A stretch of DNA of 64,000 nt from Acidovorax sp. T1 (lineage in GTDB: Bacteria > Pseudomonadota > Gammaproteobacteria > Burkholderiales > Burkholderiaceae_C), in assembly GCF_002176815.1 (NCBI RefSeq), contig NZ_CP021648.1:434001-498000 (forward strand), read 5' to 3'. The position numbers and the translations under genes were made by a program. This document shows, piece by piece, positions 1 through 64,000 of the stretch. Each line of letters starts with the position of its first letter. Positions within the stretch are counted from its first letter, which is position 1. The notes under the pieces are model-generated. The model was given only the letters and a program-made list of their open reading frames with translations, searched no databases and was not told where the DNA came from.

Positions 1-2
1 GG

Positions 3-356
3 CTGGGCAATCTGTTCTGGGTGCTGGCCTACGACACCGAATACGCCATGGTGGACCGCGACGACGACCTGAAGATCGGCATGAAGACCTCGGCCATCAC
101 GCTGGGGCGCTTCGATGTGGCGGCCATTGTGGTGTTCTACCTGTTGTTCCTGGGTTTTTGGCTCGTAGCGCTTGCCCCGCTTGTGCTGGGTGCTATTTTT
201 TACATAGCAATTGCGGTGGCGCTGGCCCAGGTGGTGTGGCACTGGTGGCTGATCCGCACGCGCACGCGCGAGGGGTGTTTTCGGGCGTTTCGCATGAACC
301 ACTGGGTGGGGTTCACGTTGTTTGTCGGCATTGCGGGCAGCTACCTGTTGCGTTGA
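3..356 (+). CDS. ubiA: 4-hydroxybenzoate polyprenyltransferase, C-terminal part
   Basis: This is the 3' end of a gene that begins before the window; the frame is open from base 3. UbiA is an inner-membrane enzyme that adds the polyprenyl tail to 4-hydroxybenzoate in ubiquinone synthesis. The fragment keeps the second aspartate-rich motif ([13 protein letters not shown]), which binds the Mg-diphosphate of the prenyl donor, followed by [12 protein letters not shown] and three hydrophobic helices. One helix ([19 protein letters not shown]) is encoded by a copy of the family A dispersed repeat. Confidence 0.9.
155..209 (+). repeat. Family A dispersed repeat, copy inside ubiA
   Basis: The stretch runs TTTTTGGCTCGTAGCGCTTG, then GTGCTGGGTGCTATTTTTT. 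This is the family A pattern (TTTTGGCTC, AGCGCTTG, GC.GGcaGCTATT) read from the TTTTGGC side. It is diverged but keeps the ubiA frame and encodes a membrane helix. Confidence 0.5.
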
Positions 357-365
357 TGTGCTAAC

Positions 366-417
366 AAATCAATAGCTGGTAGCGCTTATCCATCAAGCGC
401 TACAGGCTGTTTTGATG
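366..417 (+). repeat. Family A dispersed repeat
   Basis: Intergenic copy between the convergent ends of ubiA and proC: TCAATAGCTGGTAGCGCTTA, then a short centre, then AAGCGCTACAGGCTGTTTTG. The halves AGCGCTT and AAGCGCT form an imperfect palindrome. It ends just before the proC stop codon. Confidence 0.75.
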
Positions 418-418
418 C

Positions 419-1255
419 TTATTTGCCAAACTCGTCGCCCAGTTCGTGCGCACGCTGGCGTGCGGCCTGCATGGCCTGCACAAATTTGTCGCCCACCGCG
501 TCGTGCTCCATCGACTGCAGGGCTGCGTAGGTGGTGCCACCCTTGGAGGTGACGCGCTGGCGTAGCACGGCCGGCGTTTCGTTGGAGCGGCGGGCCAGCT
601 CTGAGGCGCCGACAAAGGTGCCCACCGCCAGCTGGTGGGCCTGCGCGGCCGTGAGGCCCATGTCGGTGCCAGCGCGGGCCATGGCTTCGAGAAAGTAGAA
701 AACATAGGCCGGGCCCGAGCCCGACAGCGCCGTGACGGCGTCCAGTTGCTGCTCTTCATCCACCCACAGAAACTCGCCGGTGGTGGCCATGATGGCCTCG
801 ATGCTCTGGCGCTCTGGTGCGCTGACGGCCGGGCGGGCATACAGCGCGCTCATGCCCTTGCCCACCAGAGCGGGCGTGTTGGGCATGGTGCGCACGATGC
901 GCTCGCTGCCCAGCCACTGGGCGATGCTGTCCGAGCGGATTCCGGCGGCCACGCTCAGGTGCAGGGCGCTCTGCGTGTGGCCTTTGGCCTGGGCGGCCGC
1001 GTCCTTGAAGGTCTGGGGCTTGACGGCCCAGACCACGATCTGCGCGCGCTGCAAGGCCGGGCCCGCTTCGGGCTGGGCTTGCAGCCCATAGTTCTTGCGC
1101 AGCGCCTCGCGCGCCTCGGCCCAGGGCTCGACCACCTCGATCTGGCTGGCGGGGTGGCCCTGGTGGATCAGCCCGCCAATGATGGCGCTGGCCATGTTGC
1201 CGCCGCCGATGAAGGCGATGGTGGGGAGGGAGGGGGATGCGGCGGTTTGGCTCAT
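419..1255 (-). CDS. proC: Pyrroline-5-carboxylate reductase
   Basis: ProC reduces 1-pyrroline-5-carboxylate to proline with NAD(P)H, the last step of proline synthesis. The 278-residue protein has the usual family length. It has an N-terminal Rossmann motif (AFIGGGNMASAIIGGL), the central RIVRTMPNTPALVGKG, and the C-terminal dimerisation signature ALSGSGPAYVFYFLEA. The start at 1255 (MSQTAAS) is preferred over a further 27 upstream codons that have no family character. Confidence 0.95.
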   Translation of the reverse strand: MSQTAASPSLPTIAFIGGGNMASAIIGGLIHQGHPASQIEVVEPWAEAREALRKNYGLQAQPEAGPALQRAQIVVWAVKPQTFKDAAAQAKGHTQSALHLSVAAGIRSDSIAQWLGSERIVRTMPNTPALVGKGMSALYARPAVSAPERQSIEAIMATTGEFLWVDEEQQLDAVTALSGSGPAYVFYFLEAMARAGTDMGLTAAQAHQLAVGTFVGASELARRSNETPAVLRQRVTSKGGTTYAALQSMEHDAVGDKFVQAMQAARQRAHELGDEFGK

Positions 1256-1299
1256 GGGCGGTGCAAGGTGGCAACAACAGGGGCCACGATGGTAGCGCT

Positions 1300-1466
1300 G
1301 ATCAAGCCAGTGATTTTGGCCCAATGGCCCGTGCAACTGGCGCGGCCAAGGCCAGGGCTCCCGCGCAAGGGCCGCCCCGCCGCGCCGGGAGCGTCCCCCT
1401 TCCCGAATTGCGCAGCAAGTCGAGAGAAGGGGGAAGGCGCCGAAGGCGACTCAGGGGGATGTTCTT
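1300..1466 (-). repeat. Family B repeat, copy 1, behind glpK
   Basis: This GC-rich block fills most of the glpK-proC gap. It has the core motifs GCGCGGCC, AAGGGCCGCCCCGCCG, GCGTCCCCCTTC, GAATTGCGCAGCAA, GAGAGAAGGGGGAAGGCGC and CTCAGGGGGATGT. The same blocks occur at 43985-44119 and, shortened, at 54185-54278. It ends about 4 bases from the glpK stop codon. Read with the gene, it would form paired hairpins in the 3' part of the glpK mRNA. Confidence 0.7.
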
Positions 1467-1469
1467 ATT

Positions 1470-2963
1470 TCACTCTGCTGTTGTTTGCCGCACCGCGTGT
1501 TCCCACTTCGCCATCAGCTCCTGCGCGCGGGCGCTGCTGAGCGTAGGCACAAAGCGGCGCTCGGCACGCCACAGTTGCGAGAGTTCATCGATGCTGCGGT
1601 ACACGCCGCTCGACAGCCCCGCCAGATAGGCCGCGCCCAGGGCGGTGGTTTCGATGACAGCGGGGCGCACCACGGGAATGCCCAGCAGGTCGGCCTGGAA
1701 CTGCATCAGCAGGTCGTTGATGCAGGCGCCGCCGTCCACACGCAGCTCGCTCACCGGGGCGCCGCCGGCGGCCACGGCGTCGCGGCTCATGGCCAGCAGC
1801 AGGGCGGCGCTCTGGTAGGCAATGCTTTCGAGCGCCGCGCGCGCAATGTGGCCCAGCGTGGTGCCGCGTGTGAGGCCCGTGATGGTGCCGCGTGCGTCAG
1901 GCTTCCAGTACGGGGCGCCCAGGCCGGTGAAGGCGGGCACCATCATCACGCCGCCCGAATCGGGCACGCTTTGGGCCAGTGACTCCACCTCGTTGCTGGT
2001 GGAGATGGCGCGCAGGCCGTCGCGCAGCCACTGGACCACGGCGCCGCCCACAAACACGCTGCCTTCCATGGCGAATTCGGGCTGCGTGCCCGGCTGCGCC
2101 GCGCTGGTGGTCAGCAAGCCGTTGTGGGATGTCTGGAACGTGCCGCCCGTGTGCATGAGCATGAAGCAGCCCGTGCCATAGGTGTTCTTGGCCATGCCGG
2201 CCGTGAAGCAGGCCTGGCCGAACAACGCGCTCTGCTGGTCGCCCGCCACGCCGCCGATGCGGATGCTGTGGCCCAGCAGGTCGGCGGCGATGTCGCCAAA
2301 GTGGGCGCTGGATGGCCGCACCTCGGGCATCAGCGCCCTGGGGATGCGCAGCAGCGCCAGCAGCGCGTCGTCCCACTGGTTGGTGTGCACATTGAAGAGC
2401 ATGGTGCGCGATGCGTTGCTCGCGTCCGTCGCATGCACCTGGCCGTGGGTGAGGTTCCATACCAACCAGCTGTCCACCGTGCCAAAGGCGAGCTCGCCGC
2501 GCTCGGCCGCGTCGCGCGCGCCGGGCACGTGGTCCAGCAGCCACTGCAGCTTGGTGGCCGAGAAGTAGGCGTCCACCAGCAGTCCGGTCTTGGCCTGGAT
2601 GGCGGCGGCGTGGCCCTGGTCGCGCAGCTGGGCGCAGGCAGGCTCGGCGCGCCGGTCTTGCCACACGATGGCGTGGTGCACGGGCTGGCCGGTTCGGCGG
2701 TTCCACAGCACGGTGGTCTCGCGCTGGTTGGTGATGCCCACGGCGCGCACGGCGCTGGCGGCAATGCCGGCCTTGGCGAGCGCTTCGCGGGCCGTGGCGA
2801 GCTGGGTGCGCCAGATCTCCTGCGGGTCGTGCTCCACCCAGCCGGGCCGGGGGTAGATCTGCGGCAGCTCCAGCTGGGCTTGTGCCACGATGTGGCCGCG
2901 TTCGTCAAAAACGATGCTGCGGGAGCTGGAGGTGCCTTGGTCGAGGGCGAGCAGGTAGGTCAT
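1470..2963 (-). CDS. glpK: Glycerol kinase
   Basis: GlpK phosphorylates glycerol to glycerol-3-phosphate with ATP in the cytoplasm. The 497-residue protein opens with the FGGY-kinase phosphate loop ([17 protein letters not shown]). It carries [17 protein letters not shown] and AIVWQDRR, and later [20 protein letters not shown]. The start at 2963 ([10 protein letters not shown]) matches the family. It is divergent from glpD, whose enzyme uses its product. The shared 93-base gap must hold both promoters. Confidence 0.96.
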
Positions 2964-3056
2964 GGCGGTCAAGGATATCCGTGCGTGACGTCGTGAGTGA
3001 ACGCAAGCAACAAGCGGTGCCCGCATCCGTCTGCCGCCCATGGACAATCGCACCCT

Positions 3057-4649
3057 ATGACCACTGTTTCTGCACCCTTGCCCACGCGGCGCGAAGAGTT
3101 GTTGGCTCTCCTGGCGGAACCTCGCTGTTTCGATCTCGCTGTCATCGGCGGTGGGGCAACTGGGCTGGGGGTCGCGCTGGATGCAGCGGCCCGTGGGTTC
3201 AGTGTGGTGCTGGTCGATTCGCACGACTTTGCCAAGGGAACCTCATCCCGGTCAACCAAATTGGTACACGGGGGGGTGCGTTACCTGGCGCAAGGCAACA
3301 TAGCCCTGGTGCGCGAGGCGCTGCATGAGCGCACCACGCTGCTCCATAACGCGCCGCATCTGGCGCAGCCATTGCCTTTTGTGATGCCGTCTTACCGCTT
3401 CTGGGAGACGCCGTTTTACGGCATCGGACTCAAGATGTACGACGCTTTGGCGGGTAAGGCCGGCCTGGGCGGTACCGAATTCATGGGACGTGCGCGCACG
3501 CTGGCATGCCTGCCCACCGCCCGCGCCGAGGGTCTCAAGGGTGGCGTCAAATACTGGGACGGACAGTTCGATGATGCCCGCCTGGCCTTGGCCTTGGCGC
3601 GGACGGCAGCCAGCCTGGGGGCCTTGATGGTTAATTACTGTCCGGCGCGTTCGCTGATCCATGAGGCTGGCAAGGTCGCAGGCTTTGTGTGTGAAGATGC
3701 CGAAAGTGGTCAGCAGTTCACCGTGCGCGCACGCGCTGTCGTGAATGCCACAGGTGTTTGGGTGGATACGCTGCGCCGGTTGGACGGCGATGCCATTGAC
3801 CGCCCGGCCAAACCCATCGTGGCCCCCAGCCAGGGGGTGCACATCGTGGTGGATCGGGAGTTCCTGCCGTCGGATCATGCCCTGATGGTGCCTAAGACGG
3901 CCGATGGCCGGGTTCTTTTTGCGGTGCCGTGGTTGGGCAAGCTGATTCTGGGGACCACAGACAGCCCGCGCCAGGACATCGTGCGAGAGCCGGAGCCTTT
4001 TCGGGAAGAAGTCCGGTTCATCCTGGAAGAATCGGCGCGCTACCTCACCCGTGCGCCCAAGGTGGAAGACATCCGGAGTATCTGGGTGGGGCTGCGCCCT
4101 CTGGTGAAACCGCAGGACGACGATGGCGACAGCACCAAGAAGATCAGCCGTGAGCACACCGTGTTGGCCAGCAGCAGCGGCCTGATTACCGTGACAGGTG
4201 GGAAATGGACCACCTACCGTGCCATGGCCGAAGACGTGTTGCAAAAATGCTTCACCACGGGCCTGCTCCCGGAAAAACCGGCTGGCGTGACCAACCATCT
4301 GTCTTTGGTGGGGGCGCCCCGGGAACCCGTTCAGCATCGCATCAGTGATGCCCAGGGGCTGCACTCTTATGGCAGCGAGGCCTTGTTTGTTGGCGATTTG
4401 CCGGGGAATGGCAATGACCTGGGCGAAGGGCTGACCGAAGCCATGGTGCGCTTTGCGGCGCGGTATGAATACGCGAGAACGGTAGAGGACATGCTGGCCC
4501 GCCGTTCGCGGCTGCTGTTTCTGGATGCCCGGAAGGCCATCGCCCTGGCCCCGCAGGTGGCGGCTTTCCTGAGGGATGAGCTGGGCGCGGACCCACAGCT
4601 GGAGGCATTTCTGGCACTGGCACAACAATATTTGCACATTCCTGGCTGA
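3057..4649 (+). CDS. glpD: Aerobic glycerol-3-phosphate dehydrogenase
   Basis: GlpD is an FAD-dependent membrane-associated enzyme that oxidises glycerol-3-phosphate to dihydroxyacetone phosphate and passes electrons to quinone. The 530-residue protein has the FAD-binding motif [20 protein letters not shown] near residue 24, then [16 protein letters not shown], and [17 protein letters not shown] near residue 380. The start at 3057 (MTTVSAP) leaves a short lead before the FAD fold. It is divergent from glpK. Confidence 0.95.
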
Positions 4650-4656
4650 CAGGCGC

Positions 4657-4685
4657 TTGACTTGCCGAAACTCCTTTGCAATAAT
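4657..4685 (+). promoter_or_regulatory. Sigma-70 promoter of the rplN (spc) operon
   Basis: TTGACT at 4657-4662 and AATAAT at 4680-4685 are separated by 17 bases, close to the ideal sigma-70 promoter. It lies just behind the glpD stop codon and about 160 bases before rplN. The spc-alpha genes therefore appear to have their own promoter, with no S10-operon gene immediately upstream. Confidence 0.75.
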
Positions 4686-4735
4686 CGAGGGCTTCGCGTT
4701 TCAAACGTGAAGTTTCTGCCCAGCGGGAAGTGCTG

Positions 4736-4812
4736 CAAATGGTTTGCGGTGCGGACGACGGGCCCAAGACTGACTGGCTGAATTGCAGCCCTTGAGAAGT
4801 TCTCTGGGGCTG
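4736..4812 (+). promoter_or_regulatory. Structured 5' leader of rplN
   Basis: Two small hairpins can form in the leader: GCAAA-TGG-TTTGC around 4735-4747, and CAGCCC (4786-4791) with GGGCTG (4807-4812). The 13-mer AATGGTTTGCGGT (4738-4750) recurs exactly in the rpsD leader at 11405-11417. In E. coli the spc and alpha operons are controlled by S8 and S4 binding to mRNA; a role here is inference. Confidence 0.45.
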
Positions 4813-4843
4813 TTGTCTTCTGGTGCAAGTTGGGAATATTGAA

Positions 4844-5212
4844 ATGATCCAGACAGAATCTCGGTTAGAGGTTGCCGACAATACCGGCGCCAAGTCCGTC
4901 CTTTGCATCAAGGTGCTGGGTGGCTCGAAGCGTCGCTATGCAAGCGTTGGCGACATCATCAAGGTGAGCATCAAAGAAGCTGCTCCGCGTGGTCGCGTCA
5001 AAAAAGGCGAGGTCTACAGCGCGGTGGTGGTTCGTACGGCGAAGGGTATTCGTCGTGGCGATGGCTCGCTCGTTAAATTCGATGGCAACGCTGCGGTGTT
5101 GCTGAATGCAAAGTTGGAGCCCATCGGCACCCGCATCTTTGGACCCGTGACGCGTGAACTGCGTACCGAGAAGTTCATGAAGATCGTGTCCCTGGCTCCT
5201 GAAGTTCTCTAA
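4844..5212 (+). CDS. rplN: Large-subunit ribosomal protein uL14
   Basis: uL14 binds 23S rRNA at the subunit interface, next to bL19. The 122-residue length is exactly typical. The start [19 protein letters not shown] and [14 protein letters not shown] are family signatures. A start seven codons upstream at 4823 is possible but adds residues that the family lacks. It is the first gene of the spc operon, 10 bases before rplX. Confidence 0.97.
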
Positions 5213-5221
5213 GGACGCGCC

Positions 5222-5542
5222 ATGAACAAGATTCGCAAGGGCGACGAAGTCATCGTGCTGACCGGGCGCGATAAGGGCAAGCGTGGCACTGTGTCGCTGC
5301 GCAAGGATGATTCCTATCTCGTCATCGACGGCATCAACCTCGTCAAGAAGCACGCCAAGCCAAACCCCATGAAGGGTACGACGGGCGGCATCGTGGAAAA
5401 ATCCATGCCCATCCATCAGTCCAACGTGGCCATCTTCAATGCTGCCACCGGCAAGGCTGATCGCGTAGGCATCAAGGTGCAGGCTGACGGTGCACGCGTT
5501 CGCGTGTTCAAGTCCAGCGGCGCTGAAATCAAGGCGGCCTAA
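5222..5542 (+). CDS. rplX: Large-subunit ribosomal protein uL24
   Basis: uL24 is an assembly-initiating protein of the 50S subunit. The 106-residue protein has the KOW motif near its start ([19 protein letters not shown]), followed by [14 protein letters not shown]. It lies between rplN and rplE with 9-base gaps on each side, as in the conserved spc operon. Confidence 0.97.
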
Positions 5543-5551
5543 GGGGTAAAC

Positions 5552-6091
5552 ATGGCACGACTGCAAGAAATTTACCGCGACAAAGTCGCTCCCGAGCTGA
5601 TGAAGCAGTTCGGTTACACCTCGCCGATGCAGGTTCCGCGTCTGACCAAGATCACGCTCAACATGGGTGTGAGCGAGGCGGTCTCGGACAAGAAGGTGAT
5701 GGACAACGCTGTAGCGGATCTGACCAAGATTGCTGGTCAGAAGCCCGTGGTGACCAAGGCCAAGAAGGCTATCGCGGGTTTCAAGATTCGCGAAGGCCAG
5801 GCCATCGGTTGCATGGTCACACTGCGTGGCGTGCAGATGTATGAGTTCCTGGATCGTTTCGTGACCGTGGCTCTGCCCCGCGTCCGTGACTTCCGTGGTA
5901 TCTCCGGTCGCGCTTTTGACGGCCGTGGCAACTACAACATCGGCGTCAAGGAGCAGATCATTTTCCCTGAAATTGAATACGACAAGGTGGATGCCTTGCG
6001 CGGTCTCAATATCAGCATCACCACGACGGCCAAGTCCGACGAAGAAGCCAAGGCTCTCCTCGCTGGTTTCCGTTTCCCGTTCAAGAACTGA
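5552..6091 (+). CDS. rplE: Large-subunit ribosomal protein uL5
   Basis: uL5 binds 5S rRNA and contacts the P-site tRNA in the central protuberance. It has 179 residues, the normal length. It contains [36 protein letters not shown] and the C-terminal [20 protein letters not shown] region. It is followed by rpsN after 8 bases. Confidence 0.97.
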
Positions 6092-6099
6092 GGCGAAGC

Positions 6100-6405
6100 A
6101 TGGCTAAAGTAGCTTTGATCCAGCGCGAACTGAAGCGCGAAAAATTGGCGGCCAAGTACGCAACCAAGTATGCGGAACTGAAGGCGATTGCTGGCGATGC
6201 CAAGCGCAGCGATGAAGAGCGTGATGCAGCCCGTCTGGGTCTGCAAAAGCTCCCGCGCAATGCAAATCCTACGCGTCAGCGTAACCGTTGCGAAATCACC
6301 GGTCGCCCACGCGGAACATTCCGTCAATTCGGTCTGGCCCGCGCCAAGATTCGCGAACTGGCTTTTGCAGGCGACATCCCCGGTGTCACCAAGGCCAGCT
6401 GGTAA
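6100..6405 (+). CDS. rpsN: Small-subunit ribosomal protein uS14
   Basis: uS14 helps to assemble the 30S head. This is the long, zinc-independent form (101 residues). It keeps [12 protein letters not shown] and [12 protein letters not shown] near the C-terminus but has only one cysteine, so it has no zinc knuckle. Confidence 0.97.
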
Positions 6406-6425
6406 GCAGGCAGGAGAGATACAAC

Positions 6426-6821
6426 ATGAGCATGAGTGATCCTATCGCTGACTTGCTGACCCGCATTCGTAACGCACAAATGGTCGCCAAGGCCACGGTG
6501 CTGGTGCCTTCTTCCAAAGTGAAGATTGCCATCGCCCAGGTGCTGAAGGACGAGGGTTATATCGACGGCTTCCAGGTGAAAACCGAAGCTGGCAAGTCCG
6601 AACTTGAAATCGCCCTGAAGTACTACGCAGGCCGTCCCGTGATTGAGCGCATCGAGCGCGTCAGCCGCCCCGGACTGCGTGTCTACAAAGGCCGTGATTC
6701 CATTCCACAAGTCATGAACGGTCTGGGTGTGGCAATCGTCACGACCCCCAAGGGCGTGATGACTGATCGCAAGGCGCGCGCTACCGGTGTCGGTGGCGAA
6801 GTGCTCTGCTACGTGGCCTAA
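6426..6821 (+). CDS. rpsH: Small-subunit ribosomal protein uS8
   Basis: uS8 binds the central domain of 16S rRNA and in E. coli represses the spc operon. The protein has 131 residues from [18 protein letters not shown], and the typical ending [22 protein letters not shown] is complete. The start at 6426 is chosen by family fit and by GGAGAG about 8 bases upstream; a second ATG at 6432 is less likely. Confidence 0.97.
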
Positions 6822-6846
6822 CCCGCGGCATTGAGGAGAAACTGAA

Positions 6847-7380
6847 ATGTCCCGAGTAGGAAAAATGCCCGTGACCATCCCCGCAGGCGTGGATGTGTCC
6901 GTGAAAGATGACCAGATCTCTGTCAAGGGCTCTGGTGGTGCGCTCTCGCTTGCACAAAATGTGCTGGTGAAGGTGTCCAGCAATGATGGCAAGCTCAGCT
7001 TTGAGCCTGCCAACGAATCCCGCGAAGCCAATGCCATGAGCGGCACGATTCGCCAGTTGGTCAACAACATGGTGATCGGCGTCAGCAAGGGCTTCGAAAA
7101 GAAGCTGAGCCTGGTTGGCGTGGGCTACAAGGCCGCTGCCACGGGTTCCAAGCTGAACCTGACGGTCGGCTATTCGCACCCGGTCAATTTCGACATGCCT
7201 GCTGGCATCACGGTTGCCACCCCCACGCCCACGGAAGTGGTTGTGAAGGGTGCAGACCGCCAGCGCGTGGGTCAGATCGCTGCCGAGATTCGTGCTGTTC
7301 GTCCACCTGAGCCCTACAAGGGCAAGGGTATCCGTTATGCGGACGAAAAGATCACGATCAAAGAGACCAAGAAGAAATAA
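6847..7380 (+). CDS. rplF: Large-subunit ribosomal protein uL6
   Basis: uL6 lies near the factor-binding site of the 50S subunit. The 177-residue protein has two homologous folds, beginning [15 protein letters not shown]. It ends with the conserved [21 protein letters not shown] lies just upstream of the start. Confidence 0.97.
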
Positions 7381-7391
7381 GGAGCTGCAAC

Positions 7392-7757
7392 ATGTTGACA
7401 AAGAAAGAGCAGCGTCTTCGTCGTTCGCGTCAGACGCGCATCCGCATTGCACAGCAAGGCGTGGCACGTTTGACCGTGAATCGTACGAACCTCCATATCT
7501 ACGCCACTGTGATCTCCGGCGACGGCAGCAAGGTGCTGGCCAGCGCATCGACGGCAGAAGCCGACGTGCGCCAGGCGCTCGGCGGTTCGGGCAAGGGTGG
7601 CAATGCCGCTGCAGCCCAGGCCATTGGCAAGCGCATTGCTGAAAAAGCAAAGGCTGCTGGTGTCGAGAAGGTTGCATTTGATCGTGCAGGTTTTGCTTAC
7701 CACGGTCGCGTCAAGGCTTTGGCCGATGCAGCCCGTGAAGCAGGTCTGCAGTTCTAA
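7392..7757 (+). CDS. rplR: Large-subunit ribosomal protein uL18
   Basis: uL18 binds 5S rRNA together with uL5 and bL25. The 121-residue protein has the basic start [16 protein letters not shown] and the C-terminal [20 protein letters not shown]. It follows rplF after 11 bases. Confidence 0.97.
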
Positions 7758-7774
7758 GCGGAACGGAATTAAAA

Positions 7775-8293
7775 ATGGCTAAATTTCAACCCAAGGTGCA
7801 GAGCGAAGGCCAGGACGACGGTCTGCGCGAAAAAATGATCGCGGTGAACCGCGTGACCAAAGTCGTGAAGGGTGGCCGTATCCTCGGTTTCGCTGCACTG
7901 ACGGTGGTTGGCGACGGCGATGGCCGCGTGGGCATGGGCAAGGGCAAATCCAAGGAAGTGCCCGCTGCTGTGCAAAAGGCGATGGAAGAATGCCGTCGCA
8001 ACCTGGTGAAGGTTGCGCTCAAGAGCGGCACCATTCACCACTCGGTGAAGGGTCATCACGGTGCAGCATCGGTGGAACTTCACCCAGCCCCCAAGGGTAC
8101 CGGCATCATCGCTGGCGGCCCCATGCGCGCTGTTTTTGAAGTGGTGGGCATCACCGACATCGTGGCCAAGAGCCATGGTTCGTCGAACCCGTACAACATG
8201 GTCCGTGCAACGTTTGACGCGCTCGTCAATTCGACCACCCCGTCGAATGTGGCAGCCAAGCGCGGCAAGACAGTCGAAGACATCTTCGCCTGA
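7775..8293 (+). CDS. rpsE: Small-subunit ribosomal protein uS5
   Basis: uS5 supports decoding accuracy and, with uS4 and uS3, the mRNA entry helicase activity. The 172-residue protein has the N-terminal double-stranded RNA-binding fold ([18 protein letters not shown]) and [17 protein letters not shown]. It ends in a region with [16 protein letters not shown]. Confidence 0.97.
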
Positions 8294-8307
8294 ACCGGAG
8301 CTTGAAT

Positions 8308-8490
8308 ATGACAACGCAACAAACCGTCAAGATTCAACTGGTGCGCAGCCCGATTGGCACCAAGGAATCGCACCGCGCCACTGTCCGTGGCCTGGGCCTG
8401 CGCAAGCTGAACAGTGTCAGCGAACTGCAGGACTCGCCTGAAGTGCGCGGCATGATTAACAAGATCAGCTATCTGGTCAAAGTCCTCTGA
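8308..8490 (+). CDS. rpmD: Large-subunit ribosomal protein uL30
   Basis: uL30 is a small 50S protein. It has 60 residues and the family core [20 protein letters not shown]. The ATG at 8308 is chosen over an in-frame TTG at 8302 because the family starts here. It lies between rpsE and rplO, as is usual. Confidence 0.96.
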
Positions 8491-8500
8491 GAGATCGATC

Positions 8501-8932
8501 ATGGAACTCAATAGCATCAAGCCCGCAGACGGCGCCAAGCATGCCAAGCGCCGCGTAGGCCGTGGTATCGGCTCCGGTCTGGGTAAGACCGCTGGCCGTG
8601 GTCACAAAGGTCAGAAGTCGCGTTCGGGTGGTTACCACAAGGTGGGTTTCGAAGGCGGTCAAATGCCTTTGCAACGCCGTCTGCCCAAGCGCGGTTTCAA
8701 GTCGCATCTGCTCAAGTTCAATGCGGAAGTGACGCTGACTGCTCTGGACCAACTCGGCCTGGCCGAAGTGGACATCCTGGCGCTCAAGCAGGCTGGCCTG
8801 GTGGGTGAGCTGGCCAAGGTGGTCAAGGTCATCAAGAGTGGCTCGCTCACCAAGGCTGTCAAGCTGAATGGAGTGGGCGCTACGGCTGGTGCCAAGGCAG
8901 CTATCGAAGCTGCTGGCGGCAGCGTCGCCTGA
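8501..8932 (+). CDS. rplO: Large-subunit ribosomal protein uL15
   Basis: uL15 is a late-assembly 50S protein. The 143-residue protein has a glycine- and basic-rich start ([20 protein letters not shown]), then [15 protein letters not shown]. It precedes secY, its usual partner. Confidence 0.97.
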
Positions 8933-8956
8933 GTGTGGCTCTGAAGGAAGATATCT

Positions 8957-10276
8957 GTGGCTACTAGCGCGGCTCAAATTGCAAAGACCGGTAAGTTCGG
9001 CGACCTGCGTCGTCGTCTGGTTTTTCTGTTGCTTGCGCTGGTCGTGTACCGCATCGGGGCTCATATCCCTGTGCCAGGCATCGATCCAGCCCAACTCCAG
9101 CAGCTGTTCAGTGGCCAGCAAGGCGGGATCCTGAACCTGTTCAACATGTTCTCGGGTGGAGCGTTTTCGCGTTTCACGGTTTTCGCTCTGGGGATCATGC
9201 CGTACATCTCGGCGTCGATCATCATGCAGCTGATGACCTATGTGGTTCCCACATTCGAGCAGTTGAAGAAGGAAGGCGAAGCCGGTCGCAGAAAGATCAC
9301 GCAGTACACCCGCTACGGCACGCTGGGCCTGGCCCTGTTCCAGTCGCTGGGTATCGCGGTCGCGCTGGAAAGCTCGGCGGGTCTGGTGCTGAGCCCTGGT
9401 TTTGGTTTCCGTATGACAGCGGTGGTCAGTCTGACGGCTGGCACGATGTTCCTGATGTGGCTGGGTGAGCAGATCACCGAGCGCGGCCTGGGGAACGGGA
9501 TTTCGATCCTGATCTTCGCTGGCATCGCTGCTGGATTGCCGAGTTCCATCGGCGGTCTTCTGGAACTGGTTCGTACGGGTGCCATGAGCATTCTGGCTGC
9601 CATCTTCATCGTCATCGTGGTGGGTCTGGTGACTTACTTCGTGGTGTTTGTAGAGCGTGGCCAGCGCAAGATTCTGGTGAATTACGCTCGTCGGCAGGTG
9701 GGTAACAAGGTCTACGGCGGTCAGTCGTCGCACTTGCCCCTGAAGCTGAACATGGCTGGCGTGATTCCTCCGATCTTCGCATCGTCGATCATTTTGCTGC
9801 CGGCAACGGTGGTGAACTGGTTCAGTGCGGGTGAGTCGATGCGCTGGTTGCGGGACATATCGGGTGCGTTGACGCCTGGTCAGCCCATCTATGTGATGTT
9901 TTATGCCACTGCGATCGTCTTCTTCTGCTTTTTTTACACGGCCCTGGTTTTCAACAGCCGCGAAACTGCAGACAACCTGAAGAAGAGCGGTGCGTTCATT
10001 CCGGGCATTCGCCCAGGTGAGCAAACGGCACGTTACATCGACAAGATCTTGCTTCGCCTGACCTTGGCAGGCGCTGTGTACATCACCTTCGTGTGTTTGC
10101 TGCCAGAGTTCCTGATCTTGAAGTACAACGTTCCGTTTTACTTCGGTGGTACTTCGCTGCTGATCATTGTGGTGGTGACCATGGACTTCATGGCCCAGGT
10201 TCAGAACTACATGATGTCGCAACAGTATGAATCGCTGCTCAAGAAAGCCAATTTCAAAGGCAACGCGGGCAGTTGA
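8957..10276 (+). CDS. secY: Preprotein translocase subunit SecY
   Basis: SecY is the channel subunit of the Sec translocon in the inner membrane. It has 439 residues with ten hydrophobic segments. Visible signatures are [14 protein letters not shown] in the N-terminal plug region, [17 protein letters not shown], and [20 protein letters not shown] in the cytoplasmic loop. The start is GTG at 8957, preceded by GAAGGAAG. Confidence 0.97.
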
Positions 10277-10423
10277 TGAACAGGAAACGGCGGTGGTCGC
10301 ATGGCGACCTTACCTGTAGAGAGTTGGATATCGGTTAAGTTGGCGCCCCACGAATTTTCGCGGGCACAAAATGTGTTCCGTGCAAAACAGCCGGGACGGA
10401 TGGAAAAGTTTTAGGAGAATGCA
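10277..10423 (+). other. secY-rpmJ spacer without infA
   Basis: In many betaproteobacteria infA (initiation factor 1) lies here. No reading frame resembling IF1 is visible in these 147 bases. They hold a small hairpin (GGTCGC 10295-10300 with GCGACC 10304-10309) and the AGGAG ribosome binding site of rpmJ at its end. Confidence 0.5.
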
Positions 10424-10537
10424 ATGAGAGTTTCGGCTTCGGTCAAAAAAATCTGCCGCAACTGCAAGATCATCCGCCGCAAGGGTGTGGTGCGCGTGAT
10501 CTGCACGGATCTGCGTCACAAGCAGCGCCAAGGTTGA
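10424..10537 (+). CDS. rpmJ: Large-subunit ribosomal protein bL36
   Basis: bL36 is the smallest 50S protein, with 37 residues ([19 protein letters not shown] and so on). Cys11, Cys14, Cys27 and His32 make the zinc ribbon of the metal-binding form. TAGGAG lies 6 bases before the start. The gap to rpsM is 23 bases. Confidence 0.96.
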
Positions 10538-10560
10538 TTGGAAAGTATTAGAGGACGCAT

Positions 10561-10926
10561 ATGGCACGTATCGCTGGCATTAACATTCCGCCGCACAAGC
10601 ACGCGGAAATCGGTCTGACCGCTATTTTTGGCATTGGTCGCACCCGCGCTCGCAAGATTTGCGAAGCAACTGGTATCGCTTACAGCAAGAAGATCAAAGA
10701 TCTTTCTGATAGCGATCTGGAAAAAATTCGCGAACAAATCGAGCAGTTCACCATTGAAGGTGACCTGCGCCGCGAAACCACGATGAACATCAAGCGCTTG
10801 ATGGACATCGGCTGCTATCGTGGCTTCCGCCATCGCCGCGGTCTGCCAATGCGTGGTCAGCGCACCCGTACCAATGCACGCACTCGCAAGGGTCCGCGCA
10901 AGGGTGCAGCTGCACTGAAGAAATAA
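10561..10926 (+). CDS. rpsM: Small-subunit ribosomal protein uS13
   Basis: uS13 is in the 30S head and contacts 50S and the P-site tRNA. The 121-residue protein starts [20 protein letters not shown]. It has the C-terminal [19 protein letters not shown] tail that reaches the tRNA. It is the first gene of the alpha-operon block. Confidence 0.97.
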
Positions 10927-10944
10927 AGAGATTGAAAGATCATC

Positions 10945-11349
10945 ATGGCTAAGTCCCCTGCCAATAACGCAGCTCAGCGCGTTCGCAAGAAGGTCCGCAA
11001 GAACGTTTCGGACGGCATTGCACACGTGCACGCCTCGTTCAACAACACCATCATCACGATCACCGATCGCCAGGGCAACGCCCTGTCGTGGGCTTCGTCC
11101 GGTGGCCAAGGTTTCAAGGGCTCGCGCAAGTCCACCCCGTTCGCTGCCCAGGTGGCATCGGAAGTGGCCGGCCGCGCTGCCATCGATCAGGGTATCAAGA
11201 ACCTTGACGTTGAAATCAAGGGCCCCGGCCCTGGCCGTGAATCGTCGGTGCGCGCTTTGGGCGCACTGGGCATTCGTATCACCTCGATCTCCGATGTGAC
11301 CCCGGTGCCCCACAACGGTTGCCGCCCTCAAAAGCGTCGTCGTATCTAA
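10945..11349 (+). CDS. rpsK: Small-subunit ribosomal protein uS11
   Basis: uS11 lies on the 30S platform near the mRNA exit. The 134-residue protein has [19 protein letters not shown] and the C-terminal [18 protein letters not shown]. Between it and rpsD lie 90 bases with two hairpins. Confidence 0.97.
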
Positions 11350-11365
11350 TCTCTCTAAGCCCACC

Positions 11366-11417
11366 GCCGCCTGAGAACGCGCAAGCACCTCAGGCGGCTC
11401 CCGCAATGGTTTGCGGT
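11366..11417 (+). promoter_or_regulatory. Two-hairpin leader of rpsD
   Basis: A perfect 10-bp stem (GCCGCCTGAG 11366-11375 with CTCAGGCGGC 11389-11398, 13-base loop) is followed by a second hairpin (CCGCAA 11401-11406 with TTGCGG 11411-11416). No run of T follows, so it is not a typical terminator. It shares the 13-mer AATGGTTTGCGGT with the rplN leader. S4, encoded next, represses the alpha operon in E. coli, so an autoregulatory site is plausible. Confidence 0.5.
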
Positions 11418-11439
11418 AGATGACACAAAGGAAGCTCAA

Positions 11440-12063
11440 GTGGCACGTTACCTCGGCCCCAAGGCCAAACTCTCCCGCCGTGAAGGCACCGACCTGTTCC
11501 TGAAGAGCGCTCGTCGCTCGATCGCTGACAAGTCCAAGTTCGACTCCAAGCCTGGTCAGCACGGCCGTACCTCTGGTGCGCGTACCTCTGACTACGGTCT
11601 GCAACTGCGTGAAAAGCAGAAGGTCAAGCGCATGTATGGCGTGCTGGAAAAGCAGTTCCGCCGCTACTTCGAAGCCGCTGACAGCAAGAAGGGCAATACC
11701 GGCGCCAACCTGCTGTTCCTGCTGGAATCCCGTCTCGACAACGTCGTGTATCGCATGGGTTTCGGCTCGACCCGCGCTGAAGCGCGCCAGTTGGTGTCCC
11801 ACAAGGCGATCACGGTGAACGGCAAGTCCGTCAACATCGCTTCGTACCTCGTGAAGACGGGTGACGTGGTGGCTGTGCGTGAAAAGTCCAAGAAGCAAAA
11901 CCGCATTGTCGAAGCCCTTCAACTGGCTGCCCAGGTTGGCATGCCTGCATGGGTGGATGTCAATGCCGAAAAGGCTGAAGGTATCTTCAAGAAGGTGCCT
12001 GACCGTGATGAGTTTGGTGCCGACATCAACGAATCGCTGATCGTTGAGTTGTACTCGCGCTAA
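11440..12063 (+). CDS. rpsD: Small-subunit ribosomal protein uS4
   Basis: uS4 starts assembly of the 30S body. The 207-residue protein begins (M)[15 protein letters not shown] at a GTG, with AAAGGAAG upstream. It has the S4 RNA-binding domain in its middle ([20 protein letters not shown], then [17 protein letters not shown]). Confidence 0.97.
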
Positions 12064-12093
12064 TCGCTCGGTACGTATTTAGAGAAAACCGTC

Positions 12094-12121
12094 CCTGAAC
12101 CGCGAGGCATCGCGGTTTAGG
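12094..12121 (+). promoter_or_regulatory. Hairpin in the rpsD-rpoA spacer
   Basis: CCTGAACCGCGA (12094-12105) pairs along 12 positions with TCGCGGTTTAGG (12110-12121) around a GGCA loop, with one G-U pair. No T run follows. It could be an mRNA processing or partial-termination signal that sets rpoA level relative to rpsD. Confidence 0.45.
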
Positions 12122-12174
12122 CGCTTCACCAGCCTTACCGGTGTAACGAGCTGGGGGTATTGAGAGGAAGTTGC

Positions 12175-13167
12175 ATGCAAACCAATTTGCTGAAACCCAA
12201 GGCGATTAATGTCGAACAGCTTGGTCACAATCGTGCCAAGGTGGCGCTTGAGCCGTTCGAACGTGGCTACGGTCACACATTGGGCAACGCCATTCGGCGT
12301 GTCCTGCTTTCGTCCATGGTGGGTTACGCAGCGACGGAAGTCACCATTGCAGGTGTTCTGCACGAGTATTCGTCCATTGATGGCGTGCAAGAGGACGTGG
12401 TCAACATCCTTTTGAATCTCAAGGGTGTCGTGTTCAAGCTGCACAACCGGGATGAGGTGACGTTGAGTCTGCGCAAGGATGGCGAAGGTGTTGTCACCGC
12501 ACGTGACATCCAGACGCCCCATGACGTGGAAATCGTCAACCCTGATCATGTGATTGCCAATTTGTCCGCAGGTGGCAAGCTGGACATGCAGATCAAGGTA
12601 GAAAAAGGCCGTGGCTATGTTCCTGGCAACCAGCGTCGCTATGCGGACGAATCGACCAAGTCCATTGGCCGAATTGTTCTGGATGCATCGTTCTCTCCTG
12701 TGAAGCGCGTCAGCTACACCGTGGAAAGCGCCCGCGTCGAACAGCGTACCGATCTGGACAAGCTGGTCGTAGAGATCGAAACCAACGGTGCCATCACGGC
12801 AGAAGACGCCGTGCGCGCATCGGCCAAGATCTTGGTGGAACAGTTGGCCGTGTTTGCACAGCTGGAAGGTGGCGAGCTGGCCGCGTTTGACGCACCAGCA
12901 GGCCCGCGCGGCAACGCGACATTCGATCCTATCCTGCTGCGTCCTGTGGACGAGCTGGAGCTGACCGTTCGCTCCGCCAACTGCCTGAAGGCCGAGAACA
13001 TCTACTACATCGGCGATCTGATCCAACGCACCGAAAACGAGTTGCTCAAGACCCCCAACCTGGGTCGCAAGTCGCTCAATGAGATCAAGGAAGTGCTCGC
13101 ATCGCGTGGTCTCACGCTGGGCATGAAGCTCGAAAATTGGCCACCAGCCGGTTTGGACAAGCGTTAA
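12175..13167 (+). CDS. rpoA: RNA polymerase alpha subunit
   Basis: RpoA drives assembly of RNA polymerase and contacts activators and UP elements. The 330-residue protein has the N-terminal assembly domain ([20 protein letters not shown]) and, after a linker near residue 235, the C-terminal domain with [19 protein letters not shown]. The start at 12175 (MQTNLLKP) is chosen over a TTG at 12160. Confidence 0.97.
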
Positions 13168-13169
13168 GT

Positions 13170-13197
13170 TATAATCTTCGGCTCCCTTCAAGGGAGC
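13170..13197 (+). promoter_or_regulatory. Possible internal promoter and hairpin before rplQ
   Basis: TATAAT at 13170-13175, just behind the rpoA stop, is a perfect -10 element, but no good -35 is found at the right spacing. The hairpin GCTCCCT-TCA-AGGGAGC follows at 13181-13197. The 90-base gap is longer than most in the operon. Confidence 0.35.
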
Positions 13198-13257
13198 AGT
13201 GCCTCGGGCAGTACCTGATACGGCTGCCTGATTTAATCTAAGTAAAAGGAAAGCACC

Positions 13258-13650
13258 ATGCGCCACGGACACGGCCTTCGCAAACTCAATCGCACCAGCT
13301 CGCACCGGCTTGCGATGCTTCAGAACATGATTAATTCGCTCATCGAGCATGAAGCCATCAAAACAACGGTTCCCAAGGCCAAGGAGTTGCGCCGCGTGAT
13401 CGAACCCATGATCACCCTGGCCAAGGAAGACTCGGTTGCGAACCGCCGTCTGGCTTTCAACCGCTTGCGTGACCGCGACAGCGTGACCAAGCTATTCAAC
13501 GACCTGGGCCCCCGTTTCAAGGTGCGTCCTGGTGGTTACACACGTATCTTGAAAATGGGTTTCCGCGTCGGTGACAATGCGCCTATGGCACTGGTCGAAT
13601 TGGTTGACCGTGCTGCGGAAAGCGAAAATAATTCTGCCGCTGACGAATAA
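13258..13650 (+). CDS. rplQ: Large-subunit ribosomal protein bL17
   Basis: bL17 lies near the peptide exit tunnel. The 130-residue protein starts [20 protein letters not shown] and has [25 protein letters not shown] lies upstream. It is the last protein gene of the operon. Confidence 0.97.
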
Positions 13651-13655
13651 TAGGG

Positions 13656-13661
13656 TATAAT
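13656..13661 (+). promoter_or_regulatory. -10 element of the initiator tRNA
   Basis: TATAAT lies 11 bases before the tRNA and just behind the rplQ stop codon, in the right place for a tRNA promoter. No convincing -35 hexamer lies 17 bases upstream. Confidence 0.5.
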
Positions 13662-13672
13662 TTATTTTTTAC

Positions 13673-13749
<77 letters not shown>

Positions 13750-13768
13750 AAAAAGCGGTTAACGCTGC

Positions 13769-13803
13769 AACAAAGCCCACTTTAAAGTGGGCTTTGTTGT
13801 TTG
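13769..13803 (+). terminator. Perfect-palindrome terminator behind tRNA-fMet
   Basis: AACAAAGCCCACTTT (13769-13783) is followed directly by its exact reverse complement (13784-13798), then GTTTGT. The stem ends in AAAGCC/GGCTTT, so it provides A and T runs on both strands and could stop transcription in either direction. It closes the ribosomal block. Confidence 0.8.
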
Positions 13804-14040
13804 TACTTAGGTTTGTTTGGGTATCGAAACCTAGTCATAGATGCGTTAACCGTGGACGCATACGGATGTGGTCATCACGGTCTGCGCGTTTACCCTCTTT
13901 GAAGTCGGCACACGAAGGTGTGCGGGCCCTCAAGCTGCGATGAAGATAGGGTGAGGAGTCGCACCAGAGCGCATTCCTGCGGAAATAAGTGGTTTTGTGC
14001 GGCGCGGGTTACGTCCCCGATGTCTGCGCCTTTTGGCTGA

Positions 14041-14841
14041 ATGGCTGGCGCAGTGACAAGTTTCCATGGAATGTATCTGCACCACCGATTTAATAGCTCT
14101 AGTCTTCTTATCCTCCTGCAGCAATGGACGGCCGTGGAACCAGAGGGCGTGCCGCGGCAGGACACGGCGCAAGCGCTGAGCCAGTGGTTGCGTGCCGTGG
14201 ATGCAATCCAACTTAGCAGGGCACTGCACGCCATTGGGTCGATGCCGTCCGTGGCGGAGCGGTCGGGGCCAGCCGTGGATATGTGCAGGTTGAACGCTGC
14301 TTTTCATACCGCAAAAGCCGATGTCATGGGGCTTATTCAGATCAATATCGCTCCAGCGACGGCAATGCGTGGGCGGGCACAGCACGCGCTCGCCGATGAC
14401 TCGTATTCGCAGGAGCCAGAAGATTTCGCTGCTTACATACAGCGCTATCTTGGCCTACAAAAGCAGATGGACGTAAAGCTTGCCGCCTTGCGTGCGCAGA
14501 TGCGGCAGTGGCTGTCTCGAAGTACGCCGGCCCTGCGACAACTGGCAGCCCTGGACGGTGTGATGGAGCAGATGCTGGGTACGAGAGAGCAACGGCTTTG
14601 GGCCTTGCTACCGGGTTATTTGGAGCGACGCCTGGCGCACCGGCTCCAGCAGCACCAGCAGGCGCTGCAGACCAGTGGCCAGGACGATGCACCACAACGC
14701 TGGCGCCAGCCCGGTGGCTTGCTGTGGACCTTCGAGCAGGATTTACAGGCGTTACTGCTCGCAGAGATGCAGGTCCGCCTTCAGCCGATCGTGGGGCTGC
14801 TGGAAGCGGCACACAACGAGACAACAGGACAACAGGAATGA
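14041..14841 (+). CDS. DUF3348 family protein, first gene of a stator-like operon
   Basis: The 266-residue soluble protein resembles the DUF3348 family, which has no known function. It is mainly helical, rich in Gln, Leu and Arg, and has no signal peptide or membrane segment. FNSSSLLILLQQW near residue 17 matches the family start; an ATG at 14071 is an alternative start. Its stop overlaps the next start by 4 bases (ATGA), so translation is probably coupled. It probably acts with the three following genes. The call rests on resemblance and context. Confidence 0.65.
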   Translation: MAGAVTSFHGMYLHHRFNSSSLLILLQQWTAVEPEGVPRQDTAQALSQWLRAVDAIQLSRALHAIGSMPSVAERSGPAVDMCRLNAAFHTAKADVMGLIQINIAPATAMRGRAQHALADDSYSQEPEDFAAYIQRYLGLQKQMDVKLAALRAQMRQWLSRSTPALRQLAALDGVMEQMLGTREQRLWALLPGYLERRLAHRLQQHQQALQTSGQDDAPQRWRQPGGLLWTFEQDLQALLLAEMQVRLQPIVGLLEAAHNETTGQQE

Positions 14842-17261
14842 ACAAGAGTGTGATGGCCGCCATCTTCGCCGTGGGCCTTGCGGTCGTGGGCTGGGTGGGC
14901 TGGGGTTTTGTGGGATCGAGTCCGCTGGCGCTGGCAATGACAGCTGTCATTGGTGGGGTCTACGTGCTGGGCGCCTATGAGCAGATGCAGTTTCGGGCGG
15001 CCACGGTGTCCCTGGCCACCGCGCTTGGGGGCTGTTCCGCAGAGCCACTGATGGATCTGGGCGGGTGGCTGGGCCGCCTCGCCCCTTCACTGCGCAACCC
15101 TGTGCGCCAGCGCATCGAGGGCGAACGGGTGGCCTTGCCCGGCGCTGCGCTCACGCCCTACCTGGTGGGGCTGTTGGTCATGCTGGGCATGCTGGGGACC
15201 TTTCTGGGCATGGTCGTTACCTTCAATGGCGTCGTGTTTGCGCTGGAGGCCTCGTCCAACTTGGAGTCGATCCGTTCGGCGCTGGCGGCGCCCATCAAGG
15301 GCCTTGGCCTGTCATTTGGAACCTCGGTCGCCGGGGTAGCCGCGTCGGCCATGCTGGGTCTTCTGTCTGCCATGAGCCGCCGGGAGCGGCTGGAGACGGT
15401 GCGCCAGCTTGATGCGCACATACCCACGTTGTTCCGTCCGTTCTCTTCGGCCCATCGGCGCGAGGAAATGCTCCAGGCCCTGCAAACACAGGCCCAGGCA
15501 CTGCCGCTGATCGCCGAGCGCCTTCAGGGCCTGATGGAGGGTCTGGAGCGCCGCAACGGTCAGTTGGGCGAGCAGCTGCTGACACAGCAGCAGGGGTTTC
15601 ATCGTGAAGCTGCAGCGGCCTACACCCAACTTGCCAGCACGGTGGGGGCATCCTTGCAGGAGAGCCTGGGCGCCAGCGCCTGCCAGGTGGGAGAGGCGAT
15701 TCGCCCCGTGGTCGAGCAGGCAATGGCCACGCTGGCCAACGAGGCCCAGCGCTCGCATGAGCGACTGCGCGAAACCACCGATGCACAGCTGCAGGCGCTC
15801 TCGGCTCAATGGGAGGGAACGGCCCGTCAGGTGTCTGACACATGGACTTCGGCACTGCACAGGCACACCCAGACACAAGGTAGCCTGGTGGCACAGCTCG
15901 ATGGTGCTCTGCAGTCGGTCACACAAGCATTTGACCTGCGTTCTAGCGTATTAGTGGACTCGCTGCAGGCGTCAACTGCGCAAGCGCACGCAGCCCAGGC
16001 AGTTGCCGATCAGCAGCGCCTGGAACGCTGGAATCGCTCCATGGAAGGCATGGCCAGCACACTCGGCGGCGAGTGGCAACGCACAGGCGCGCAGATGCTG
16101 GAACAGCAGCAGCGTGTCGGCAAGGCCCTGGAAGGTGCGGTTCAGCAGCTCGACCGCAGCCTGCAGATGGCCGCGCAGGCGTTTGACCAGCGCTCCGACA
16201 GTTTGCTGACAACGCTGCAGGACACCGTGGCGCAATCGCACACCGCCCAAACTGCGGCCGACCAACAGCGCCAGGATGGCTGGAGCCGCTCCATGGAGGC
16301 CATGGCCAGAACGCTCAGCGCCGAATGGCAGCGCGTGGGTGTACAGACAGTGGCGCAGCAGCAGGGCGTATGCCAAGCACTGGAGGCAACCGCCACGCAA
16401 ATCACCGAACGCATGACCGAGCAGGTGGCTCGCACACTGGGCGGTGCTGCCAGGTTGCTGGACCAGTCAGACGCGCTGCTGCGCACCCGCATGGAGGCTG
16501 AGGCCCAGTGGGTGCAGGCCCAAGGCCAGCGCATGCACGAACTGACCGGTGTGTGGCGCACCGAGCTGGTTGCCCTGCGTGATGCCGAGGCCCAGCGCGG
16601 TCAGGCTGCCGTGGAGCGGCTCGATACGCTGCAGGCTGCCGTGGCGCAGCACCTGGCTACCCTGGGATCAGCCCTGGAGGCCCCGCTCACGCGCTTGCTG
16701 CAGACCGCTTCGAACGTACCCCAGGCGGCAGCCGAGGTCATCACACAGCTGCGCCAGGAAATGACGCGCCTGAGCGAGCGCGACAATGTAGCCTTGGCAG
16801 AACGCACGGCCATGCTGGAGCAGCTGAGCACGCTGCTGCAGTCGGTGAACGAAGTGGCCATGCAGCAGCGCGCAGCGATCGATGCCCTGGTGGGCTCGGC
16901 TACCCAGGTGCTGGAGCAGGCAGGCCAGCAGTTTGCTCAGTCGATCAGCACGCAGGCCCGCAAGGTGGACGAAGTGGCCGCGCATGTGGCTGCCAGCGCA
17001 GTGGAACTGGCCAGCCTGGGTGAATCCTTCAGCCACGGTGCGGGCCTGTTCAGCGCCAGCAACGAGAAACTCATGGAAAGCCTGCAGGGCATCGAAGGCG
17101 CGATCAGCCAGTCGATGAGCCGAAGTGACGAGCAACTGGCCTACTACGTGGCCCAGGCCCGCGAGGTGATCGACCTGAGCATCAGCGCGCAGCAGGGCAT
17201 CGTGGAAGACTTGCGCCGGCTGCACGGCAAGGCGTCCTCGGCACAAGGGGTGGCTGCGTGA
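14838..17261 (+). CDS. DUF802 membrane protein with MotA/ExbB/ZorA-like channel and long coiled-coil tail
   Basis: The 807-residue protein has two N-terminal helices (about residues 5-25 and 32-50). A second pair (about 112-135 and 155-180) carries LGMLGTFLGMV and GLGLSFGTSVAGVAASAML. These match the core of MotA, TolQ, ExbB and ZorA proton-channel subunits. The remaining 600 or so residues are Gln/Ala-rich helix with heptad character and no membrane segment, as in the cytoplasmic tail of ZorA. Residues 354-437 and 438-521 are a tandem repeat; DUF802 is described in Pfam as occurring in repeats. The next gene encodes the matching MotB-like subunit. Function is inferred as an ion-driven envelope motor. 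Confidence 0.7.
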   Translation: MNKSVMAAIFAVGLAVVGWVGWGFVGSSPLALAMTAVIGGVYVLGAYEQMQFRAATVSLATALGGCSAEPLMDLGGWLGRLAPSLRNPVRQRIEGERVALPGAALTPYLVGLLVMLGMLGTFLGMVVTFNGVVFALEASSNLESIRSALAAPIKGLGLSFGTSVAGVAASAMLGLLSAMSRRERLETVRQLDAHIPTLFRPFSSAHRREEMLQALQTQAQALPLIAERLQGLMEGLERRNGQLGEQLLTQQQGFHREAAAAYTQLASTVGASLQESLGASACQVGEAIRPVVEQAMATLANEAQRSHERLRETTDAQLQALSAQWEGTARQVSDTWTSALHRHTQTQGSLVAQLDGALQSVTQAFDLRSSVLVDSLQASTAQAHAAQAVADQQRLERWNRSMEGMASTLGGEWQRTGAQMLEQQQRVGKALEGAVQQLDRSLQMAAQAFDQRSDSLLTTLQDTVAQSHTAQTAADQQRQDGWSRSMEAMARTLSAEWQRVGVQTVAQQQGVCQALEATATQITERMTEQVARTLGGAARLLDQSDALLRTRMEAEAQWVQAQGQRMHELTGVWRTELVALRDAEAQRGQAAVERLDTLQAAVAQHLATLGSALEAPLTRLLQTASNVPQAAAEVITQLRQEMTRLSERDNVALAERTAMLEQLSTLLQSVNEVAMQQRAAIDALVGSATQVLEQAGQQFAQSISTQARKVDEVAAHVAASAVELASLGESFSHGAGLFSASNEKLMESLQGIEGAISQSMSRSDEQLAYYVAQAREVIDLSISAQQGIVEDLRRLHGKASSAQGVAA
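15897..16400 (+). repeat. Tandem 84-residue repeat inside the DUF802 protein
   Basis: Unit 1 (15897-16148) and unit 2 (16149-16400) each encode 84 residues with no gap. Both begin LDxxLQ, continue AFDxRSxxL, and share ADQQR, W(N/S)RSME, TL(G/S)xEWQR and QQ.V.(K/Q)ALE at the same offsets. The periodicity suits an extended coiled coil whose length changes by whole units. Confidence 0.85.
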
Positions 17262-17917
17262 TGGGCGTTGACGACACCCTGGACGATGCCACCGAACAGA
17301 CGGCCCCCGTGTGGGCTGTTTTCGGCGACCTTATGGCGGGTCTGCTGGGCGCGTTTGTACTGATCCTGGTGGGCGTGCTTGTGGTGCAGATCGACCTGGT
17401 GGCCAGCCTCAAGCAGGAGGTGGAAAAGCGCCAGATGGAAGAGCAGCGCCGCATGGCGCTGGAGAAGGCGCTGGCCATTCCACTGGCCAGCGGCCGGGTC
17501 ACCGTGCACAACGGCCGTATAGGCATCAGCGGCAGCGTGCTTTTTGCCGCAGGCTCCGACGAGCTGCGCTCCGAAGGCCGCCAGCTCCTCAAGAGCCTGG
17601 TGCAGCCCCTGCAGGTCTACCTGCGCGAGCGCGACGAGATGCTCATGGTGAGCGGCTTCACCGACAACACCACGCTGCTGCAAGGGCCTCAGCAGCGCTT
17701 TGCCGACAACATGGAGCTGTCGGCCCAGCGGGCCCTCACCGTGGCTCGGGCCCTGATTGACGAAGGCATGCCCTCGTCGCAGGTGTTTGCCGCAGCCTTT
17801 GGTGCCGAACAACCCGTGGCCGACAACGCCGATGAAAAGGGGCGCGCGCAAAACCGCCGTGTGGAGATGGCCCCGGTGCCCAAGGCTCCCAATGCCAAGC
17901 CCGCCCGCAATGAGTGA
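17261..17917 (+). CDS. MotB/OmpA-family peptidoglycan-binding protein, partner of the DUF802 protein
   Basis: The 218-residue protein has one membrane helix near the N-terminus (VFGDLMAGLLGAFVLILVGV). An aspartate (D23) sits at the helix entry, where MotB and ZorB carry their proton-binding residue. The C-terminal OmpA-like domain has LFAAGSDELRSEGRQLL, NMELSAQRALTVARAL and QNRRVEM, the motifs that bind diaminopimelate in peptidoglycan. The ATG overlaps the previous stop (TGATG); a GTG at 17258 is an alternative start. It fits the anchored subunit of a 5:2-type stator. Confidence 0.75.
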   Translation: MGVDDTLDDATEQTAPVWAVFGDLMAGLLGAFVLILVGVLVVQIDLVASLKQEVEKRQMEEQRRMALEKALAIPLASGRVTVHNGRIGISGSVLFAAGSDELRSEGRQLLKSLVQPLQVYLRERDEMLMVSGFTDNTTLLQGPQQRFADNMELSAQRALTVARALIDEGMPSSQVFAAAFGAEQPVADNADEKGRAQNRRVEMAPVPKAPNAKPARNE

Positions 17918-18515
17918 GCCGAGCGAACCCACGTTGGGGTCCTTGCGGGCCGACGGCGCCGACCGCCACGACCCGGCGCGCTTTCACTTTCTGGAGGTGC
18001 TGGCACGGCGCCTGCCAGGCCAGCCTGTGGCCGTGCGGCAGGTACTGGAGGGGCGGCTGCATGCCGCTGTAGCGGACTATGCCGAGCGAGCCCGGTCGAG
18101 TCCGGATGCGGCCCAGCAGGTGGGTCGGCCTGCAATACCTGCAGCGATCTCCCCCTTGGTGCAACTGAACCGTGACCTGAGCGCCCGCGCACAGGCCGAT
18201 GCAGATGTCGTTCGTGCGGGCGATGGCGGCAGCCTGTCAGACATGAAGAGCGTGCGCCAGTTCAGCGAAGTCTGGTCCAAGATTTCTGCACAACGGCAGG
18301 TGGCGCAGGCGCTGGATCGTGGGCCCGAAAATGCCGGGCCGCTCAACTCGCACAGGCTCATGTTGCGATCACTCAGCTTGATGCAGTCACTGTCGCCTGA
18401 CTACCTGCGGCGCTTTTTGTCGCAGGTGGATTCGCTGCTGTGGCTGGAGCAGGCGAGCGCGAAGCCCCTGCGCTCTACGGCCAAACCGGGGCGCAAGAGT
18501 CGGCCCAGGCCCTGA
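17910..18515 (+). CDS. DUF2894 family protein, last gene of the stator-like operon
   Basis: The 201-residue soluble protein resembles the DUF2894 family, of unknown function. A helical N-terminal part (RFHFLEVLARRLPGQPVAV) is followed by a variable linker and a C-terminal block with SVRQFSEVWSKISAQRQVAQ, AGPLNSHRLMLRSL and LSPDYLRRFLSQVDSL. The tail is basic. It starts 8 bases inside the preceding gene. It has no membrane segment, so it is probably a cytoplasmic partner of the motor. Confidence 0.65.
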   Translation: MSEPSEPTLGSLRADGADRHDPARFHFLEVLARRLPGQPVAVRQVLEGRLHAAVADYAERARSSPDAAQQVGRPAIPAAISPLVQLNRDLSARAQADADVVRAGDGGSLSDMKSVRQFSEVWSKISAQRQVAQALDRGPENAGPLNSHRLMLRSLSLMQSLSPDYLRRFLSQVDSLLWLEQASAKPLRSTAKPGRKSRPRP

Positions 18516-18638
18516 GCCTCCCGGCGGGCGCACCGCAGTGGGGGCAAGCATGGAGGGATCGGCCCCCGCGCACGGCGAGGGGTCGGGCTTGGCAAAACGC
18601 GAGGGGATGTGCCCGGACACCTGCTGTTCTGCGATGTC

Positions 18639-19535
18639 TCACCGCGCAAACAACTCCGCCCTGGCCGCTCGCGTGATGGCTGAAACACAGGGGTGGGTGA
18701 TGCGGCGCTCGACGGAGATGGCGAAAAATTCCTCCACCAGCTCGGAGGTTCTGCCCACCACCTCCACGCCGAACTGCCCCATGGCTTCGTCTTCGAGCAC
18801 GCTGGGCAAGGTGAAGACGCCGCGTCCTTCGCGGCCAAAGGCATTCATGAGAGCGCTGTCATCGAATTCTCCCACGATATGCGGCTGTAGCTGGTATTTG
18901 TTGAACCAGTGATCGAGTTGTTGGCGCACGGAAGACTGCGGGCCCTGGATCAGCATCGGTGCGCCGTGCAGGCATTGGGGAAAGGGGCCTTGCAGCTGCC
19001 GGGCGAGCGACGGAGCGCAGAAGAAGCTCATGGCGCTGGTTCCGAGCGCGTGGTTGAAGGCCTTTACCCCTACCTTGCGGGACACCGGCTCGTCGGCAAT
19101 CACCAGATCAAGGCGGTGCAGGGTGAGTTGCGCCAGCAACTCCGGAAACTTGCCCTCGTGGCAGATCATGTGCACGCGATCGGGCAGGCCCAGCGCCGGC
19201 TCCAGCAGATGGTAGGCCACCGGCTTAGCCACCGAATCGGCGATGCCCACGCGAAATTCCAGCGTCTTTGCCTGACCGCGTGACAGGCGCACGGATTTTT
19301 CCAGCTCGTCGCCCAGGGCAAATATTTGCTCTGCATACCCGAGCGCAATCCGCCCTTCGCTGGTCAGCTCCAGCCCCCGGCCGCGTTTGCGAAAAAGGTC
19401 GTGGCCCAGCCATTGTTCCAGTTGCTTGATCTGCCCTGACAGGGTCTGGGGCGTGGTGTGCAGTTGCTCGCCCGCGCGCACCACGCCACCGGCCTTGGCC
19501 ACCGTCCAGAAATATTTGAGATGCTTGAAGTTCAT
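18639..19535 (-). CDS. LysR-family regulator of the NhaR type
   Basis: The 298-residue protein has an N-terminal winged helix (MNFKHLKYFWTVAKAGGVV, then TTPQTLSGQIKQLEQWL) and a C-terminal effector domain. The start and the RKRGRGLELT segment are close to NhaR, which responds to sodium in E. coli, but no antiporter gene lies nearby. It is divergent from an IscR-like gene across 151 bases. The start at 19535 is chosen because the family begins here; a longer frame upstream lacks family character. A paralogue lies at 56090-56995. Confidence 0.8.
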   Translation of the reverse strand: MNFKHLKYFWTVAKAGGVVRAGEQLHTTPQTLSGQIKQLEQWLGHDLFRKRGRGLELTSEGRIALGYAEQIFALGDELEKSVRLSRGQAKTLEFRVGIADSVAKPVAYHLLEPALGLPDRVHMICHEGKFPELLAQLTLHRLDLVIADEPVSRKVGVKAFNHALGTSAMSFFCAPSLARQLQGPFPQCLHGAPMLIQGPQSSVRQQLDHWFNKYQLQPHIVGEFDDSALMNAFGREGRGVFTLPSVLEDEAMGQFGVEVVGRTSELVEEFFAISVERRITHPCVSAITRAARAELFAR

Positions 19536-19686
19536 CAAAGGGTACGAAATAGTTCGAAAAAACCGCAATGTTTTTAACAATAAAACGAATATACGCGAAG
19601 TGTTTGATGCGCTACATTGGTTTGATGGACCGAGCTGCACGGGGTTTGCCGGCGCTCGGAGGGATCAATGTTCACAAGGAGTGAAG

Positions 19687-20226
19687 ATGCGAATTACCAC
19701 CAGAGGTCAACTTGCCGTTTCTGCGATGACCGATCTGGCAATGCGCCAGAACACCGGCCCCGTTGCGCTGTCCACCATCAGCGCGCGCCAGGGCACATCA
19801 CTGTCGTACCTCGAACAGCTTTTCAGCGCCCTCAAGCGGGCCGGGCTGGTTGACAGCACACGCGGCCCCGGGGGCGGCTATGCCCTGGCCCACAAGCCCG
19901 AGCAGGTGTCGGTGGCTGACATCGTGGTGGCGGTAGAGAACCACAAGCCTGGCGAAGAGTCCGTGCCAGCGGCGCACGTGTCTTCGCAGATGGTGTCCAT
20001 GACCGGATCGCTCTGGACGGCGTTCAACGCGCGGGTTATGGAATACCTCCAGTCCGTTACGCTGCGCGATCTTGTGGCCGAGCAGCAGGCCCGGGGCGTT
20101 CGGGTTGAGTCGCCGGTGGTGGCGCGCGCAAAACTGGCCCGTCGTCCGGCGCCGCTGATGGCACGCGCCGGTGTGCCCAATTCGGTCTTTGCGCTGGGCG
20201 CCATGCCGGCACTGGCCCGCAAATGA
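19687..20226 (+). CDS. Rrf2/IscR-like regulator without cysteines
   Basis: The 179-residue protein follows IscR closely (MRITTRGQLAVSAMTDLAMR, SLSYLEQLFSALKRAGLV, STRGPGGGYALAHKP, ARVMEYLQSVTLRDLV). The segment that holds the three Fe-S cysteines in IscR reads ENHKPGEESVPAAHVSS here, and the whole protein has no cysteine. It is therefore probably a cluster-free DNA-binding protein. ACAAGGAG lies before the start. No isc genes are adjacent. It is divergent from the NhaR-like gene. Confidence 0.85.
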   Translation: MRITTRGQLAVSAMTDLAMRQNTGPVALSTISARQGTSLSYLEQLFSALKRAGLVDSTRGPGGGYALAHKPEQVSVADIVVAVENHKPGEESVPAAHVSSQMVSMTGSLWTAFNARVMEYLQSVTLRDLVAEQQARGVRVESPVVARAKLARRPAPLMARAGVPNSVFALGAMPALARK

Positions 20227-20295
20227 AATTGCGCGCGGCGACCGGGACGCTACATCCCAGCCGAAAGCCCTGAGGCCGGCCCCAGGGCATGTGGC

Positions 20296-20889
20296 CTACA
20301 GCTGCTGCGCGAGCTGCTTGATGCCGCGGATCAGCATCTCCACCGAGATTGCGACCAGGATCAGGCCCATCAGGCGTTCAAAAGCCATCACCACGCGTTC
20401 GCCCACCAGGCGCTGGATGCGTTCGGCCAGCAGCAGCACCACGGCGCACACGGCCATGGTCACGCACAGTGCGGCCACCCATTCCCACCGGCGTTCCGGT
20501 GCCTGGGCCACCAGCAGCATGACAGTGGCCAGTGCCGAGGGGCCAGCCAGCGCGGGGATGGCGAGCGGCACGATCAACGGCTCGCCCGGCAACTCTGCTT
20601 GCGGTCCGTCCGCCGACGGAAAGATCATCCGCAGTGCGATCAAAAACAACACCACCGCACCCGCTATCTGCAGCGACAGATCGCTCAGGTTCATTACCTG
20701 CAAAAACTGAGCGCCAAAGAACAGGAACACCAGCAGCAGCGCAAAGGCGATCAGCACCTCGCGCAGGATCACGCGCGCCCGACGCTCGGGCGCCACGCCG
20801 CGCAGGGCGTTGGCAAAGATGGGGATGTTGCCCAGCGGATCGGTGATCAGCAGGAGCAGGATGGTGGCGGACGCGAAGGTATAGCTCAC
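20296..20889 (-). CDS. MarC-family inner-membrane protein
   Basis: The 197-residue protein has six hydrophobic segments and typical MarC motifs: LLLITDPLGNIPIFANAL near the start, LPGEPLIVPLAIPALAGPSA in the middle and LMGLILVAISVEMLIRGI at the end. MarC proteins (UPF0056) were once linked to multiple-antibiotic resistance; their function is unknown. The start overlaps the stop of the upstream VOC gene by 4 bases, so the two are probably cotranscribed. Confidence 0.9.
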   Translation of the reverse strand: MSYTFASATILLLLITDPLGNIPIFANALRGVAPERRARVILREVLIAFALLLVFLFFGAQFLQVMNLSDLSLQIAGAVVLFLIALRMIFPSADGPQAELPGEPLIVPLAIPALAGPSALATVMLLVAQAPERRWEWVAALCVTMAVCAVVLLLAERIQRLVGERVVMAFERLMGLILVAISVEMLIRGIKQLAQQL

Positions 20890-21299
20890 GCTGCGTACAC
20901 CGTGTCTAGCGAGCGAAAGCCCTTGATCTCAATCGGATTGCCGCTGGGATCGTGGAAGAACATCGTCCACTGTTCTCCGGGCTGGCCTTCAAAACGCACC
21001 TGGGGCTCCAGCACAAATGCGGTGCCGGCGGCCTTGAGCCGCGCGGCCAGCGCATGCCAGTCGGGCAGCTCCAAGATGGCGCCGAAATGCGGCATGGGCA
21101 CGAGGTGGTCGCCCACATGCCCGGTGCGGGTGCTGGCAAACGGGGTGCCCAGGTGCAACGAGATCTGGTGACCGAAGAAGTCGAAGTCCACCCAGGTGTC
21201 GGTGCTTCGGCCTTCCTGGCATTCCAGCACGCCGCCGTAAAAGCGGCGGGCGGCATCCAGGTCGGTGACGTGAAAGGCGAGGTGAAAGAGGCTGCGCAT
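20886..21299 (-). CDS. VOC-family protein (glyoxalase/dioxygenase fold)
   Basis: The 137-residue protein has the paired beta-alpha-beta modules of the VOC fold: MRSLFHLAFHVTDLDAARRF at the start and MFFHDPSGNPIEIKGF at the end. Candidate metal ligands are the early His, HFGAILEL and the Glu in PIEIK. The substrate cannot be read from sequence. The start at 21299 is chosen over one nine codons upstream. Confidence 0.85.
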   Translation of the reverse strand: MRSLFHLAFHVTDLDAARRFYGGVLECQEGRSTDTWVDFDFFGHQISLHLGTPFASTRTGHVGDHLVPMPHFGAILELPDWHALAARLKAAGTAFVLEPQVRFEGQPGEQWTMFFHDPSGNPIEIKGFRSLDTVYAA

Positions 21300-21359
21300 C
21301 CCGCAAAGGATAGCAGCCAAGGGCACCGCCTGGGCGGGCCCGATGGGGTCTCGCAGCGG

Positions 21360-21734
21360 TCAGGCCATGGATGGATCGGCGGCCATGTTGTCAAACTTCT
21401 TGAAGTACTGGCGTGCCATAGCCACCAGCTGGGCGTCGGTCGGGTGGTCTGCGGCCACCGAGTCCACCACCACGCCTGCAACTGCAGCATGGTGCCTTGC
21501 TGCCCAGTCGCGGAACTGGTGACGCACCAGCCCTGGGCCCGCCAGCAGGACCTCGCGGGTATGCGTCAGCGCCTGGGCAATGTCGGAAAAGAATGGCGTC
21601 AGGTCGTCGGCCTTGCCCTGGTGCTTGTGGTGGCTGCGGGACTTGATGCGCTGGGCTTCGGCGTGTTCGCGGTCAAACATCACCACATGGGCTTCGGATT
21701 GGTCCATCCAGACAACGGCGTGAAAAGTGCTCAT
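21360..21734 (-). CDS. Conserved small protein of the 'translational machinery protein' type
   Basis: The 124-residue protein starts MSTFHAVVWMDQSEAHVVMF and has a histidine-rich SRSHHKHQGK. Relatives in Burkholderiales are often named translational machinery protein because of a weak likeness to an eRF1 domain. The name is not functional proof. It lies 65 bases behind a DksA-like gene on the same strand, which suggests a shared stress-related transcript. The start is set by family fit; upstream codons are not conserved-looking. Confidence 0.55.
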   Translation of the reverse strand: MSTFHAVVWMDQSEAHVVMFDREHAEAQRIKSRSHHKHQGKADDLTPFFSDIAQALTHTREVLLAGPGLVRHQFRDWAARHHAAVAGVVVDSVAADHPTDAQLVAMARQYFKKFDNMAADPSMA

Positions 21735-21799
21735 GAATCGGCTTTCTTGAAGTGATGACAAAAACGGGGGAGGGAAGGGGACTGAATGCGTGAGCGAAC

Positions 21800-22171
21800 T
21801 CACGCAGCCCGGTGGTATTGCTCGGCCTTTTCCTGGCAATGCACGCACCGTGCAGCCTCGGGCGTGGCGTGCAGGCGGGCGGCGGTGATGTGGTTGCCGC
21901 AGTCCGTGCACTCGCCATAGGTGCCCGCTTCAATGCGGGCCAGGGCGGACTCGATGGTCGCCAGGTGCGCGGTCTCGCGCTCGTCGAGGGCAAACTCCAC
22001 CTCGCGCTCGGTGGCGACCTGGGCGCGTGGGTCTTCGGGCTGTCCGAAATGGTCGGCGGCGGCCTCGGCGCGGCCGACGACACCGCCGCGCTGTGCCGCC
22101 AGCTGGGCCAGCAGTTCGGATTGCTGGGCCAATAACTGCTGGCGCAATGGTGCGGCTTGGGTCTTGTCCAT
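21800..22171 (-). CDS. TraR/DksA-family zinc-finger protein
   Basis: The 123-residue protein has a helical N-terminal part and a C4 zinc finger near the C-terminus (CTDC at 88-91 and CVHC at 109-112). This places it in the DksA/TraR family, whose members bind in the RNA polymerase secondary channel. It is shorter than DksA, and the acidic coiled-coil tip residues are not clearly kept, so RNA polymerase binding is only likely. Confidence 0.85.
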   Translation of the reverse strand: MDKTQAAPLRQQLLAQQSELLAQLAAQRGGVVGRAEAAADHFGQPEDPRAQVATEREVEFALDERETAHLATIESALARIEAGTYGECTDCGNHITAARLHATPEAARCVHCQEKAEQYHRAA

Positions 22172-22292
22172 GCGGGGACTCCTCAGGGTGATCGGATACC
22201 TGCATGGTGCGCCTGTGCGCGGTGCCCTGGGTTGATCAGGGTCAAGGGATGGTGCGCGGTGCCCCCCGCCCTGGGTGCGCCGCTCGGCGGGA

Positions 22293-22940
22293 TCAGCGCT
22301 TGGGCGGGCGCGCCAGCATCTCTGCGGTGTTGGTCTTGCGGTCAGCGTTCACGCGCTGCACATGGGGGCGCTCGGCCATGCGGGCCAGATATTCGCGCAC
22401 GGGCAGGTCGGCCAAGTAGTCGCGGCCATAGATGATCTTGGTGGCGGCGCTGACCAGCGGCAGGTGCACGATGGCCGCGCAGTCGGCTATCGTGAAGGTG
22501 TCGCCAGCCACGTAGGGGCTGAACTTCGCCAGCTGGCCGAAGGCTGCAATGTTCTTCTCCAGCTGGGCGCCCACCTTTTCGCGTGCGGTGTCGCTCACCG
22601 TGCCGCCGAAGAAAGCCTGGGGATACAGGCTGCGTGCGACCAGCTCCAGGTGCAGCTCGAGAAAGGTGATCAGCTCGCGCACTTTGGCTGCCTGGAAGGG
22701 GGCGGCCGGGATCAGCGGGTGCTCAGGGTGGGCGGCTTCGATGTAGTCGGCCATCACGGCGGATTCGCACAGTGCGCCCTGCGGCGTGCGCAGGTAGGGC
22801 ACCTTGCCCAGCGGGCTGGCGCTGGGGTCGGTCTCGCCCACCCAGGCCAGTTCTTCGGTGAACGGCAGGCCCTTTTCGAGCAGGGCCAGCTTGACCTTGT
22901 TGTAGTAATTGCTGGCCGAAAAGCCGCAGAGTGTCAGCAT
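22293..22940 (-). CDS. Glutathione S-transferase family protein
   Basis: The 215-residue protein has a thioredoxin-like N-terminal domain (MLTLCGFSASNYYNKVKLAL, then GKVPYLRTPQGALCESAVMA with the cis-Pro and Glu-Ser glutathione site). A helical C-terminal domain with GDTFTIADCAAIVHL follows. The substrate is unknown. It stands alone between the DksA-like gene and the divergent copper cluster. Confidence 0.88.
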   Translation of the reverse strand: MLTLCGFSASNYYNKVKLALLEKGLPFTEELAWVGETDPSASPLGKVPYLRTPQGALCESAVMADYIEAAHPEHPLIPAAPFQAAKVRELITFLELHLELVARSLYPQAFFGGTVSDTAREKVGAQLEKNIAAFGQLAKFSPYVAGDTFTIADCAAIVHLPLVSAATKIIYGRDYLADLPVREYLARMAERPHVQRVNADRKTNTAEMLARPPKR

Positions 22941-23062
22941 GGTGTTGTCTCCGTTGTGGTGGTGGATGCAGCACGCATCCTAGGTGCGGGTGAGACCGCT
23001 GTCCGTCGCGTAGATGACCCCGGTCAAGGACTGCACACCCCGGCCCCCTACAATCCGCACCC

Positions 23063-23428
23063 ATGCCCTCCCTGCAAACCATTCGCGGCCTCCGTTGGCT
23101 CGCCCGCCTTGTGCTGGCGTGGTTTGTGTTGTCTATCGGCGTGGCCGTGGCGTCGCCCCTGGTCAACCCGCAGGCGATGGAGCTGATCTGCTCGGGCTCG
23201 GGCGCCATCAAGCTGCTGGTCAAGACCGACGACGGCGCCAAGGAGCTGCCCAGCCACACGCTCGACTGTCCGCTGTGCGCGCATGTGGGGGCACCACTGC
23301 CCACCTCGCAGGCCCAGCTGCCTGTGGCACACCCCCTGGCGCATGCCCTGCGCCCCATCCCCGCCGCGCACATTGCTGCGCGCACCGCCGCGCCGCTGCC
23401 GCCCCGCGGCCCCCCGGCTTTCTCCTGA
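23063..23428 (+). CDS. DUF2946 family protein, probable metal-linked membrane protein
   Basis: The 121-residue protein has one N-terminal hydrophobic segment (LARLVLAWFVLSIGVAVA) and the CPLC motif followed by AHVGAP that is typical of DUF2946. The C-terminal part is His- and Pro-rich. Members often lie beside copper-related TonB receptors, as here, where a receptor, YcnI and PCuAC follow. A role in periplasmic copper handling is inferred from this context. Confidence 0.75.
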   Translation: MPSLQTIRGLRWLARLVLAWFVLSIGVAVASPLVNPQAMELICSGSGAIKLLVKTDDGAKELPSHTLDCPLCAHVGAPLPTSQAQLPVAHPLAHALRPIPAAHIAARTAAPLPPRGPPAFS

Positions 23429-23430
23429 AA

Positions 23431-23497
23431 TTGCTATTTGTTTGATAGCTGCTTGCGCTTGATGAATAAGCGCTAGCGGCCTATTTGGCTTGATTTT
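23431..23497 (+). repeat. Family A dispersed repeat
   Basis: TTTGATAGCTGCTTGCGCTT, then GATGAATAAGCGCTAGCGG and CCTATTTGGCTTGATTTT. This is one of the fullest copies, and it fills the gap between DUF2946 and the TonB receptor. It ends just before the receptor ribosome binding site (CAGGAG). Confidence 0.85.
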
Positions 23498-23508
23498 CAG
23501 GAGTTTCC

Positions 23509-23730
23509 ATGCGCAAAAGCCGCATGGCGCTGGCCGTGGCCAGTGCCTTTCCCATCGTCCTGGGCATCGCGTATGCCGGGGCTTCCTCCGCATTCGCCCA
23601 GACCGCTGACAGCAATGGCAGCAGCACCGGCAGCAGCCCTGCCCCGGTCAAGGAACTGGGCGTGGTCACCATCACCGGCGGCCAGCCACCTCGCTGCCCA
23701 CGCAGATCCCCACCACCATCGAGGGCGTGA
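23509..23730 (+). pseudogene. TonB-dependent receptor, 5' part cut off by a frameshift
   Basis: This frame encodes the signal peptide (MRKSRMALAVASAFPIVLGI, cleavage after AFA) and the start of the receptor (ELGVVTITGGQP), then runs into a stop. After CAGCC at 23683-23687 one C appears to be missing. Restoring it gives TSLPTQIPTTIEGVTREQIE, which joins directly to the downstream frame. The two parts are one gene, 23509-25847, broken by a single base or by a sequencing error. Confidence 0.8.
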
Positions 23731-25847
23731 CGCGCGAGCAGATCGAGCACTCGATCAACGCCACCGACAGCGAAGACGCGCTCAAGTACCTGCCCAGCCT
23801 GCTGGTGCGCAAGCGCTACATCGGCGACTACAACCACGCCGTGCTGTCCACGCGCGCCTCGGGCACGGGCAACCCGGCGCGTTCCATGGTGTTTGCCGAC
23901 GGCATTTTGCTGAGCAACTACCTGGGCAACGGCCCCACCAATGCGCCGCGCTGGATGCTGGTCACGCCCGAGGAGATCGAGCGCGTGGACGTGTTCTACG
24001 GCCCCTTCTCGGCCGCCTACGCAGGCAACTCGGTGGGCGCGGTGGTGGACTACGTCACCCGCATGCCGACAAAGTTCGAGGCGCATGGGCAGGTCAGCTA
24101 CCAGCACCAACCCTTTGACCTGTACAGCACCAACGGCACCTACGGCGGCAAGCAGGTGAGCGCCTCGGTGGGCAACAAGAATGGCGACTGGTCCTGGTTC
24201 CTCAACTTCAACAAGACGGACAGCGAAGGCCAGCCGCTCACCTTCCCCACGCGCCTGGTGTCTGCAGGCACCGTGGGCAGCGCGGGCACACCCGTGACGG
24301 GCGCGGTGCTGGGCAACAACCGCAGCAACCAGCCCTGGTACCTGCTGGGCACGGCCACGCAGTACCACACGCAGCAAGACCACATCAAGGCCAAAATCGC
24401 CTACGACTTTTCGCCCAACGTGCGCGCGGCCTACACCTTTGGCTGGTGGCACAACGAATCCGAAGGGCGGCCCACCAGCTACCTGCGGGACGCCAATGGC
24501 AATGCGGTGTACAGCGGCACGGTCAACATCAATGGCCGCTGGTTTGCGCTCGCGCCTACGGACTTCAATGTGTCTAACGAAGACCTCACGCATTTCATGC
24601 ACGGCCTGTCGGTCAAGAGCCGCACGCAAGGCGTGTTTGACTGGGAGGTGGCCGCCAGCCTGTACGACTACCAGACCGACACCCTGCGCGCCGCCACCGT
24701 CGCGCTGCCTGCGGCGCTGAACGGCGGGGCAGGGCGCATCGTCAACAGCAAAGGCACGGGTTGGAACACGCTGGCTGCCAAGGGCACCTGGCGGCCGGAT
24801 GGCATCCAGGGCACGCACATCGTGGACTTTGGCTTGCAGCGCGACAGCTACCAACTGCGCACTATCGAAAACGCTACGACGAACTGGATCAGCGGTGATG
24901 CAGGCGCCCGCAACCAGGCCTTCAACGGTGACACGCAGCTCATCGGCTTGTGGGCGCAAGACACCTGGAAGATCGCGCCGCGCTGGAAAGCCGTGCTGGG
25001 CGCTCGCGCCGAGCGCTGGAGCGCCAGCAACGGCCAGACCGGCAACGCCACCACCACGCTGAGCCACCCCGAGCGCAACGAAACCTATGTCTCGCCCAAG
25101 GCTGCCGTGGCCTATCAGGCCAATGGGCTGTGGGTGCTCAAGGCATCGACGGGCCGCGCCGTGCGCATGCCCACCGTGGCCGAGCTGTACCAGGGCGGCA
25201 TCAGCGGCAGCGGCACGCTCATCAACAACGACCCGAACCTGAAGCCTGAAAAAAGCTGGACCACCGAGCTGACCGCCGAGCGGGACATGGGGAATGGTTT
25301 GCTGCGCCTCACGGCCTTCTTTGAGTGCACCAAAGACGCGCTGTATTCGCAGACCAATGTGCTCGTCACACCCAACGTCACCAACGTGCAGAACGTGGAC
25401 GCCATCCGCACGAAGGGCATTGAGCTGTCGTACCAGGCCGCCAACGTCTTCGTGCGCGGGCTGGATCTGGGCAGCAGCCTGACCTGGACGGACTCCAAGA
25501 TCACGCGCAACGACAAGTTCCCCGCCAGCGTCGGTAAATGGCAGCCGCGCATCCCCGAATGGCGCGCCACTGCCGTGGCCACTTACCGGCCGGACGACAA
25601 GTGGTCGTACACCCTGGGCGCGCGTTACAGCGGCAAGCAGTACAGCACGCTCGACAACACCGACCCCAACGGCTTTGCCTACCAGGGCGCGAGCCGCTAC
25701 TTCACCACCGATGTGCGCGTGCGCTACCAAGTCACCAAGCAGGTCAGCGCCGCTGTGGGCATCGACAACCTTAACAACTACCAGTTCTGGAACTTCCACC
25801 CCTACCCGCAGCGCAGCTACATGGCTGAACTGAAAGTAACCCTCTGA
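23727..25847 (+). CDS. TonB-dependent outer-membrane receptor, main part, in a copper cluster
   Basis: The 706-residue frame holds the plug domain (VTREQIEHSINATDSEDALK, then VDVFYGPFSAAYAGNSVGAV) and the beta barrel, ending YPQRSYMAELKVTL. Without the upstream fragment it has no signal peptide, so it would be non-functional unless the frameshift at about 23687 is an error. DUF2946 upstream and YcnI and PCuAC downstream suggest uptake of copper or a copper-chelate complex. The GTG at 23727 overlaps the premature stop of the 5' part. Confidence 0.85.
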   Translation: MTREQIEHSINATDSEDALKYLPSLLVRKRYIGDYNHAVLSTRASGTGNPARSMVFADGILLSNYLGNGPTNAPRWMLVTPEEIERVDVFYGPFSAAYAGNSVGAVVDYVTRMPTKFEAHGQVSYQHQPFDLYSTNGTYGGKQVSASVGNKNGDWSWFLNFNKTDSEGQPLTFPTRLVSAGTVGSAGTPVTGAVLGNNRSNQPWYLLGTATQYHTQQDHIKAKIAYDFSPNVRAAYTFGWWHNESEGRPTSYLRDANGNAVYSGTVNINGRWFALAPTDFNVSNEDLTHFMHGLSVKSRTQGVFDWEVAASLYDYQTDTLRAATVALPAALNGGAGRIVNSKGTGWNTLAAKGTWRPDGIQGTHIVDFGLQRDSYQLRTIENATTNWISGDAGARNQAFNGDTQLIGLWAQDTWKIAPRWKAVLGARAERWSASNGQTGNATTTLSHPERNETYVSPKAAVAYQANGLWVLKASTGRAVRMPTVAELYQGGISGSGTLINNDPNLKPEKSWTTELTAERDMGNGLLRLTAFFECTKDALYSQTNVLVTPNVTNVQNVDAIRTKGIELSYQAANVFVRGLDLGSSLTWTDSKITRNDKFPASVGKWQPRIPEWRATAVATYRPDDKWSYTLGARYSGKQYSTLDNTDPNGFAYQGASRYFTTDVRVRYQVTKQVSAAVGIDNLNNYQFWNFHPYPQRSYMAELKVTL

Positions 25848-25861
25848 AAGGAAAACATCCC

Positions 25862-26422
25862 ATGTCTCTGAATACTATGAAAAAGATAGCTGCTACCGCT
25901 TTGTTGATAAGCGCTACAGCCCTGTTTGGCTCTGCATCGGCCCATGTGGTGCTCGAATACCAGGTGGCCCCTGCGGGCGCCAGCTACAAGGCCACCTTCA
26001 AGGTCGGCCACGGCTGCGGCGCGTCGCCCACGCGGCAGGTGGTGGTGGACATCCCCGCAGGCATGCGCGGCGCACACCCCATGCCCAAGCCGGGCTGGAC
26101 GCTGGAGGTGCAGCGCGACAAGCTGGCCCAGCCCTACACCAGCCACGGCCGCAGCATCACCGAAGACGTGGTGCGCATCACCTGGACGGCCAAGACGCCG
26201 GATGACATGCTGCAGAGCGCCCACTATGACGAGTTTGTGCTGGTCGCCCAGGCGCCGGAGCAGGCGGGCACCGTGTACTGGCCGGTGCGCCAGGTCTGCG
26301 CCGAGGGCCAGAGCGACTGGACCGAGGTGCCCAAGCCGGGCCAGAAGCTGTCGGACCTGAAGTCCCCAGCGGCAGCGCTGGAGATTCTGCCCACCGGTGG
26401 CGCCGCTGCCCACAATCATTGA
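25862..26422 (+). CDS. YcnI-family periplasmic copper-binding protein (DUF1775)
   Basis: The 186-residue protein has a signal peptide. Cleavage after ASA (residue 27) would leave His28 as the new N-terminus (HVVLEYQVAPAGASYKATFK). YcnI proteins bind Cu(II) through this N-terminal histidine. PMPKPGWTLEV and HYDEFVLVAQAPEQAG are family-like, and the tail is HNH. The part encoding most of the signal peptide is a family A repeat. GAAAGGA lies before the start at 25862; an internal ATG at 25877 is possible. Confidence 0.88.
   Translation: MSLNTMKKIAATALLISATALFGSASAHVVLEYQVAPAGASYKATFKVGHGCGASPTRQVVVDIPAGMRGAHPMPKPGWTLEVQRDKLAQPYTSHGRSITEDVVRITWTAKTPDDMLQSAHYDEFVLVAQAPEQAGTVYWPVRQVCAEGQSDWTEVPKPGQKLSDLKSPAAALEILPTGGAAAHNH
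25875..25931 (+). repeat. Family A dispersed repeat forming the YcnI signal peptide
   Basis: GATAGCTGCTACCGCTTTG, then TTGATAAGCGCTACAGCC and CTGTTTGGCT. It aligns along its length with the intergenic copy at 23431-23497. In the ycnI frame it reads KIAATALLISATALFGS, the hydrophobic core of the signal peptide. Confidence 0.85.
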
Positions 26423-26485
26423 CAGTCGGGCCCAGAGCCTGTTGCTGCTTCCCTTTTTCCTCTCGCACACTGAAAGACATTCACC

Positions 26486-26971
26486 ATGAAAAAACTGCTT
26501 CACACCGCCGCCGTCTTTGCCGCACTGCTGAGTGCCCCTGCATGGGCCCAGACCGCCGCCGTCAAGGTCGAAGGCGCCTGGGCGCGTGCCAGCGTGCAGG
26601 GCCAGAAGGCCACGGGCGCATTCATGCGCCTGACCGCCAAGGACGGCGCCCGCCTGGTGCGCGTCGAGTCGCCCGCCGCCGGTCTGACCGAAGTGCATGA
26701 GATGAAGATGGAAGGCGACATCATGAAGATGCGCGCCGTGCCCGTGCTGGACCTGCCTGCGGGCAAGATGGTGGACCTCAAGCCCGGCGGCTACCACGTC
26801 ATGCTGCTGGACCTGAAGGCGCCCCTGGCCAAGGACAGCTCGGTGCCGCTCACCCTGGTGTTCCAGGACGCCAAGGGCGTGGAAAGCAAACTCAACCTGA
26901 CGGTGCCCGTGGGCACGACGGCCCCTGGTGGCGCCATGGCGGGCGGCATGATGGATGGGCATAAACACTGA
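26486..26971 (+). CDS. Copper chaperone PCuAC
   Basis: PCuAC is a periplasmic Cu(I) chaperone that supplies the CuA site of cytochrome oxidase. The 161-residue protein has a signal peptide ending AWA. Its metal site fits the family pattern HX10MX21HXM exactly (His71, Met82, His104, Met106). A Met/His-rich tail (GGMMDGHKH) may bind a second copper. It is 63 bases behind ycnI in the same direction. Confidence 0.92.
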   Translation: MKKLLHTAAVFAALLSAPAWAQTAAVKVEGAWARASVQGQKATGAFMRLTAKDGARLVRVESPAAGLTEVHEMKMEGDIMKMRAVPVLDLPAGKMVDLKPGGYHVMLLDLKAPLAKDSSVPLTLVFQDAKGVESKLNLTVPVGTTAPGGAMAGGMMDGHKH

Positions 26972-27057
26972 GGTAACCGCCGCCGCAGCGCCTTCGCGGG
27001 CGTAACGCATTGGAGTAAGCTGTGACTCCACTACAGACCACCTCTTGCGGAGCGGCC

Positions 27058-27861
27058 ATGAGCGACACATCCAACTTTGGTTTCGGCAAATTCGTCCCCG
27101 GCTTTGACTTTCTGCAAAGCTTGGCGAAAGGTGCCTCCAGCAGCATTCCCCAGATGCCAAGCCTGTCGAACTGGGTGGCGCCCACCATCAGCGTCGAAGA
27201 GCTGGAAAAGCGCATCGACGAACTCAAGGCCGTGCAGTTCTGGCTGGAGCAGAACTCGCGCGCCCTCACGGCCACCGTCCAGGCGCTGGAAGTGCAGAAG
27301 ATGACCCTGGCCACGCTCAAGGGCATGAACTTCAGCATGGGCGACGTGGCCAACGCCTTCAAGGTCAAGGCGACCGACAGCGGCAAGAGTGGCCTGGACA
27401 AGGCGGCCGACAGCTTTGCCAGCCGGGCCGCTGCAACCGCTCCGGCCGCCCCTGCGCCACAACCCGCAGAACCGGCCAAGCCCGCCCCGGCTGACGGCGA
27501 TCAGGCCACCAAGGAGGCTGAACCCAGCGTGGTGGACCCCATGCAATGGTGGGGCGCGCTGACCAGCCAGTTCCAGCAGATCGCGGCCAACGTATTGAAA
27601 GACGCCGCCCAGCAGACCGCCGCCATCGACACCACCAAAACCATGGCCGCCGAGGCCATCAAGACGGCCACCGAGGTGGCCAGCCAGTTTGCTGCCCAGG
27701 GTATGCAGGCTGTGCAGGGCGCCCGGCGCACCGCCGCCAGCGCGGCAAAGGCGCCCGCTGCCAAAAAAGCCGCCGCCAAAAAGGCACCCGCCCCCTCTGC
27801 AGCCAAGCCCGCCGCCAAAAAAGCCACGGCTCGCCGCGCACCGCGCAAGCCAGCAGGCTGA
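27058..27861 (+). CDS. phaM: PhaM-type polyhydroxyalkanoate granule regulator
   Basis: PhaM links PHA granules to the nucleoid and activates PHA synthase. The 267-residue protein has the family start (FGKFVPGFDFLQSLAKGA), the helical ELEKRIDELKAVQFWLEQNS and EVQKMTLATLKGMN. Its C-terminal tail is rich in Ala, Lys and Pro (KKAAAKKAPAPSAAKPAAKK), like histone H1, and binds DNA in the known protein. The start at 27058 is chosen by family fit. Confidence 0.85.
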   Translation: MSDTSNFGFGKFVPGFDFLQSLAKGASSSIPQMPSLSNWVAPTISVEELEKRIDELKAVQFWLEQNSRALTATVQALEVQKMTLATLKGMNFSMGDVANAFKVKATDSGKSGLDKAADSFASRAAATAPAAPAPQPAEPAKPAPADGDQATKEAEPSVVDPMQWWGALTSQFQQIAANVLKDAAQQTAAIDTTKTMAAEAIKTATEVASQFAAQGMQAVQGARRTAASAAKAPAAKKAAAKKAPAPSAAKPAAKKATARRAPRKPAG

Positions 27862-27909
27862 TCTGGCGTTGCTGCCTGCAGTGCCCGCCACAGCCGGTAA
27901 AGTCACGCC

Positions 27910-29214
27910 ATGAAACTCTTTCCCACCGGCCATGCCACCCACCCCCAGTGGCGCATGGCTGCCGCTCTGGTGCTGGCGCAATTGCGCGCCCAGATGGCCC
28001 TGCCCGGCTATGCATCCGCCCCCACGCTGGGCCTGCTCTACATCACCGACCACTACGCCAGCGAGGCGCAAGCGCTGCTCGACTATGTCAGCGGCGAACT
28101 GCCCGAAGTGACCGACTGGAGCGGCACCGTGGGCGTGGGTGTATCGGCCAACAACGCCGAGTATTTTGACGAACCCGCGTTGTCGGTGATGCTGCTCGAT
28201 ATTCCTGCCGACCAGTACCGCGTGTTCTCGGGCGTGGCCCCGTTGCCGCGCAACCCTGCCAGCGGGTTCGAGGCCGCCACCGCGCTGGTGCACGCCGATG
28301 GCCACACCGCCGAACTGGCGGAGCTGCTGGGCGAAATGGCCGCACGCACCACCACGGGTTACCTGTTTGGGGGGCTGAGCGCCAGCCGCGGCGCCAGCGT
28401 GCAGTTCGCCGTGGCTGGCAACGGCAACATTGCCGGCCACGGCGCGGCCGGTGGCGTGTTTGATGGCGGCCTGTCGGGCGTGGCCTTTGGGCCTGGCGTG
28501 GCGCTGCTGTCCCGGGTCACCCAGGGTTGCCAGCCGGTGGGGCGCTTGCACACCGTCACCGCCGCACACGAGAACGTGGTGCTGCAGCTCGACGGCGAGC
28601 CCGCGCTCGATGTGCTGCTGTCCACGCTCGATGTGTCGCTGGACGGCGATCCGCAGACGGCGCTGCGCAAGGTGCGGGCCACGCTGGCGGGCCTGGTCGA
28701 TGTCGGCGAACCGGCGCAAGGGCCGCAGCGCACCGGCCACTTTGGCACCGACACCCGCGTACGCCACATCGTGGGCCTCGATGGTGCGCGCCGGGGCGTG
28801 GCCCTGGCCGACCATGTGGAGCCTGGCATGCACCTGTCGTTTTGTCAGCGCAATGTGGCTGCGGCCCGCGCCGACTTGATGCGCATCTGCGCCGAAATCC
28901 GCGAAGAACTGTCGCCGCAAGAGCTGGAGCCAGCGCCGCTGGCCAGCGATGCGCAGGGAGCACCGCGCATGGCGCCCGGCACGGCGGGGCTGCCAGCTGT
29001 CATCCAACCGGCCCGGTCTATCCGGGGCGCCATCTACGTGAGCTGCTCCGGCCGTGGTGGCCCGCACTTTGGTGGGCCTAGTGCCGAGTTGCAGATCGTG
29101 CGGCATGCGCTGGGCGATGTGCCTTTGGTGGGCTTTTTCGCTGGCGGTGAAATCGCGCGCCACCACCTGTACGGTTATACGGGCGTGCTGACCGTGTTCA
29201 CGGCCAGCGCATAG
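27910..29214 (+). CDS. FIST-domain sensory protein
   Basis: The 434-residue soluble protein has the FIST N-terminal domain (PTLGLLYITDHYASEAQALL, GTVGVGVSANNAEYF) and the FIST C-terminal domain (AIYVSCSGRGGPHFGGPSAE, then PLVGFFAGGEIARHHLYGYT). FIST proteins are thought to sense small ligands such as amino acids. The gene lies before an amino-acid transporter but in its own unit, so a link is only possible. Confidence 0.85.
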   Translation: MKLFPTGHATHPQWRMAAALVLAQLRAQMALPGYASAPTLGLLYITDHYASEAQALLDYVSGELPEVTDWSGTVGVGVSANNAEYFDEPALSVMLLDIPADQYRVFSGVAPLPRNPASGFEAATALVHADGHTAELAELLGEMAARTTTGYLFGGLSASRGASVQFAVAGNGNIAGHGAAGGVFDGGLSGVAFGPGVALLSRVTQGCQPVGRLHTVTAAHENVVLQLDGEPALDVLLSTLDVSLDGDPQTALRKVRATLAGLVDVGEPAQGPQRTGHFGTDTRVRHIVGLDGARRGVALADHVEPGMHLSFCQRNVAAARADLMRICAEIREELSPQELEPAPLASDAQGAPRMAPGTAGLPAVIQPARSIRGAIYVSCSGRGGPHFGGPSAELQIVRHALGDVPLVGFFAGGEIARHHLYGYTGVLTVFTASA

Positions 29215-29241
29215 TCCATCGACTTTCTGGGGGAGGGGTGC

Positions 29242-29271
29242 CTGATATATCGGTGGTCAGCGATATGTCAG
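29242..29271 (+). promoter_or_regulatory. Inverted repeat upstream of livK, possible operator
   Basis: CTGATATATCG (29242-29252) and CGATATGTCAG (29261-29271) are inverted copies with one mismatch, 8 bases apart. It lies in the 183-base gap about 125 bases before livK. It is AT-rich in a GC-rich region, which suits a regulator binding site. No regulator is known. Confidence 0.4.
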
Positions 29272-29397
29272 CAAAATGACGGGCGTTCAAGGATTTTCAC
29301 TGTCGAGGGGGTAGGGCGGTAGTCACTAACGTCCTGGTTAGCCGCGCAACTTGGTTCTGTTACGTCAGGCTCGAACCGTCTAAATTCAGGAGACCCC

Positions 29398-30597
29398 ATG
29401 AAATTCACCTTCAAACTTGCTGCCCTCGCTGGTGCTGTCGCACTGTCCACTGCGGCCTTCGCTGCAGACCCTATCAAGATCGGTGTGGACGGTCCTTTCA
29501 CGGGCGGTTCGTCCTCCATGGGTGTCAGCATGCGGGATGGCGTGCGTCTGGCCGCTGAAGAAATCAACAAGGCTGGCGGCGTGCTGGGGCGTCCGCTGCA
29601 ATTGGTTGAGCGCGATGACGAAGCCAAGAATGAGCGTGGCGTGCAGATTGCCCAGGAGCTGGTCAACAAGGAGCGCGCAGTCGCCGTGGTGGGCTATATC
29701 AACACCGGTGTGGCCCTGGCTTCACAGCGCTTCTTTCAGGAAGCCAAGATTCCGGTCATGAACAACGTGGCCACCGGCTCCATCATCACCAAGCAGTTCG
29801 AAAAAGAGTCTGAGAACTACGTGTTTCGCAATGCCGCGCACGACAGCATCCAGGCCCCCATGATTGTTGAAGAAGCCGTGACACGCCGTGGCTTCAAGAA
29901 AGTGGCGATCCTGGCGGACTCCACCAACTACGGCCAGCTCGGCCGCGAAGATCTGGAGAAAGCGCTGAAAGCCAAGGGCGTCACGCCGGTGGCCGTTGAA
30001 AAGTTCAACATCAAGGACGTCGACATGACGGCCCAATTGCTTAAGGCCAAGGCTGCAGGTGCTGATGCGATCCTGACCTACGGAATCGGCCCTGAATTGG
30101 CCCAGATCGCCAACGGCATGACCAAGCTGGGCTGGAAAGTCCCGATGGTCGGCAGCTGGACCCTGTCCATGGCCAACTACATCGACAACGCCGGCCCTGG
30201 CGGCGAGGGTGCGCGCATGCCGCAAACCTTTGTGCAGGAACCCACCACGCCCAAGCGCCAGGCGTTCATTGTGAATTACCTGAAAACCTTCAACCCGAAG
30301 AACAGCCGCATCGATTCGCCAGTGTCTGCTGCCCAGGGGTATGACTCCATCTACTTGCTGGCTGCTGCGATCAAGCAGGCCGGTAGCACGGATGGCCCCA
30401 AGGTCAAGGCTGCCCTGGAGGACCTGAAGGCTCCGGTGGAAGGCGTTGTCACCACCTACGTGAAGCCTTTCTCCAAGACCGACCACGAAGCCATTACCGC
30501 CAACATCCCGGTGTTTGGTGAGGTCAAGGGCCAGCGCGTTGTTTACGCTTATCCCGAAGACCAGAAGAAGGCTTCTGAAGTTCGCCTGAAGAAGTAA
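29398..30597 (+). CDS. livK: Branched-chain amino-acid ABC transporter, substrate-binding protein
   Basis: The 399-residue periplasmic protein has a signal peptide (MKFTFKLAALAGAVALSTAA, cut after AFA). The LivJ/LivK fold shows DPIKIGVDGPFTGGSSSMG, RLAAEEINKAGGVLGRPL and FKKVAILADSTNYGQLGRED. CAGGAGA lies before the start. It is followed by a terminator and then the permease genes, so it can be made in excess of them. The ligand may differ from leucine and its kin. Confidence 0.88.
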   Translation: MKFTFKLAALAGAVALSTAAFAADPIKIGVDGPFTGGSSSMGVSMRDGVRLAAEEINKAGGVLGRPLQLVERDDEAKNERGVQIAQELVNKERAVAVVGYINTGVALASQRFFQEAKIPVMNNVATGSIITKQFEKESENYVFRNAAHDSIQAPMIVEEAVTRRGFKKVAILADSTNYGQLGREDLEKALKAKGVTPVAVEKFNIKDVDMTAQLLKAKAAGADAILTYGIGPELAQIANGMTKLGWKVPMVGSWTLSMANYIDNAGPGGEGARMPQTFVQEPTTPKRQAFIVNYLKTFNPKNSRIDSPVSAAQGYDSIYLLAAAIKQAGSTDGPKVKAALEDLKAPVEGVVTTYVKPFSKTDHEAITANIPVFGEVKGQRVVYAYPEDQKKASEVRLKK

Positions 30598-30615
30598 GCG
30601 GTTCGCCACCCGCTG

Positions 30616-30650
30616 CCGCTGCCAGAAACGCCTGGCAGCGGTATTTTTTC
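30616..30650 (+). terminator. Intrinsic terminator behind livK
   Basis: CCGCTGCCAG (30616-30625) pairs with CTGGCAGCGG (30632-30641) around AAACGC, followed by TATTTTTTC. It separates livK from livH and would lower expression of the downstream genes. Confidence 0.85.
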
Positions 30651-30704
30651 GTTCACTGACATTTTTCACGCCATTCGGCCGATCCGTACGCGAGGGCTCC
30701 CCGC

Positions 30705-31580
30705 ATGCAAATTTTTACCCAACTCGTCTTTAGCGGCATTGCGCTCGGCATGATTTATGCCGTTATTGCATTCGGCTATCAACTCACCTTTGCCACGTCG
30801 GACACCCTGAACTTTGGTCAGGGCGACGCGCTGATGCTGGGCGCCCTGGTTGGTCTGACGCTCGTAGGCCTCGGTGTTAATTACTGGCTCATGATCCCGC
30901 TGGTGTGCCTGTTTGGCGCGCTGCAGGGCGCGGTAGTGGAGCGCATCGGCGTGCGGCCCGCCATCAAGATCAAGTCGGAGTTCGGCTGGATCATGTCCAC
31001 CATTGCCCTGGGCATCATCTTCAAGAACGTGGCAGAAAACGTGTGGGGCCGCGATGACCTCAAGTTCCCTTCGCCACTGCCGGAGGCTCCGTTCCAGTTC
31101 CTGGGGGCCAACATTTTGCCGATGGAAGTGCTGGTGGTCTGCGGTGCGCTGGCCATGATGCTGGCGGTGGAGTTGTTCAACCGCCGCTCCATCTTCGGCA
31201 AAGCCGTGGTGGCCACCTTCAATGACCGCGATGCCGCCAAGCTGATGGGCATCAACACCGGGCTGGTGATTACTTTTTCATATGCACTGTCGTCCCTGAC
31301 GGCCGGGTTTGCAGGCGTGCTGATTGCTCCGCTGACGCTGACGGGCGCCACGATGGGCGCCGTGCTGGGGCTCAAGGCGTTTGCGGTCGCCATCATCGGT
31401 GGCTTGACCAGCGGCCTGGGCATTGTGGTGGGCGGCATCATCCTGGGTGTGGCAGAGACCACCACCGGTTTTTATCTCAGCACCGGCTACAAGGATGTTC
31501 CTGGCCTGGTACTCCTGCTGATCGTGCTGGCCGTGCGTCCGCAGGGAATTTTCGGCAAATCCGTGATCAAGAAGGTCTGA
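30705..31580 (+). CDS. livH: Branched-chain amino-acid ABC transporter, permease LivH
   Basis: The 291-residue inner-membrane protein has about eight hydrophobic segments. It shows the family motif (GKAVVATFNDRDAAKLMGIN) that contacts the ATPase, then SSLTAGFAGVLIAPL and KAFAVAIIGGLTSGLG. It ends 4 bases before the next gene. Confidence 0.93.
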   Translation: MQIFTQLVFSGIALGMIYAVIAFGYQLTFATSDTLNFGQGDALMLGALVGLTLVGLGVNYWLMIPLVCLFGALQGAVVERIGVRPAIKIKSEFGWIMSTIALGIIFKNVAENVWGRDDLKFPSPLPEAPFQFLGANILPMEVLVVCGALAMMLAVELFNRRSIFGKAVVATFNDRDAAKLMGINTGLVITFSYALSSLTAGFAGVLIAPLTLTGATMGAVLGLKAFAVAIIGGLTSGLGIVVGGIILGVAETTTGFYLSTGYKDVPGLVLLLIVLAVRPQGIFGKSVIKKV

Positions 31581-31584
31581 CAAA

Positions 31585-33597
31585 GTGGCTGCATCCTCTA
31601 CTACCTCCTTGGCCGGTCCCGGCGCTGTATCGCCAACGTCCCACGGCACCAAGGTGCTGCGGCTGGTCTTGTCCGTTTTGGCTTTCGCCGCGCTGCTGGC
31701 GTTTCCCACGGTGGTCGGCAATCCCTATTACATCCACTTGCTGGAGACCATCATGATCTACGCGATCGTGCTCTTTGGTCTCGACATCGTGGTGGGCTAC
31801 ACCGGGCAGGTGTCCCTGGGCCATGCGGGTCTGTTTGGCCTGGGGTCCTACACGGCGGGTGTGCTGGTGTTCAAGCTGGCCGCGCCCATCTGGGTCACCA
31901 TTCCGGCCGCCATTGTGCTGACCGCGGGCTTTGGTGCACTGCTGGCGCTGCCCGCCCTGCGCGTCTCCGGCCCTTATCTGGCCATGGTGACGCTGGCGTT
32001 CGGCACCATCATCCAGATTCTCATCAACGAGATGAGTTTTTTGACCGAAGGCCCCATGGGCATCAAGCTGGACAAGCCCGAGATCGGCGGTTTTCAGCTG
32101 GCCAAGCGCGAGTATTTCTGGCTGGTGGCCACCATGATGGTGCTGTCGCTCATCGTGTCGCACCGCATTTTGCGCTCCCACCTGGGCCGGGCCTTCGAGG
32201 CGCTGCGCGGCAGCCCCGTGGCGTCCGATTGCATGGGCGTATCGGTTTACCGCTACAAGGTCTACGCTTTTGTGATCAGCGCCGGTTTTGCCGGGTTGGC
32301 TGGTTGTCTGTACGCGTATTCCGAGCAGTACATCTCCCCCAACTCGTACAACTTTGAACTCACGGTGCTGTTCCTGCTGGCGGTGATCATGGGGGGGCGC
32401 AAGAGCCGCATTGGTTCGCTGGTGGGCGCTGCCATCATCGTGCTGCTGCCCAAGCTGCTCGATGATGTGGAACTGTTCCGCTACGTGTCGGTGGGCCTGG
32501 CGGTGTTGGTGGCTATTACCGCCGTGGTTGCCATCCGAAGCGGGCGCTCCACCGTATCCCAGATGGTGATTCCGGTGGTGGGCAGTATTGCGCTGGCAGC
32601 GCTGTCTTTCTGGTTGCAGACCATGACCGACTGGCGTTTGTCGATCTTCGGCGTGATCATGCTGTTTGTTGTGTACTACCTGCAGGATGGCATTGTTGGT
32701 TTTGTCCGCAACGCGCTCAACCTGCGCACGGCACCTCCCGAGTTGCCCGTGCAACCCGCCGGTGCATCGCAGGCGGATGCGGTGTCCACAGCCGCCAAGG
32801 CGGGTAGATCGACCGAACTGTTGCAAGCCAGCGGCGTGCTCATGCAGTTTGGCGGTCTCAAGGCCCTGAACAATGTGGACCTGAGCATCCAGCGGGGCAC
32901 CATCCACGGCCTCATCGGCCCTAACGGCTCGGGCAAGAGCACCATGATGAACGTGCTCACCGGCATTTACGTGCCGACCGCTGGCTCGATCAACTTTGAT
33001 GGCCGCTCTGTGGTGGGGCGCACCTCGTCGGACATTGCGCTGTCGGGTATTGCACGAACCTTTCAGAACGTGCAGCTGTTTGGTGAGATGACCGCACTGC
33101 AAAACGTGCAGGTGGGCCTGCACCACAGCTTTGCGAGCAACCTGTTTGATGTGGCCGTGCACACGGGGCGCTATCGCCGTGAAAGCGATGCCTCCATTGC
33201 CCGGGGGATGGGCTTGTTGCGTCTGGTCGGCCTGGAAGACCTGGCTGCGGAACAGGCGCGCAACCTGCCTTATGGCAAACAGCGCTTGCTGGAGATTGCC
33301 CGCGCCCTGGCGCTGGATCCCCAGTTGCTGCTGCTCGATGAGCCCGCCGCCGGTCTCACCGCCCCGGACATCGTCGAGTTGATCGCCATCATCAAGAAGA
33401 TTCGCGACCACGGCGTGACGGTGATCCTGATCGAGCACCACATGGATGTGGTGATGAGCATCTGCGACACGGTCTCGGTTCTGGACTTTGGCCAGAAGAT
33501 TGCCGAGGGCATGCCCGCTGCGGTCCAGGCCGATGCCAAGGTGATTGAGGCTTACCTGGGCGGTGGTGCCGAGACTATCGTGGCCCAGCCCGCCTGA
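31585..33597 (+). CDS. Fused LivM permease and LivG ATPase of the branched-chain amino-acid transporter
   Basis: The 670-residue protein joins two subunits that are usually separate. Residues about 25-385 are the LivM permease (GYTGQVSLGHAGLFGLGSYT, RAFEALRGSPVASDCMGVSV). Residues about 410-650 are the LivG ATPase with Walker A GPNGSGKST, signature LPYGKQRLLEIARALAL and Walker B LLLLDEPAAGL. A short linker (APPELPVQPAGASQAD) joins them. It starts with GTG at 31585. Fusion fixes one ATPase per permease. Confidence 0.92.
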   Translation: MAASSTTSLAGPGAVSPTSHGTKVLRLVLSVLAFAALLAFPTVVGNPYYIHLLETIMIYAIVLFGLDIVVGYTGQVSLGHAGLFGLGSYTAGVLVFKLAAPIWVTIPAAIVLTAGFGALLALPALRVSGPYLAMVTLAFGTIIQILINEMSFLTEGPMGIKLDKPEIGGFQLAKREYFWLVATMMVLSLIVSHRILRSHLGRAFEALRGSPVASDCMGVSVYRYKVYAFVISAGFAGLAGCLYAYSEQYISPNSYNFELTVLFLLAVIMGGRKSRIGSLVGAAIIVLLPKLLDDVELFRYVSVGLAVLVAITAVVAIRSGRSTVSQMVIPVVGSIALAALSFWLQTMTDWRLSIFGVIMLFVVYYLQDGIVGFVRNALNLRTAPPELPVQPAGASQADAVSTAAKAGRSTELLQASGVLMQFGGLKALNNVDLSIQRGTIHGLIGPNGSGKSTMMNVLTGIYVPTAGSINFDGRSVVGRTSSDIALSGIARTFQNVQLFGEMTALQNVQVGLHHSFASNLFDVAVHTGRYRRESDASIARGMGLLRLVGLEDLAAEQARNLPYGKQRLLEIARALALDPQLLLLDEPAAGLTAPDIVELIAIIKKIRDHGVTVILIEHHMDVVMSICDTVSVLDFGQKIAEGMPAAVQADAKVIEAYLGGGAETIVAQPA

Positions 33598-33638
33598 GCC
33601 CGACGCACCCAGAAACGACGATACAAGACGCACAACAC

Positions 33639-34361
33639 ATGCTGACCATCCAGAATCTATCGGCCGGCTACGGCAAGGTACAGGTGCTTCACGGCATCTC
33701 CATCGAAGTGCCCAAGGGCAAGGTCGTGACGCTGATCGGCTCCAACGGCGCCGGCAAAACCACCACCATGCGGGCGGTGAGCGGCATGATCGCGCCCACG
33801 GCGGGCCAGATCACGCTCAACGGCAAGCGCATTGATGGCCAGGAGGCCTACACCATTGCCAAGCAGGGGCTGGCGCACTCCCCGGAAGGGCGGCGCGTTT
33901 TTGCCACCATGACGGTGACCGACAACCTCACCCTGGGGGCGTTCCCCCGCCTGACGGGCAGCCGCCCCCGGGGCGATGTGGCCGGTGACCTGGAGCGGGC
34001 ACTGGAGCTGTTTCCGCGCCTCAAGGAGCGCCGCACCCAACTGGCAGGCACCCTGTCCGGTGGCGAGCAGCAGATGCTGGCCATGGCCCGTGCCATCATG
34101 CTCAACCCTGAAGTGGTGCTGCTCGATGAGCCCTCGATGGGCCTTGCGCCCATTCTGGTGGCGGAGGTTTTTCGCATCATTGAACGCCTCAAGGGAGAGG
34201 GTGTCACCATGCTGCTTGTGGAACAATTTGCAGCGGCCGCCCTGGCGGTTGCCGACTACGGCTATGTTCTGGAAAACGGCCGTATTTCTGTACAAGGCCC
34301 GGCTGAGCGCCTGCGCGATGACCCGGCCGTCAAGGCCGCCTACCTCGGTGGCAGTCACTGA
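33639..34361 (+). CDS. livF: Branched-chain amino-acid ABC transporter, ATPase LivF
   Basis: The 240-residue ABC ATPase has Walker A GSNGAGKTTTMRAVSG, the signature LSGGEQQMLAMARAIML and Walker B VVLLDEPSMGLAP. LAHSPEGRRVFATMTVTDNL is typical of LivF. It would pair with the ATPase half of the LivM-LivG fusion as a heterodimer. Confidence 0.95.
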   Translation: MLTIQNLSAGYGKVQVLHGISIEVPKGKVVTLIGSNGAGKTTTMRAVSGMIAPTAGQITLNGKRIDGQEAYTIAKQGLAHSPEGRRVFATMTVTDNLTLGAFPRLTGSRPRGDVAGDLERALELFPRLKERRTQLAGTLSGGEQQMLAMARAIMLNPEVVLLDEPSMGLAPILVAEVFRIIERLKGEGVTMLLVEQFAAAALAVADYGYVLENGRISVQGPAERLRDDPAVKAAYLGGSH

Positions 34362-34444
34362 CTTGGCGCACTCGGCGGTTGAGGAGTGGCCGGGCCGCAG
34401 TGCCCGTTGTCGGTCGATACGCTGATCCCAACCCAGGCCCCCCC

Positions 34445-35227
34445 ATGCCCGACACCGCTTTTGATCCCTTTGTCAGCGCGGCCTTGCTCACCATGGCCCG
34501 CCTGGGGCGCACGCCCCGGCCGCTGGACTTGCCCGCCGCACTGCGTCCGCAGGATGCGGTCCAGGCCTATGCCGTGCAGGACGCCGTGGTGCGCGAGCGC
34601 GGCGAGATCGCCGGCTGGAAGGTGGGCGCCGCATCGCCCCAGGCGCAGCCCGCGCGTGCGCCACTCACGCACGATTCGGTGTGGGTGGCGACGGCCGGGC
34701 AGCCCGTGCGCCTGTCTGCCGCCGGTTTTTTTGTGATGGGGGTGGAGGCTGAACTGGTGTACGAACTGGGCGCCGACCTGCCGGGCCGCGCAACGCCCTA
34801 CAGAGCGGCCGAGGTGCTGGCGGCCGTGGTATCGGTGCGCGCCGCCATCGAAGTGTGCGACACGCGCTATGCCGCCTGGGCGCAGCAGGGCGAATGGAGC
34901 CGCCTGGCTGACCAGGCCTGCCATGGGGCACTCATCGTGGGTTCGGGCACGGTCGATGTGGCTTCCGTGCAGTCCCTGGCACAAGGGGTGAGCCTGTCGG
35001 TGAATGGCGCGGTGGCCGTGCAGCACTCTGCCTGGGGCAACCCGGCGGGCGACCCGCTGCGGCTGCTGACTTGGCTGGCCAACGACGGCGCGCGCAGCCT
35101 GGGCGGGCTGCGGGCGGGCCAGTGGGTGACCACCGGCTCGTGCACCGGCACCGTGCTGGTGGCGCCGGGCACGGTGGTGGTGGCAGACTTCGCCGGTCTG
35201 GGCCGCGCCGAGCTGCAGCTGCACTGA
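34445..35227 (+). CDS. 2-keto-4-pentenoate hydratase-like protein (fumarylacetoacetase superfamily)
   Basis: The 260-residue protein resembles MhpD-type hydratases and decarboxylases of meta-cleavage pathways: AVQDAVVRERGEIAGWKVGA, VMGVEAELVYELG with the Glu pair that binds metal, and AAIEVCDTRY. The C-terminal GLRAGQWVTTGSCTG fits the superfamily. It follows livF by 83 bases and may belong to the same transcript. The start is MPDTAFDP at 34445; the true substrate is unknown. Confidence 0.75.
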   Translation: MPDTAFDPFVSAALLTMARLGRTPRPLDLPAALRPQDAVQAYAVQDAVVRERGEIAGWKVGAASPQAQPARAPLTHDSVWVATAGQPVRLSAAGFFVMGVEAELVYELGADLPGRATPYRAAEVLAAVVSVRAAIEVCDTRYAAWAQQGEWSRLADQACHGALIVGSGTVDVASVQSLAQGVSLSVNGAVAVQHSAWGNPAGDPLRLLTWLANDGARSLGGLRAGQWVTTGSCTGTVLVAPGTVVVADFAGLGRAELQLH

Positions 35228-35262
35228 TGTGCCGCGCCCGGCGCGGGCGAAGGGCGCCGGCG

Positions 35263-35715
35263 TCAGTTGCGGCGCGGGTTGTCGGGCTGATGGTCGCGGC
35301 GGTTGGCCACGCCATCGCCATCGCGGTCCCGGTCGTGGCGGTTGGCCACACCATCCCGGTCACGGTCCCAGCCGCCGCGCTGCATGGCCCAGCGGCCGTC
35401 ATGCTCCACCCAGCGGGGTTCGCGGTAGTGGTAGCCGGGGCGGGCTTTCACCCAGTAGCCCTGCATCCACACATGGCGGTGGCTGCGCCATTCCCAGTGG
35501 CCGGGTACCCAGACCATGCCGCGTCGGGGGCGGGGCACCGCCTCATGGCGCGGTGGCGGCGGGGCCTGGTATTGCACCCGCGCCGGCACAGGCTGCTGGT
35601 AGTGGGGGCTGCCCGACTGGATGACGACAGTGGCGCCGACCTGTGCGTGCGCCGCTGTCAGGGCGCTCAGCGACAGCAGGGCGATGGAAGCGGCGGCGAG
35701 GGCAATGCGTGCCAT
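35263..35715 (-). CDS. Secreted YXWGXW/WXPGHW-repeat protein with DxDxDG calcium-type motifs
   Basis: The 150-residue protein has a signal peptide cut after AHA. The middle carries WVPGHWEWRSHRHVWMQGYW and a further WVEHDGRWAMQRGGW, a Trp/Gly repeat type seen in small envelope proteins of betaproteobacteria. The C-terminus has two copies of DRDRDGVANRHD-like sequence, which resembles type-3 thrombospondin calcium loops. Function is unknown. Confidence 0.7.
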   Translation of the reverse strand: MARIALAAASIALLSLSALTAAHAQVGATVVIQSGSPHYQQPVPARVQYQAPPPPRHEAVPRPRRGMVWVPGHWEWRSHRHVWMQGYWVKARPGYHYREPRWVEHDGRWAMQRGGWDRDRDGVANRHDRDRDGDGVANRRDHQPDNPRRN

Positions 35716-35926
35716 GGTGTTCTCCTCAGAAATGATTCCGTGCGGAACCGGGAGCCTTGATCGTGGGGGCGCCGCGTCAAGCGCATGTAGGTGCTGTGCG
35801 AAGTGTTGTGAAGTTGTGTTTCAGCGCGCTGGCACGCACGCGCCCTGCAAGCCGGTGCCGGCGCAGGTTGGGTGCCATGGAGACTGTGCAAAATTGCACC
35901 CACAGCAACACCCAGGAGCAGTCTTC

Positions 35927-37861
35927 ATGGCGAATGAAAAGAGCGATCCGGCGCACGCGGACCCCAACCAGTTCGCCCTGCTGCGCCAGCGCCGCTTTGC
36001 GCCGTTCTTCTGGACGCAGTTCTCGGGCGCGGCCAATGACAACCTGTTCAAGTTCGCTTTCACCGTGATGGTGACCTACCAGCTCAGCGTGTCGTGGCTG
36101 CCGCCGGCCATGGCGGGGCTGGTGATCGGGGCGCTGTTCATCCTGCCGTTTTTGCTGTTCTCGGCCACCTCGGGCCAGCTGACCGACAAGTACGACAAGA
36201 CGCGCATGATCCGCTTCGTGAAGAACCTGGAGATCGCCATCATGCTGGTGGCGGCGGGTGGGTTCATCGCGGGCCATGTGCCGGTGCTGCTGCTGTGCAC
36301 CTTTTTGATGGGCGTGCATTCCACGCTGTTCGGCCCGGTGAAGTTTGCCTACATGCCCCAGGTGCTCAGCGAGCGCGAGCTCACGGGCGGTAACGGCATG
36401 GTCGAGATGGGCACCTTCGTGGCCATCTTGCTGGGCAACGTGGCCGGTGGCCTGCTGGTGGCGCTGCCCGGGAATGGGCTGACAGGGGGCCACACCACCG
36501 TGGCCGTGGCCTGTGTGCTGCTGGCGCTGCTAGGGCGGGCCGTGGCGCAGTTCATCCCCCCGGTGCCCGCCACCGACCCGGGCCTGGCGATCAACTGGAA
36601 CCCCTTCACCGAGACCTGGCGCAACCTGAAGCTGGCGCACCAGAACATCGTGGTGTTCCGCTCGTTGCTGGGCATCAGCTGGATGTGGTTTTTTGGCGCG
36701 GTGTTTCTGAGCCAGTTCCCCAGCTTTGCCAAAGAGGTGCTGCATGGCAACGAGCAGGTGGCTTCGCTGCTGCTGGTGGTGTTTTCCATCGGCATCGGCA
36801 CCGGTTCGCTGCTGTGCGAGGTGCTGTCGCGCCGCCATGTCGAGATCGGCCTGGTGCCGCTGGGCGCCATCGGCATGAGTGTGTTTGCCATCGACCTTTA
36901 CTTTGCCGCGCGGGGCCTGCCGCCTTCCGACGTCATGGACCTGGCCGCCTTCGTGGCGCAGCCCGCGCACTGGCGCGTGATGGCCGACCTGGCGCTGCTC
37001 AGCCTGTTTGCCGGGCTGTACAGCGTGCCCATGTATGCGCTGATCCAGATGCGCAGCCAGCCCACGCACCGCGCCCGCATCATCGCGGCCAACAACATCC
37101 TGAACGCGCTGTTCATGATCGGCAGCGCGGTCATTGCCGGCGTGCTGCTGGGCGCGGGCTTCACGGTGCCGCAAATCTTCTTGTTCACCGGCATTGCGAA
37201 CGCGGTGGTGGCGTTTTATATCTTCATGCTGGTGCCTGAATACTTGCTGCGCTTCGTGGCCTGGGTGGCATCGCGTTTTGTCTACCGTTTCAAGGTGCGG
37301 GGCGACGAACACCTGCCCACCACCGGCGCCGCCATCCTGGCCTGCAACCATGTGAGCTTTGTCGATGCCGTGCTGCTCATGGCTGCCAGCCCGCGCCCTA
37401 TCTGCTTTGTGATGGACCACCGCATTTTTCGGGTGCCGGTGCTGGGCGCATTGTTCCGCCTCGCCAAGGCGATTCCGATTGCGCCGCAAAAGGACGACCC
37501 GCGCGTGTATGCCGCGGCGTTCGAGCGTGCCGCCCAGGTGCTGCAAGGCGGCGATTTGCTGGCCATTTTTCCCGAAGGCGGCATCACCCAGGATGGGCAG
37601 CTGCAGGAGTTCAAGGGCGGCATCATGAAGATCATCGAGCGCGCGCAGCAAGAGGGCGTGGAAGCGCCCGTGATTCCGATGGCGCTGACCAATCTGTGGG
37701 GCTCATTCTTCAGCCGCATCGAGCGCGGCACTGCCATGGTGCGGCCACTGCGGCGCGGCATGTTCAACCGCGTGGGTCTCAACGTGGGGCGCCCCATGCC
37801 AGCGCGCCAGGTGCAGCCCGCGCTGCTGCGCGAGCGGGTGGCGCGCCTGCTGGAGGCTTGA
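35927..37861 (+). CDS. LplT/PlsC-type fusion: MFS lysophospholipid transporter with acyltransferase domain
   Basis: The 644-residue inner-membrane protein has an N-terminal 12-helix MFS domain (FWTQFSGAANDNLFKFAFTV, SATSGQLTDKYDKTRMI) like the lysophospholipid flippase LplT. Its C-terminal domain is a PlsC acyltransferase (HVSFVD as the HX4D motif near residue 475, FPEGGITQDGQL as the acceptor loop). Together they could flip and re-acylate lysophospholipids. Larger relatives add an AMP-binding domain, which is missing here. CAGGAG lies before the start at 35927. Confidence 0.85.
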   Translation: MANEKSDPAHADPNQFALLRQRRFAPFFWTQFSGAANDNLFKFAFTVMVTYQLSVSWLPPAMAGLVIGALFILPFLLFSATSGQLTDKYDKTRMIRFVKNLEIAIMLVAAGGFIAGHVPVLLLCTFLMGVHSTLFGPVKFAYMPQVLSERELTGGNGMVEMGTFVAILLGNVAGGLLVALPGNGLTGGHTTVAVACVLLALLGRAVAQFIPPVPATDPGLAINWNPFTETWRNLKLAHQNIVVFRSLLGISWMWFFGAVFLSQFPSFAKEVLHGNEQVASLLLVVFSIGIGTGSLLCEVLSRRHVEIGLVPLGAIGMSVFAIDLYFAARGLPPSDVMDLAAFVAQPAHWRVMADLALLSLFAGLYSVPMYALIQMRSQPTHRARIIAANNILNALFMIGSAVIAGVLLGAGFTVPQIFLFTGIANAVVAFYIFMLVPEYLLRFVAWVASRFVYRFKVRGDEHLPTTGAAILACNHVSFVDAVLLMAASPRPICFVMDHRIFRVPVLGALFRLAKAIPIAPQKDDPRVYAAAFERAAQVLQGGDLLAIFPEGGITQDGQLQEFKGGIMKIIERAQQEGVEAPVIPMALTNLWGSFFSRIERGTAMVRPLRRGMFNRVGLNVGRPMPARQVQPALLRERVARLLEA

Positions 37862-37868
37862 AGAAGGA

Positions 37869-38381
37869 CTATCGGTGCCAGTAACCGGGCGGCGGTGGCG
37901 GCGCCGTGGGTGCGCCGTAGGCCGGGCCGGTTGCCCCCGGGCTGGTGAGCATGCGGCCGTACACCGGGATCTGATGGCCGCGGGCATACATGCATTGCAC
38001 ATAGGCGCTGTCGTAGCCGCGTTGGCTGCCGTAGCCGGCAGATTGGGCATTGCCAGCGCCCACGGTGGAGCCCATCAGCAAGCCCATGCCCGCGCCCGCC
38101 GCTGCACCCTGGTGGTTGCCGCCTAGCGCAGCGCCGGCCAGGGCGCCAACCGCCGTGCCCACCACCGCGCTGCCGACCGTGCTCTGATTGATGGCATCGG
38201 TGGCGCCACCCACCTGCACCTGTGCGTACTGCCGGCAGTTGACGTCGTCGTACCGGAACTGCTCAAAACTCTTGGCGCTGCCCGGCAGCACCGTCACGCT
38301 GGGGCCGGTGGGCATCACCGTGCAGGCGGTCAAGGTGAGCGCCAGCAGCGGCAACGTTGCGAGGGAAAGGGTTCTCATCAT
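37869..38381 (-). CDS. Glycine-zipper outer-membrane lipoprotein
   Basis: The 170-residue protein has a lipobox (LLALTLTAC), so it is probably lipid-anchored at Cys20. A glycine zipper (VGTAVGALAGAALGGNHQGAAAGAGMG) occupies the middle, as in SlyB-like and YMGG families. The C-terminus is Pro/Tyr-rich. It lies next to another small envelope protein on the same strand. Function is unknown. Confidence 0.75.
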   Translation of the reverse strand: MMRTLSLATLPLLALTLTACTVMPTGPSVTVLPGSAKSFEQFRYDDVNCRQYAQVQVGGATDAINQSTVGSAVVGTAVGALAGAALGGNHQGAAAGAGMGLLMGSTVGAGNAQSAGYGSQRGYDSAYVQCMYARGHQIPVYGRMLTSPGATGPAYGAPTAPPPPPGYWHR

Positions 38382-38451
38382 GCGTCCTCAGGTAGGAGAT
38401 GGGGCGCCGGCCAGGCGCCATGGCCATGGCCGTCGGTGGCCGGGGTGTCCG

Positions 38452-38874
38452 TCAGTTGGCGTTGGCCGGTGGCTGGGCAGGCACCTGCAGCCAACCGCCG
38501 GGGCATTGGGTGATGTAGGGATAGTAGCCATCGGGCTGGTTGCAGCGGTACCAGTAGCCCTGGGGCGGCTGCCCGGTGGTGCCGCCGCTGTAGCCCGGTG
38601 TGTCGTTGCCGCGCTCGATGTAAACGGGCGGTTCGGCAGGCACCGCAACCACCGGGGGCGACCAGCCGTATGGGTCGGCATAGTAGTAAGGGTAGGCAGG
38701 GCGGTAAACGGGATAGCCGAAACCCGGGCCCAGGTAAAGGCCGATGCCGACCCGCGCACCACCCCGGTGTCCATGGCCGTGCCCGCCCCGATCGGCCCAC
38801 GCCACACCGCTGGCGACCAGCGCGGTGAGGGCCGTCACAGCCAGCGCGAGAGGCCGCAGTTTTTGCCGCATCAT
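38452..38874 (-). CDS. Secreted Gly/His/Pro/Tyr-rich small protein
   Basis: The 140-residue protein has a signal peptide (PLALAVTALTALVASGVAWA) followed by a His/Gly stretch (DRGGHGHGHRGG) and a Tyr/Pro-rich middle. The end (QGYWYRCNQPDGYYPYITQC) is shared by small cell-envelope proteins in Burkholderiales. The start may be 38874 or 38871 (adjacent ATGs). No function is assigned. Confidence 0.65.
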   Translation of the reverse strand: MMRQKLRPLALAVTALTALVASGVAWADRGGHGHGHRGGARVGIGLYLGPGFGYPVYRPAYPYYYADPYGWSPPVVAVPAEPPVYIERGNDTPGYSGGTTGQPPQGYWYRCNQPDGYYPYITQCPGGWLQVPAQPPANAN

Positions 38875-39052
38875 GATTTCACCTTGGTGATCTGTATGGA
38901 TGTTGTTGGGGGCCATGCCGGGGCAAAAGTTCCTTCCCCTGCGCCTGGCATGGCCGCCACGAGGCCGGGCACCCTCGCTGCCATGAAGCAGACGCCAGGC
39001 CGGGAGCGCGGTGCACAGTGTAGCGGCATCGTTGGGCGGGAATAATGGTAAA

Positions 39053-39110
39053 AACGGGCTCTAGCGCTTTATTTGAAAGCGTCAATAGCTATTAAATACA
39101 TAGCATTTAC
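39053..39110 (+). repeat. Family A dispersed repeat
   Basis: ACGGGCTCTAGCGCTTTATT, then TGAAAGCGTCAATAGCTATT and AAATACATAGC. Intergenic, just before the zinc-ribbon gene at 39125. Confidence 0.75.
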
Positions 39111-39124
39111 GGGGAGAAGGGGCC

Positions 39125-40201
39125 ATGAGCAAATCACTGCGCCTGTCCGAAAAATGGTTCCGCCGAGGCCTGTGGCTGGTGGCGCTGGTGTTTGCCGGCT
39201 TCCTCATCGGGCTGGGCGGCACCATTGTGGGCGATCTGCCCAAGGTCGAAACACCGCTGCGCGTGGATGACTTCCTGGACCGCGCCGCAGCCGACAAGCT
39301 GCGCGCCCAGGTCAAGGACGCGCGCCAGGCCGAACAAGAGGCGCAGACCGCGCTGGAGCAGGCCCAGCTGCAGCGCAGCAAGGCGCGCAGCGAAAGCCAG
39401 GTCGAGCGCGAAACCTTCAGCAACTGGCTGGCCGCGCGCAGCGTGACCCAGCGCGCCGAGCATGACCCCGAGGTGCTGGCCCGCACGCAGGCGCTGGACA
39501 CGCTCAAGCAGGCCGAGCGCACAACCCAGCAGGCGGTCGAGGCGCAGCAGCAGGCCGCGCTCGATGCCCGCCAGGCCGCAGCCGCCGCCCAGGCACGCCT
39601 GGGCCAGCTCGAAGCCGCCGGCTACGAAAAGCTCAGCACCGAGCGCCGCAAGGTCGAACTGCGCGTGTTCCTGTACCGCCTGGCGCTCACGCTGCCGCTG
39701 CTGGCCATCGCCGGCTGGCTGTTTGTCAAAAAGCGCAAGGGCACTTGGTGGCCGTTTGTGTGGGGCTTCATCTGGTTTGCGCTGTTCGCCTTTTTTGTCG
39801 AACTGGTGCCGTATTTGCCCAGCTATGGCGGCTACGTGCGCTATGTGGTGGGCATTGCCATCACGGCGCTGGTGGGGCGCTACGCCATCGTGGCGCTCAA
39901 CCGCTATCTAGAGCGGCAAAAGCAGGCCGAGTCCCTGCCCGACCCGCAGCGCCGCAAGGAACTGGGCTACGACGTGGCCCTGGCGCGCCTGGCCAAAAGC
40001 GTGTGCCCCGGTTGTGAGCGCCCGGTCGATCTGAAGAACGACAAGATCGATTTTTGTCCCCACTGCGGCATTGGCCTGTTTGACCACTGCGGCCACTGCA
40101 GCACGCGCAAGAGCGCCTTTGCCCGGTTTTGCCACGCCTGCGGCACGTCGAGCCAGCCCGCCGCAACCGCACCGGCAATCCCACCTGCCACATCCGCGTG
40201 A
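39125..40201 (+). CDS. Membrane protein with coiled coil and two C-terminal zinc ribbons
   Basis: The 358-residue protein has an N-terminal membrane helix (about 16-38), then an Ala/Gln-rich coiled coil (about 55-165). Three further membrane helices follow (about 178-255), and then two zinc ribbons (CPGC with CPHC, then CGHC with CHAC). The layout suggests a sensor or scaffold with its zinc domain in the cytoplasm. I do not recognise a named family. GGAG lies before the start. Confidence 0.7.
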   Translation: MSKSLRLSEKWFRRGLWLVALVFAGFLIGLGGTIVGDLPKVETPLRVDDFLDRAAADKLRAQVKDARQAEQEAQTALEQAQLQRSKARSESQVERETFSNWLAARSVTQRAEHDPEVLARTQALDTLKQAERTTQQAVEAQQQAALDARQAAAAAQARLGQLEAAGYEKLSTERRKVELRVFLYRLALTLPLLAIAGWLFVKKRKGTWWPFVWGFIWFALFAFFVELVPYLPSYGGYVRYVVGIAITALVGRYAIVALNRYLERQKQAESLPDPQRRKELGYDVALARLAKSVCPGCERPVDLKNDKIDFCPHCGIGLFDHCGHCSTRKSAFARFCHACGTSSQPAATAPAIPPATSA

Positions 40202-40282
40202 TACAAAGGCAGGCGGCGCTCAGGGCTTCCCCCCCCGCGTGCCGCGTTTCACAGCAACCTCAACGTCACTCCGGGAGCACAT

Positions 40283-40669
40283 ATGGGTTTCTTTTCCAAT
40301 ATTTTTTCCAAGATTTTCCCGTCGGCCAACGCTGCCGAAGTCGTAGTGGCCGCGCCATCGGCGCCAGACGCCGCCAGCGCACCGGCCGCCCCCGCGGCAC
40401 CGGCGTCCATCCCGCTGGGTGACGTGGCGCCCATCCTCGACGCCATGCCCGGCGCCAGCGCGCTGAACTGGCGCACCTCCATCGTCGACCTGCTCAAGCT
40501 GCTGGGCCTCGATAGCAGCCTGGCCGCCCGCAAGGAACTGGCCGGCGAGCTGCTTTACAGCGGCAACGGCGAACCCGGCTCGGCCGAATGGAACATCGGG
40601 CTGCACAAGCAGGTGATGCGCAGCATTGCCGCCAACGGCGGCACGCTGCCGGCCGATCTGCGCGACTGA
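40283..40669 (+). CDS. DUF3597 family protein
   Basis: The 128-residue protein has the family start (MGFFSNIFSKIFP), an Ala/Pro-rich linker and the conserved end (LNWRTSIVDLLKLLGLDSSL, then ELLYSGNGEPGSAEWNIGLH). The fold resembles LysM-linked DUF3597 proteins of unknown role. A strong terminator follows. Confidence 0.85.
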   Translation: MGFFSNIFSKIFPSANAAEVVVAAPSAPDAASAPAAPAAPASIPLGDVAPILDAMPGASALNWRTSIVDLLKLLGLDSSLAARKELAGELLYSGNGEPGSAEWNIGLHKQVMRSIAANGGTLPADLRD

Positions 40670-40700
40670 TCCGCGGCGCGCCTTCGGTTCCGCCTCAGCA

Positions 40701-40735
40701 GGCCCCTGCCATCTCGCATGGCAGGGGCCTTTTTT
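40701..40735 (+). terminator. Intrinsic terminator behind the DUF3597 gene
   Basis: GGCCCCTGCCAT (40701-40712) pairs perfectly with ATGGCAGGGGCC (40718-40729) around CTCGC, followed by TTTTTT. It is a textbook terminator on the plus strand. Confidence 0.92.
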
Positions 40736-40859
40736 CTGGCGCCGTGTTGGCGACGCAGTCCCGTCGTTGGGCACGCACCGCCCTGGTATTGCCATGTACG
40801 GGTGTGGGTTTTCCGGTCTGCGTCAGCGCCTGCGCCACCGCTGCCGCCATTGGCGCTTG

Positions 40860-41278
40860 ATTACTCGCGCCAGGCGCCATGCCCACGATGCCCGCGCGCG
40901 CCAGCACGGCATGCTTGAAGCGCATCCAGCGTGCATAGTTCAAGGCAAACCAGCGCAACCGCATGAGTGCGGGCTGCGTCAGCGTGCACAGCCGCGCCAC
41001 CACGGCGGTGTTCACGATCTTGGTCACCACGATCACCAGCATGCCCAGCAGCACCAGCCCGCGCCCCACCGCCTACAGGGCCAGCAGCTTGACGGGCAGC
41101 CGCAGGGCCGTGGGCAAAAGAAAGACCGCCACCGCCGCCCAGGGCGGCAGGCTGCGCACCACAGTGCCTCGACCCACCGCAGGCCGGGCCAGGGGCCAAT
41201 GCGCGCCAGCAGCCCGCTGCCCAGGCCAGTCAGGGCACGCACGGGCCAGCGCAGCAGATGGTGCAGAAATTTACGAAT
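40860..41278 (-). pseudogene. Decayed membrane-protein gene
   Basis: Three lesions can be seen on the minus strand. The expected start is ATT (41276-41278) before RKFLHHLLRWPVRALTGL. The frame slips after RWVEALW near 41160, where one C is missing on the plus strand. A TGG-like position is TAG at 41073-41075 (LPVKLLAL-stop-AVGRGL). Beyond these, the frames continue as one protein: FFCP-type membrane helices, then TLTQPALMRLRWFALNYARW. The left limit is approximate. I recall similar intact proteins in Acidovorax; the family has no known role. Confidence 0.7.
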
Positions 41279-41280
41279 GG

Positions 41281-41334
41281 TTTTGGCGCCTTGCGCTTGC
41301 GTGATAAGCGCTAATAGCTATCAAATAAATAGCG
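41281..41334 (+). repeat. Family A dispersed repeat
   Basis: TTTTGGCGCCTTGCGCTTGC, then GTGATAAGCGCTAATAGC and TATCAAATAAATAGCG. It lies at the upstream edge of the decayed gene, between it and tgt. Confidence 0.8.
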
Positions 41335-41359
41335 AAAGGGTGCCGCCATCACCCCATGT

Positions 41360-42595
<1,236 letters not shown>

Positions 42596-42636
42596 CTACA
42601 CTGGTTCGAACCGTTCAATCAAAAGGAGTTGTTGCC

Positions 42637-43119
42637 ATGATCAAGATACTCATCGCCGTGGATGGCTCGGCACTCTCGCTTGACGCCGTGCACCATGTGC
42701 TGCGTCTGGTGCAGGACGGCCTGCGCGCCAGCGTGGTGCTGGCCAACGTGCAAGAACCCGCGTCGCTGTATGAGCTGGTGGTGTCGCGCGACCCCGACCT
42801 GATCGCCGCCGCCAGCGTGGAGGCGGGCGAGCACCTGATGGCCCCGGCCCGCGTGCTGCTGCAGGCGGCCGGTCTCAGCTGCGAAACCGCCGTGGGCGTG
42901 GGCGACCCGGCGCATGTGCTGGTGGACATCATCGAAAGCTCGGGCTGCGACATGGTCATCATCGGCGCGCGCGGCCAGGGCGCCATCAGCAGTGCGTTGC
43001 TGGGGTCGGTATCGCAAGAGCTGGCCCATGCCAGCCCGGTGCCGGTGACCATCGTGAAGCACGCCGAGCTACCAGAGCAAGAGGATGATGGGGAAGGCGT
43101 CGCAGACCTGGCAGCCTGA
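42637..43119 (+). CDS. Universal stress protein, UspA family
   Basis: The 160-residue protein has the UspA fold: MIKILIAVDGSALSLDAVHH at the start and GCDMVIIGARGQGAISSALLGSVSQELAH near the end, including the G-2X-G-9X-G(S/T) ATP-binding pattern. The ribosome binding site AAAGGAG is strong. The acidic tail (PEQEDDGEGVADL) is unusual. The partner or signal is unknown. Confidence 0.9.
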   Translation: MIKILIAVDGSALSLDAVHHVLRLVQDGLRASVVLANVQEPASLYELVVSRDPDLIAAASVEAGEHLMAPARVLLQAAGLSCETAVGVGDPAHVLVDIIESSGCDMVIIGARGQGAISSALLGSVSQELAHASPVPVTIVKHAELPEQEDDGEGVADLAA

Positions 43120-43279
43120 GAGGCTGAGAGTCTTTCATCCATGCCCGCCTAGCACGCCAAAACACACCGGCTCGTCGTTGCAAATACTCGCCATAGCCCG
43201 AGCTATGGCTGTGTTTTGCGCCTAGACCCGGCGCGTTTTGACGCGCCTTTCGGGCACGGCCGAAAAACGCTCAGCCTCT
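43119..43279. repeat. Nested inverted-repeat element between usp and an orphan gene
   Basis: AGAGGCTGAG (43119-43128) and CTCAGCCTCT (43270-43279) are exact inverted copies. Inside are a second inverted pair (CGCCAAAACACA near 43155 and TGTGTTTTGCGC near 43210) and a central hairpin GCCATAGC-CCGA-GCTATGGC (43190-43209). It codes for nothing visible. The left arm begins at the stop codon of the usp gene. Confidence 0.55.
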
Positions 43280-43291
43280 GAGCCGCAGATG

Positions 43292-43322
43292 CGCCAAGGG
43301 CCGCTTGCTGCGGCCCTTGGCG
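43292..43322. promoter_or_regulatory. 13-bp perfect stem-loop
   Basis: CGCCAAGGGCCGC (43292-43304) and GCGGCCCTTGGCG (43310-43322) pair fully around TTGCT. It lies behind the orphan gene at 43351 and behind the usp gene. There is no T run on either strand, so it may stabilise mRNA rather than terminate it. Confidence 0.5.
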
Positions 43323-43350
43323 TTGGAAGAAGCAGAGGGCTTCGGCGGCT

Positions 43351-43737
43351 TCAGGCCGCCTTGCGAAACGGCTCGGCCGTGCGCTGCAGCTTGCCGTGCG
43401 GCAGGCTGGCCAGGCGCTTGAACATGCGCCGCGCATAGCCATTGACCCACAGGCATTTGTTGAGCTCGTCCACCGGCAGCGGGCCCGACACCACCACGAT
43501 GTCATTGGCCATGTCTTGCGCGCCCGCTGCGCGCAGGCGCCGGCGCGTGTTGTTGGCCCACGACTGGATGCGCGTGGGGCTGCCATGCTGGTGCACCTGG
43601 CCCGTGTGCGCATCGAACGCAATCGCCACCGTGTCGGTCTTCAGCTTGAACCGGCGCTCGCCCGTGACCGCGCTGGGCGTGTCACGCATGTCGTACAGGT
43701 AATAGCTGCCGGCCTTGAGCTGGTATTGCATGTCCAT
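43351..43737 (-). CDS. Hypothetical protein, no family recognised
   Basis: The 128-residue protein (MDMQYQLKAGSYYLYDMRDT) is basic and has no signal peptide or membrane helix. Features are RFKLKTDTVAIAFDAHTG, HQHGSPTRIQSWANNTRRRL and VSGPLPVDELNKCLWVNGYA. Codon use looks coding, with G/C third positions, and the frame is clean. A start at 43731 is possible. Confidence 0.6.
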   Translation of the reverse strand: MDMQYQLKAGSYYLYDMRDTPSAVTGERRFKLKTDTVAIAFDAHTGQVHQHGSPTRIQSWANNTRRRLRAAGAQDMANDIVVVSGPLPVDELNKCLWVNGYARRMFKRLASLPHGKLQRTAEPFRKAA

Positions 43738-43984
43738 GGGGTTTCCTCTTTAGCGGCATTGTCGAGGGCGCACGGTGCGGGCAAAGGCGGGTAAAGGGCT
43801 GGAAAGCAGCTCTTTTCTGGCGCCTTTCGCAGGGGCCATGCCGGCGTTGGTGCGCGTGCCATTGTGGCGGCGTCCCGGCGCGTGAGGGCCAAACTTGAGG
43901 GCGATGTCGTAACGAGTTGTGAGGCGACGAGGGCGGCAGTGATGGCCCTGGCCCTCTCCGGCGCTGCGCGCTACCTGCAGCGCG
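43738..43984. other. Spacer with no gene seen
   Basis: Only antisense-type short frames without family likeness are present. Together with the adjoining family B repeat it makes a 383-base gap. GTTTCCTCTTTAG just before 43751 holds the minus-strand ribosome binding site region of the orphan gene. Nothing else stands out. Confidence 0.5.
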
Positions 43985-44119
43985 TGACACTGGCGCGGCC
44001 CAAGCCAGGGCAGCCGTGCAAGGGCCGCCCCGCCGCACTGGCTGCGTCCCCCTTCTCTCGAATTGCGCAGCAATTCGAGAGAAGGGGTGAAGGCGCGCAA
44101 GCGCCTCAGGGGGATGTAC
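43985..44119 (-). repeat. Family B repeat, copy 2, behind pldA
   Basis: This copy has the same blocks as copy 1 (GGCGCGGCC, AAGGGCCGCCCCGCCG, GCGTCCCCCTTC, CTCAGGGGGATGT). Its centre is a perfect 15-bp hairpin, CTTCTCTCGAATTGC and its complement around GCA (44051-44083 region). It ends 2 bases from the pldA stop codon. Confidence 0.8.
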
Positions 44120-44120
44120 G

Positions 44121-45338
44121 CTAGAAATCCACCAGGCTCAGCCCCACGCTGAACGCCGTGCGCTTGTGGTTGTAGTCGATCATGCTGTCGCCATAGCCGC
44201 TGAACAGCTGGGTGTGCAGGCGCAGGTTGCTTTTGCTGCCGCCCAGGCCGGTGCCCAGGGTTTGCAGCCATTCCAGCCGGGCCGAGCCGCGCCCGGTGCT
44301 GGACAGCGAGTGGCGCACCGTGGCGCCCAGGGTGTTGTCCTTGTCCAGGTTCCAGAACACCTGCAACTCGCCCCGGCCGACGTAGTCGCTGATGCCGGGG
44401 TTGTCGTCGCTGGTGCTGTTTTCGGACAGGCGCTTCCAGACGCGCGCCCGCACGTTCCAGCGGTTGTCCAGCTCCATGCCGGTCATGAGATAGACGCGGT
44501 TCCAGCTGCGCGACAAGGGGTTGCTCTGGCCGTTGGACTGGTGCACCAGCCCGGCGCCGCTGTAGCGCCAGCGCCAGCCAAAGGGCAGCTGCGCATCGGT
44601 GGGATAGACGTAGATCACCTCGGGCTCATGGTCGGTGGTGCGGAAGGGGCGCGAAAGGTCGGGGCTGAACAGCTGCCAGTGCGACTGTTGCGTGTAACCA
44701 AACCACAGCGAATCCTTGAGCGTGGGGTGGCCCCGCGTGAGCATGCCCTGGGCCAGCTTGGTTCGCACCGACAGCTGGATGCGGGTTTCGGTGCGCCGGT
44801 AGGGCGTGGCTTCGGTGGCGGTGTGCCCCTCGGCATCCGAGCTGGGCTGGCGGTTCACGCTGTTGGCGGCCACCACCGACACGGTGATGGGCCGGTAGCC
44901 GCGAAAGCTGAAGGTGCCGCAGTCGCTGCCCGATTCCAGTTCCCAAAAGCGCGAGATGTCGCTGTATTGCGTGTCACGGCAACCTGCGGTGTTCGACACC
45001 TCGATGATGCGGGTGGCTGGCAGCCGGGTGTCCACCGGCAGCGGCACTGCCGAGGCGTCTGCGCCCTGCTGGACGGCAGCACCCGGTGCATCCACTGCAC
45101 CTGCTTTGGCCGATGCACTGGGCGCCTGCCAGGCCTGCTGGCTGGCCCACTGGTCGAAACAGGCCAGGCGCGCCTGGTTGTCGTCGGCCAGGGCCGCGCA
45201 CCGGCGCCATGCCGTGTCGGCGCTGGCAGGTGTGGCGCTGGTGGTTGCGTTGCGGGCGGCGGGCGCCTGCTGGGCCAGGGCGGCGCTGGCTGGGGCCAGC
45301 AGCGCCAGCGCCAGGGCGGCGCCGTGGCGCGCGTTCAT
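44121..45338 (-). CDS. pldA: Outer-membrane phospholipase A
   Basis: PldA is a calcium-dependent outer-membrane barrel that removes acyl chains from phospholipids misplaced in the outer leaflet. The 405-residue protein has a signal peptide cut near ALAQ. The catalytic His and Ser lie in GLVHQSNGQSNPLSRSWNRV, together with the Asn of SWNRVY. An extended N-terminal region before the barrel (about 150 residues) is longer than in E. coli. The start overlaps the preceding gene by 4 bases. Confidence 0.88.
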   Translation of the reverse strand: MNARHGAALALALLAPASAALAQQAPAARNATTSATPASADTAWRRCAALADDNQARLACFDQWASQQAWQAPSASAKAGAVDAPGAAVQQGADASAVPLPVDTRLPATRIIEVSNTAGCRDTQYSDISRFWELESGSDCGTFSFRGYRPITVSVVAANSVNRQPSSDAEGHTATEATPYRRTETRIQLSVRTKLAQGMLTRGHPTLKDSLWFGYTQQSHWQLFSPDLSRPFRTTDHEPEVIYVYPTDAQLPFGWRWRYSGAGLVHQSNGQSNPLSRSWNRVYLMTGMELDNRWNVRARVWKRLSENSTSDDNPGISDYVGRGELQVFWNLDKDNTLGATVRHSLSSTGRGSARLEWLQTLGTGLGGSKSNLRLHTQLFSGYGDSMIDYNHKRTAFSVGLSLVDF

Positions 45339-45856
45339 TGCCAGCCCGCCTGCTTGCGCAGGACGAAAGGCAGGGCGGTGGGGGGTTGGGCGTTGGTCCA
45401 TGTTCCGTGTATTTCCTTGCCACAACTTCCTTCGACCACCTGGCCTGTCCAGGTGGCGCTGATGTTGGTGCCGTTGATGGATTCTTCCAGGGTCAGATCG
45501 CCCGCATCCACATCGCCGCTCAGTTGCGCACGGGTTTCACCCCGTTGCACGGTGCCGCGCACGCTTTCGGCCAGCTCGGGATGGGAGCCCAGTTGCAGCA
45601 CGGCCGTGGTGGCGGGTTGGGGCGCCGCATCGGGTGTGGCGGGCTGCAGCGTGGCGTGCCAGCGGCCCTGCAGGTGCTGGTGCGTCATGTCGGCCGCAGC
45701 CGGGCACGCTGCCGTGGATTTTGGGTCATTTTGGCCAATAGCGCTTGCAGGATAAGCGCTGATAGCTATCAAAAGCGCAGCAATTTCCCAGGCGCTGCGG
45801 GCACGCGGCGCGGTGGGGCAGGGCGTGGCGTGGGCGGTGACGGGATGTGTTGCCAT
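45335..45856 (-). CDS. Secreted hypothetical protein, cotranscribed with pldA
   Basis: The 173-residue protein has a signal-like N-terminus (WEIAALLIAISAYPASA) after a 20-residue lead. The mature part has LQGRWHATLQP and ISATWTGQVVEGSCGKEIHG, which suggests a small beta-sandwich. Most of the hydrophobic part is encoded by a family A repeat. It overlaps pldA by 4 bases and lies 15 bases behind the helicase gene, so all three are probably one operon. No family is recognised. Confidence 0.65.
   Translation of the reverse strand: MATHPVTAHATPCPTAPRARSAWEIAALLIAISAYPASAIGQNDPKSTAACPAAADMTHQHLQGRWHATLQPATPDAAPQPATTAVLQLGSHPELAESVRGTVQRGETRAQLSGDVDAGDLTLEESINGTNISATWTGQVVEGSCGKEIHGTWTNAQPPTALPFVLRKQAGWQ
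45729..45776 (+). repeat. Family A dispersed repeat inside a signal-peptide region
   Basis: TTTTGGCCAATAGCGCTTGC, then AGGATAAGCGCTGATAGC and TATCAAAAG. On the minus strand it reads LLIAISAYPASAIGQN, the hydrophobic core and cleavage region of the gene at 45335-45856. Confidence 0.8.
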
Positions 45857-45871
45857 GGTGCGTGAACCTTC

Positions 45872-47980
45872 TCAGGCGGTAGGCGCCGGGTGGGTGGGCG
45901 CAGCCGCATTGGCGGCGCTGGCGGCCTGGGCCTTGGCGGCAAATTCGGCGCGCAGGGCCTTGAGCTTTTCGCGCGGGTCTTCGCGCGTGGTGGCCTTGTC
46001 CAGGCCCATCTCGGCAATGAAGCGGCTGGGCCGCGCGGCCACCATCTCGCGGCCCTTTTTGCGCTTTTTGGTCCAGCTCACGGCCAGGGTGCGCTGGGCG
46101 CGGGTGATGCCCACGTACATCAGGCGGCGCTCTTCCTGCAGGCGCTGCAGGGTGTCGTCGGCCACCTTGAGCTGGCGGCCCTCGTCGTCGTCGAGCTTGA
46201 AGGGCAACATGCCCTCGGTCACGCCCACCAAAATGACATGCGGCCACTCCAGCCCCTTGCTGGCGTGCAGGGTCGAGAGCGTGACCATGTCCTGCTCCTG
46301 CTCGCGCTCGCTGATGGTGGACAGCAGCGCAATGGTTTGCGACACCTCCAGCAGGCTCTTGGTCTCCTTGGTCTCCTTGGCCACCACGGCACCGGCGGTG
46401 TCGTCGATCTGGCCGCCCGCGCGCTGGGCCATCCAGTCGCAAAACTCCAGCACGTTGGTCCAGCGGGCGGCGGCCACTTTCTCGCTGTCTTCGCCGTCGT
46501 ACAGGTGCTGCTCGTAGCCGATGTCCTTGAGCCAGTCGACCAGAAAGGCGCGCGAGGCTTCGGCGCCATGCGTGTGGCGGGCGCGGTGCTCCAGGTCGTT
46601 GATGGTGCGGCCAAACTCGTGCAGGCCATCGAGCGCGCGTTTGGGCACGGCCGCGGGCAGCATGCCGTTGAACAGCGCGCCAAACATGCTTTGCTTGTGC
46701 TGCGTGGCAAACGCGCCCAACGCGGCCAGCGTGGTGTGACCGATGCCGCGTTTGGGGCTGCCGATGGCACGCAAGAATGCCGGGTCGTCGTCGTTGTTGA
46801 TCCACAGGCGAAACCAGGCGCACAGGTCCTTGATTTCGGCGCGGTCAAAAAAGCTGGTGCCGCCCGACACCTTGTAGGGGATGTTCGCCTTGCGCAGCGC
46901 CTTCTCGAACGGCTTGGCCTGGTGGTTGGCGCGGTACAGGATGGCAAAGTCCTTCCACGCAGGCGGCGGGTTGGCTGCGGCGCGCAGGCTCTGGATGCGG
47001 GCCACGGCGCGGTCGGCCTCGTGCTCTTCGGTGTCGGCATCGACCACGCGCACGGGCTCGCCCTCGCCCAGTTCGCTGAACAGGGTCTTGGGAAACAGCT
47101 TGGGGTTGGGCCCGATCACGTTGTTGGCCGCGCGCAGGATGGCGCTGGTGGAGCGGTAGTTCTGCTCGAGCTTGATGACCTTGAGCGCGGGGTAGTCGAG
47201 CGGCAGCTTCTTGAGGTTGTCGAGCGTGGCGCCGCGCCAGCCATAGATGGACTGGTCATCGTCGCCCACGGCCGTGAAGTGACCGCGCTCGCCCACCAGC
47301 AGCTTCAAAAGCTCGTACTGCGTGGCGTTGGTGTCCTGGTATTCATCGACGAGCACATGGCCGAGCAGCGCCTGCCATTTGGCGCGCACCTCGGGAAAGT
47401 CGCGCAGCAGCTTGAGCGGCATGCCGATGAGGTCGTCAAAGTCCACGCTCTGATACGCCGCCAAGCGCTCTTCGTAGCGCGCCATCACCACGGCAATGCT
47501 GCGCTCGTTGTCGTCGGCTGCCTGGGCCAGCGCCTGCTCGGAGGTCAGGCCCATGTTCTTCCATTTGCTGATGGTCCACTGCCACTGGCGCGCGGTGGCC
47601 AGGTCGGTGGTGCCGCCGGCGGCGTCTTTCAAGATGCCGGCCACGTCGTCGGCATCCATGATGCTGAACTGGGGCTTGAGGCCCAGCACCGCGCCGTCTT
47701 CGCGCACCATGCGCACGCCTAAAGCGTGAAAGGTGCACACCAGCACATCCTTGGCACGCCGGCCGATCAGGCCCTTGGCGCGCTCGCGCATTTCGGCGGC
47801 GGCCTTGTTGGTGAAGGTGATGGCGGCAATGCGCCTGGGCTCCATCCCGCGCTCGATCATGTGCGCGATCTTGTGGGTGATCACCCGCGTCTTGCCCGAG
47901 CCGGCGCCGGCCAGCACCAGGCAGGCCCCGTCGGTGTAATGGACAGCCTGGAGCTGGGCGAGGTTGAGACCGGCAGACAT
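45872..47980 (-). CDS. ATP-dependent DNA helicase, Rep/UvrD family
   Basis: The 702-residue superfamily 1A helicase has Walker A (LAGAGSGKTRVITHKIAHMI), motif II (HVLVDEYQDTNATQYELL), GDDDQSIYGWRGA and motif V (LSTLHASKGLEWPHVILVGV). It unwinds DNA 3' to 5'. Length and motifs fit Rep more than UvrD, but I keep the family name. A longer frame reaches 49009; the start at 47980 (MSAGLNLAQLQAV) is where the family begins. The C-terminal tail is Ala/Pro-rich. Confidence 0.9.
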   Translation of the reverse strand: MSAGLNLAQLQAVHYTDGACLVLAGAGSGKTRVITHKIAHMIERGMEPRRIAAITFTNKAAAEMRERAKGLIGRRAKDVLVCTFHALGVRMVREDGAVLGLKPQFSIMDADDVAGILKDAAGGTTDLATARQWQWTISKWKNMGLTSEQALAQAADDNERSIAVVMARYEERLAAYQSVDFDDLIGMPLKLLRDFPEVRAKWQALLGHVLVDEYQDTNATQYELLKLLVGERGHFTAVGDDDQSIYGWRGATLDNLKKLPLDYPALKVIKLEQNYRSTSAILRAANNVIGPNPKLFPKTLFSELGEGEPVRVVDADTEEHEADRAVARIQSLRAAANPPPAWKDFAILYRANHQAKPFEKALRKANIPYKVSGGTSFFDRAEIKDLCAWFRLWINNDDDPAFLRAIGSPKRGIGHTTLAALGAFATQHKQSMFGALFNGMLPAAVPKRALDGLHEFGRTINDLEHRARHTHGAEASRAFLVDWLKDIGYEQHLYDGEDSEKVAAARWTNVLEFCDWMAQRAGGQIDDTAGAVVAKETKETKSLLEVSQTIALLSTISEREQEQDMVTLSTLHASKGLEWPHVILVGVTEGMLPFKLDDDEGRQLKVADDTLQRLQEERRLMYVGITRAQRTLAVSWTKKRKKGREMVAARPSRFIAEMGLDKATTREDPREKLKALRAEFAAKAQAASAANAAAPTHPAPTA

Positions 47981-48130
47981 GGGGAGGAGAAAGCGAGAGC
48001 GCGAAGCGGGGGACGACAGAGCGCGCAATGATACAGAGCCGGGTCGAGCGGCTGCGCCCTGCACAGGCGCAAAAAATTTCACATGGCGAAGCGGCGGCCA
48101 CCCATCCCCGCTTCGCCCTGTCCTGCGAGA

Positions 48131-49093
48131 ATGCCCGCCGTGCTGTCTGTTCTGGTTGTTACCTTTCCTTTCTTCGCGCTCGTGCTCTGCGGCTACCTGG
48201 CCGCGCGCAGCGGCGTGCTGCCGCAACCCGCTATTTCCGGGCTCAACGCCTTCGTGCTGTACTTTGCGCTGCCTTGCATGCTGTACCGCTTTGGCGCCAG
48301 CACCCCCATAGCGCAACTGCTCGACCCGGCCGTGGCCGGCGTGTACCTGCTGTGCGCGCTGGTCATGGTGGGCGGCACGGTGGCCCTCACGCGCGGGCCG
48401 CGCATGGGCTGGAACGACGCCGCCTTTGGCGCGCTGGTGGCGGCTTTCCCCAACGCCGGCTTCATGGGCGTGCCGCTTTTGGTGGCGCTGCTGGGTGCGC
48501 AAAGCGCGGGCCCGGCCATCGTCGCCATCGTGGTGGACATGGTCATCACCAGCTCGCTGTGCATCGCGCTGTCGCGGCTCGATGGCGCCGGCACCCACGG
48601 CGTGGGCGTGGCGCTGCGCAATGCCTTCAGGGGCATCGCCACCAACCCCATGCCCTGGTCGATTGCGCTGGGCGCGCTGGCCTCGGCCCTGCAGTTCACG
48701 CTGCCCGGCCCGCTGAACAAAACCGTGGCCATGCTGGCCGACGCCGCCTCGCCCGTGGCGCTGTTCGCCATTGGCGCCGTGCTGGCCCGCTCGCCGATGA
48801 GCCCGCACGAGCGCGTGCTGGTGCGCGACTACGTGCCCATCGCCCTGGCCAAGCTGCTGCTGCACCCGCTGCTGGTGTGGGCCGTGGGCCGGGCCGCCAT
48901 CGCGCTGGGGGTGCCGCTCACGCCGTTCGCCCTCACGGTGCTGGTGTTGCTGGCGGCGCTGCCCAGCGCCAGCAATGTTTCGCTGCTGGCCGAACGCTTT
49001 GGCGCGCACAACGGGCGCATCGCGCGGATCATCCTGGTGTCCACGGCGCTGGCGTTCTTGAGCTTTTCGGGGGCGGTGGCGCTGTTGACCTGA
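48131..49093 (+). CDS. AEC-family (auxin efflux carrier-like) transporter
   Basis: The 320-residue inner-membrane protein has about ten hydrophobic segments. Typical AEC features are ISGLNAFVLYFALPCMLYRF, FGALVAAFPNAGFMGVPLLV and ALPSASNVSLLAERFG. In bacteria these export malate, malonate or other anions; the substrate here is unknown. It is divergent from the helicase gene by 150 bases. Confidence 0.88.
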   Translation: MPAVLSVLVVTFPFFALVLCGYLAARSGVLPQPAISGLNAFVLYFALPCMLYRFGASTPIAQLLDPAVAGVYLLCALVMVGGTVALTRGPRMGWNDAAFGALVAAFPNAGFMGVPLLVALLGAQSAGPAIVAIVVDMVITSSLCIALSRLDGAGTHGVGVALRNAFRGIATNPMPWSIALGALASALQFTLPGPLNKTVAMLADAASPVALFAIGAVLARSPMSPHERVLVRDYVPIALAKLLLHPLLVWAVGRAAIALGVPLTPFALTVLVLLAALPSASNVSLLAERFGAHNGRIARIILVSTALAFLSFSGAVALLT

Positions 49094-49094
49094 G

Positions 49095-49150
49095 TGCTTT
49101 TATTTTGATAGCTGGTGGCGCTTTGTCCATAAGCGCCAGAGGTTAAAAAG
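49095..49150 (+). repeat. Family A dispersed repeat
   Basis: TTTTGATAGCTGGTGGCGCT, then TTGTCCATAAGCGCCAGAGG and TTAAAAAG. Intergenic, two bases behind the AEC gene. The rest of the gap up to 49472 holds the sigma-54 promoter of the next gene. Confidence 0.8.
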
Positions 49151-49322
49151 ATGCGCTTTTCTTGTGGTCGAAAACTCTCTGCAAGGGGCTGGCCTGATTC
49201 GGTATGTCCAGCACAGGGCGAGTCAGTTCGTCCGGGCTTCTGGCGCCAGCCAGGTAGTCTTGGCCGTCGAAGTGTCGGGTTTTTTTACACTCGCGGCTCT
49301 TTTAGATCGGGATCGCACGCCG

Positions 49323-49340
49323 AAACATTTGTAAGTGTTT
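49323..49340 (+). promoter_or_regulatory. Possible upstream activator site for the PEP-CTERM gene
   Basis: AAACATTTGTAAGTGTTT is palindromic at its ends (AAACA and TGTTT). It lies 35 bases before the sigma-54 -24 element, closer than most enhancers but in reach. It is a candidate site for a PrsR-like activator. Confidence 0.3.
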
Positions 49341-49374
49341 GATCTGTAACGAATAAAACAACAAAACACGTGCA

Positions 49375-49390
49375 TGGCGCGTAATTTGCT
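49375..49390 (+). promoter_or_regulatory. Sigma-54 promoter of the PEP-CTERM gene
   Basis: TGGCGCG-TAAT-TTGCT matches the sigma-54 consensus TGGCRYR-N4-TTGCW at every defined base, with GG and GC 10 bases apart. The start of transcription would be near 49401, giving a leader of about 70 bases. PEP-CTERM genes are often under PrsK/PrsR and sigma-54 control, which supports the call. Confidence 0.8.
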
Positions 49391-49472
49391 CTTAAGTGCC
49401 CAGACCCAAGGCAATCGCGCGGAACGAACCCATGGGGCTCCATTTACCTCACCCAAAACAATCGGAAGTTCT

Positions 49473-50078
49473 ATGACCATGTTCTCCAAAATAGCGCTTG
49501 CTGCTGCCATCAGTGTTGCCGGGGTCGCGGCCCATGCCTTGCCGGTGGCGTCCATCGGCGCTGGCAGTGTTGCCACCGCACAAGTCCTTGGTGCAAGCCT
49601 GTTTTCGACCAACTTCGTCTCTACAGTGACCAACTCGACCACGCAGCCGCACGTCGAGGTCACACGGTCAACCGGGTTGAGGACGGCGTATGACTTCTAC
49701 ACCTTTGGCACGTCTGGTGGACTCGTCACGATCGACTTTGACAGCGTCAACGACACGGACATGGAAGTCGGCCTGTGGAACGCTGCGGGCACCTTGTTGG
49801 CGGCGAACGATGACAACAACTACGACTTTGGTGGTTCTATTTTGGATGCCGCCATCGTCAACTTCAACGTGGCTGCGGGTAACTACTTCATCGGGGTGTG
49901 CCGCTTCGGTTGCGGCTTTGGAAACGCTTTTGCCGTCAGTGGCGGCGCGCTGGGCAACAGCGGTGCCTATGTAATGAATGTGTCGGCAAACCCGGTGCCC
50001 GAGCCTGGCTCGCTGGCCTTGATGGGCCTGGCGCTGGCCGGTCTGGGCGTTGCCTCGCGCCGCTCGAAAGCGCGCTGA
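49473..50078 (+). CDS. PEP-CTERM sorted exoprotein with PPC-like domain
   Basis: The 201-residue protein has a signal peptide (FSKIALAAAISVAGVAAHA). A beta-rich domain follows (LVTIDFDSVNDTDMEVGLWN, LAANDDNN) that resembles bacterial pre-peptidase C-terminal domains. The C-terminus is a PEP-CTERM sorting signal (VPEPGSLALMGLALAGLG, then RRSKAR). Such proteins are cut and exported by exosortase, usually with exopolysaccharide. No exosortase lies in the window. The start may be 49473 or 49479. Confidence 0.88.
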   Translation: MTMFSKIALAAAISVAGVAAHALPVASIGAGSVATAQVLGASLFSTNFVSTVTNSTTQPHVEVTRSTGLRTAYDFYTFGTSGGLVTIDFDSVNDTDMEVGLWNAAGTLLAANDDNNYDFGGSILDAAIVNFNVAAGNYFIGVCRFGCGFGNAFAVSGGALGNSGAYVMNVSANPVPEPGSLALMGLALAGLGVASRRSKAR

Positions 50079-50126
50079 GCAACGACAGGGCCAGATGCAG
50101 GTTTCCGGCGACGCTGCGGCCTGCTT

Positions 50127-50186
50127 CTCTTTTGATAGCTTAAGGCGCTTTATCTACAAGCGCTTGAGCCATAAAACACCTCAAAC
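50127..50186 (+). repeat. Family A dispersed repeat
   Basis: TTTTGATAGCTTAAGGCGCT, then TTATCTACAAGCGCTTGAGC and CATAAAACACCTCAAA. It lies between the convergent PEP-CTERM and priA genes, 15 bases from the priA stop. Confidence 0.8.
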
Positions 50187-50200
50187 TACCCCAGGCAACT

Positions 50201-52336
50201 TCAAATCGCCAGCGGGTCCACATCCACCAGCCAGCGCACCAGCCCCTTGTGCTCGGGCTGGCTGCGGGTGGTTTGCAGCACCGGCTGCCACGCGGCCAGA
50301 AAGCGTTGTAGCGCGGCGCGGCTGGGGCTTTCCATCAGCATCTGGGCGCGTTCCACATTGGCCACGCGCTGGATGGTCAGGGGCACGGGCGGGAACAGGG
50401 TGACCGCCTCCAGCCCCGGCAGTCCTGCCGCATGGGCGGCGGCGGTGGCGGCGGTCAGAAAACCCTGCGCCACCTCTTGCGTGCGCGCGTCGGCCCGCAC
50501 CAGGGCCTGGTACGAGAACGGCGGCATGGCGGCCTCTTCGCGCTCCTTCAGTTGCTGGGCGGCAAAGGCCGGGTAGTCGTGCGTGCGCAGCGCCTCGAAC
50601 ACGGCGTGCTGGGGGTGAAAACTCTGCACCCACATCTCGCACGGCGTGCCCTGCGCGGCCATGTAGGCGGCGTCGCGCCCGGCGCGGCCGGCGGCCTGCA
50701 TGAGCAGCGCAAACAGCCGCTCGGGCGCGCGAAAGTCGCTGCTGAACAGGGCGCCATCGGGCTGCACGGCGGCCACCAGCGTGATGCGGCGAAAGTCGTG
50801 GCCCTTGGCAATCATCTGCGTGCCCACCAGCACATCCACCTCGCCCGAATGCACCTGCGCCAGCTGTGCCTCCAGCGCGCCCTTGGCGCGGGTGGTGTCG
50901 GCGTCGATGCGGGCGATGCGGGCGGGCGCGCCGTCGGGGCGCTGCACGTTGCGCAGCAGGGCGCCAAGTTGCTCTTCGAGCTGCTCGGTGCCGCGGCCCA
51001 TGGGGTGGATGTCGGGGCTGCCGCAGGTGGGGCAGTGGTAGGGCACGCGCACGGTATAGCCGCAGTGGTGGCAGCGCAGCGTGCGGTCGGTTTTGTGGAA
51101 GACCTGGTGCGCGCTGCAGTGCGGGCAGTCGCTTTTCCAGCCGCAGTCGGCGCAGTGCAGCACGGGGGCGTAGCCACGGCGGTTCAGCAAGACCATGCTT
51201 TGCTCGCCGCGCGCCACGCGCTCGGTGATGGCCTGCAGCAGCGGGGCGCTGAACACGGTGCGCCGGGGCTGCTGGTTCATGTCCACGCGCCGCACGCGGG
51301 GCAGGGCGCCGGCGTCGCTGCCTGAACCGATCCGACTTGGCATGTGCAGCCGCACATAGCGCCCGCCCTCGGGGTCTTCGGCCGTGGGCGGGCGGCTGGC
51401 GTGCCAGCTCTCCAGCGAGGGTGTGGCCGAACCCAGCAACACCTTGGCGCCTTGTTCGCGCCCACGCCAGATGGCCAGGTCGCGCGCCGAGTAGCGGGCA
51501 CCCTCCTGCTGTTTGTAGCTCGGGTCGTGCTCCTCATCCACCACGATGAGTTTCAGCCCCGGCAGGCTGGCAAACACCGCCATGCGTGTGCCCAGCACGA
51601 TGCGCGCGCTGCCGCTGTGCGCGGCCAGCCAGCTCTTGAGGCGCTGCGGGTTCGTCATGCCGCTGTGCAGCGAGACCACGGCGCCTGCGCCAAAGCGTGG
51701 TGCGAAGCGGCCGACAAAGCGCTCTTCGAGCTGGGGCGTGAGGTTGATTTCGGGCACCATCACCAGCGCCTGGGCCGTGGCGTCGGCCTCCAGCATTTCC
51801 TGCACGCAGCGCAGGTAGACCTCGGTCTTGCCGCTGCCGGTGCTGCCAAACAACAGGAAGGGGCCTTTTTCAGAGGCAATTCTGGCTCTGGCGCTTTCCT
51901 GCTCTGCGCTAAGTGCTATGGTTTGAATAGCGTCTGAGTGGTCGCCCACTGCCTGGGCCGGGCGGCGCAGGCGGCGCGCTAGCTGTTCGGGTTTCAGGTC
52001 GCGCAGCTGCGGGGGCAGGGCGGCCAAGGCCACTTCGCCCAGGGCGCGCTGGTAATAGCGCGCCGCAAACGCCACCAGGCGGCGCCAGGGCCCATCGAGC
52101 GGGGCCACGCCGTCGAGCACGCCGGCAATGGCGCGCAGGGTGGCGCCGTCGGGCAGCTCGCCCGTGGCCGCGTCGGCATCCCACACCACACCCAGCACCT
52201 CGCGTGCGCCCAGCGGAACGCGCACCAGCGTGCCGGGCGCCAGCGGGCGCTCGCTGGCGTAGCTCAACAGGTCGCCCACACCGCTGTGCGACGGGGTCTG
52301 CAGGGCCACATGGACGATGGTGGGGTGGGCGGACAT
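50201..52336 (-). CDS. priA: Primosomal helicase PriA
   Basis: PriA reloads the replicative helicase at broken forks. The 711-residue protein has an N-terminal DNA-binding domain, Walker A (LLFGSTGSGKTEVYL), the DEEH box (IVVDEEHDPSYKQQEGARYS), and a zinc-binding block with eight cysteines (CADCGWKSDCPHC, CHHCGY, CPTCGS) before the second helicase domain. The start at 52336 (MSAHPTIVHVAL) is where the family begins. The segment before Walker A overlaps a family A repeat. Confidence 0.95.
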   Translation of the reverse strand: MSAHPTIVHVALQTPSHSGVGDLLSYASERPLAPGTLVRVPLGAREVLGVVWDADAATGELPDGATLRAIAGVLDGVAPLDGPWRRLVAFAARYYQRALGEVALAALPPQLRDLKPEQLARRLRRPAQAVGDHSDAIQTIALSAEQESARARIASEKGPFLLFGSTGSGKTEVYLRCVQEMLEADATAQALVMVPEINLTPQLEERFVGRFAPRFGAGAVVSLHSGMTNPQRLKSWLAAHSGSARIVLGTRMAVFASLPGLKLIVVDEEHDPSYKQQEGARYSARDLAIWRGREQGAKVLLGSATPSLESWHASRPPTAEDPEGGRYVRLHMPSRIGSGSDAGALPRVRRVDMNQQPRRTVFSAPLLQAITERVARGEQSMVLLNRRGYAPVLHCADCGWKSDCPHCSAHQVFHKTDRTLRCHHCGYTVRVPYHCPTCGSPDIHPMGRGTEQLEEQLGALLRNVQRPDGAPARIARIDADTTRAKGALEAQLAQVHSGEVDVLVGTQMIAKGHDFRRITLVAAVQPDGALFSSDFRAPERLFALLMQAAGRAGRDAAYMAAQGTPCEMWVQSFHPQHAVFEALRTHDYPAFAAQQLKEREEAAMPPFSYQALVRADARTQEVAQGFLTAATAAAHAAGLPGLEAVTLFPPVPLTIQRVANVERAQMLMESPSRAALQRFLAAWQPVLQTTRSQPEHKGLVRWLVDVDPLAI
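51877..51932 (+). repeat. Family A-like repeat inside priA
   Basis: TTCTGGCTCTGGCGCTTTCC, then TGCTCTGCGCTAAGTGCTAT and GGTTTGAATAGCG. It follows the family pattern (GGCTC, GCGCTT, GCGCTaagtGCTAT) with several changes. On the minus strand it encodes IQTIALSAEQESARARI, at the link to the helicase core. Confidence 0.45.
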
Positions 52337-53010
52337 TACGGGCGCATCTTGATGTGATGTGGGGGTGTGGCGGCTAAGTGCTTGATTTGGCTGGTGCCGG
52401 CAGGTAATCCCGGTTTTCTGTGGATAACTTTGTTGACATCCTGTCAGGATGCCCTGCCAGGCCGCATGAATGCTGGCCTGCAACAGATTGCCCGGAAAAA
52501 GGGCATGAACAAAAAATCCTTATGAATCAATCGTCTGAAGAATTTCAGGGGGAATTTTTGTGTTAGCACGGTCGTCCGGATATTTGCTGCGCCGCACCAC
52601 GATTTGTGTGCATAAGTCGTACAGCCCGGGTTCGTCAAGAGGGAAAAATGCCCCCGATTTGTGCTAGCCACCGATGCTGCTCCTCAAAAAATTCTTCAAT
52701 TTGACCTGCAAGTGATTGATTTCATGGGGGATTTGCAAGAAATCCAGAATTTCTGTGGATAACTTTGTTGATATCTCGGGGGTTTGGCCTGCAAGTCCTT
52801 GAAATGACGCGTTTCGGCTGGTTTGCTTACAAAAAAGGCATTTGGATTAAATCGTTCAAAATCAATCACTTAGCGGAAATTTTTAGAAATGGCACAGACC
52901 GTTGGAACGGTGTGCAAGCGCCGCCGCCGAGCGACTGGGGGCGCCCCATTTTGTGCATAACCGTGGCCTGCACGCCACCGCGTGGTGCATGGGGCGGCGG
53001 CCCCGTCCCT
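52337..53010. other. 674-base AT-rich gap with four DnaA-box-like 9-mers
   Basis: No gene is seen between priA and hemE. TGTGGATAA (reverse complement TTATCCACA, the strict DnaA box) occurs at 52419-52427 and 52754-52762. TGTGCATAA, which fits TTATNCACA, occurs at 52607-52615 and 52952-52960. All four point the same way, about 150-190 bases apart. TCTGTGGATAACTTTGTTGA is repeated around the first two. The stretch 52680-52890 is clearly AT-rich with T and A runs. Confidence 0.6.
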
Positions 53011-54123
53011 TCAGCGCTGGCGCTGCGCGCGCGAGTAACCGTGCACCGCCTCCACCAGCGCCGCCACATGCTCGGGCGGGGTGAACTGGCTGATGCCATG
53101 GCCCAGGTTGAAGATGTGCGTGGGGCCGGTGGTGGTGCGGTCGGTGTGCGGCGCGCCGAAGCTGTCGAGCACCTTGTGCACCTGGCTGACGATCTGCGCG
53201 GGCGGGGCAAACAGCACGTTGGGGTCGATGTTGCCCTGCAGCGCCTTGCCGGGGCCGCCCACCTGGCCACCGACGATGGCGCGGGCCTTGCCCAGGTTGG
53301 CCGTCCAGTCCAGGCCCAGCACCTCGCAGTCGATGTCCTTCATATCTTGAAGCCAGATGCCGCCGCCTTTGGTGAAGACGATGCGCGGCACGTCGGTGCC
53401 GTCCACGCCGGTGCGCTTCAGTTGCGCCAGCACACGCTTCGTGTAGGCCAGGCTGAATTCCTGAAATGCCCCATCGGCCAGCACACCGCCCCAGCTGTCA
53501 AAAATCATCACGGCTTGCGCGCCTGCGTCGATCTGGGCGTTCAGGTATTGCGCCACGCTGTCCGCGTTCACGGCCAGGATGCGGTGCATCAGGTCGGGGC
53601 GCGCGTACATCAGGCTCTTGACCAGGCGGTAGTCGTCGCTGCCCTTGCCCTCGACCATGTAGCAGGCCAGCGTCCAGGGGCTGCCCGAAAAGCCGATCAG
53701 CGGCACGCGGCCGTTGAGGGCCTTGCGGATGCTGGTGACGGCGTCAAACACGTAGCGCAGCTTGTCCATGTCGGGCACGGCCAGCTGGGCCACGGCGGCC
53801 TCGTCGCGCACCACCTGGGCAAAGCGCGGGCCCTCGCCCTCGGCAAACGACAGGCCCAGGCCCATGGCGTCGGGCACGGTCAGGATGTCGCTGAACAAGA
53901 TGGCGGCGTCGAGCGGGAAGCGATCGAGCGGCTGCAGCGTGACCTCGGTGGCGTATTGGACGTTGGTGGCCAGGCCCATGAAGCTGCCTGCCTGGGCACG
54001 CGTGGCCTTGTACTCGGGCAGGTAGCGCCCCGCCTGGCGCATGAGCCACAGGGGCGTGTAGTCGGTGGCCTGGCGGCGGCAGGCGCGCAGGAAGGTGTCG
54101 TTGGAGAGGGGCGCGAAGGTCAT
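53011..54123 (-). CDS. hemE: Uroporphyrinogen decarboxylase
   Basis: HemE removes four carboxyl groups from uroporphyrinogen III to make coproporphyrinogen III in haem synthesis. The 370-residue protein has [20 protein letters not shown] near residue 24, the active-site Asp in [13 protein letters not shown], and [19 protein letters not shown] in the middle. Length and ends fit the family. Confidence 0.97.
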
Positions 54124-54184
54124 CCCGCAATTGTCGCAGGCGGACCACCCGCCTCGACACTCGACCCGGCGGTGGAAATTTGAC

Positions 54185-54278
54185 GCGCATCAAGCCAGTG
54201 CGCCCGCGGAACTGGCTTTGCCAGGCCGCTGGGAGCGTCTCCCCTCAGGGGGGAAGGCGCGAAGCGGCTCAGGGGGGG
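54185..54278 (-). repeat. Family B repeat, copy 3 (short), behind the MFS gene
   Basis: It shares ATCAAGCCAGTG and AACTGGC with copy 1, and GGGAGCGTC, GGGGGAAGGCGC and GGCTCAGGGGGG with both other copies. The middle is deleted. It ends at the stop codon of the MFS gene (54279). Confidence 0.6.
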
Positions 54279-55859
54279 TCACCGTTCAGCGATGTAGTGC
54301 GACATCCGCACGATTTCGCCGGGCGCGAGGAAAGCCCTTACCTCGGTCTCCAGCGCCTGGTCGGCCAGGGTGGCGCGGGCGCGCTGGTGCAGGTAGCCGG
54401 CCCAGGATTCGACGATGAAGCGCTCGACATAGCGCGAGGGTTCGCCCAGGTCCTTGTACACGCGCCAGAAGGTGGCGCCATCGCGCCGGCGCGGGGCCTT
54501 CATGCGGCCGATGGCGTCCAGAAAGGCCGCGTCGGTGCCCGGCGCGATGCGGTAGCCCACCTCCACGGCCACGGGGCCGGCCTCGGGCAGGGGCTCGGCC
54601 TCGATGAAAAGCTCGTCCCAGGGCGTGGCCTGCGTCACCTCGTGCAGGGCGCCTATGCGCAGGGGCATGGAGCGGGCCAGCAGCAGGCTGGCCACCATGA
54701 GGGCCGCAGCCACACACAGCGTGGGCGTGATGCCGATCAGGTCGGACGAGGCGCCCCAGAACGCCGAGCCCATGGCAAACGCGCCCAGCGCCGCCACCAT
54801 GTGCATGGCCACCGCGCGCGAGCGCACCCACTGCGGCGCGCTGGCCTGGGTGGCGGTGTTGAAGGTGGACATGGCCGACATCCACGCCGCGCCCGCCAGC
54901 AGCAGCCACAGATAGACAAACCAGGCCCGCTGCGTGAGCGCCGCCACCAGCATGGCCGCGGCAAACACGCCGCCGGCGGTGCCCACGATGGCCTCCAGCC
55001 CGAAGCGCGCGCGCAGCCGTCCCAGCACCAGGCCCACCAGCACCGCGCCCGTGCCCAGGCAGCCCATCAGCAGGCCAAAGCCCTGCGCGCCGGTGCCCAG
55101 GCGCTGCGCAATCACCGGCAGCAATGCCCACAGCGCCGAGCCCGCCGCGCTAAAGGCCGTCACCCGCACCAGCTGCGCCAGGATCATGCGCGAATGCCAG
55201 GCAAAGCGCAGGCCGCTCAATGTGCCGCCCCACAGGCGCTCGGCGGGCAGTTTGGACGGCGGGTGCGCCTTGGGCGGCCAGCGGCGGATCGACTCCCACA
55301 TCACCAGCGTGGTGGCCACCGTGACGGCAAACACCCAGCCCGCCCCCAGCAGCGCAAACAGCAGCCCCGCCAGCGTGGGCCCCACGGCGCGCGCCGCGTT
55401 GTAGGCAATGCTGACGGCGGTGATGGCCTGCGGCCACCCGTCGCGCGGCACCGGGTCGATCACCGACGAGTTCCAGGCGGGGGTGAGCATGGCCGTGCAG
55501 CAGCCGCACACAAACACCAGCAGCAACACCGACGTCGGGCCACCCCATCCGCCCAGCACCAGCAGGGCCAGCAGCGCGCAGGCCACGGTCTGCGCCAGCA
55601 GCGCGCCAGAGATCAGGCGCCGGCGGTCGGTGGTGTCGGCCAGCACGCCGGCGGGCAGCGCCAGCAAGAACATGGGCATGAACACGGCGGTCTGCACCAG
55701 CGCCGCCAGGAACGACGAGCCCGTGAGTTCCACCATGAGCCACGCGGCCGCCATGGTCTGCATGCCGTTGCCGACAAAGAACACCCCGCCGCAGATCCAC
55801 AGGCCCCGGAAAGCGGTCTGGCGCAGGGGGCTCCATAAAGAGGTTGAGGGCGAGGACAT
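54279..55859 (-). CDS. MFS exporter with C-terminal alpha/beta-barrel extension (DUF894-like)
   Basis: The 526-residue protein has twelve hydrophobic segments over residues 15-410 (WICGGVFFVGNGMQTMAAAW, LPAGVLADTTDRRRLISGAL), in the EntS-like branch of MFS exporters. After about residue 425 a soluble domain follows (GPVAVEVGYRIAPGTDAAF, RDGATFWRVYKDLGEPSRYV, ESWAGYLHQRARATLAD) that resembles a ferredoxin-like ABM or DUF894 domain. The substrate is unknown. Confidence 0.85.
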   Translation of the reverse strand: MSSPSTSLWSPLRQTAFRGLWICGGVFFVGNGMQTMAAAWLMVELTGSSFLAALVQTAVFMPMFLLALPAGVLADTTDRRRLISGALLAQTVACALLALLVLGGWGGPTSVLLLVFVCGCCTAMLTPAWNSSVIDPVPRDGWPQAITAVSIAYNAARAVGPTLAGLLFALLGAGWVFAVTVATTLVMWESIRRWPPKAHPPSKLPAERLWGGTLSGLRFAWHSRMILAQLVRVTAFSAAGSALWALLPVIAQRLGTGAQGFGLLMGCLGTGAVLVGLVLGRLRARFGLEAIVGTAGGVFAAAMLVAALTQRAWFVYLWLLLAGAAWMSAMSTFNTATQASAPQWVRSRAVAMHMVAALGAFAMGSAFWGASSDLIGITPTLCVAAALMVASLLLARSMPLRIGALHEVTQATPWDELFIEAEPLPEAGPVAVEVGYRIAPGTDAAFLDAIGRMKAPRRRDGATFWRVYKDLGEPSRYVERFIVESWAGYLHQRARATLADQALETEVRAFLAPGEIVRMSHYIAER

Positions 55860-56044
55860 GAGCGCTGGTTGGATGGGGCCGATGAAGGTTCGGGTGGAGC
55901 CGGCAGTCGAGCGTGCTGCCGTTCATGCGGTCGACGTGCTGCGAGGATAGCCGCGATGCCCGGTTTGCGCTGCCGTGGGTGGATGTGCTTGCGGGTGGTG
56001 GTGGACTGGATGGCCGGGGCGCGCTGGTGTGGGTTGGCACCATT

Positions 56045-56098
56045 TGAGGTGTTTTTGGCATCCGGCGCTTGATGGATAAGCGCTGGCAGCTATTGATT
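56045..56098 (+). repeat. Family A dispersed repeat supplying a stop codon
   Basis: GTGTTTTTGGCATCCGGCGC, then TTGATGGATAAGCGCTGGCA and GCTATTGATT. It overlaps the end of the LysR gene on the minus strand, whose TAG (56090-56092) and last residues come from it. Confidence 0.8.
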
Positions 56099-56995
56099 CA
56101 GTAGCGTGCCACTCTGCCCCGACGCCAGCAGCCGCGTCAGCAGTGGGTGCATCACCTTGCGCGCGCTGTAGATCAGGTGGAACTGCTCCTGCACATCGGG
56201 CGTGCTGCCCACCTGCACCAAGCCATGGGTCTGCGCCAGGTGCTCGCCCAGCGACACGGGCGCGGGCATCACGCCCATGCCGGTGGCGGCAAAGGTGCTC
56301 AAGAGGGCGCTGTCTTCAAACTCGCCGGCAATGCGCGGGCGGATGCGCTCGCGCTCCAGCCAGTGGTCGATGCGCGCGCGCATGGCGGCGTGGTCGGTGG
56401 GCAGCAGCACGGGAACCACGGCCAGGCTGTGCGGAAAGCCGTTGGCTGTCGCCTCGGCCCACAGCGGCGGGGCATACCAGGCGATGGCGCTGCTGCCCAG
56501 CAGCTGGCTGGTGGTGCGCAGGGTGGGGTTGGGCGGCGCCGCGCGGTCGGCCAGCACCGCGTCGAGCTTGTGCAGTGCCAGCTCGCCCAAAAGCGGCTGA
56601 AATTCGCCCTCATGGCACAGCAGCCGCAGGTGGGGCTCGTCCAGCACGGGCGTCAGCAGCCGGTGCACGGCCAGCTTGGCAATGCCGTCAGAGATGCCCA
56701 GGTTCAGCCGCAGCGTCTGGCCACTGGCGGCCTCGCGCACGCGCACGGGCAGCAGCTCACCCAGCGCAAAGATGAGGTCGGCCTCGTGCAGCGCCGCCAC
56801 GCCGGCGTCGGTCAGCACCAGGTTGCGCCCCTCACTGCGCAGCAGGCTTACACCCAGCGATTTTTCCAGCTCGCGCACCTGGGCGCTGATGGTCTGCACG
56901 GCCATGTCCAGCCGCTCGGCGGCGCGGGCAATGCCGCCTTCCTTGGCCACCACCCAGAAGTAGAAAAGATGGCGGTAATTGAAGCTTTGGCTCAT
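56090..56995 (-). CDS. LysR-family regulator of the NhaR type
   Basis: The 301-residue protein starts MSQSFNYRHLFYFWVVAKEG and has the helix-turn-helix AVQTISAQVRELEKSLG, both NhaR-like. It is similar in layout to the regulator at 18639-19535 (LLCHEGEFQPLLGELALHKL against ICHEGKFPELLAQLTLHRL). It is divergent from a TerC gene across 154 bases and may regulate it. Its stop lies inside a family A repeat. Confidence 0.85.
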   Translation of the reverse strand: MSQSFNYRHLFYFWVVAKEGGIARAAERLDMAVQTISAQVRELEKSLGVSLLRSEGRNLVLTDAGVAALHEADLIFALGELLPVRVREAASGQTLRLNLGISDGIAKLAVHRLLTPVLDEPHLRLLCHEGEFQPLLGELALHKLDAVLADRAAPPNPTLRTTSQLLGSSAIAWYAPPLWAEATANGFPHSLAVVPVLLPTDHAAMRARIDHWLERERIRPRIAGEFEDSALLSTFAATGMGVMPAPVSLGEHLAQTHGLVQVGSTPDVQEQFHLIYSARKVMHPLLTRLLASGQSGTLLNQ

Positions 56996-57149
56996 GGGGG
57001 GCTTTCGGTGGGTGAAGCGGTGGGGTTCGTAAAAACCGAACCAATGCTACCAATATGACAGGTTTTTAAGAATCGATGCCGCCCCTACAGTGCAGCCCTG
57101 TGCCCGAGGCGAGCGGTGGGCAAAACAAATTCCCTTTCGGAGAAAAAGC

Positions 57150-58121
57150 ATGGAAACGATAGGAACCTGGTGGATGTGGGCGGGATTTGCCGTCTTTGTG
57201 GTGGTGGCCATTGCCATCGACCTGTTGGTGATGGAGCGCCAGGGCGCGCACAAGGTCACGATGAAAGAGGCCGTGCGCTGGAGTCTTTTGTGGTTCTCGC
57301 TGGCCTTTGTGTTTGTGGCCATCCTGTGGTGGTATCTGGACGGCAGCCAGGGCCGTGAGGTGGCCAACACGGTGTCAATGCAGTTCATCACCGGCTATCT
57401 GGTGGAAAAAAGCCTGTCGATCGACAACATCTTCGTGTTTCTGATGCTGTTCAGCTACTTTGCCGTGCCGCCGCAGTACCAGAAGCGCGCGCTCATCATC
57501 GGCATCATCGGCGCCATCGTGCTGCGCACGCTGCTGATTCTGGTGGGCGCCTGGCTGTTGGCCACCTTTCACTGGCTTTTGTATGTATTTGGCGCGTTTT
57601 TGGTGTTTACCGGCGCGAAAATGTGGTTTGCTGCAGGGCAGGAGCCCGACATTGCCACCAATCCGGTGCTCACCCTGCTGAAAAAGCGCATGCGCATCAC
57701 TGACCGGTTTGACGGCGAAAAGCTCAGCACCATGATCGACGGCGTCAAGCACTACACCCCGCTGTTCGTGGTGCTGGTGCTGATCGGCACCACCGACATC
57801 ATCTTTGCGGTGGACAGCATTCCGGCGATTTTTGCCATCACCAGCGACCCGTTCATCGTGCTCACGGCCAACATCTTCGCCATCCTGGGCCTGCGCGCGC
57901 TGTACTTTTTGCTGGCCGACCTGGCCAACCGCTTCCACCTGCTGGCTTACGGCCTGGCGCTGGTGCTGGTGTTCATCGGCGGCAAGATGCTGCTGATTGA
58001 CCTGGTGAAGATTCCGATCGGCTACGCGCTGCTGGTCACGGCCACGCTGATTGCCGGTTCCATCGTGCTGTCGCTGCGGGCGTCGAGCCAAGGCTCGCCT
58101 GCCCTGCCTCCCAAGGGCTGA
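57150..58121 (+). CDS. TerC/Alx-family membrane protein
   Basis: The 323-residue inner-membrane protein has nine hydrophobic segments and the acidic TerC motifs EKSLSIDNIFVFLMLFSYF and GTTDIIFAVDSIPAIFAIT. Alx and related proteins export manganese. CGGAGAA lies before the start. I searched the leader by eye for the yybP-ykoY manganese riboswitch and saw no match. DUF2062 follows after 12 bases. Confidence 0.92.
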   Translation: METIGTWWMWAGFAVFVVVAIAIDLLVMERQGAHKVTMKEAVRWSLLWFSLAFVFVAILWWYLDGSQGREVANTVSMQFITGYLVEKSLSIDNIFVFLMLFSYFAVPPQYQKRALIIGIIGAIVLRTLLILVGAWLLATFHWLLYVFGAFLVFTGAKMWFAAGQEPDIATNPVLTLLKKRMRITDRFDGEKLSTMIDGVKHYTPLFVVLVLIGTTDIIFAVDSIPAIFAITSDPFIVLTANIFAILGLRALYFLLADLANRFHLLAYGLALVLVFIGGKMLLIDLVKIPIGYALLVTATLIAGSIVLSLRASSQGSPALPPKG

Positions 58122-58133
58122 GCTTTGGCCGCC

Positions 58134-58715
58134 ATGCAGATGCTGTGCAGCTTGCGCCGCTGGTTGCGGGGGCTGGAGCCCCGCGTGCGGGGCCACATGG
58201 ACCGGCCCTGGCTGCTGAGCCTGCAGCCCTGGCTGGAGCAGCGCGCGCTGTTCCGTTTTCAGCGCCAGCCCCTGGCCCGGGGCGTGGCAGCGGGGATGTT
58301 CTGCGGGCTCATTCCCGGCCCGCTGCAGTTGCCCGGCACCCTGCTGGCTTGCGCCTGGCTGCGGGGCAATGTGGTGGCGGGGGGCATGACCACGTTCTAT
58401 ACCAACCCCCTGACGATCGTGCCGCTGTATGCGCTGGCCTTTTACCTGGGCGCGCTGGCGATGCCGGGAGAGCAGGTCATGCCCGCCTGGGGCACCGTGG
58501 CGCCGGACGGAGTGTTTTCCGTGCAGGCGCTGGCCGCATGGATGCAGGCCCTGGGCACGCCCCTGCTGGTGGGGTTGCCCACCCTGGGCTTGCTGCTGGC
58601 GGCGCTGGGTTATGTGGCCGTGCACATCCTGTGGCTGGCTCCGGCTGTGCAGCGCGGGCGCCGCTGGCAGCGCTGCCGCACCGCAGGCTGCACCAGGCCG
58701 CCTGCGGAGCATTGA
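58134..58715 (+). CDS. DUF2062 membrane protein
   Basis: The 193-residue protein has FRFQRQPLARGVAAGMFCGL and TTFYTNPLTIVPLYALAFYL, the core of DUF2062, with about three membrane helices. The family is of unknown function. It follows terC closely and may share its transcript. Alternative starts are TTG at 58125 and ATG at 58140. Confidence 0.8.
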   Translation: MQMLCSLRRWLRGLEPRVRGHMDRPWLLSLQPWLEQRALFRFQRQPLARGVAAGMFCGLIPGPLQLPGTLLACAWLRGNVVAGGMTTFYTNPLTIVPLYALAFYLGALAMPGEQVMPAWGTVAPDGVFSVQALAAWMQALGTPLLVGLPTLGLLLAALGYVAVHILWLAPAVQRGRRWQRCRTAGCTRPPAEH

Positions 58716-58734
58716 CCAACAGGTTTGGATGCGC

Positions 58735-58770
58735 TCAGCCCGAAAGGCGCTGGAGACGCCAACGGGCTGA
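58735..58770. terminator. Hairpin between convergent genes, possible two-way terminator
   Basis: TCAGCCCG (58735-58742) and CGGGCTGA (58763-58770) pair perfectly, with an inner stem GGCG (58746-58749) and CGCC (58757-58760). It lies between the ends of DUF2062 and the sulfhydrylase remnant. No strong T run follows. Confidence 0.4.
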
Positions 58771-58792
58771 ATCGATAGCAAGGGAAATGGAA

Positions 58793-59345
58793 TCAGGCCG
58801 TGGCGCGGGCCAAGGCCTGGTCAATGTCCCAGAGGATGTCGTCGATGTCCTCGATGCCCACGCTCAGCCGCACCATATCGGCACTGACACCGGCGCGGGC
58901 GAGTTCTTCGTCGCTCAGCTGGCGGTGCGTGGTCGAGGCCGGGTGGATCACCAGCGTCTTGGCGTCGCCGATGTTGGCCAGGTGGCTCAGGAACTCGCAC
59001 GCGTCAATGAACTTCTCGCCCGCCGCAGCGCCACCCTTCACGCCGAAGGTCAGGATGCCCGAAGCGCCGGGCGTGCCATCCACTGCACGGAACTGCTTTT
59101 GCGCGAGGTCGAAATAGGGCGAATCCGCCAGGCTGGGGTAGTTGACCCAGGCCACCTGCGGGTGGCTTTGCAAAAACTTCGCCACGGCCAGCGCATTGCG
59201 GCAGTGCTCGCGCATGCGCAGGTGCAACGTTTCGGCGCCCTGCAGCAGCTGCCACGCGTTCATGGGCGAGAGCACGCCGCCAAAGGTGCGGTTGACCTCC
59301 ATGCGCGCCTTCATGGTGTAGCCAAAGTCGCCAAAGGTCTCGGAA
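58793..59345 (-). pseudogene. O-acetylhomoserine sulfhydrylase-like PLP enzyme, truncated
   Basis: The last 184 or so residues of a MetY/MetZ-type enzyme remain: SETFGDFGYTMKARMEVNRT, FGGVLSPMNAWQLLQGAETL, GDAKTLVIHPASTTHRQLS and MVRLSVGIEDIDDILWDID. The N-terminal half with the PLP lysine is missing. Likeness stops near 59345, and the frame then meets a stop with no start codon. The remaining ATG at 59314 would give only a dead fragment. The break marks the edge of the accessory region. Confidence 0.85.
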
Positions 59346-59885
59346 ATTACAGCCGGAAAACCGTTAGATGAGGCGAAAAGAGCTTTTAAGTCATAGACTT
59401 AGCTCATCTACCTTCGATTGAGCGTGGACTTTTTCTGTGTGTCGAAAGACAGCTGGGTTGATCTACGTATCTCGGGGGCGGCGAGGGGCGACCATCATCC
59501 GCCGCCGGCGCGCCGTGACGTGCGAATAGCTGTGCATGCCGAAGCTGCAAGCCTCGTGCAGCAGCACTGCTCACGGGTTGCTTAACTTGAAGGCAGGGCA
59601 TTGGAAGCGCTGCCTTTACTCGTATTGGCTTGCTCGTCCAAGGTCGTCCACAGACTTTTCTACCAGATCGTGTAGACCGAGCTTGCTTGAGATCGCAATG
59701 ATTGCTATAAGTCGCGGCCGCAAGCCTACCGACCATTCGCCGGCTGTCCAGACGAATGTTGGATGCAACTAACCCGAGCTCATGCCGCTATTGTGGTTAC
59801 TTGATTAGCAACGAGTCTCAGACCAACCCTTGATGAATGAGGATGGCACCACTAGATGTGTATAAACACAGTTTTAGGAGTTGTC
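59346..59885. other. Accessory spacer with no gene recognised
   Basis: Lower-GC sequence without a convincing gene. It holds TAGATGAG (about 59366) and CTCATCTA (about 59403) in inverted order with AAGTC-ATA-GACTT between them, which looks like a relic of a mobile-element end. TGTGTATAAACACA at 59857-59870 is a small hairpin before the dead transposase. Confidence 0.4.
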
Positions 59886-60215
59886 ATGCCCATCAACCAG
59901 ATCCAGTTTCAAGGGGGGCCTGTCGTTGCCCGAATTCCTCAAGGACTTTGGCACTGAGTGGCAGTGCGAGGATGCGCTGGCCAAGGCACGCTAGCCCTTG
60001 GGCCGGCGTTGCGCGGACTGCAGCTGTTCGCGCTATTTCCGCACCCGCAACGGCAAAGGCGTTCTGCTATGGGAATGTTTCCTGTACGGCTACCAGTCCT
60101 CCCCGATCGTTGGAACGATTTTGGAGAACACCAAGCTGCCCCTGACGGTGTGGTACCTGGCCATGTATCTGCTCACGCAAAACAAGAATGGCAGGCAGTC
60201 ATTGGGTATAGGTGG
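59886..60215 (+). pseudogene. IS1595-type transposase remnant
   Basis: MPINQIQFQ is followed by a G run with one G too many (CAAGGGGGGCC). Removing it gives GLSLPEFLKDFGTEWQCEDA and ALAKAR, then a TAG where TGG is expected. Beyond it comes the zinc-ribbon region RCADCSCSRYFRTRNGKGV and KLPLTVWYLAMYLLTQNKNG. This is the N-terminal third of an IS1595-family transposase. The catalytic part is gone. AGGAG precedes the ATG. Confidence 0.8.
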
Positions 60216-60531
60216 TCGCCTCCCATCTGGTAGAGATGACTGCGATCAAAGGTGAGGCAACACTGTTTGCGTATGCTCTTTGCTTGGAACGCGGTGGATT
60301 CGACAGCGTCTTATTTTTGGGTCGCGGCTGTCAGCGGCTGTTTTGTTTCATTACCTCCACTATTCCCGCTATGTGGAGGACCACTTACCAAAAGCCCCTC
60401 CATGTGAAGGTACCGGACGCCCACACTGCGACCACCAAAACGTTAAAGTAACTGGTAGCCATATCGAAGAGCGAAGCCTAGCGAAAGTGAGCGGGGGAGG
60501 TGAAGCGAGCCGACAGCCCAATGTTTTCTAG

Positions 60532-60798
60532 TTAAGCGTCGCCGTACAACTCGGCTACGAAGCCGGGGAGATCAGAACCTAAAGCTTGAAGCCACAGCTT
60601 TAACTCCACTACGTCTACCCTCCGAATTCCGGTCTCGCATTTGCTTATTTCAGCTTGAGTCCAGTGTAGACGCTTGGCTAGTTCTGCTTGGCTGACCTGA
60701 ATCGCAACGCGCTTTTCACGCAGCAGCTTCAGCATCTGCCGATATTCGCGGGAATAGAGAGTCTTCTGCATGGGCAACGTCAGCCCATGAGCTTCCAT
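60532..60798 (-). CDS. Small XRE-family helix-turn-helix regulator
   Basis: The 88-residue protein has one XRE helix-turn-helix (LLREKRVAIQVSQAELAKRL, then HWTQAEISKCETGIRRVDVV). Its end (ELKLWLQALGSDLPGFVAEL) is typical of lone cassette regulators. The start could be 60798 or 60771 (MQKTLYSREYRQ). Its base composition is lower in GC than the core genes. No toxin partner is seen, so an antitoxin role is only a guess. Confidence 0.75.
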   Translation of the reverse strand: MEAHGLTLPMQKTLYSREYRQMLKLLREKRVAIQVSQAELAKRLHWTQAEISKCETGIRRVDVVELKLWLQALGSDLPGFVAELYGDA

Positions 60799-60813
60799 GC
60801 GATCTTGGAATAT

Positions 60814-60834
60814 GCGAAAATCGCATTTTTTCGC
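60814..60834 (-). promoter_or_regulatory. Palindrome before the XRE gene, possible own operator
   Basis: GCGAAAA (60814-60820) and TTTTCGC (60828-60834) are exact inverted copies 7 bases apart, 15 bases before the first possible start of the XRE gene. This position suits self-repression. Confidence 0.45.
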
Positions 60835-61095
60835 TTGGGCCTGTGATCGAACGTGCTAAATGATCCCGTTGTGCACGAAGCAAACTTCAGGCGTTTTTTG
60901 ACAGCGGATGAGGGCCGACCATGGCCCAAAGGACGCTGCCGCTATTACCTCCCCTGATGGCCACCCAAATTCCCCCGTCTATGGCCACCTCAAACTCCCC
61001 CACCTGAACTGATCGGGGATAGGGGTTTAACGCCGGCGTCGTCGGCACCTGTTGGCAGGACATTGATCCAGTCTTCCCCGAGGGAAGGCCAAGGA

Positions 61096-62721
61096 GTGAA
61101 TGTCTTGAAGTCCAACCAACGCGCCACCATAGAGACACTGCTGGAGCGCAACACATCGCAACGCGAGATCGCCCGCATCACGGGCATCGACCGCAAGACG
61201 GTCAGGAGCTACCACCAGCGCTGGCTGGAGCAACTGCAGTCAAATTCCCCCGGGGTGGCCACCGGCTCGGCAGGTCAAATTCCCCCACCCTGGCCACCGG
61301 CTCCTGGGCCGGTGGCCACCTCCCTGTGCGAACCCTGGCGCGAGTTCATCGAAGCCCAGCTGCGGCTGAAGCGAAACGCCACGGCCATCTACCAGGACCT
61401 GGTCGACCAGCACGGCTTTGATGGCCAGTACAACTCGGTCAAACGCTTCTGTGCAAAGTTGCGGCACAAGGAGCCCGAGCAGTTCGATCGCCTGTCCTTC
61501 CTGCCCGGCGAGGAGATGCAGGTGGACTACGGCGAGGGCGCGCCCACCCGCGTGCCCGGCAGCGACCGGTACCGCAAGCCCCGCCTGTTCGTGGCCACCT
61601 TGCGGTATTCCCGTGCCAGTTTCCGGTGCGTGGTCTGGAAGTCCAGCCAGCAGATCTGGGCCGAGCTGCACGAGCGGGCCCTGCGGTACTTCGGGGGCTG
61701 CCCCCAGTACGTGGTGCTGGACAATCTGAAGGAAGGCGTCCTCAAGCCCGACCTGTACGAGCCCGATCTCAACCCGGTGTACGCCGCCGCCCTGGCGCAC
61801 TACGGCGTGGTGGCCGACCCGGCGCGGGTGCGAGACCCCAACCGCAAGGGCACGGTGGAGCATGCCATCGGCCATACCCAGGCCACGGCCTTGAAGGGCC
61901 GGCGCTTTGAGTCCATCGAGGCCCAGAACGAGTTCCTGGCGCACTGGGAGAAGAGCTGGGCATCCAAGCGCATCCACGGCACCGAGCGACGCCAGGTGCA
62001 GGCCATGTTCGAGGAAGAGCGCAGCCACCTCAAACCCCTGCCAGTGCTGGGAATGCAGTATTTCGACGAGGCGGTGCGCACCGTCTGCGACGACAGCTGT
62101 GTGCGGGTGGATCACAGCAGCTACGCCGCTCGCCCGGCGAACATCGGCTCCAAGGTGTTGGTGCGCATCTACGCCCAGCGCATCGAGATTCGTGACATGC
62201 ACACCCGTGCCTTGCTGCGCACCCACGCCAAGGCCGAGCGTCCCGGCACGGTGATTCTGCCCATGGAGGAGCGGGTGTTCAATCCGTCTCGCGAGACCCG
62301 CCTGATCCTGCGTCAGGCCGGCGAGATTGGTGAGCACGCCAGCCGGCTGTGTGAGCTGCTCTTTGCCATCGAGGGTCGTGTCGGGCAGCGCAAGCTCTGG
62401 GGCATTGTGGGACTCATGCGCCGTTACCCGGCGCACTGCATCAATGCCGCCTGCGCCCAGGCCCTGGAGCAAGGGGTCTACAGCTACAAGCGCGTGCTGG
62501 CGCTGACCGAAGCCCTCTTTGCCCAGGCGATGGCGGCCATCGAGGCTACCTGCGGCGAAGCACCCGCCGCCGGTGCCCACGCGCTGACGCAGCAGCATGA
62601 GCTCATCCGAGACGCTGAGGAGTACAGCGATCTCTTCGCGCTCGCCGCCGCCACGGCAAACACCACCACCACCACCACCACCACCAACAACACCACCAAC
62701 GCACCGGGAGTTCAGCCATGA
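61096..62721 (+). CDS. istA: IS21-family transposase IstA
   Basis: The 541-residue DDE transposase has a helix-turn-helix at its N-terminus (LLERNTSQREIARITGID). The catalytic acids lie in MQVDYGEGAP, YVVLDNLKEG and KGTVEHAIGHTQ. The linker at residues about 48-75 (SPGVATGSAGQIPPPWPPAP) is encoded by two end-like repeats. The C-terminus has eight threonines from an (ACC)8 tract at 62662-62685. Possible starts are GTG 61096, TTG 61105 (best spaced from AAGGAG) and TTG 61063. Confidence 0.92.
   Translation: MNVLKSNQRATIETLLERNTSQREIARITGIDRKTVRSYHQRWLEQLQSNSPGVATGSAGQIPPPWPPAPGPVATSLCEPWREFIEAQLRLKRNATAIYQDLVDQHGFDGQYNSVKRFCAKLRHKEPEQFDRLSFLPGEEMQVDYGEGAPTRVPGSDRYRKPRLFVATLRYSRASFRCVVWKSSQQIWAELHERALRYFGGCPQYVVLDNLKEGVLKPDLYEPDLNPVYAAALAHYGVVADPARVRDPNRKGTVEHAIGHTQATALKGRRFESIEAQNEFLAHWEKSWASKRIHGTERRQVQAMFEEERSHLKPLPVLGMQYFDEAVRTVCDDSCVRVDHSSYAARPANIGSKVLVRIYAQRIEIRDMHTRALLRTHAKAERPGTVILPMEERVFNPSRETRLILRQAGEIGEHASRLCELLFAIEGRVGQRKLWGIVGLMRRYPAHCINAACAQALEQGVYSYKRVLALTEALFAQAMAAIEATCGEAPAAGAHALTQQHELIRDAEEYSDLFALAAATANTTTTTTTTNNTTNAPGVQP
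61239..61311 (+). repeat. IS-end-like repeats inside istA
   Basis: GTCAAATTCCCCCGGGGTGG is followed by CCACC, then CAGGTCAAATTCCCCCACCC and TGGCCACCGG. The second copy is almost the same as the inverted right end of the element (CAGGTCAAATTCCCCCACCC). They lie in frame in the istA linker. Confidence 0.8.
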
Positions 62722-63482
62722 ACATGATCGAGATCGAACGCGCGCTGCGCGAGCTGCGCCTGTCCGGCATCGCCGAGACCCTGTCCACCCGCGTGATGCA
62801 GGCCCAGGCCGCCCAGCAGCCTTTCCTGGAGACCTTCGCCGCCATGCTGCAAGACGAGCTGGACCGCCGGCGCTCTCGCCTGACCGAGCGCCGCTTCAAG
62901 CGCTCGGGTCTGGATGAGCGCCCCTCGCTGGCTGACTTCGACTGGCGTTTCAACCCGAAGCTGCCGCGCAGCGCCTGCTTCGAGTTGCACACCCTGAAGT
63001 TCATCGGCGAGGGGGCCAACGCGCTGATCATCGGCAAGCCGGGCACCGGCAAGAGCCATGTGGCCAAGGCCGTGGCCTACCAGGCCACGCTGCAGGGCTA
63101 TGACGTGCGTTACCTGGAAGCCGACACCGAGTTCGCCCGTTACGCGCTGGCCACTACGGCAGAGCGCACCGAGCTGCTCAAGGACTGGGTCGCGCCGGAC
63201 CTGCTCGTCCTCGATGACCTGTTCCTGGCCAGACGCATCAGCGAGCATGCCGCTGAAGTCCTACAGGCCATCGTGCACCAGCGCTACAAGCTGCGCCGCG
63301 CTGTTCTCATCACGTCCAACCGCGTGGTGCAGGACTGGGGCAAATACCTCGGCGACGCCACCATGGCCAGCACCATCCTGGATCGCCTCATGCACCGCTG
63401 CGCGATGCTGGAGTTCGAGGGCAAGAGCTACCGCCTCAAGGAGGCCGCTGCACGCATCGCCATCACACCCGAGTCGTCATAA
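62718..63482 (+). CDS. istB: IS21-family ATPase helper IstB
   Basis: IstB is an AAA+ protein related to DnaC that assembles on target DNA and recruits IstA. The 254-residue protein has Walker A (IIGKPGTGKSHVAKAVAYQA), Walker B (PDLLVLDDLFLAR) and sensor 1 (RRAVLITSNRVVQDWGKYLG). Its ATG overlaps the istA stop (ATGA). It looks intact. Confidence 0.95.
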   Translation: MNMIEIERALRELRLSGIAETLSTRVMQAQAAQQPFLETFAAMLQDELDRRRSRLTERRFKRSGLDERPSLADFDWRFNPKLPRSACFELHTLKFIGEGANALIIGKPGTGKSHVAKAVAYQATLQGYDVRYLEADTEFARYALATTAERTELLKDWVAPDLLVLDDLFLARRISEHAAEVLQAIVHQRYKLRRAVLITSNRVVQDWGKYLGDATMASTILDRLMHRCAMLEFEGKSYRLKEAAARIAITPESS

Positions 63483-63608
63483 TCCGACCGTCCTGCCTGG
63501 GGGAATTTGGGGTGGCCAAGGGTGGGGGAATTTGACCTGGCCATCGGGGCCTCGAAACGTGCTCAATGCAGGTGGTGGCTACTCACTCACCGGCAGATCG
63601 GAGGCCTT

Positions 63609-64000
63609 GTGAAGCACTTGCACGGAATGTTTGACCAAGAGGGAGGGTTCTCGGGCCCTATTGTCTTTAGCGCTAGCAACCCGCGATTTATCGCCAACTT
63701 CCCTAATGACGAGGCGCAGGTTTGGTCAGCCGACCTTATTGCGAGTCGAACAGGCGGTGGCAGCCACGTTTTTGAGTCGATATTTTTCGTCGAAGACGAG
63801 GCAACCGTGAGCATCTATGGGGTGGAGAATGAGGATGGCTGCCCCCAATTTCTACGCGACGACTTAGCTATCAAGCAACAGCAGTTCATCGCCTTCCTGC
63901 GGGAGGAAACCGCTATGGACAACAGAATCCTGGGACCGATCCACAAGATCTTCACCGGCCACCTGTGCTCCAGCGAGCTCAAAGCGACAGGTGCCTATGT
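63609..64000 (+). CDS. Unknown protein, start of a gene that leaves the window
   Basis: The frame from GTG 63609 is open to the last base (130 codons, no stop in the window). GGAGG lies 4 bases before the GTG; ATG 63627 (MFDQEGGFSG) is another start. The frame is also open upstream into the IS21 end, so the element may have cut or adjoined this gene. Features are FSASNPRFIANFPNDEAQVW, FFVEDEATVSIYGVENEDG and RILGPIHKIFTGHL. Low-GC codon use differs from the core genes. No family is recognised. Confidence 0.6.
   Translation, partial: MKHLHGMFDQEGGFSGPIVFSASNPRFIANFPNDEAQVWSADLIASRTGGGSHVFESIFFVEDEATVSIYGVENEDGCPQFLRDDLAIKQQQFIAFLREETAMDNRILGPIHKIFTGHLCSSELKATGAY

Follow-up and report, generated by a model that had tools for sequence, protein, structure and literature searches.

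The window, meaning the whole stretch of 64,000 nucleotides that was analysed, carries at positions 14041-18515 an operon of four overlapping open reading frames, all on the forward strand, with overlaps of 4, 1 and 8 bases in gene order. The first gene (14041..14841) encodes a DUF3348 protein of 266 aa (PF11828, 4e-49; PDLC00658, 1.5e-60) and is followed by a gene assigned to type III ZorA (14838..17261; 807 aa; PDLC00648), whose product combines a predicted MotA-like motor domain with a tail of about 600 residues, the Pfam DUF802 match (4e-10) being restricted to residues 321-373. The third product, assigned to type III ZorB (17261..17917; 218 aa when counted from its ATG at 17261; PDLC00651, 4e-106; PF00691, 2e-18), has one transmembrane helix with Asp23 at its entry and a periplasmic OmpA/MotB domain, and the last gene (17910..18515) encodes a DUF2894 protein of 201 aa (PF11445, 1e-51; PDLC00652, 1.4e-62). 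This agrees with the preliminary description of the locus, which had listed four genes overlapping by 1 to 8 bases with DUF3348, DUF802, OmpA-type and DUF2894 products, a long tail and two motifs in the second protein (LGMLGTFLGMV, located at residues 116-126, and GLGLSFGTSVAGVAAS, at residues 155-170), and a single helix with an Asp at its entry plus an OmpA domain in the third. Among the best 80 of 550 related loci, 73 hold the complete four-gene set and the remaining seven are interrupted by a contig end, an association that exceeds chance; the search for homologous proteins covered the best 120 of 7715 matches.

Assignment to type III Zorya

All four products match the PADLOC models of type III Zorya, with best E values of 1e-60 to 1e-261, and ZorA scores 7e-261 against the type III model vs 3e-13 for type I and 4e-8 for type II; the ZorA and ZorB profiles of types I and II also match the corresponding proteins of the operon. 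Judged by its sequence, the operon therefore looks like a complete type III Zorya, a known antiphage system whose composition (ZorA, ZorB, DUF3348 and DUF2894) was already published in 2021 by Payne et al. (PMC8565338), and the label "uncharacterised" given to it earlier has to be dropped. The likeness extends to all four genes, contiguous, on type III profiles, and the gene content is identical as far as seen; the DUF3348 protein is called ZorF in the 2021 paper and ZorG3 in PADLOC-DB 2.0, and the DUF2894 protein ZorG and ZorF3, respectively, i.e., the two names are swapped between these sources.

Structures point in the same direction. When residues 1-240 of ZorA were compared with the PDB as a profile of 28 rows, the sole chain at E≤0.01 was the ZorA of 8VVN (3e-5), and the ZorB profile found chain B of the same entry (1e-6, residues 10-165); 8VVN is the solved type I Zorya complex, and that of type II has been solved as well (8VVI; Mariano et al. 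2025, PMC11890865). A profile match of this kind had been set beforehand as a test of the locus, and it was obtained through this ZorA chain. No Pfam family of the MotA/ExbB type was matched at E≤1 by whole ZorA or at E≤10 by residues 1-240, in searches whose filters discard most weak matches, so the link to the MotA/ExbB superfamily rests on the Zorya profiles and on 8VVN. The earlier claim of a stator of this class with a ZorA-like tail is thus upheld by the PADLOC models and the PDB match and finds no counterpart in Pfam. That the operon is instead a separate MotA/ExbB-type stator merely resembling Zorya, as first proposed, is very improbable: the missing Pfam match would suit it, as would NCBIfam, where nothing bearing the Zorya name lies above the cut-off for these proteins and ZorB appears as "PRK09040, hypothetical protein", but the Zorya profiles of all three types and the single ZorA chain in the PDB speak against it.

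With type I and II Zorya the operon shares the ZorA motor segment, the ZorB helix with its Asp and OmpA domain, and the long cytoplasmic rod; it differs in having two helical partners in place of ZorC/ZorD or ZorE, for which no match was found in its four proteins or in 10 scanned downstream proteins. Its resemblance to MotA/MotB and PomA/PomB consists in the MotB/PomB-type periplasmic domain that profiles place in ZorB and, by way of ZorA, in the motor class, whereas the long shaft, the DUF3348 and DUF2894 partners and a position beside ribosomal genes, rpoA and a LysR gene set it apart from these flagellar systems. The channel subunit of TolQ/TolR and ExbB/ExbD belongs to the same superfamily, and the difference there lies in the OmpA-type periplasmic domain of ZorB.

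Pore and cytoplasmic shaft

The residues expected to line the ion path are conserved. Asp23 of ZorB, which would have told against the earlier reading had it varied among homologues, is invariant in 60/60 aligned rows (59 of 74 available relatives plus the window), and Thr121 and Ser163 of ZorA are invariant in all 28 rows of an N-terminal alignment that includes the window and was drawn from 59 available sequences. Thr121 and Thr162-Ser163 align with a Thr and a Thr-Ser of type I ZorA, and for type I Zorya a Na+ site made of conserved Ser/Thr is reported (PMC11890865). "Stator" is right as a class, and "proton-driven", as the motor had been called, is unsupported. On the periplasmic side, Thr134-Asp135 and several Arg of the ZorB OmpA domain are invariant in the aligned rows, and Phe133 (60/60 rows) occupies the place of a His in types I and II, the positions being matched by motif and by MotB-like alignments. 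Because that His (H186/H141) is reported to be required for peptidoglycan binding in types I and II (PMC11890865), binding by this ZorB may differ; the MotB-like 3khn also has a Phe at this position.

The ZorA tail is predicted to be a long cytoplasmic rod with a hydrophobic period of about 3.63 residues, and it is variable in length. In the window it contains two tandem units of 84 residues (residues 351-434 and 435-518; 15888..16391, forward strand), with 48 of 88 residues identical at an offset of 84 over residues 351-438 and 67% DNA identity across 252 bp. Tails of close relatives differ in length through tandem duplication, in steps of 84 residues within the genus, and ZorA ranges from 530 to 1193 aa among 173 proteins; in types I and II, by comparison, component size is called well conserved within each family (PMC11890865), and variable tail length goes unmentioned in the passages of PMC8565338 consulted.

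The lengths of the repeat units are not arbitrary. Family-wide, 19 distinct unit lengths gather around whole numbers of helix turns (R 0.889 for a turn of 3.645 residues), a value reached by 0 of 3000 random sets of lengths (mean 0.365), and 18 of the 19 lie within 0.15 turn, the worst at 0.21; a stricter set of 12 units gave R 0.906 (0 of 5000 random sets as high). The hydrophobic period measured independently in 70 repeat-free tails is 3.625 (IQR 3.615-3.63), and at this period the unit lengths have a mean cosine of 0.63, which none of 20000 random sets equalled. Taken together, these tail sequences indicate a shaft whose helical phase is kept and whose length is free, having been changed repeatedly in evolution by near-whole-turn steps. 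Within the open full-text literature searched, both the duplication-driven tail length and the helix-turn clustering of the units are new.

Neutral drift of tail length, arising from replication slippage within a spacer under little constraint and carrying no mechanistic message, is a somewhat unlikely account of these changes. ZorA is indeed least conserved in the middle of its tail (0.36-0.47 per 25 columns), and many different units occur at many positions; against this stand the non-random unit lengths and a detection filter free of phase bias, since it recovered 337 of 400 planted duplications of random length with R 0.07. Length may drift, and phase appears to be selected. Any coiled-coil rod would be expected to keep its repeats in phase, and rotation is not proven by them. 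A shaft with one helical phase and free length would act as a rigid transmission rod. The natural in-phase length variants suggest that selection holds phase (rigidity or torque) and not reach, and they constitute a ready-made test set, natural ZorA with one to five copies spanning 724-1057 aa.

Chromosomal sites and genomic context

Within the genus the operon is found in 39 of 47 genomes (36 of 42 good ones), with one match apiece, three of the 39 loci lacking a full ZorA at contig ends; the eight genomes without it include a supported clade of four. It occupies few recurring chromosomal sites. In 24 of 46 same-genus genomes rplQ is directly followed by the LysR gene without the operon, and homology to such operon-free sites ends at about 13805 in the window, just beyond a tRNA-Met and a terminator-like hairpin (13673..13800, forward strand) that bound the insertion site upstream, and restarts at the LysR gene at about 18639. 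On a tree of 44 of the 47 genomes, with 9 of 41 inner branches left open, the site state changes 10 times when uncertain sites and absence are counted as states and unassigned sites are left out. Carriage drops to 87 of 299 genomes in the family. At E<1e-30 the order yields 23 of 399 genomes and the class 10 of 369, and since at most seven candidates were scored per genome in these two sets, absences there are soft. Plasmid records with ZorA number 27 of 72,556, and 17 of the 20 that were listed are at least 1.9 Mb long; two short patterns scanned against 47 candidate viral-contig stretches found ZorA in none.

In the flanks of the operon at 21 loci, 111 proteins gave matches to five PADLOC families, each through a single protein, vs 121 families matched by 78 proteins at 15 loci around the control gene Shedu. 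The operon sample covers 111 of 235 candidate proteins from 21 of the 43 loci, with no record bearing the name Acidovorax among them, and the control 15 of 19 places and 78 of 81 proteins, three having been dropped because by their coordinates they belonged to a different locus in that genome. Flanking genes were called crudely, as the longest ORFs that do not overlap and reach 200 codons, and separate genome sets supplied the two samples. The sampled context is unlike that of a defence-island gene, which calls into question whether defence is the sole job of type III Zorya.

An everyday role other than phage defence could accordingly be proposed, in which a chromosomal housekeeping motor of the type III Zorya family senses envelope or peptidoglycan stress and additionally blocks some phages when over-expressed. 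The wide carriage within the genus at few sites, the rarity on plasmids and in viral stretches, the flanks poor in defence families and a ZorB dN/dS of 0.03-0.11 would all fit such a role. We nevertheless regard it as quite unlikely: the operon is patchy above the genus and missing from the clade of four, the island control is a single defence gene from another genome sample, a relative from S. nitritireducens is reported to lower phage plating in E. coli (PMC8565338), and for the Zorya III of Burkholderia cenocepacia a report describes an expression change in only the first one or two genes on phage infection (PMC12584637).

ZorA tip, partners and a model of output

The best-conserved block of the ZorA tail is its C-terminal tip (residues 764-795; 17127..17222, forward strand), with a conservation of 0.88 in 31 base-length ZorA, and its motif of 15 residues is found within 5 substitutions in 154 of 158 distinct ZorA. 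Being about as conserved as the pore, the tip is likely a docking site. Both partners are predicted to be helical. The DUF3348 protein (all-helical; model pLDDT 84.7, pTM 0.80; 72 of 79 relatives aligned, plus the window) is the fastest-evolving subunit, with dN/dS of 0.30-0.37 in four comparisons; the DUF2894 protein (pLDDT 79, pTM 0.40; 68 of 74 relatives plus the window) has a basic C-terminal tail, its median net charge over 69 rows being +8 and that of the last 25 residues +5. No nuclease family or clear fold was recognised in either by Pfam or other searches, in contrast with types I and II as regards the nuclease, and for this reason the effector step is missing from the explanation.

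As a whole, the locus is probably best explained as a type III Zorya motor with a phase-locked shaft, the tip of which engages the two partners. In the inner membrane, five ZorA and two ZorB would assemble into a motor powered by ion flow, with ZorB holding peptidoglycan and its Asp23 passing the ion against the ring that Thr121, Thr162 and Ser163 of ZorA would make up. The 5:2 assembly, the peptidoglycan binding and the need for ion flow and tail are carried over from published work on types I and II, in which the rod of ZorA, together with the Asp and the peptidoglycan-binding residues of ZorB, is reported to be needed (PMC11890865); the trigger, the identity of the ion, the docking at the tip and the roles of the partners are what we infer in addition. 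Phage entry or other damage may perturb the wall, upon which ZorB would bind it, the pore would open and ZorA would turn or twist its five-helix cytoplasmic shaft, bringing the tip to act on both helical partners, of which the DUF2894 protein may contact nucleic acid through its basic tail and the fast-evolving DUF3348 protein may set specificity. How a Zorya rod transfers a signal from wall to effector is a hypothesis in the published work considered as well.

A further step can be taken only tentatively, as possible rather than probable: type III Zorya may be, instead of a module of defence islands, a settled chromosomal motor whose rod, fixed in phase and free in length, drives a nuclease-free helical pair at its tip. 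With partners of this purely helical kind, the output of such a motor would have to differ from that of types I and II, and it might, for example, act on the nucleoid, on the wall or on a host enzyme that it recruits. With its conserved tip, and with no nuclease recognised in either partner, type III acquires an output model that is concrete and testable.

Assignment of the operon to type III Zorya

The four genes at 14041–18515 overlap successively by 4, 1 and 8 bases and encode, according to their Pfam matches, a DUF3348 protein, a MotA-like protein of 807 residues, an OmpA-type protein of 218 residues and a DUF2894 protein; with regard to the overlaps and the DUF3348, DUF802, OmpA-type and DUF2894 products the preliminary description was accurate. 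PADLOC models for type III Zorya cover all four proteins (DUF3348, 14041–14841, 1.5e-60; ZorA, 14838–17261, 7e-261; ZorB, 17261–17917, 3.7e-106; DUF2894, 17910–18515, 1.4e-62; all on the plus strand), and the type I and II models also match ZorA and ZorB, less strongly. Judged from these profiles, 14041–18515 is a predicted complete type III Zorya operon. According to the passages of Payne et al. (2021; PMC8565338) concerned with type III, this type is defined by the same four genes, 6,401 type III genes or systems were counted, and, in E. coli, the system of Stenotrophomonas nitritireducens significantly lowered the plating of one or more phages. The earlier view of the operon as uncharacterised was therefore wrong.

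The nearest named ZorA relatives, among the matches listed, are from Acidovorax, and the genome carrying the window is 4.4 Mb in size. The names ZorF and ZorG are swapped between sources, DUF3348 being ZorG3 in PADLOC-DB 2.0 (PDLC00652-00658) and ZorF in the 2021 paper. NCBIfam labels the ZorB of the window (17261–17917) only as PRK09040 'hypothetical protein', and ZorA (14838–17261) matches the NCBIfam ZorA models with scores under their cut-offs.

Motor residues and the coupling ion

Passages of Mariano et al. (2025; PMC11890865) report solved 5:2 complexes for types I and II, type I having Na+ bound at conserved Ser/Thr and type II a proton-like site, the specific residues not being named there; on type III they give a gene list and genera, and one mechanism is suggested for all subtypes. 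When a profile of ZorA residues 1–240 (28 rows) was compared with the PDB, a single chain was obtained at E<=0.01, namely the ZorA of the solved type I complex 8VVN (3.3e-5). Together with the Zorya profiles this bears out the reading of the operon as a stator as far as class is concerned. The proposed relationship to the MotA/ExbB superfamily held in part, since 8VVN was matched but the Pfam search found no MotA/ExbB-type family in ZorA, which would argue against a plain MotA label.

Thr121 and Ser163 of ZorA are invariant in all 28 rows, with Thr162 present in at least 90% of them; in the profile alignment Thr121 falls on the GTF Thr, and Thr162-Ser163 on the Thr-Ser, of type I ZorA. Because these pore residues align with those of type I, where Na+ binding is reported, the term proton-driven is unsupported, and we infer by analogy that Na+ may be the ion of this motor. 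Asp23 of ZorB, the conservation of which had been proposed as a check, is kept in all 60 aligned rows. In types I and II a ZorB His is required for peptidoglycan binding, whereas the motif in the window has an invariant Phe133 instead; the MotB-like protein 3khn likewise has Phe at the equivalent position. As a whole, a type III Zorya motor system is the best explanation of the operon and a likely one, our confidence being slightly reduced because the Pfam MotA/ExbB match is missing and the pore-residue argument has limited weight. Four aspects merit further study: the phase-locked variation in shaft length, the conservation of the ZorA tip, the lack of a recognised nuclease in the two partners, and a genomic context unlike that of a defence island.

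Length and helical phase of the ZorA shaft

Of 36 full-length same-genus ZorA proteins, 35 have lengths within 9 residues of 724+84k, falling into classes of 724–730 (n=3), 803–813 (n=13), 889–901 (n=16), 978–979 (n=2) and 1057 residues (n=1). The outlier, locus L066 of genome G021, has a ZorA of 925 residues with the conserved tip in a different frame (an assembly error or a real break). Another locus, L121, has a contig as long as that of L066 and a ZorA likewise equal in length. The step corresponds to a tandem 84-residue unit, of which the window ZorA has two copies (48/88 identical at offset 84) and that of locus L069 five (matches to offset 336). Sister genomes differ in copy number (807 aa in G000 vs 725 in G032; 807 in G003 vs 730 in G004) at the site occupied in the window (for G032, by the downstream flank only); copy number therefore changes in place.

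In a collection of 173 ZorA proteins (158 distinct, 530–1193 aa) other units occur at other tail positions (87 residues in Variovorax records; 69, 80, 91, 94, 131 and 135 elsewhere), and 24 of the 122 distinct proteins outside the same-genus set have the base form of 719–728 aa. A strict filter retained a unit in 61 of the 158, of 84 residues in 28 of them. The 19 distinct unit lengths, two of which (124 and 146) are twice another length, concentrate at integer multiples of 3.645 residues (R 0.889; random sets mean 0.365, 0/3000 as high), with 18 at most 0.15 turn off phase and the worst, 94, at 0.21 turn; no such clustering was found at multiples of 3.5 residues (R 0.32). The result persisted with doubles removed (R 0.891 at 3.64) and for the 12 units at >=55% identity (R 0.906, 0/5000 random sets). 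The hydrophobic period, measured separately in 70 repeat-free tails, is 3.625 (IQR 3.615–3.63), and with the period fixed at this value the observed mean cosine of 0.63 was reached by 0/20000 random sets. When duplications of random length were introduced into repeat-free tails, 337 of 400 were recovered, and these showed no phase preference (R 0.07).

Our reading is that shaft length is free while phase is selected, as would be expected for a continuous helix-bundle rod; phase-locking supports rigidity, not rotation itself, because any coiled-coil rod should show it. The size of type III ZorA is not conserved, unlike what the passages of Mariano et al. (PMC11890865) state for types I and II; our type I control, with 5 of 274 genomes, was too small for comparison.

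In 31 base-length ZorA proteins, columns 301–475 are the least conserved (0.36–0.47 per 25 columns), and the last conserved block, columns 676–700 (about window residues 764–795), reaches 0.88, the two pore blocks having 0.96 and 0.88. If up to 5 substitutions are allowed, a 15-residue motif of this tip is found in 154 of 158 distinct ZorA, and a 14-residue core, exact in 104 of 173, starts 35–69 (median 41) residues before the C-terminus. We propose the tip as a candidate docking site.

Occurrence and genomic context

DUF3348 was found in 39 of 47 same-genus genomes, as a single match apiece, and matches occur in 87 of 299 genomes of the family. At the level of the order, 23 of 399 genomes have a ZorA match at E<1e-30 (27 at E<=1e-3), and at that of the class 10 of 369 do (35 at E<=1e-3). 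Type III Zorya is patchy above genus level. In the window, Pfam matches place rpsD, rpoA and rplQ upstream and a LysR-type gene downstream, the operon being flanked by the rplQ-tRNA-Met pair on one side and by LysR on the other. The tRNA-Met occurs in every one of the 46 same-genus stretches that contain rplQ; the operon separates rplQ from LysR in 3, LysR follows rplQ without it in 24 (of which 21 carry Zorya at another place and 3 lack it), and in the other 19 the genes are arranged differently or the contig is too short. By their upstream flanks the operons form groups of 16, 11, 4 and 3 plus 4 singles, and by their downstream flanks groups of 13, 11, 5 and 4 plus 2 singles; the chromosomal sites partly track the tree (10 state changes, counting uncertain labels). 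No DUF3348 match was found in a supported same-genus clade of four genomes (G045, G046, G025 and G029; stretches L099–L102), three of which have LysR directly after rplQ.

Type III ZorA is present in 27 of 72,556 plasmid records (17 of the 20 listed being at least 1.9 Mb), and in none of 47 candidate stretches from viral contigs. Around 21 type III loci from records that do not bear the name Acidovorax, 111 flank proteins gave 5 PADLOC families at E<=1e-20, one protein each, whereas 78 proteins around 15 control Shedu loci yielded 121 families (redundant), including, among 25 listed, IetA/IetS, LmuA/LmuB, methylases and a restriction enzyme. Type III is therefore not a defence-island gene in the sample examined.

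Elsewhere in the window, a 670-aa protein (31585–33597, plus strand) matches PADLOC mad3 (1e-23, best stretch residues 558–636) and mad8 (8e-12). The window's own genome also has two Shedu-like (PF14082) places of equal score (L293 and L294, on contigs C1 and C2), with flanking ORFs on one side at matching relative coordinates, perhaps a duplicated segment.
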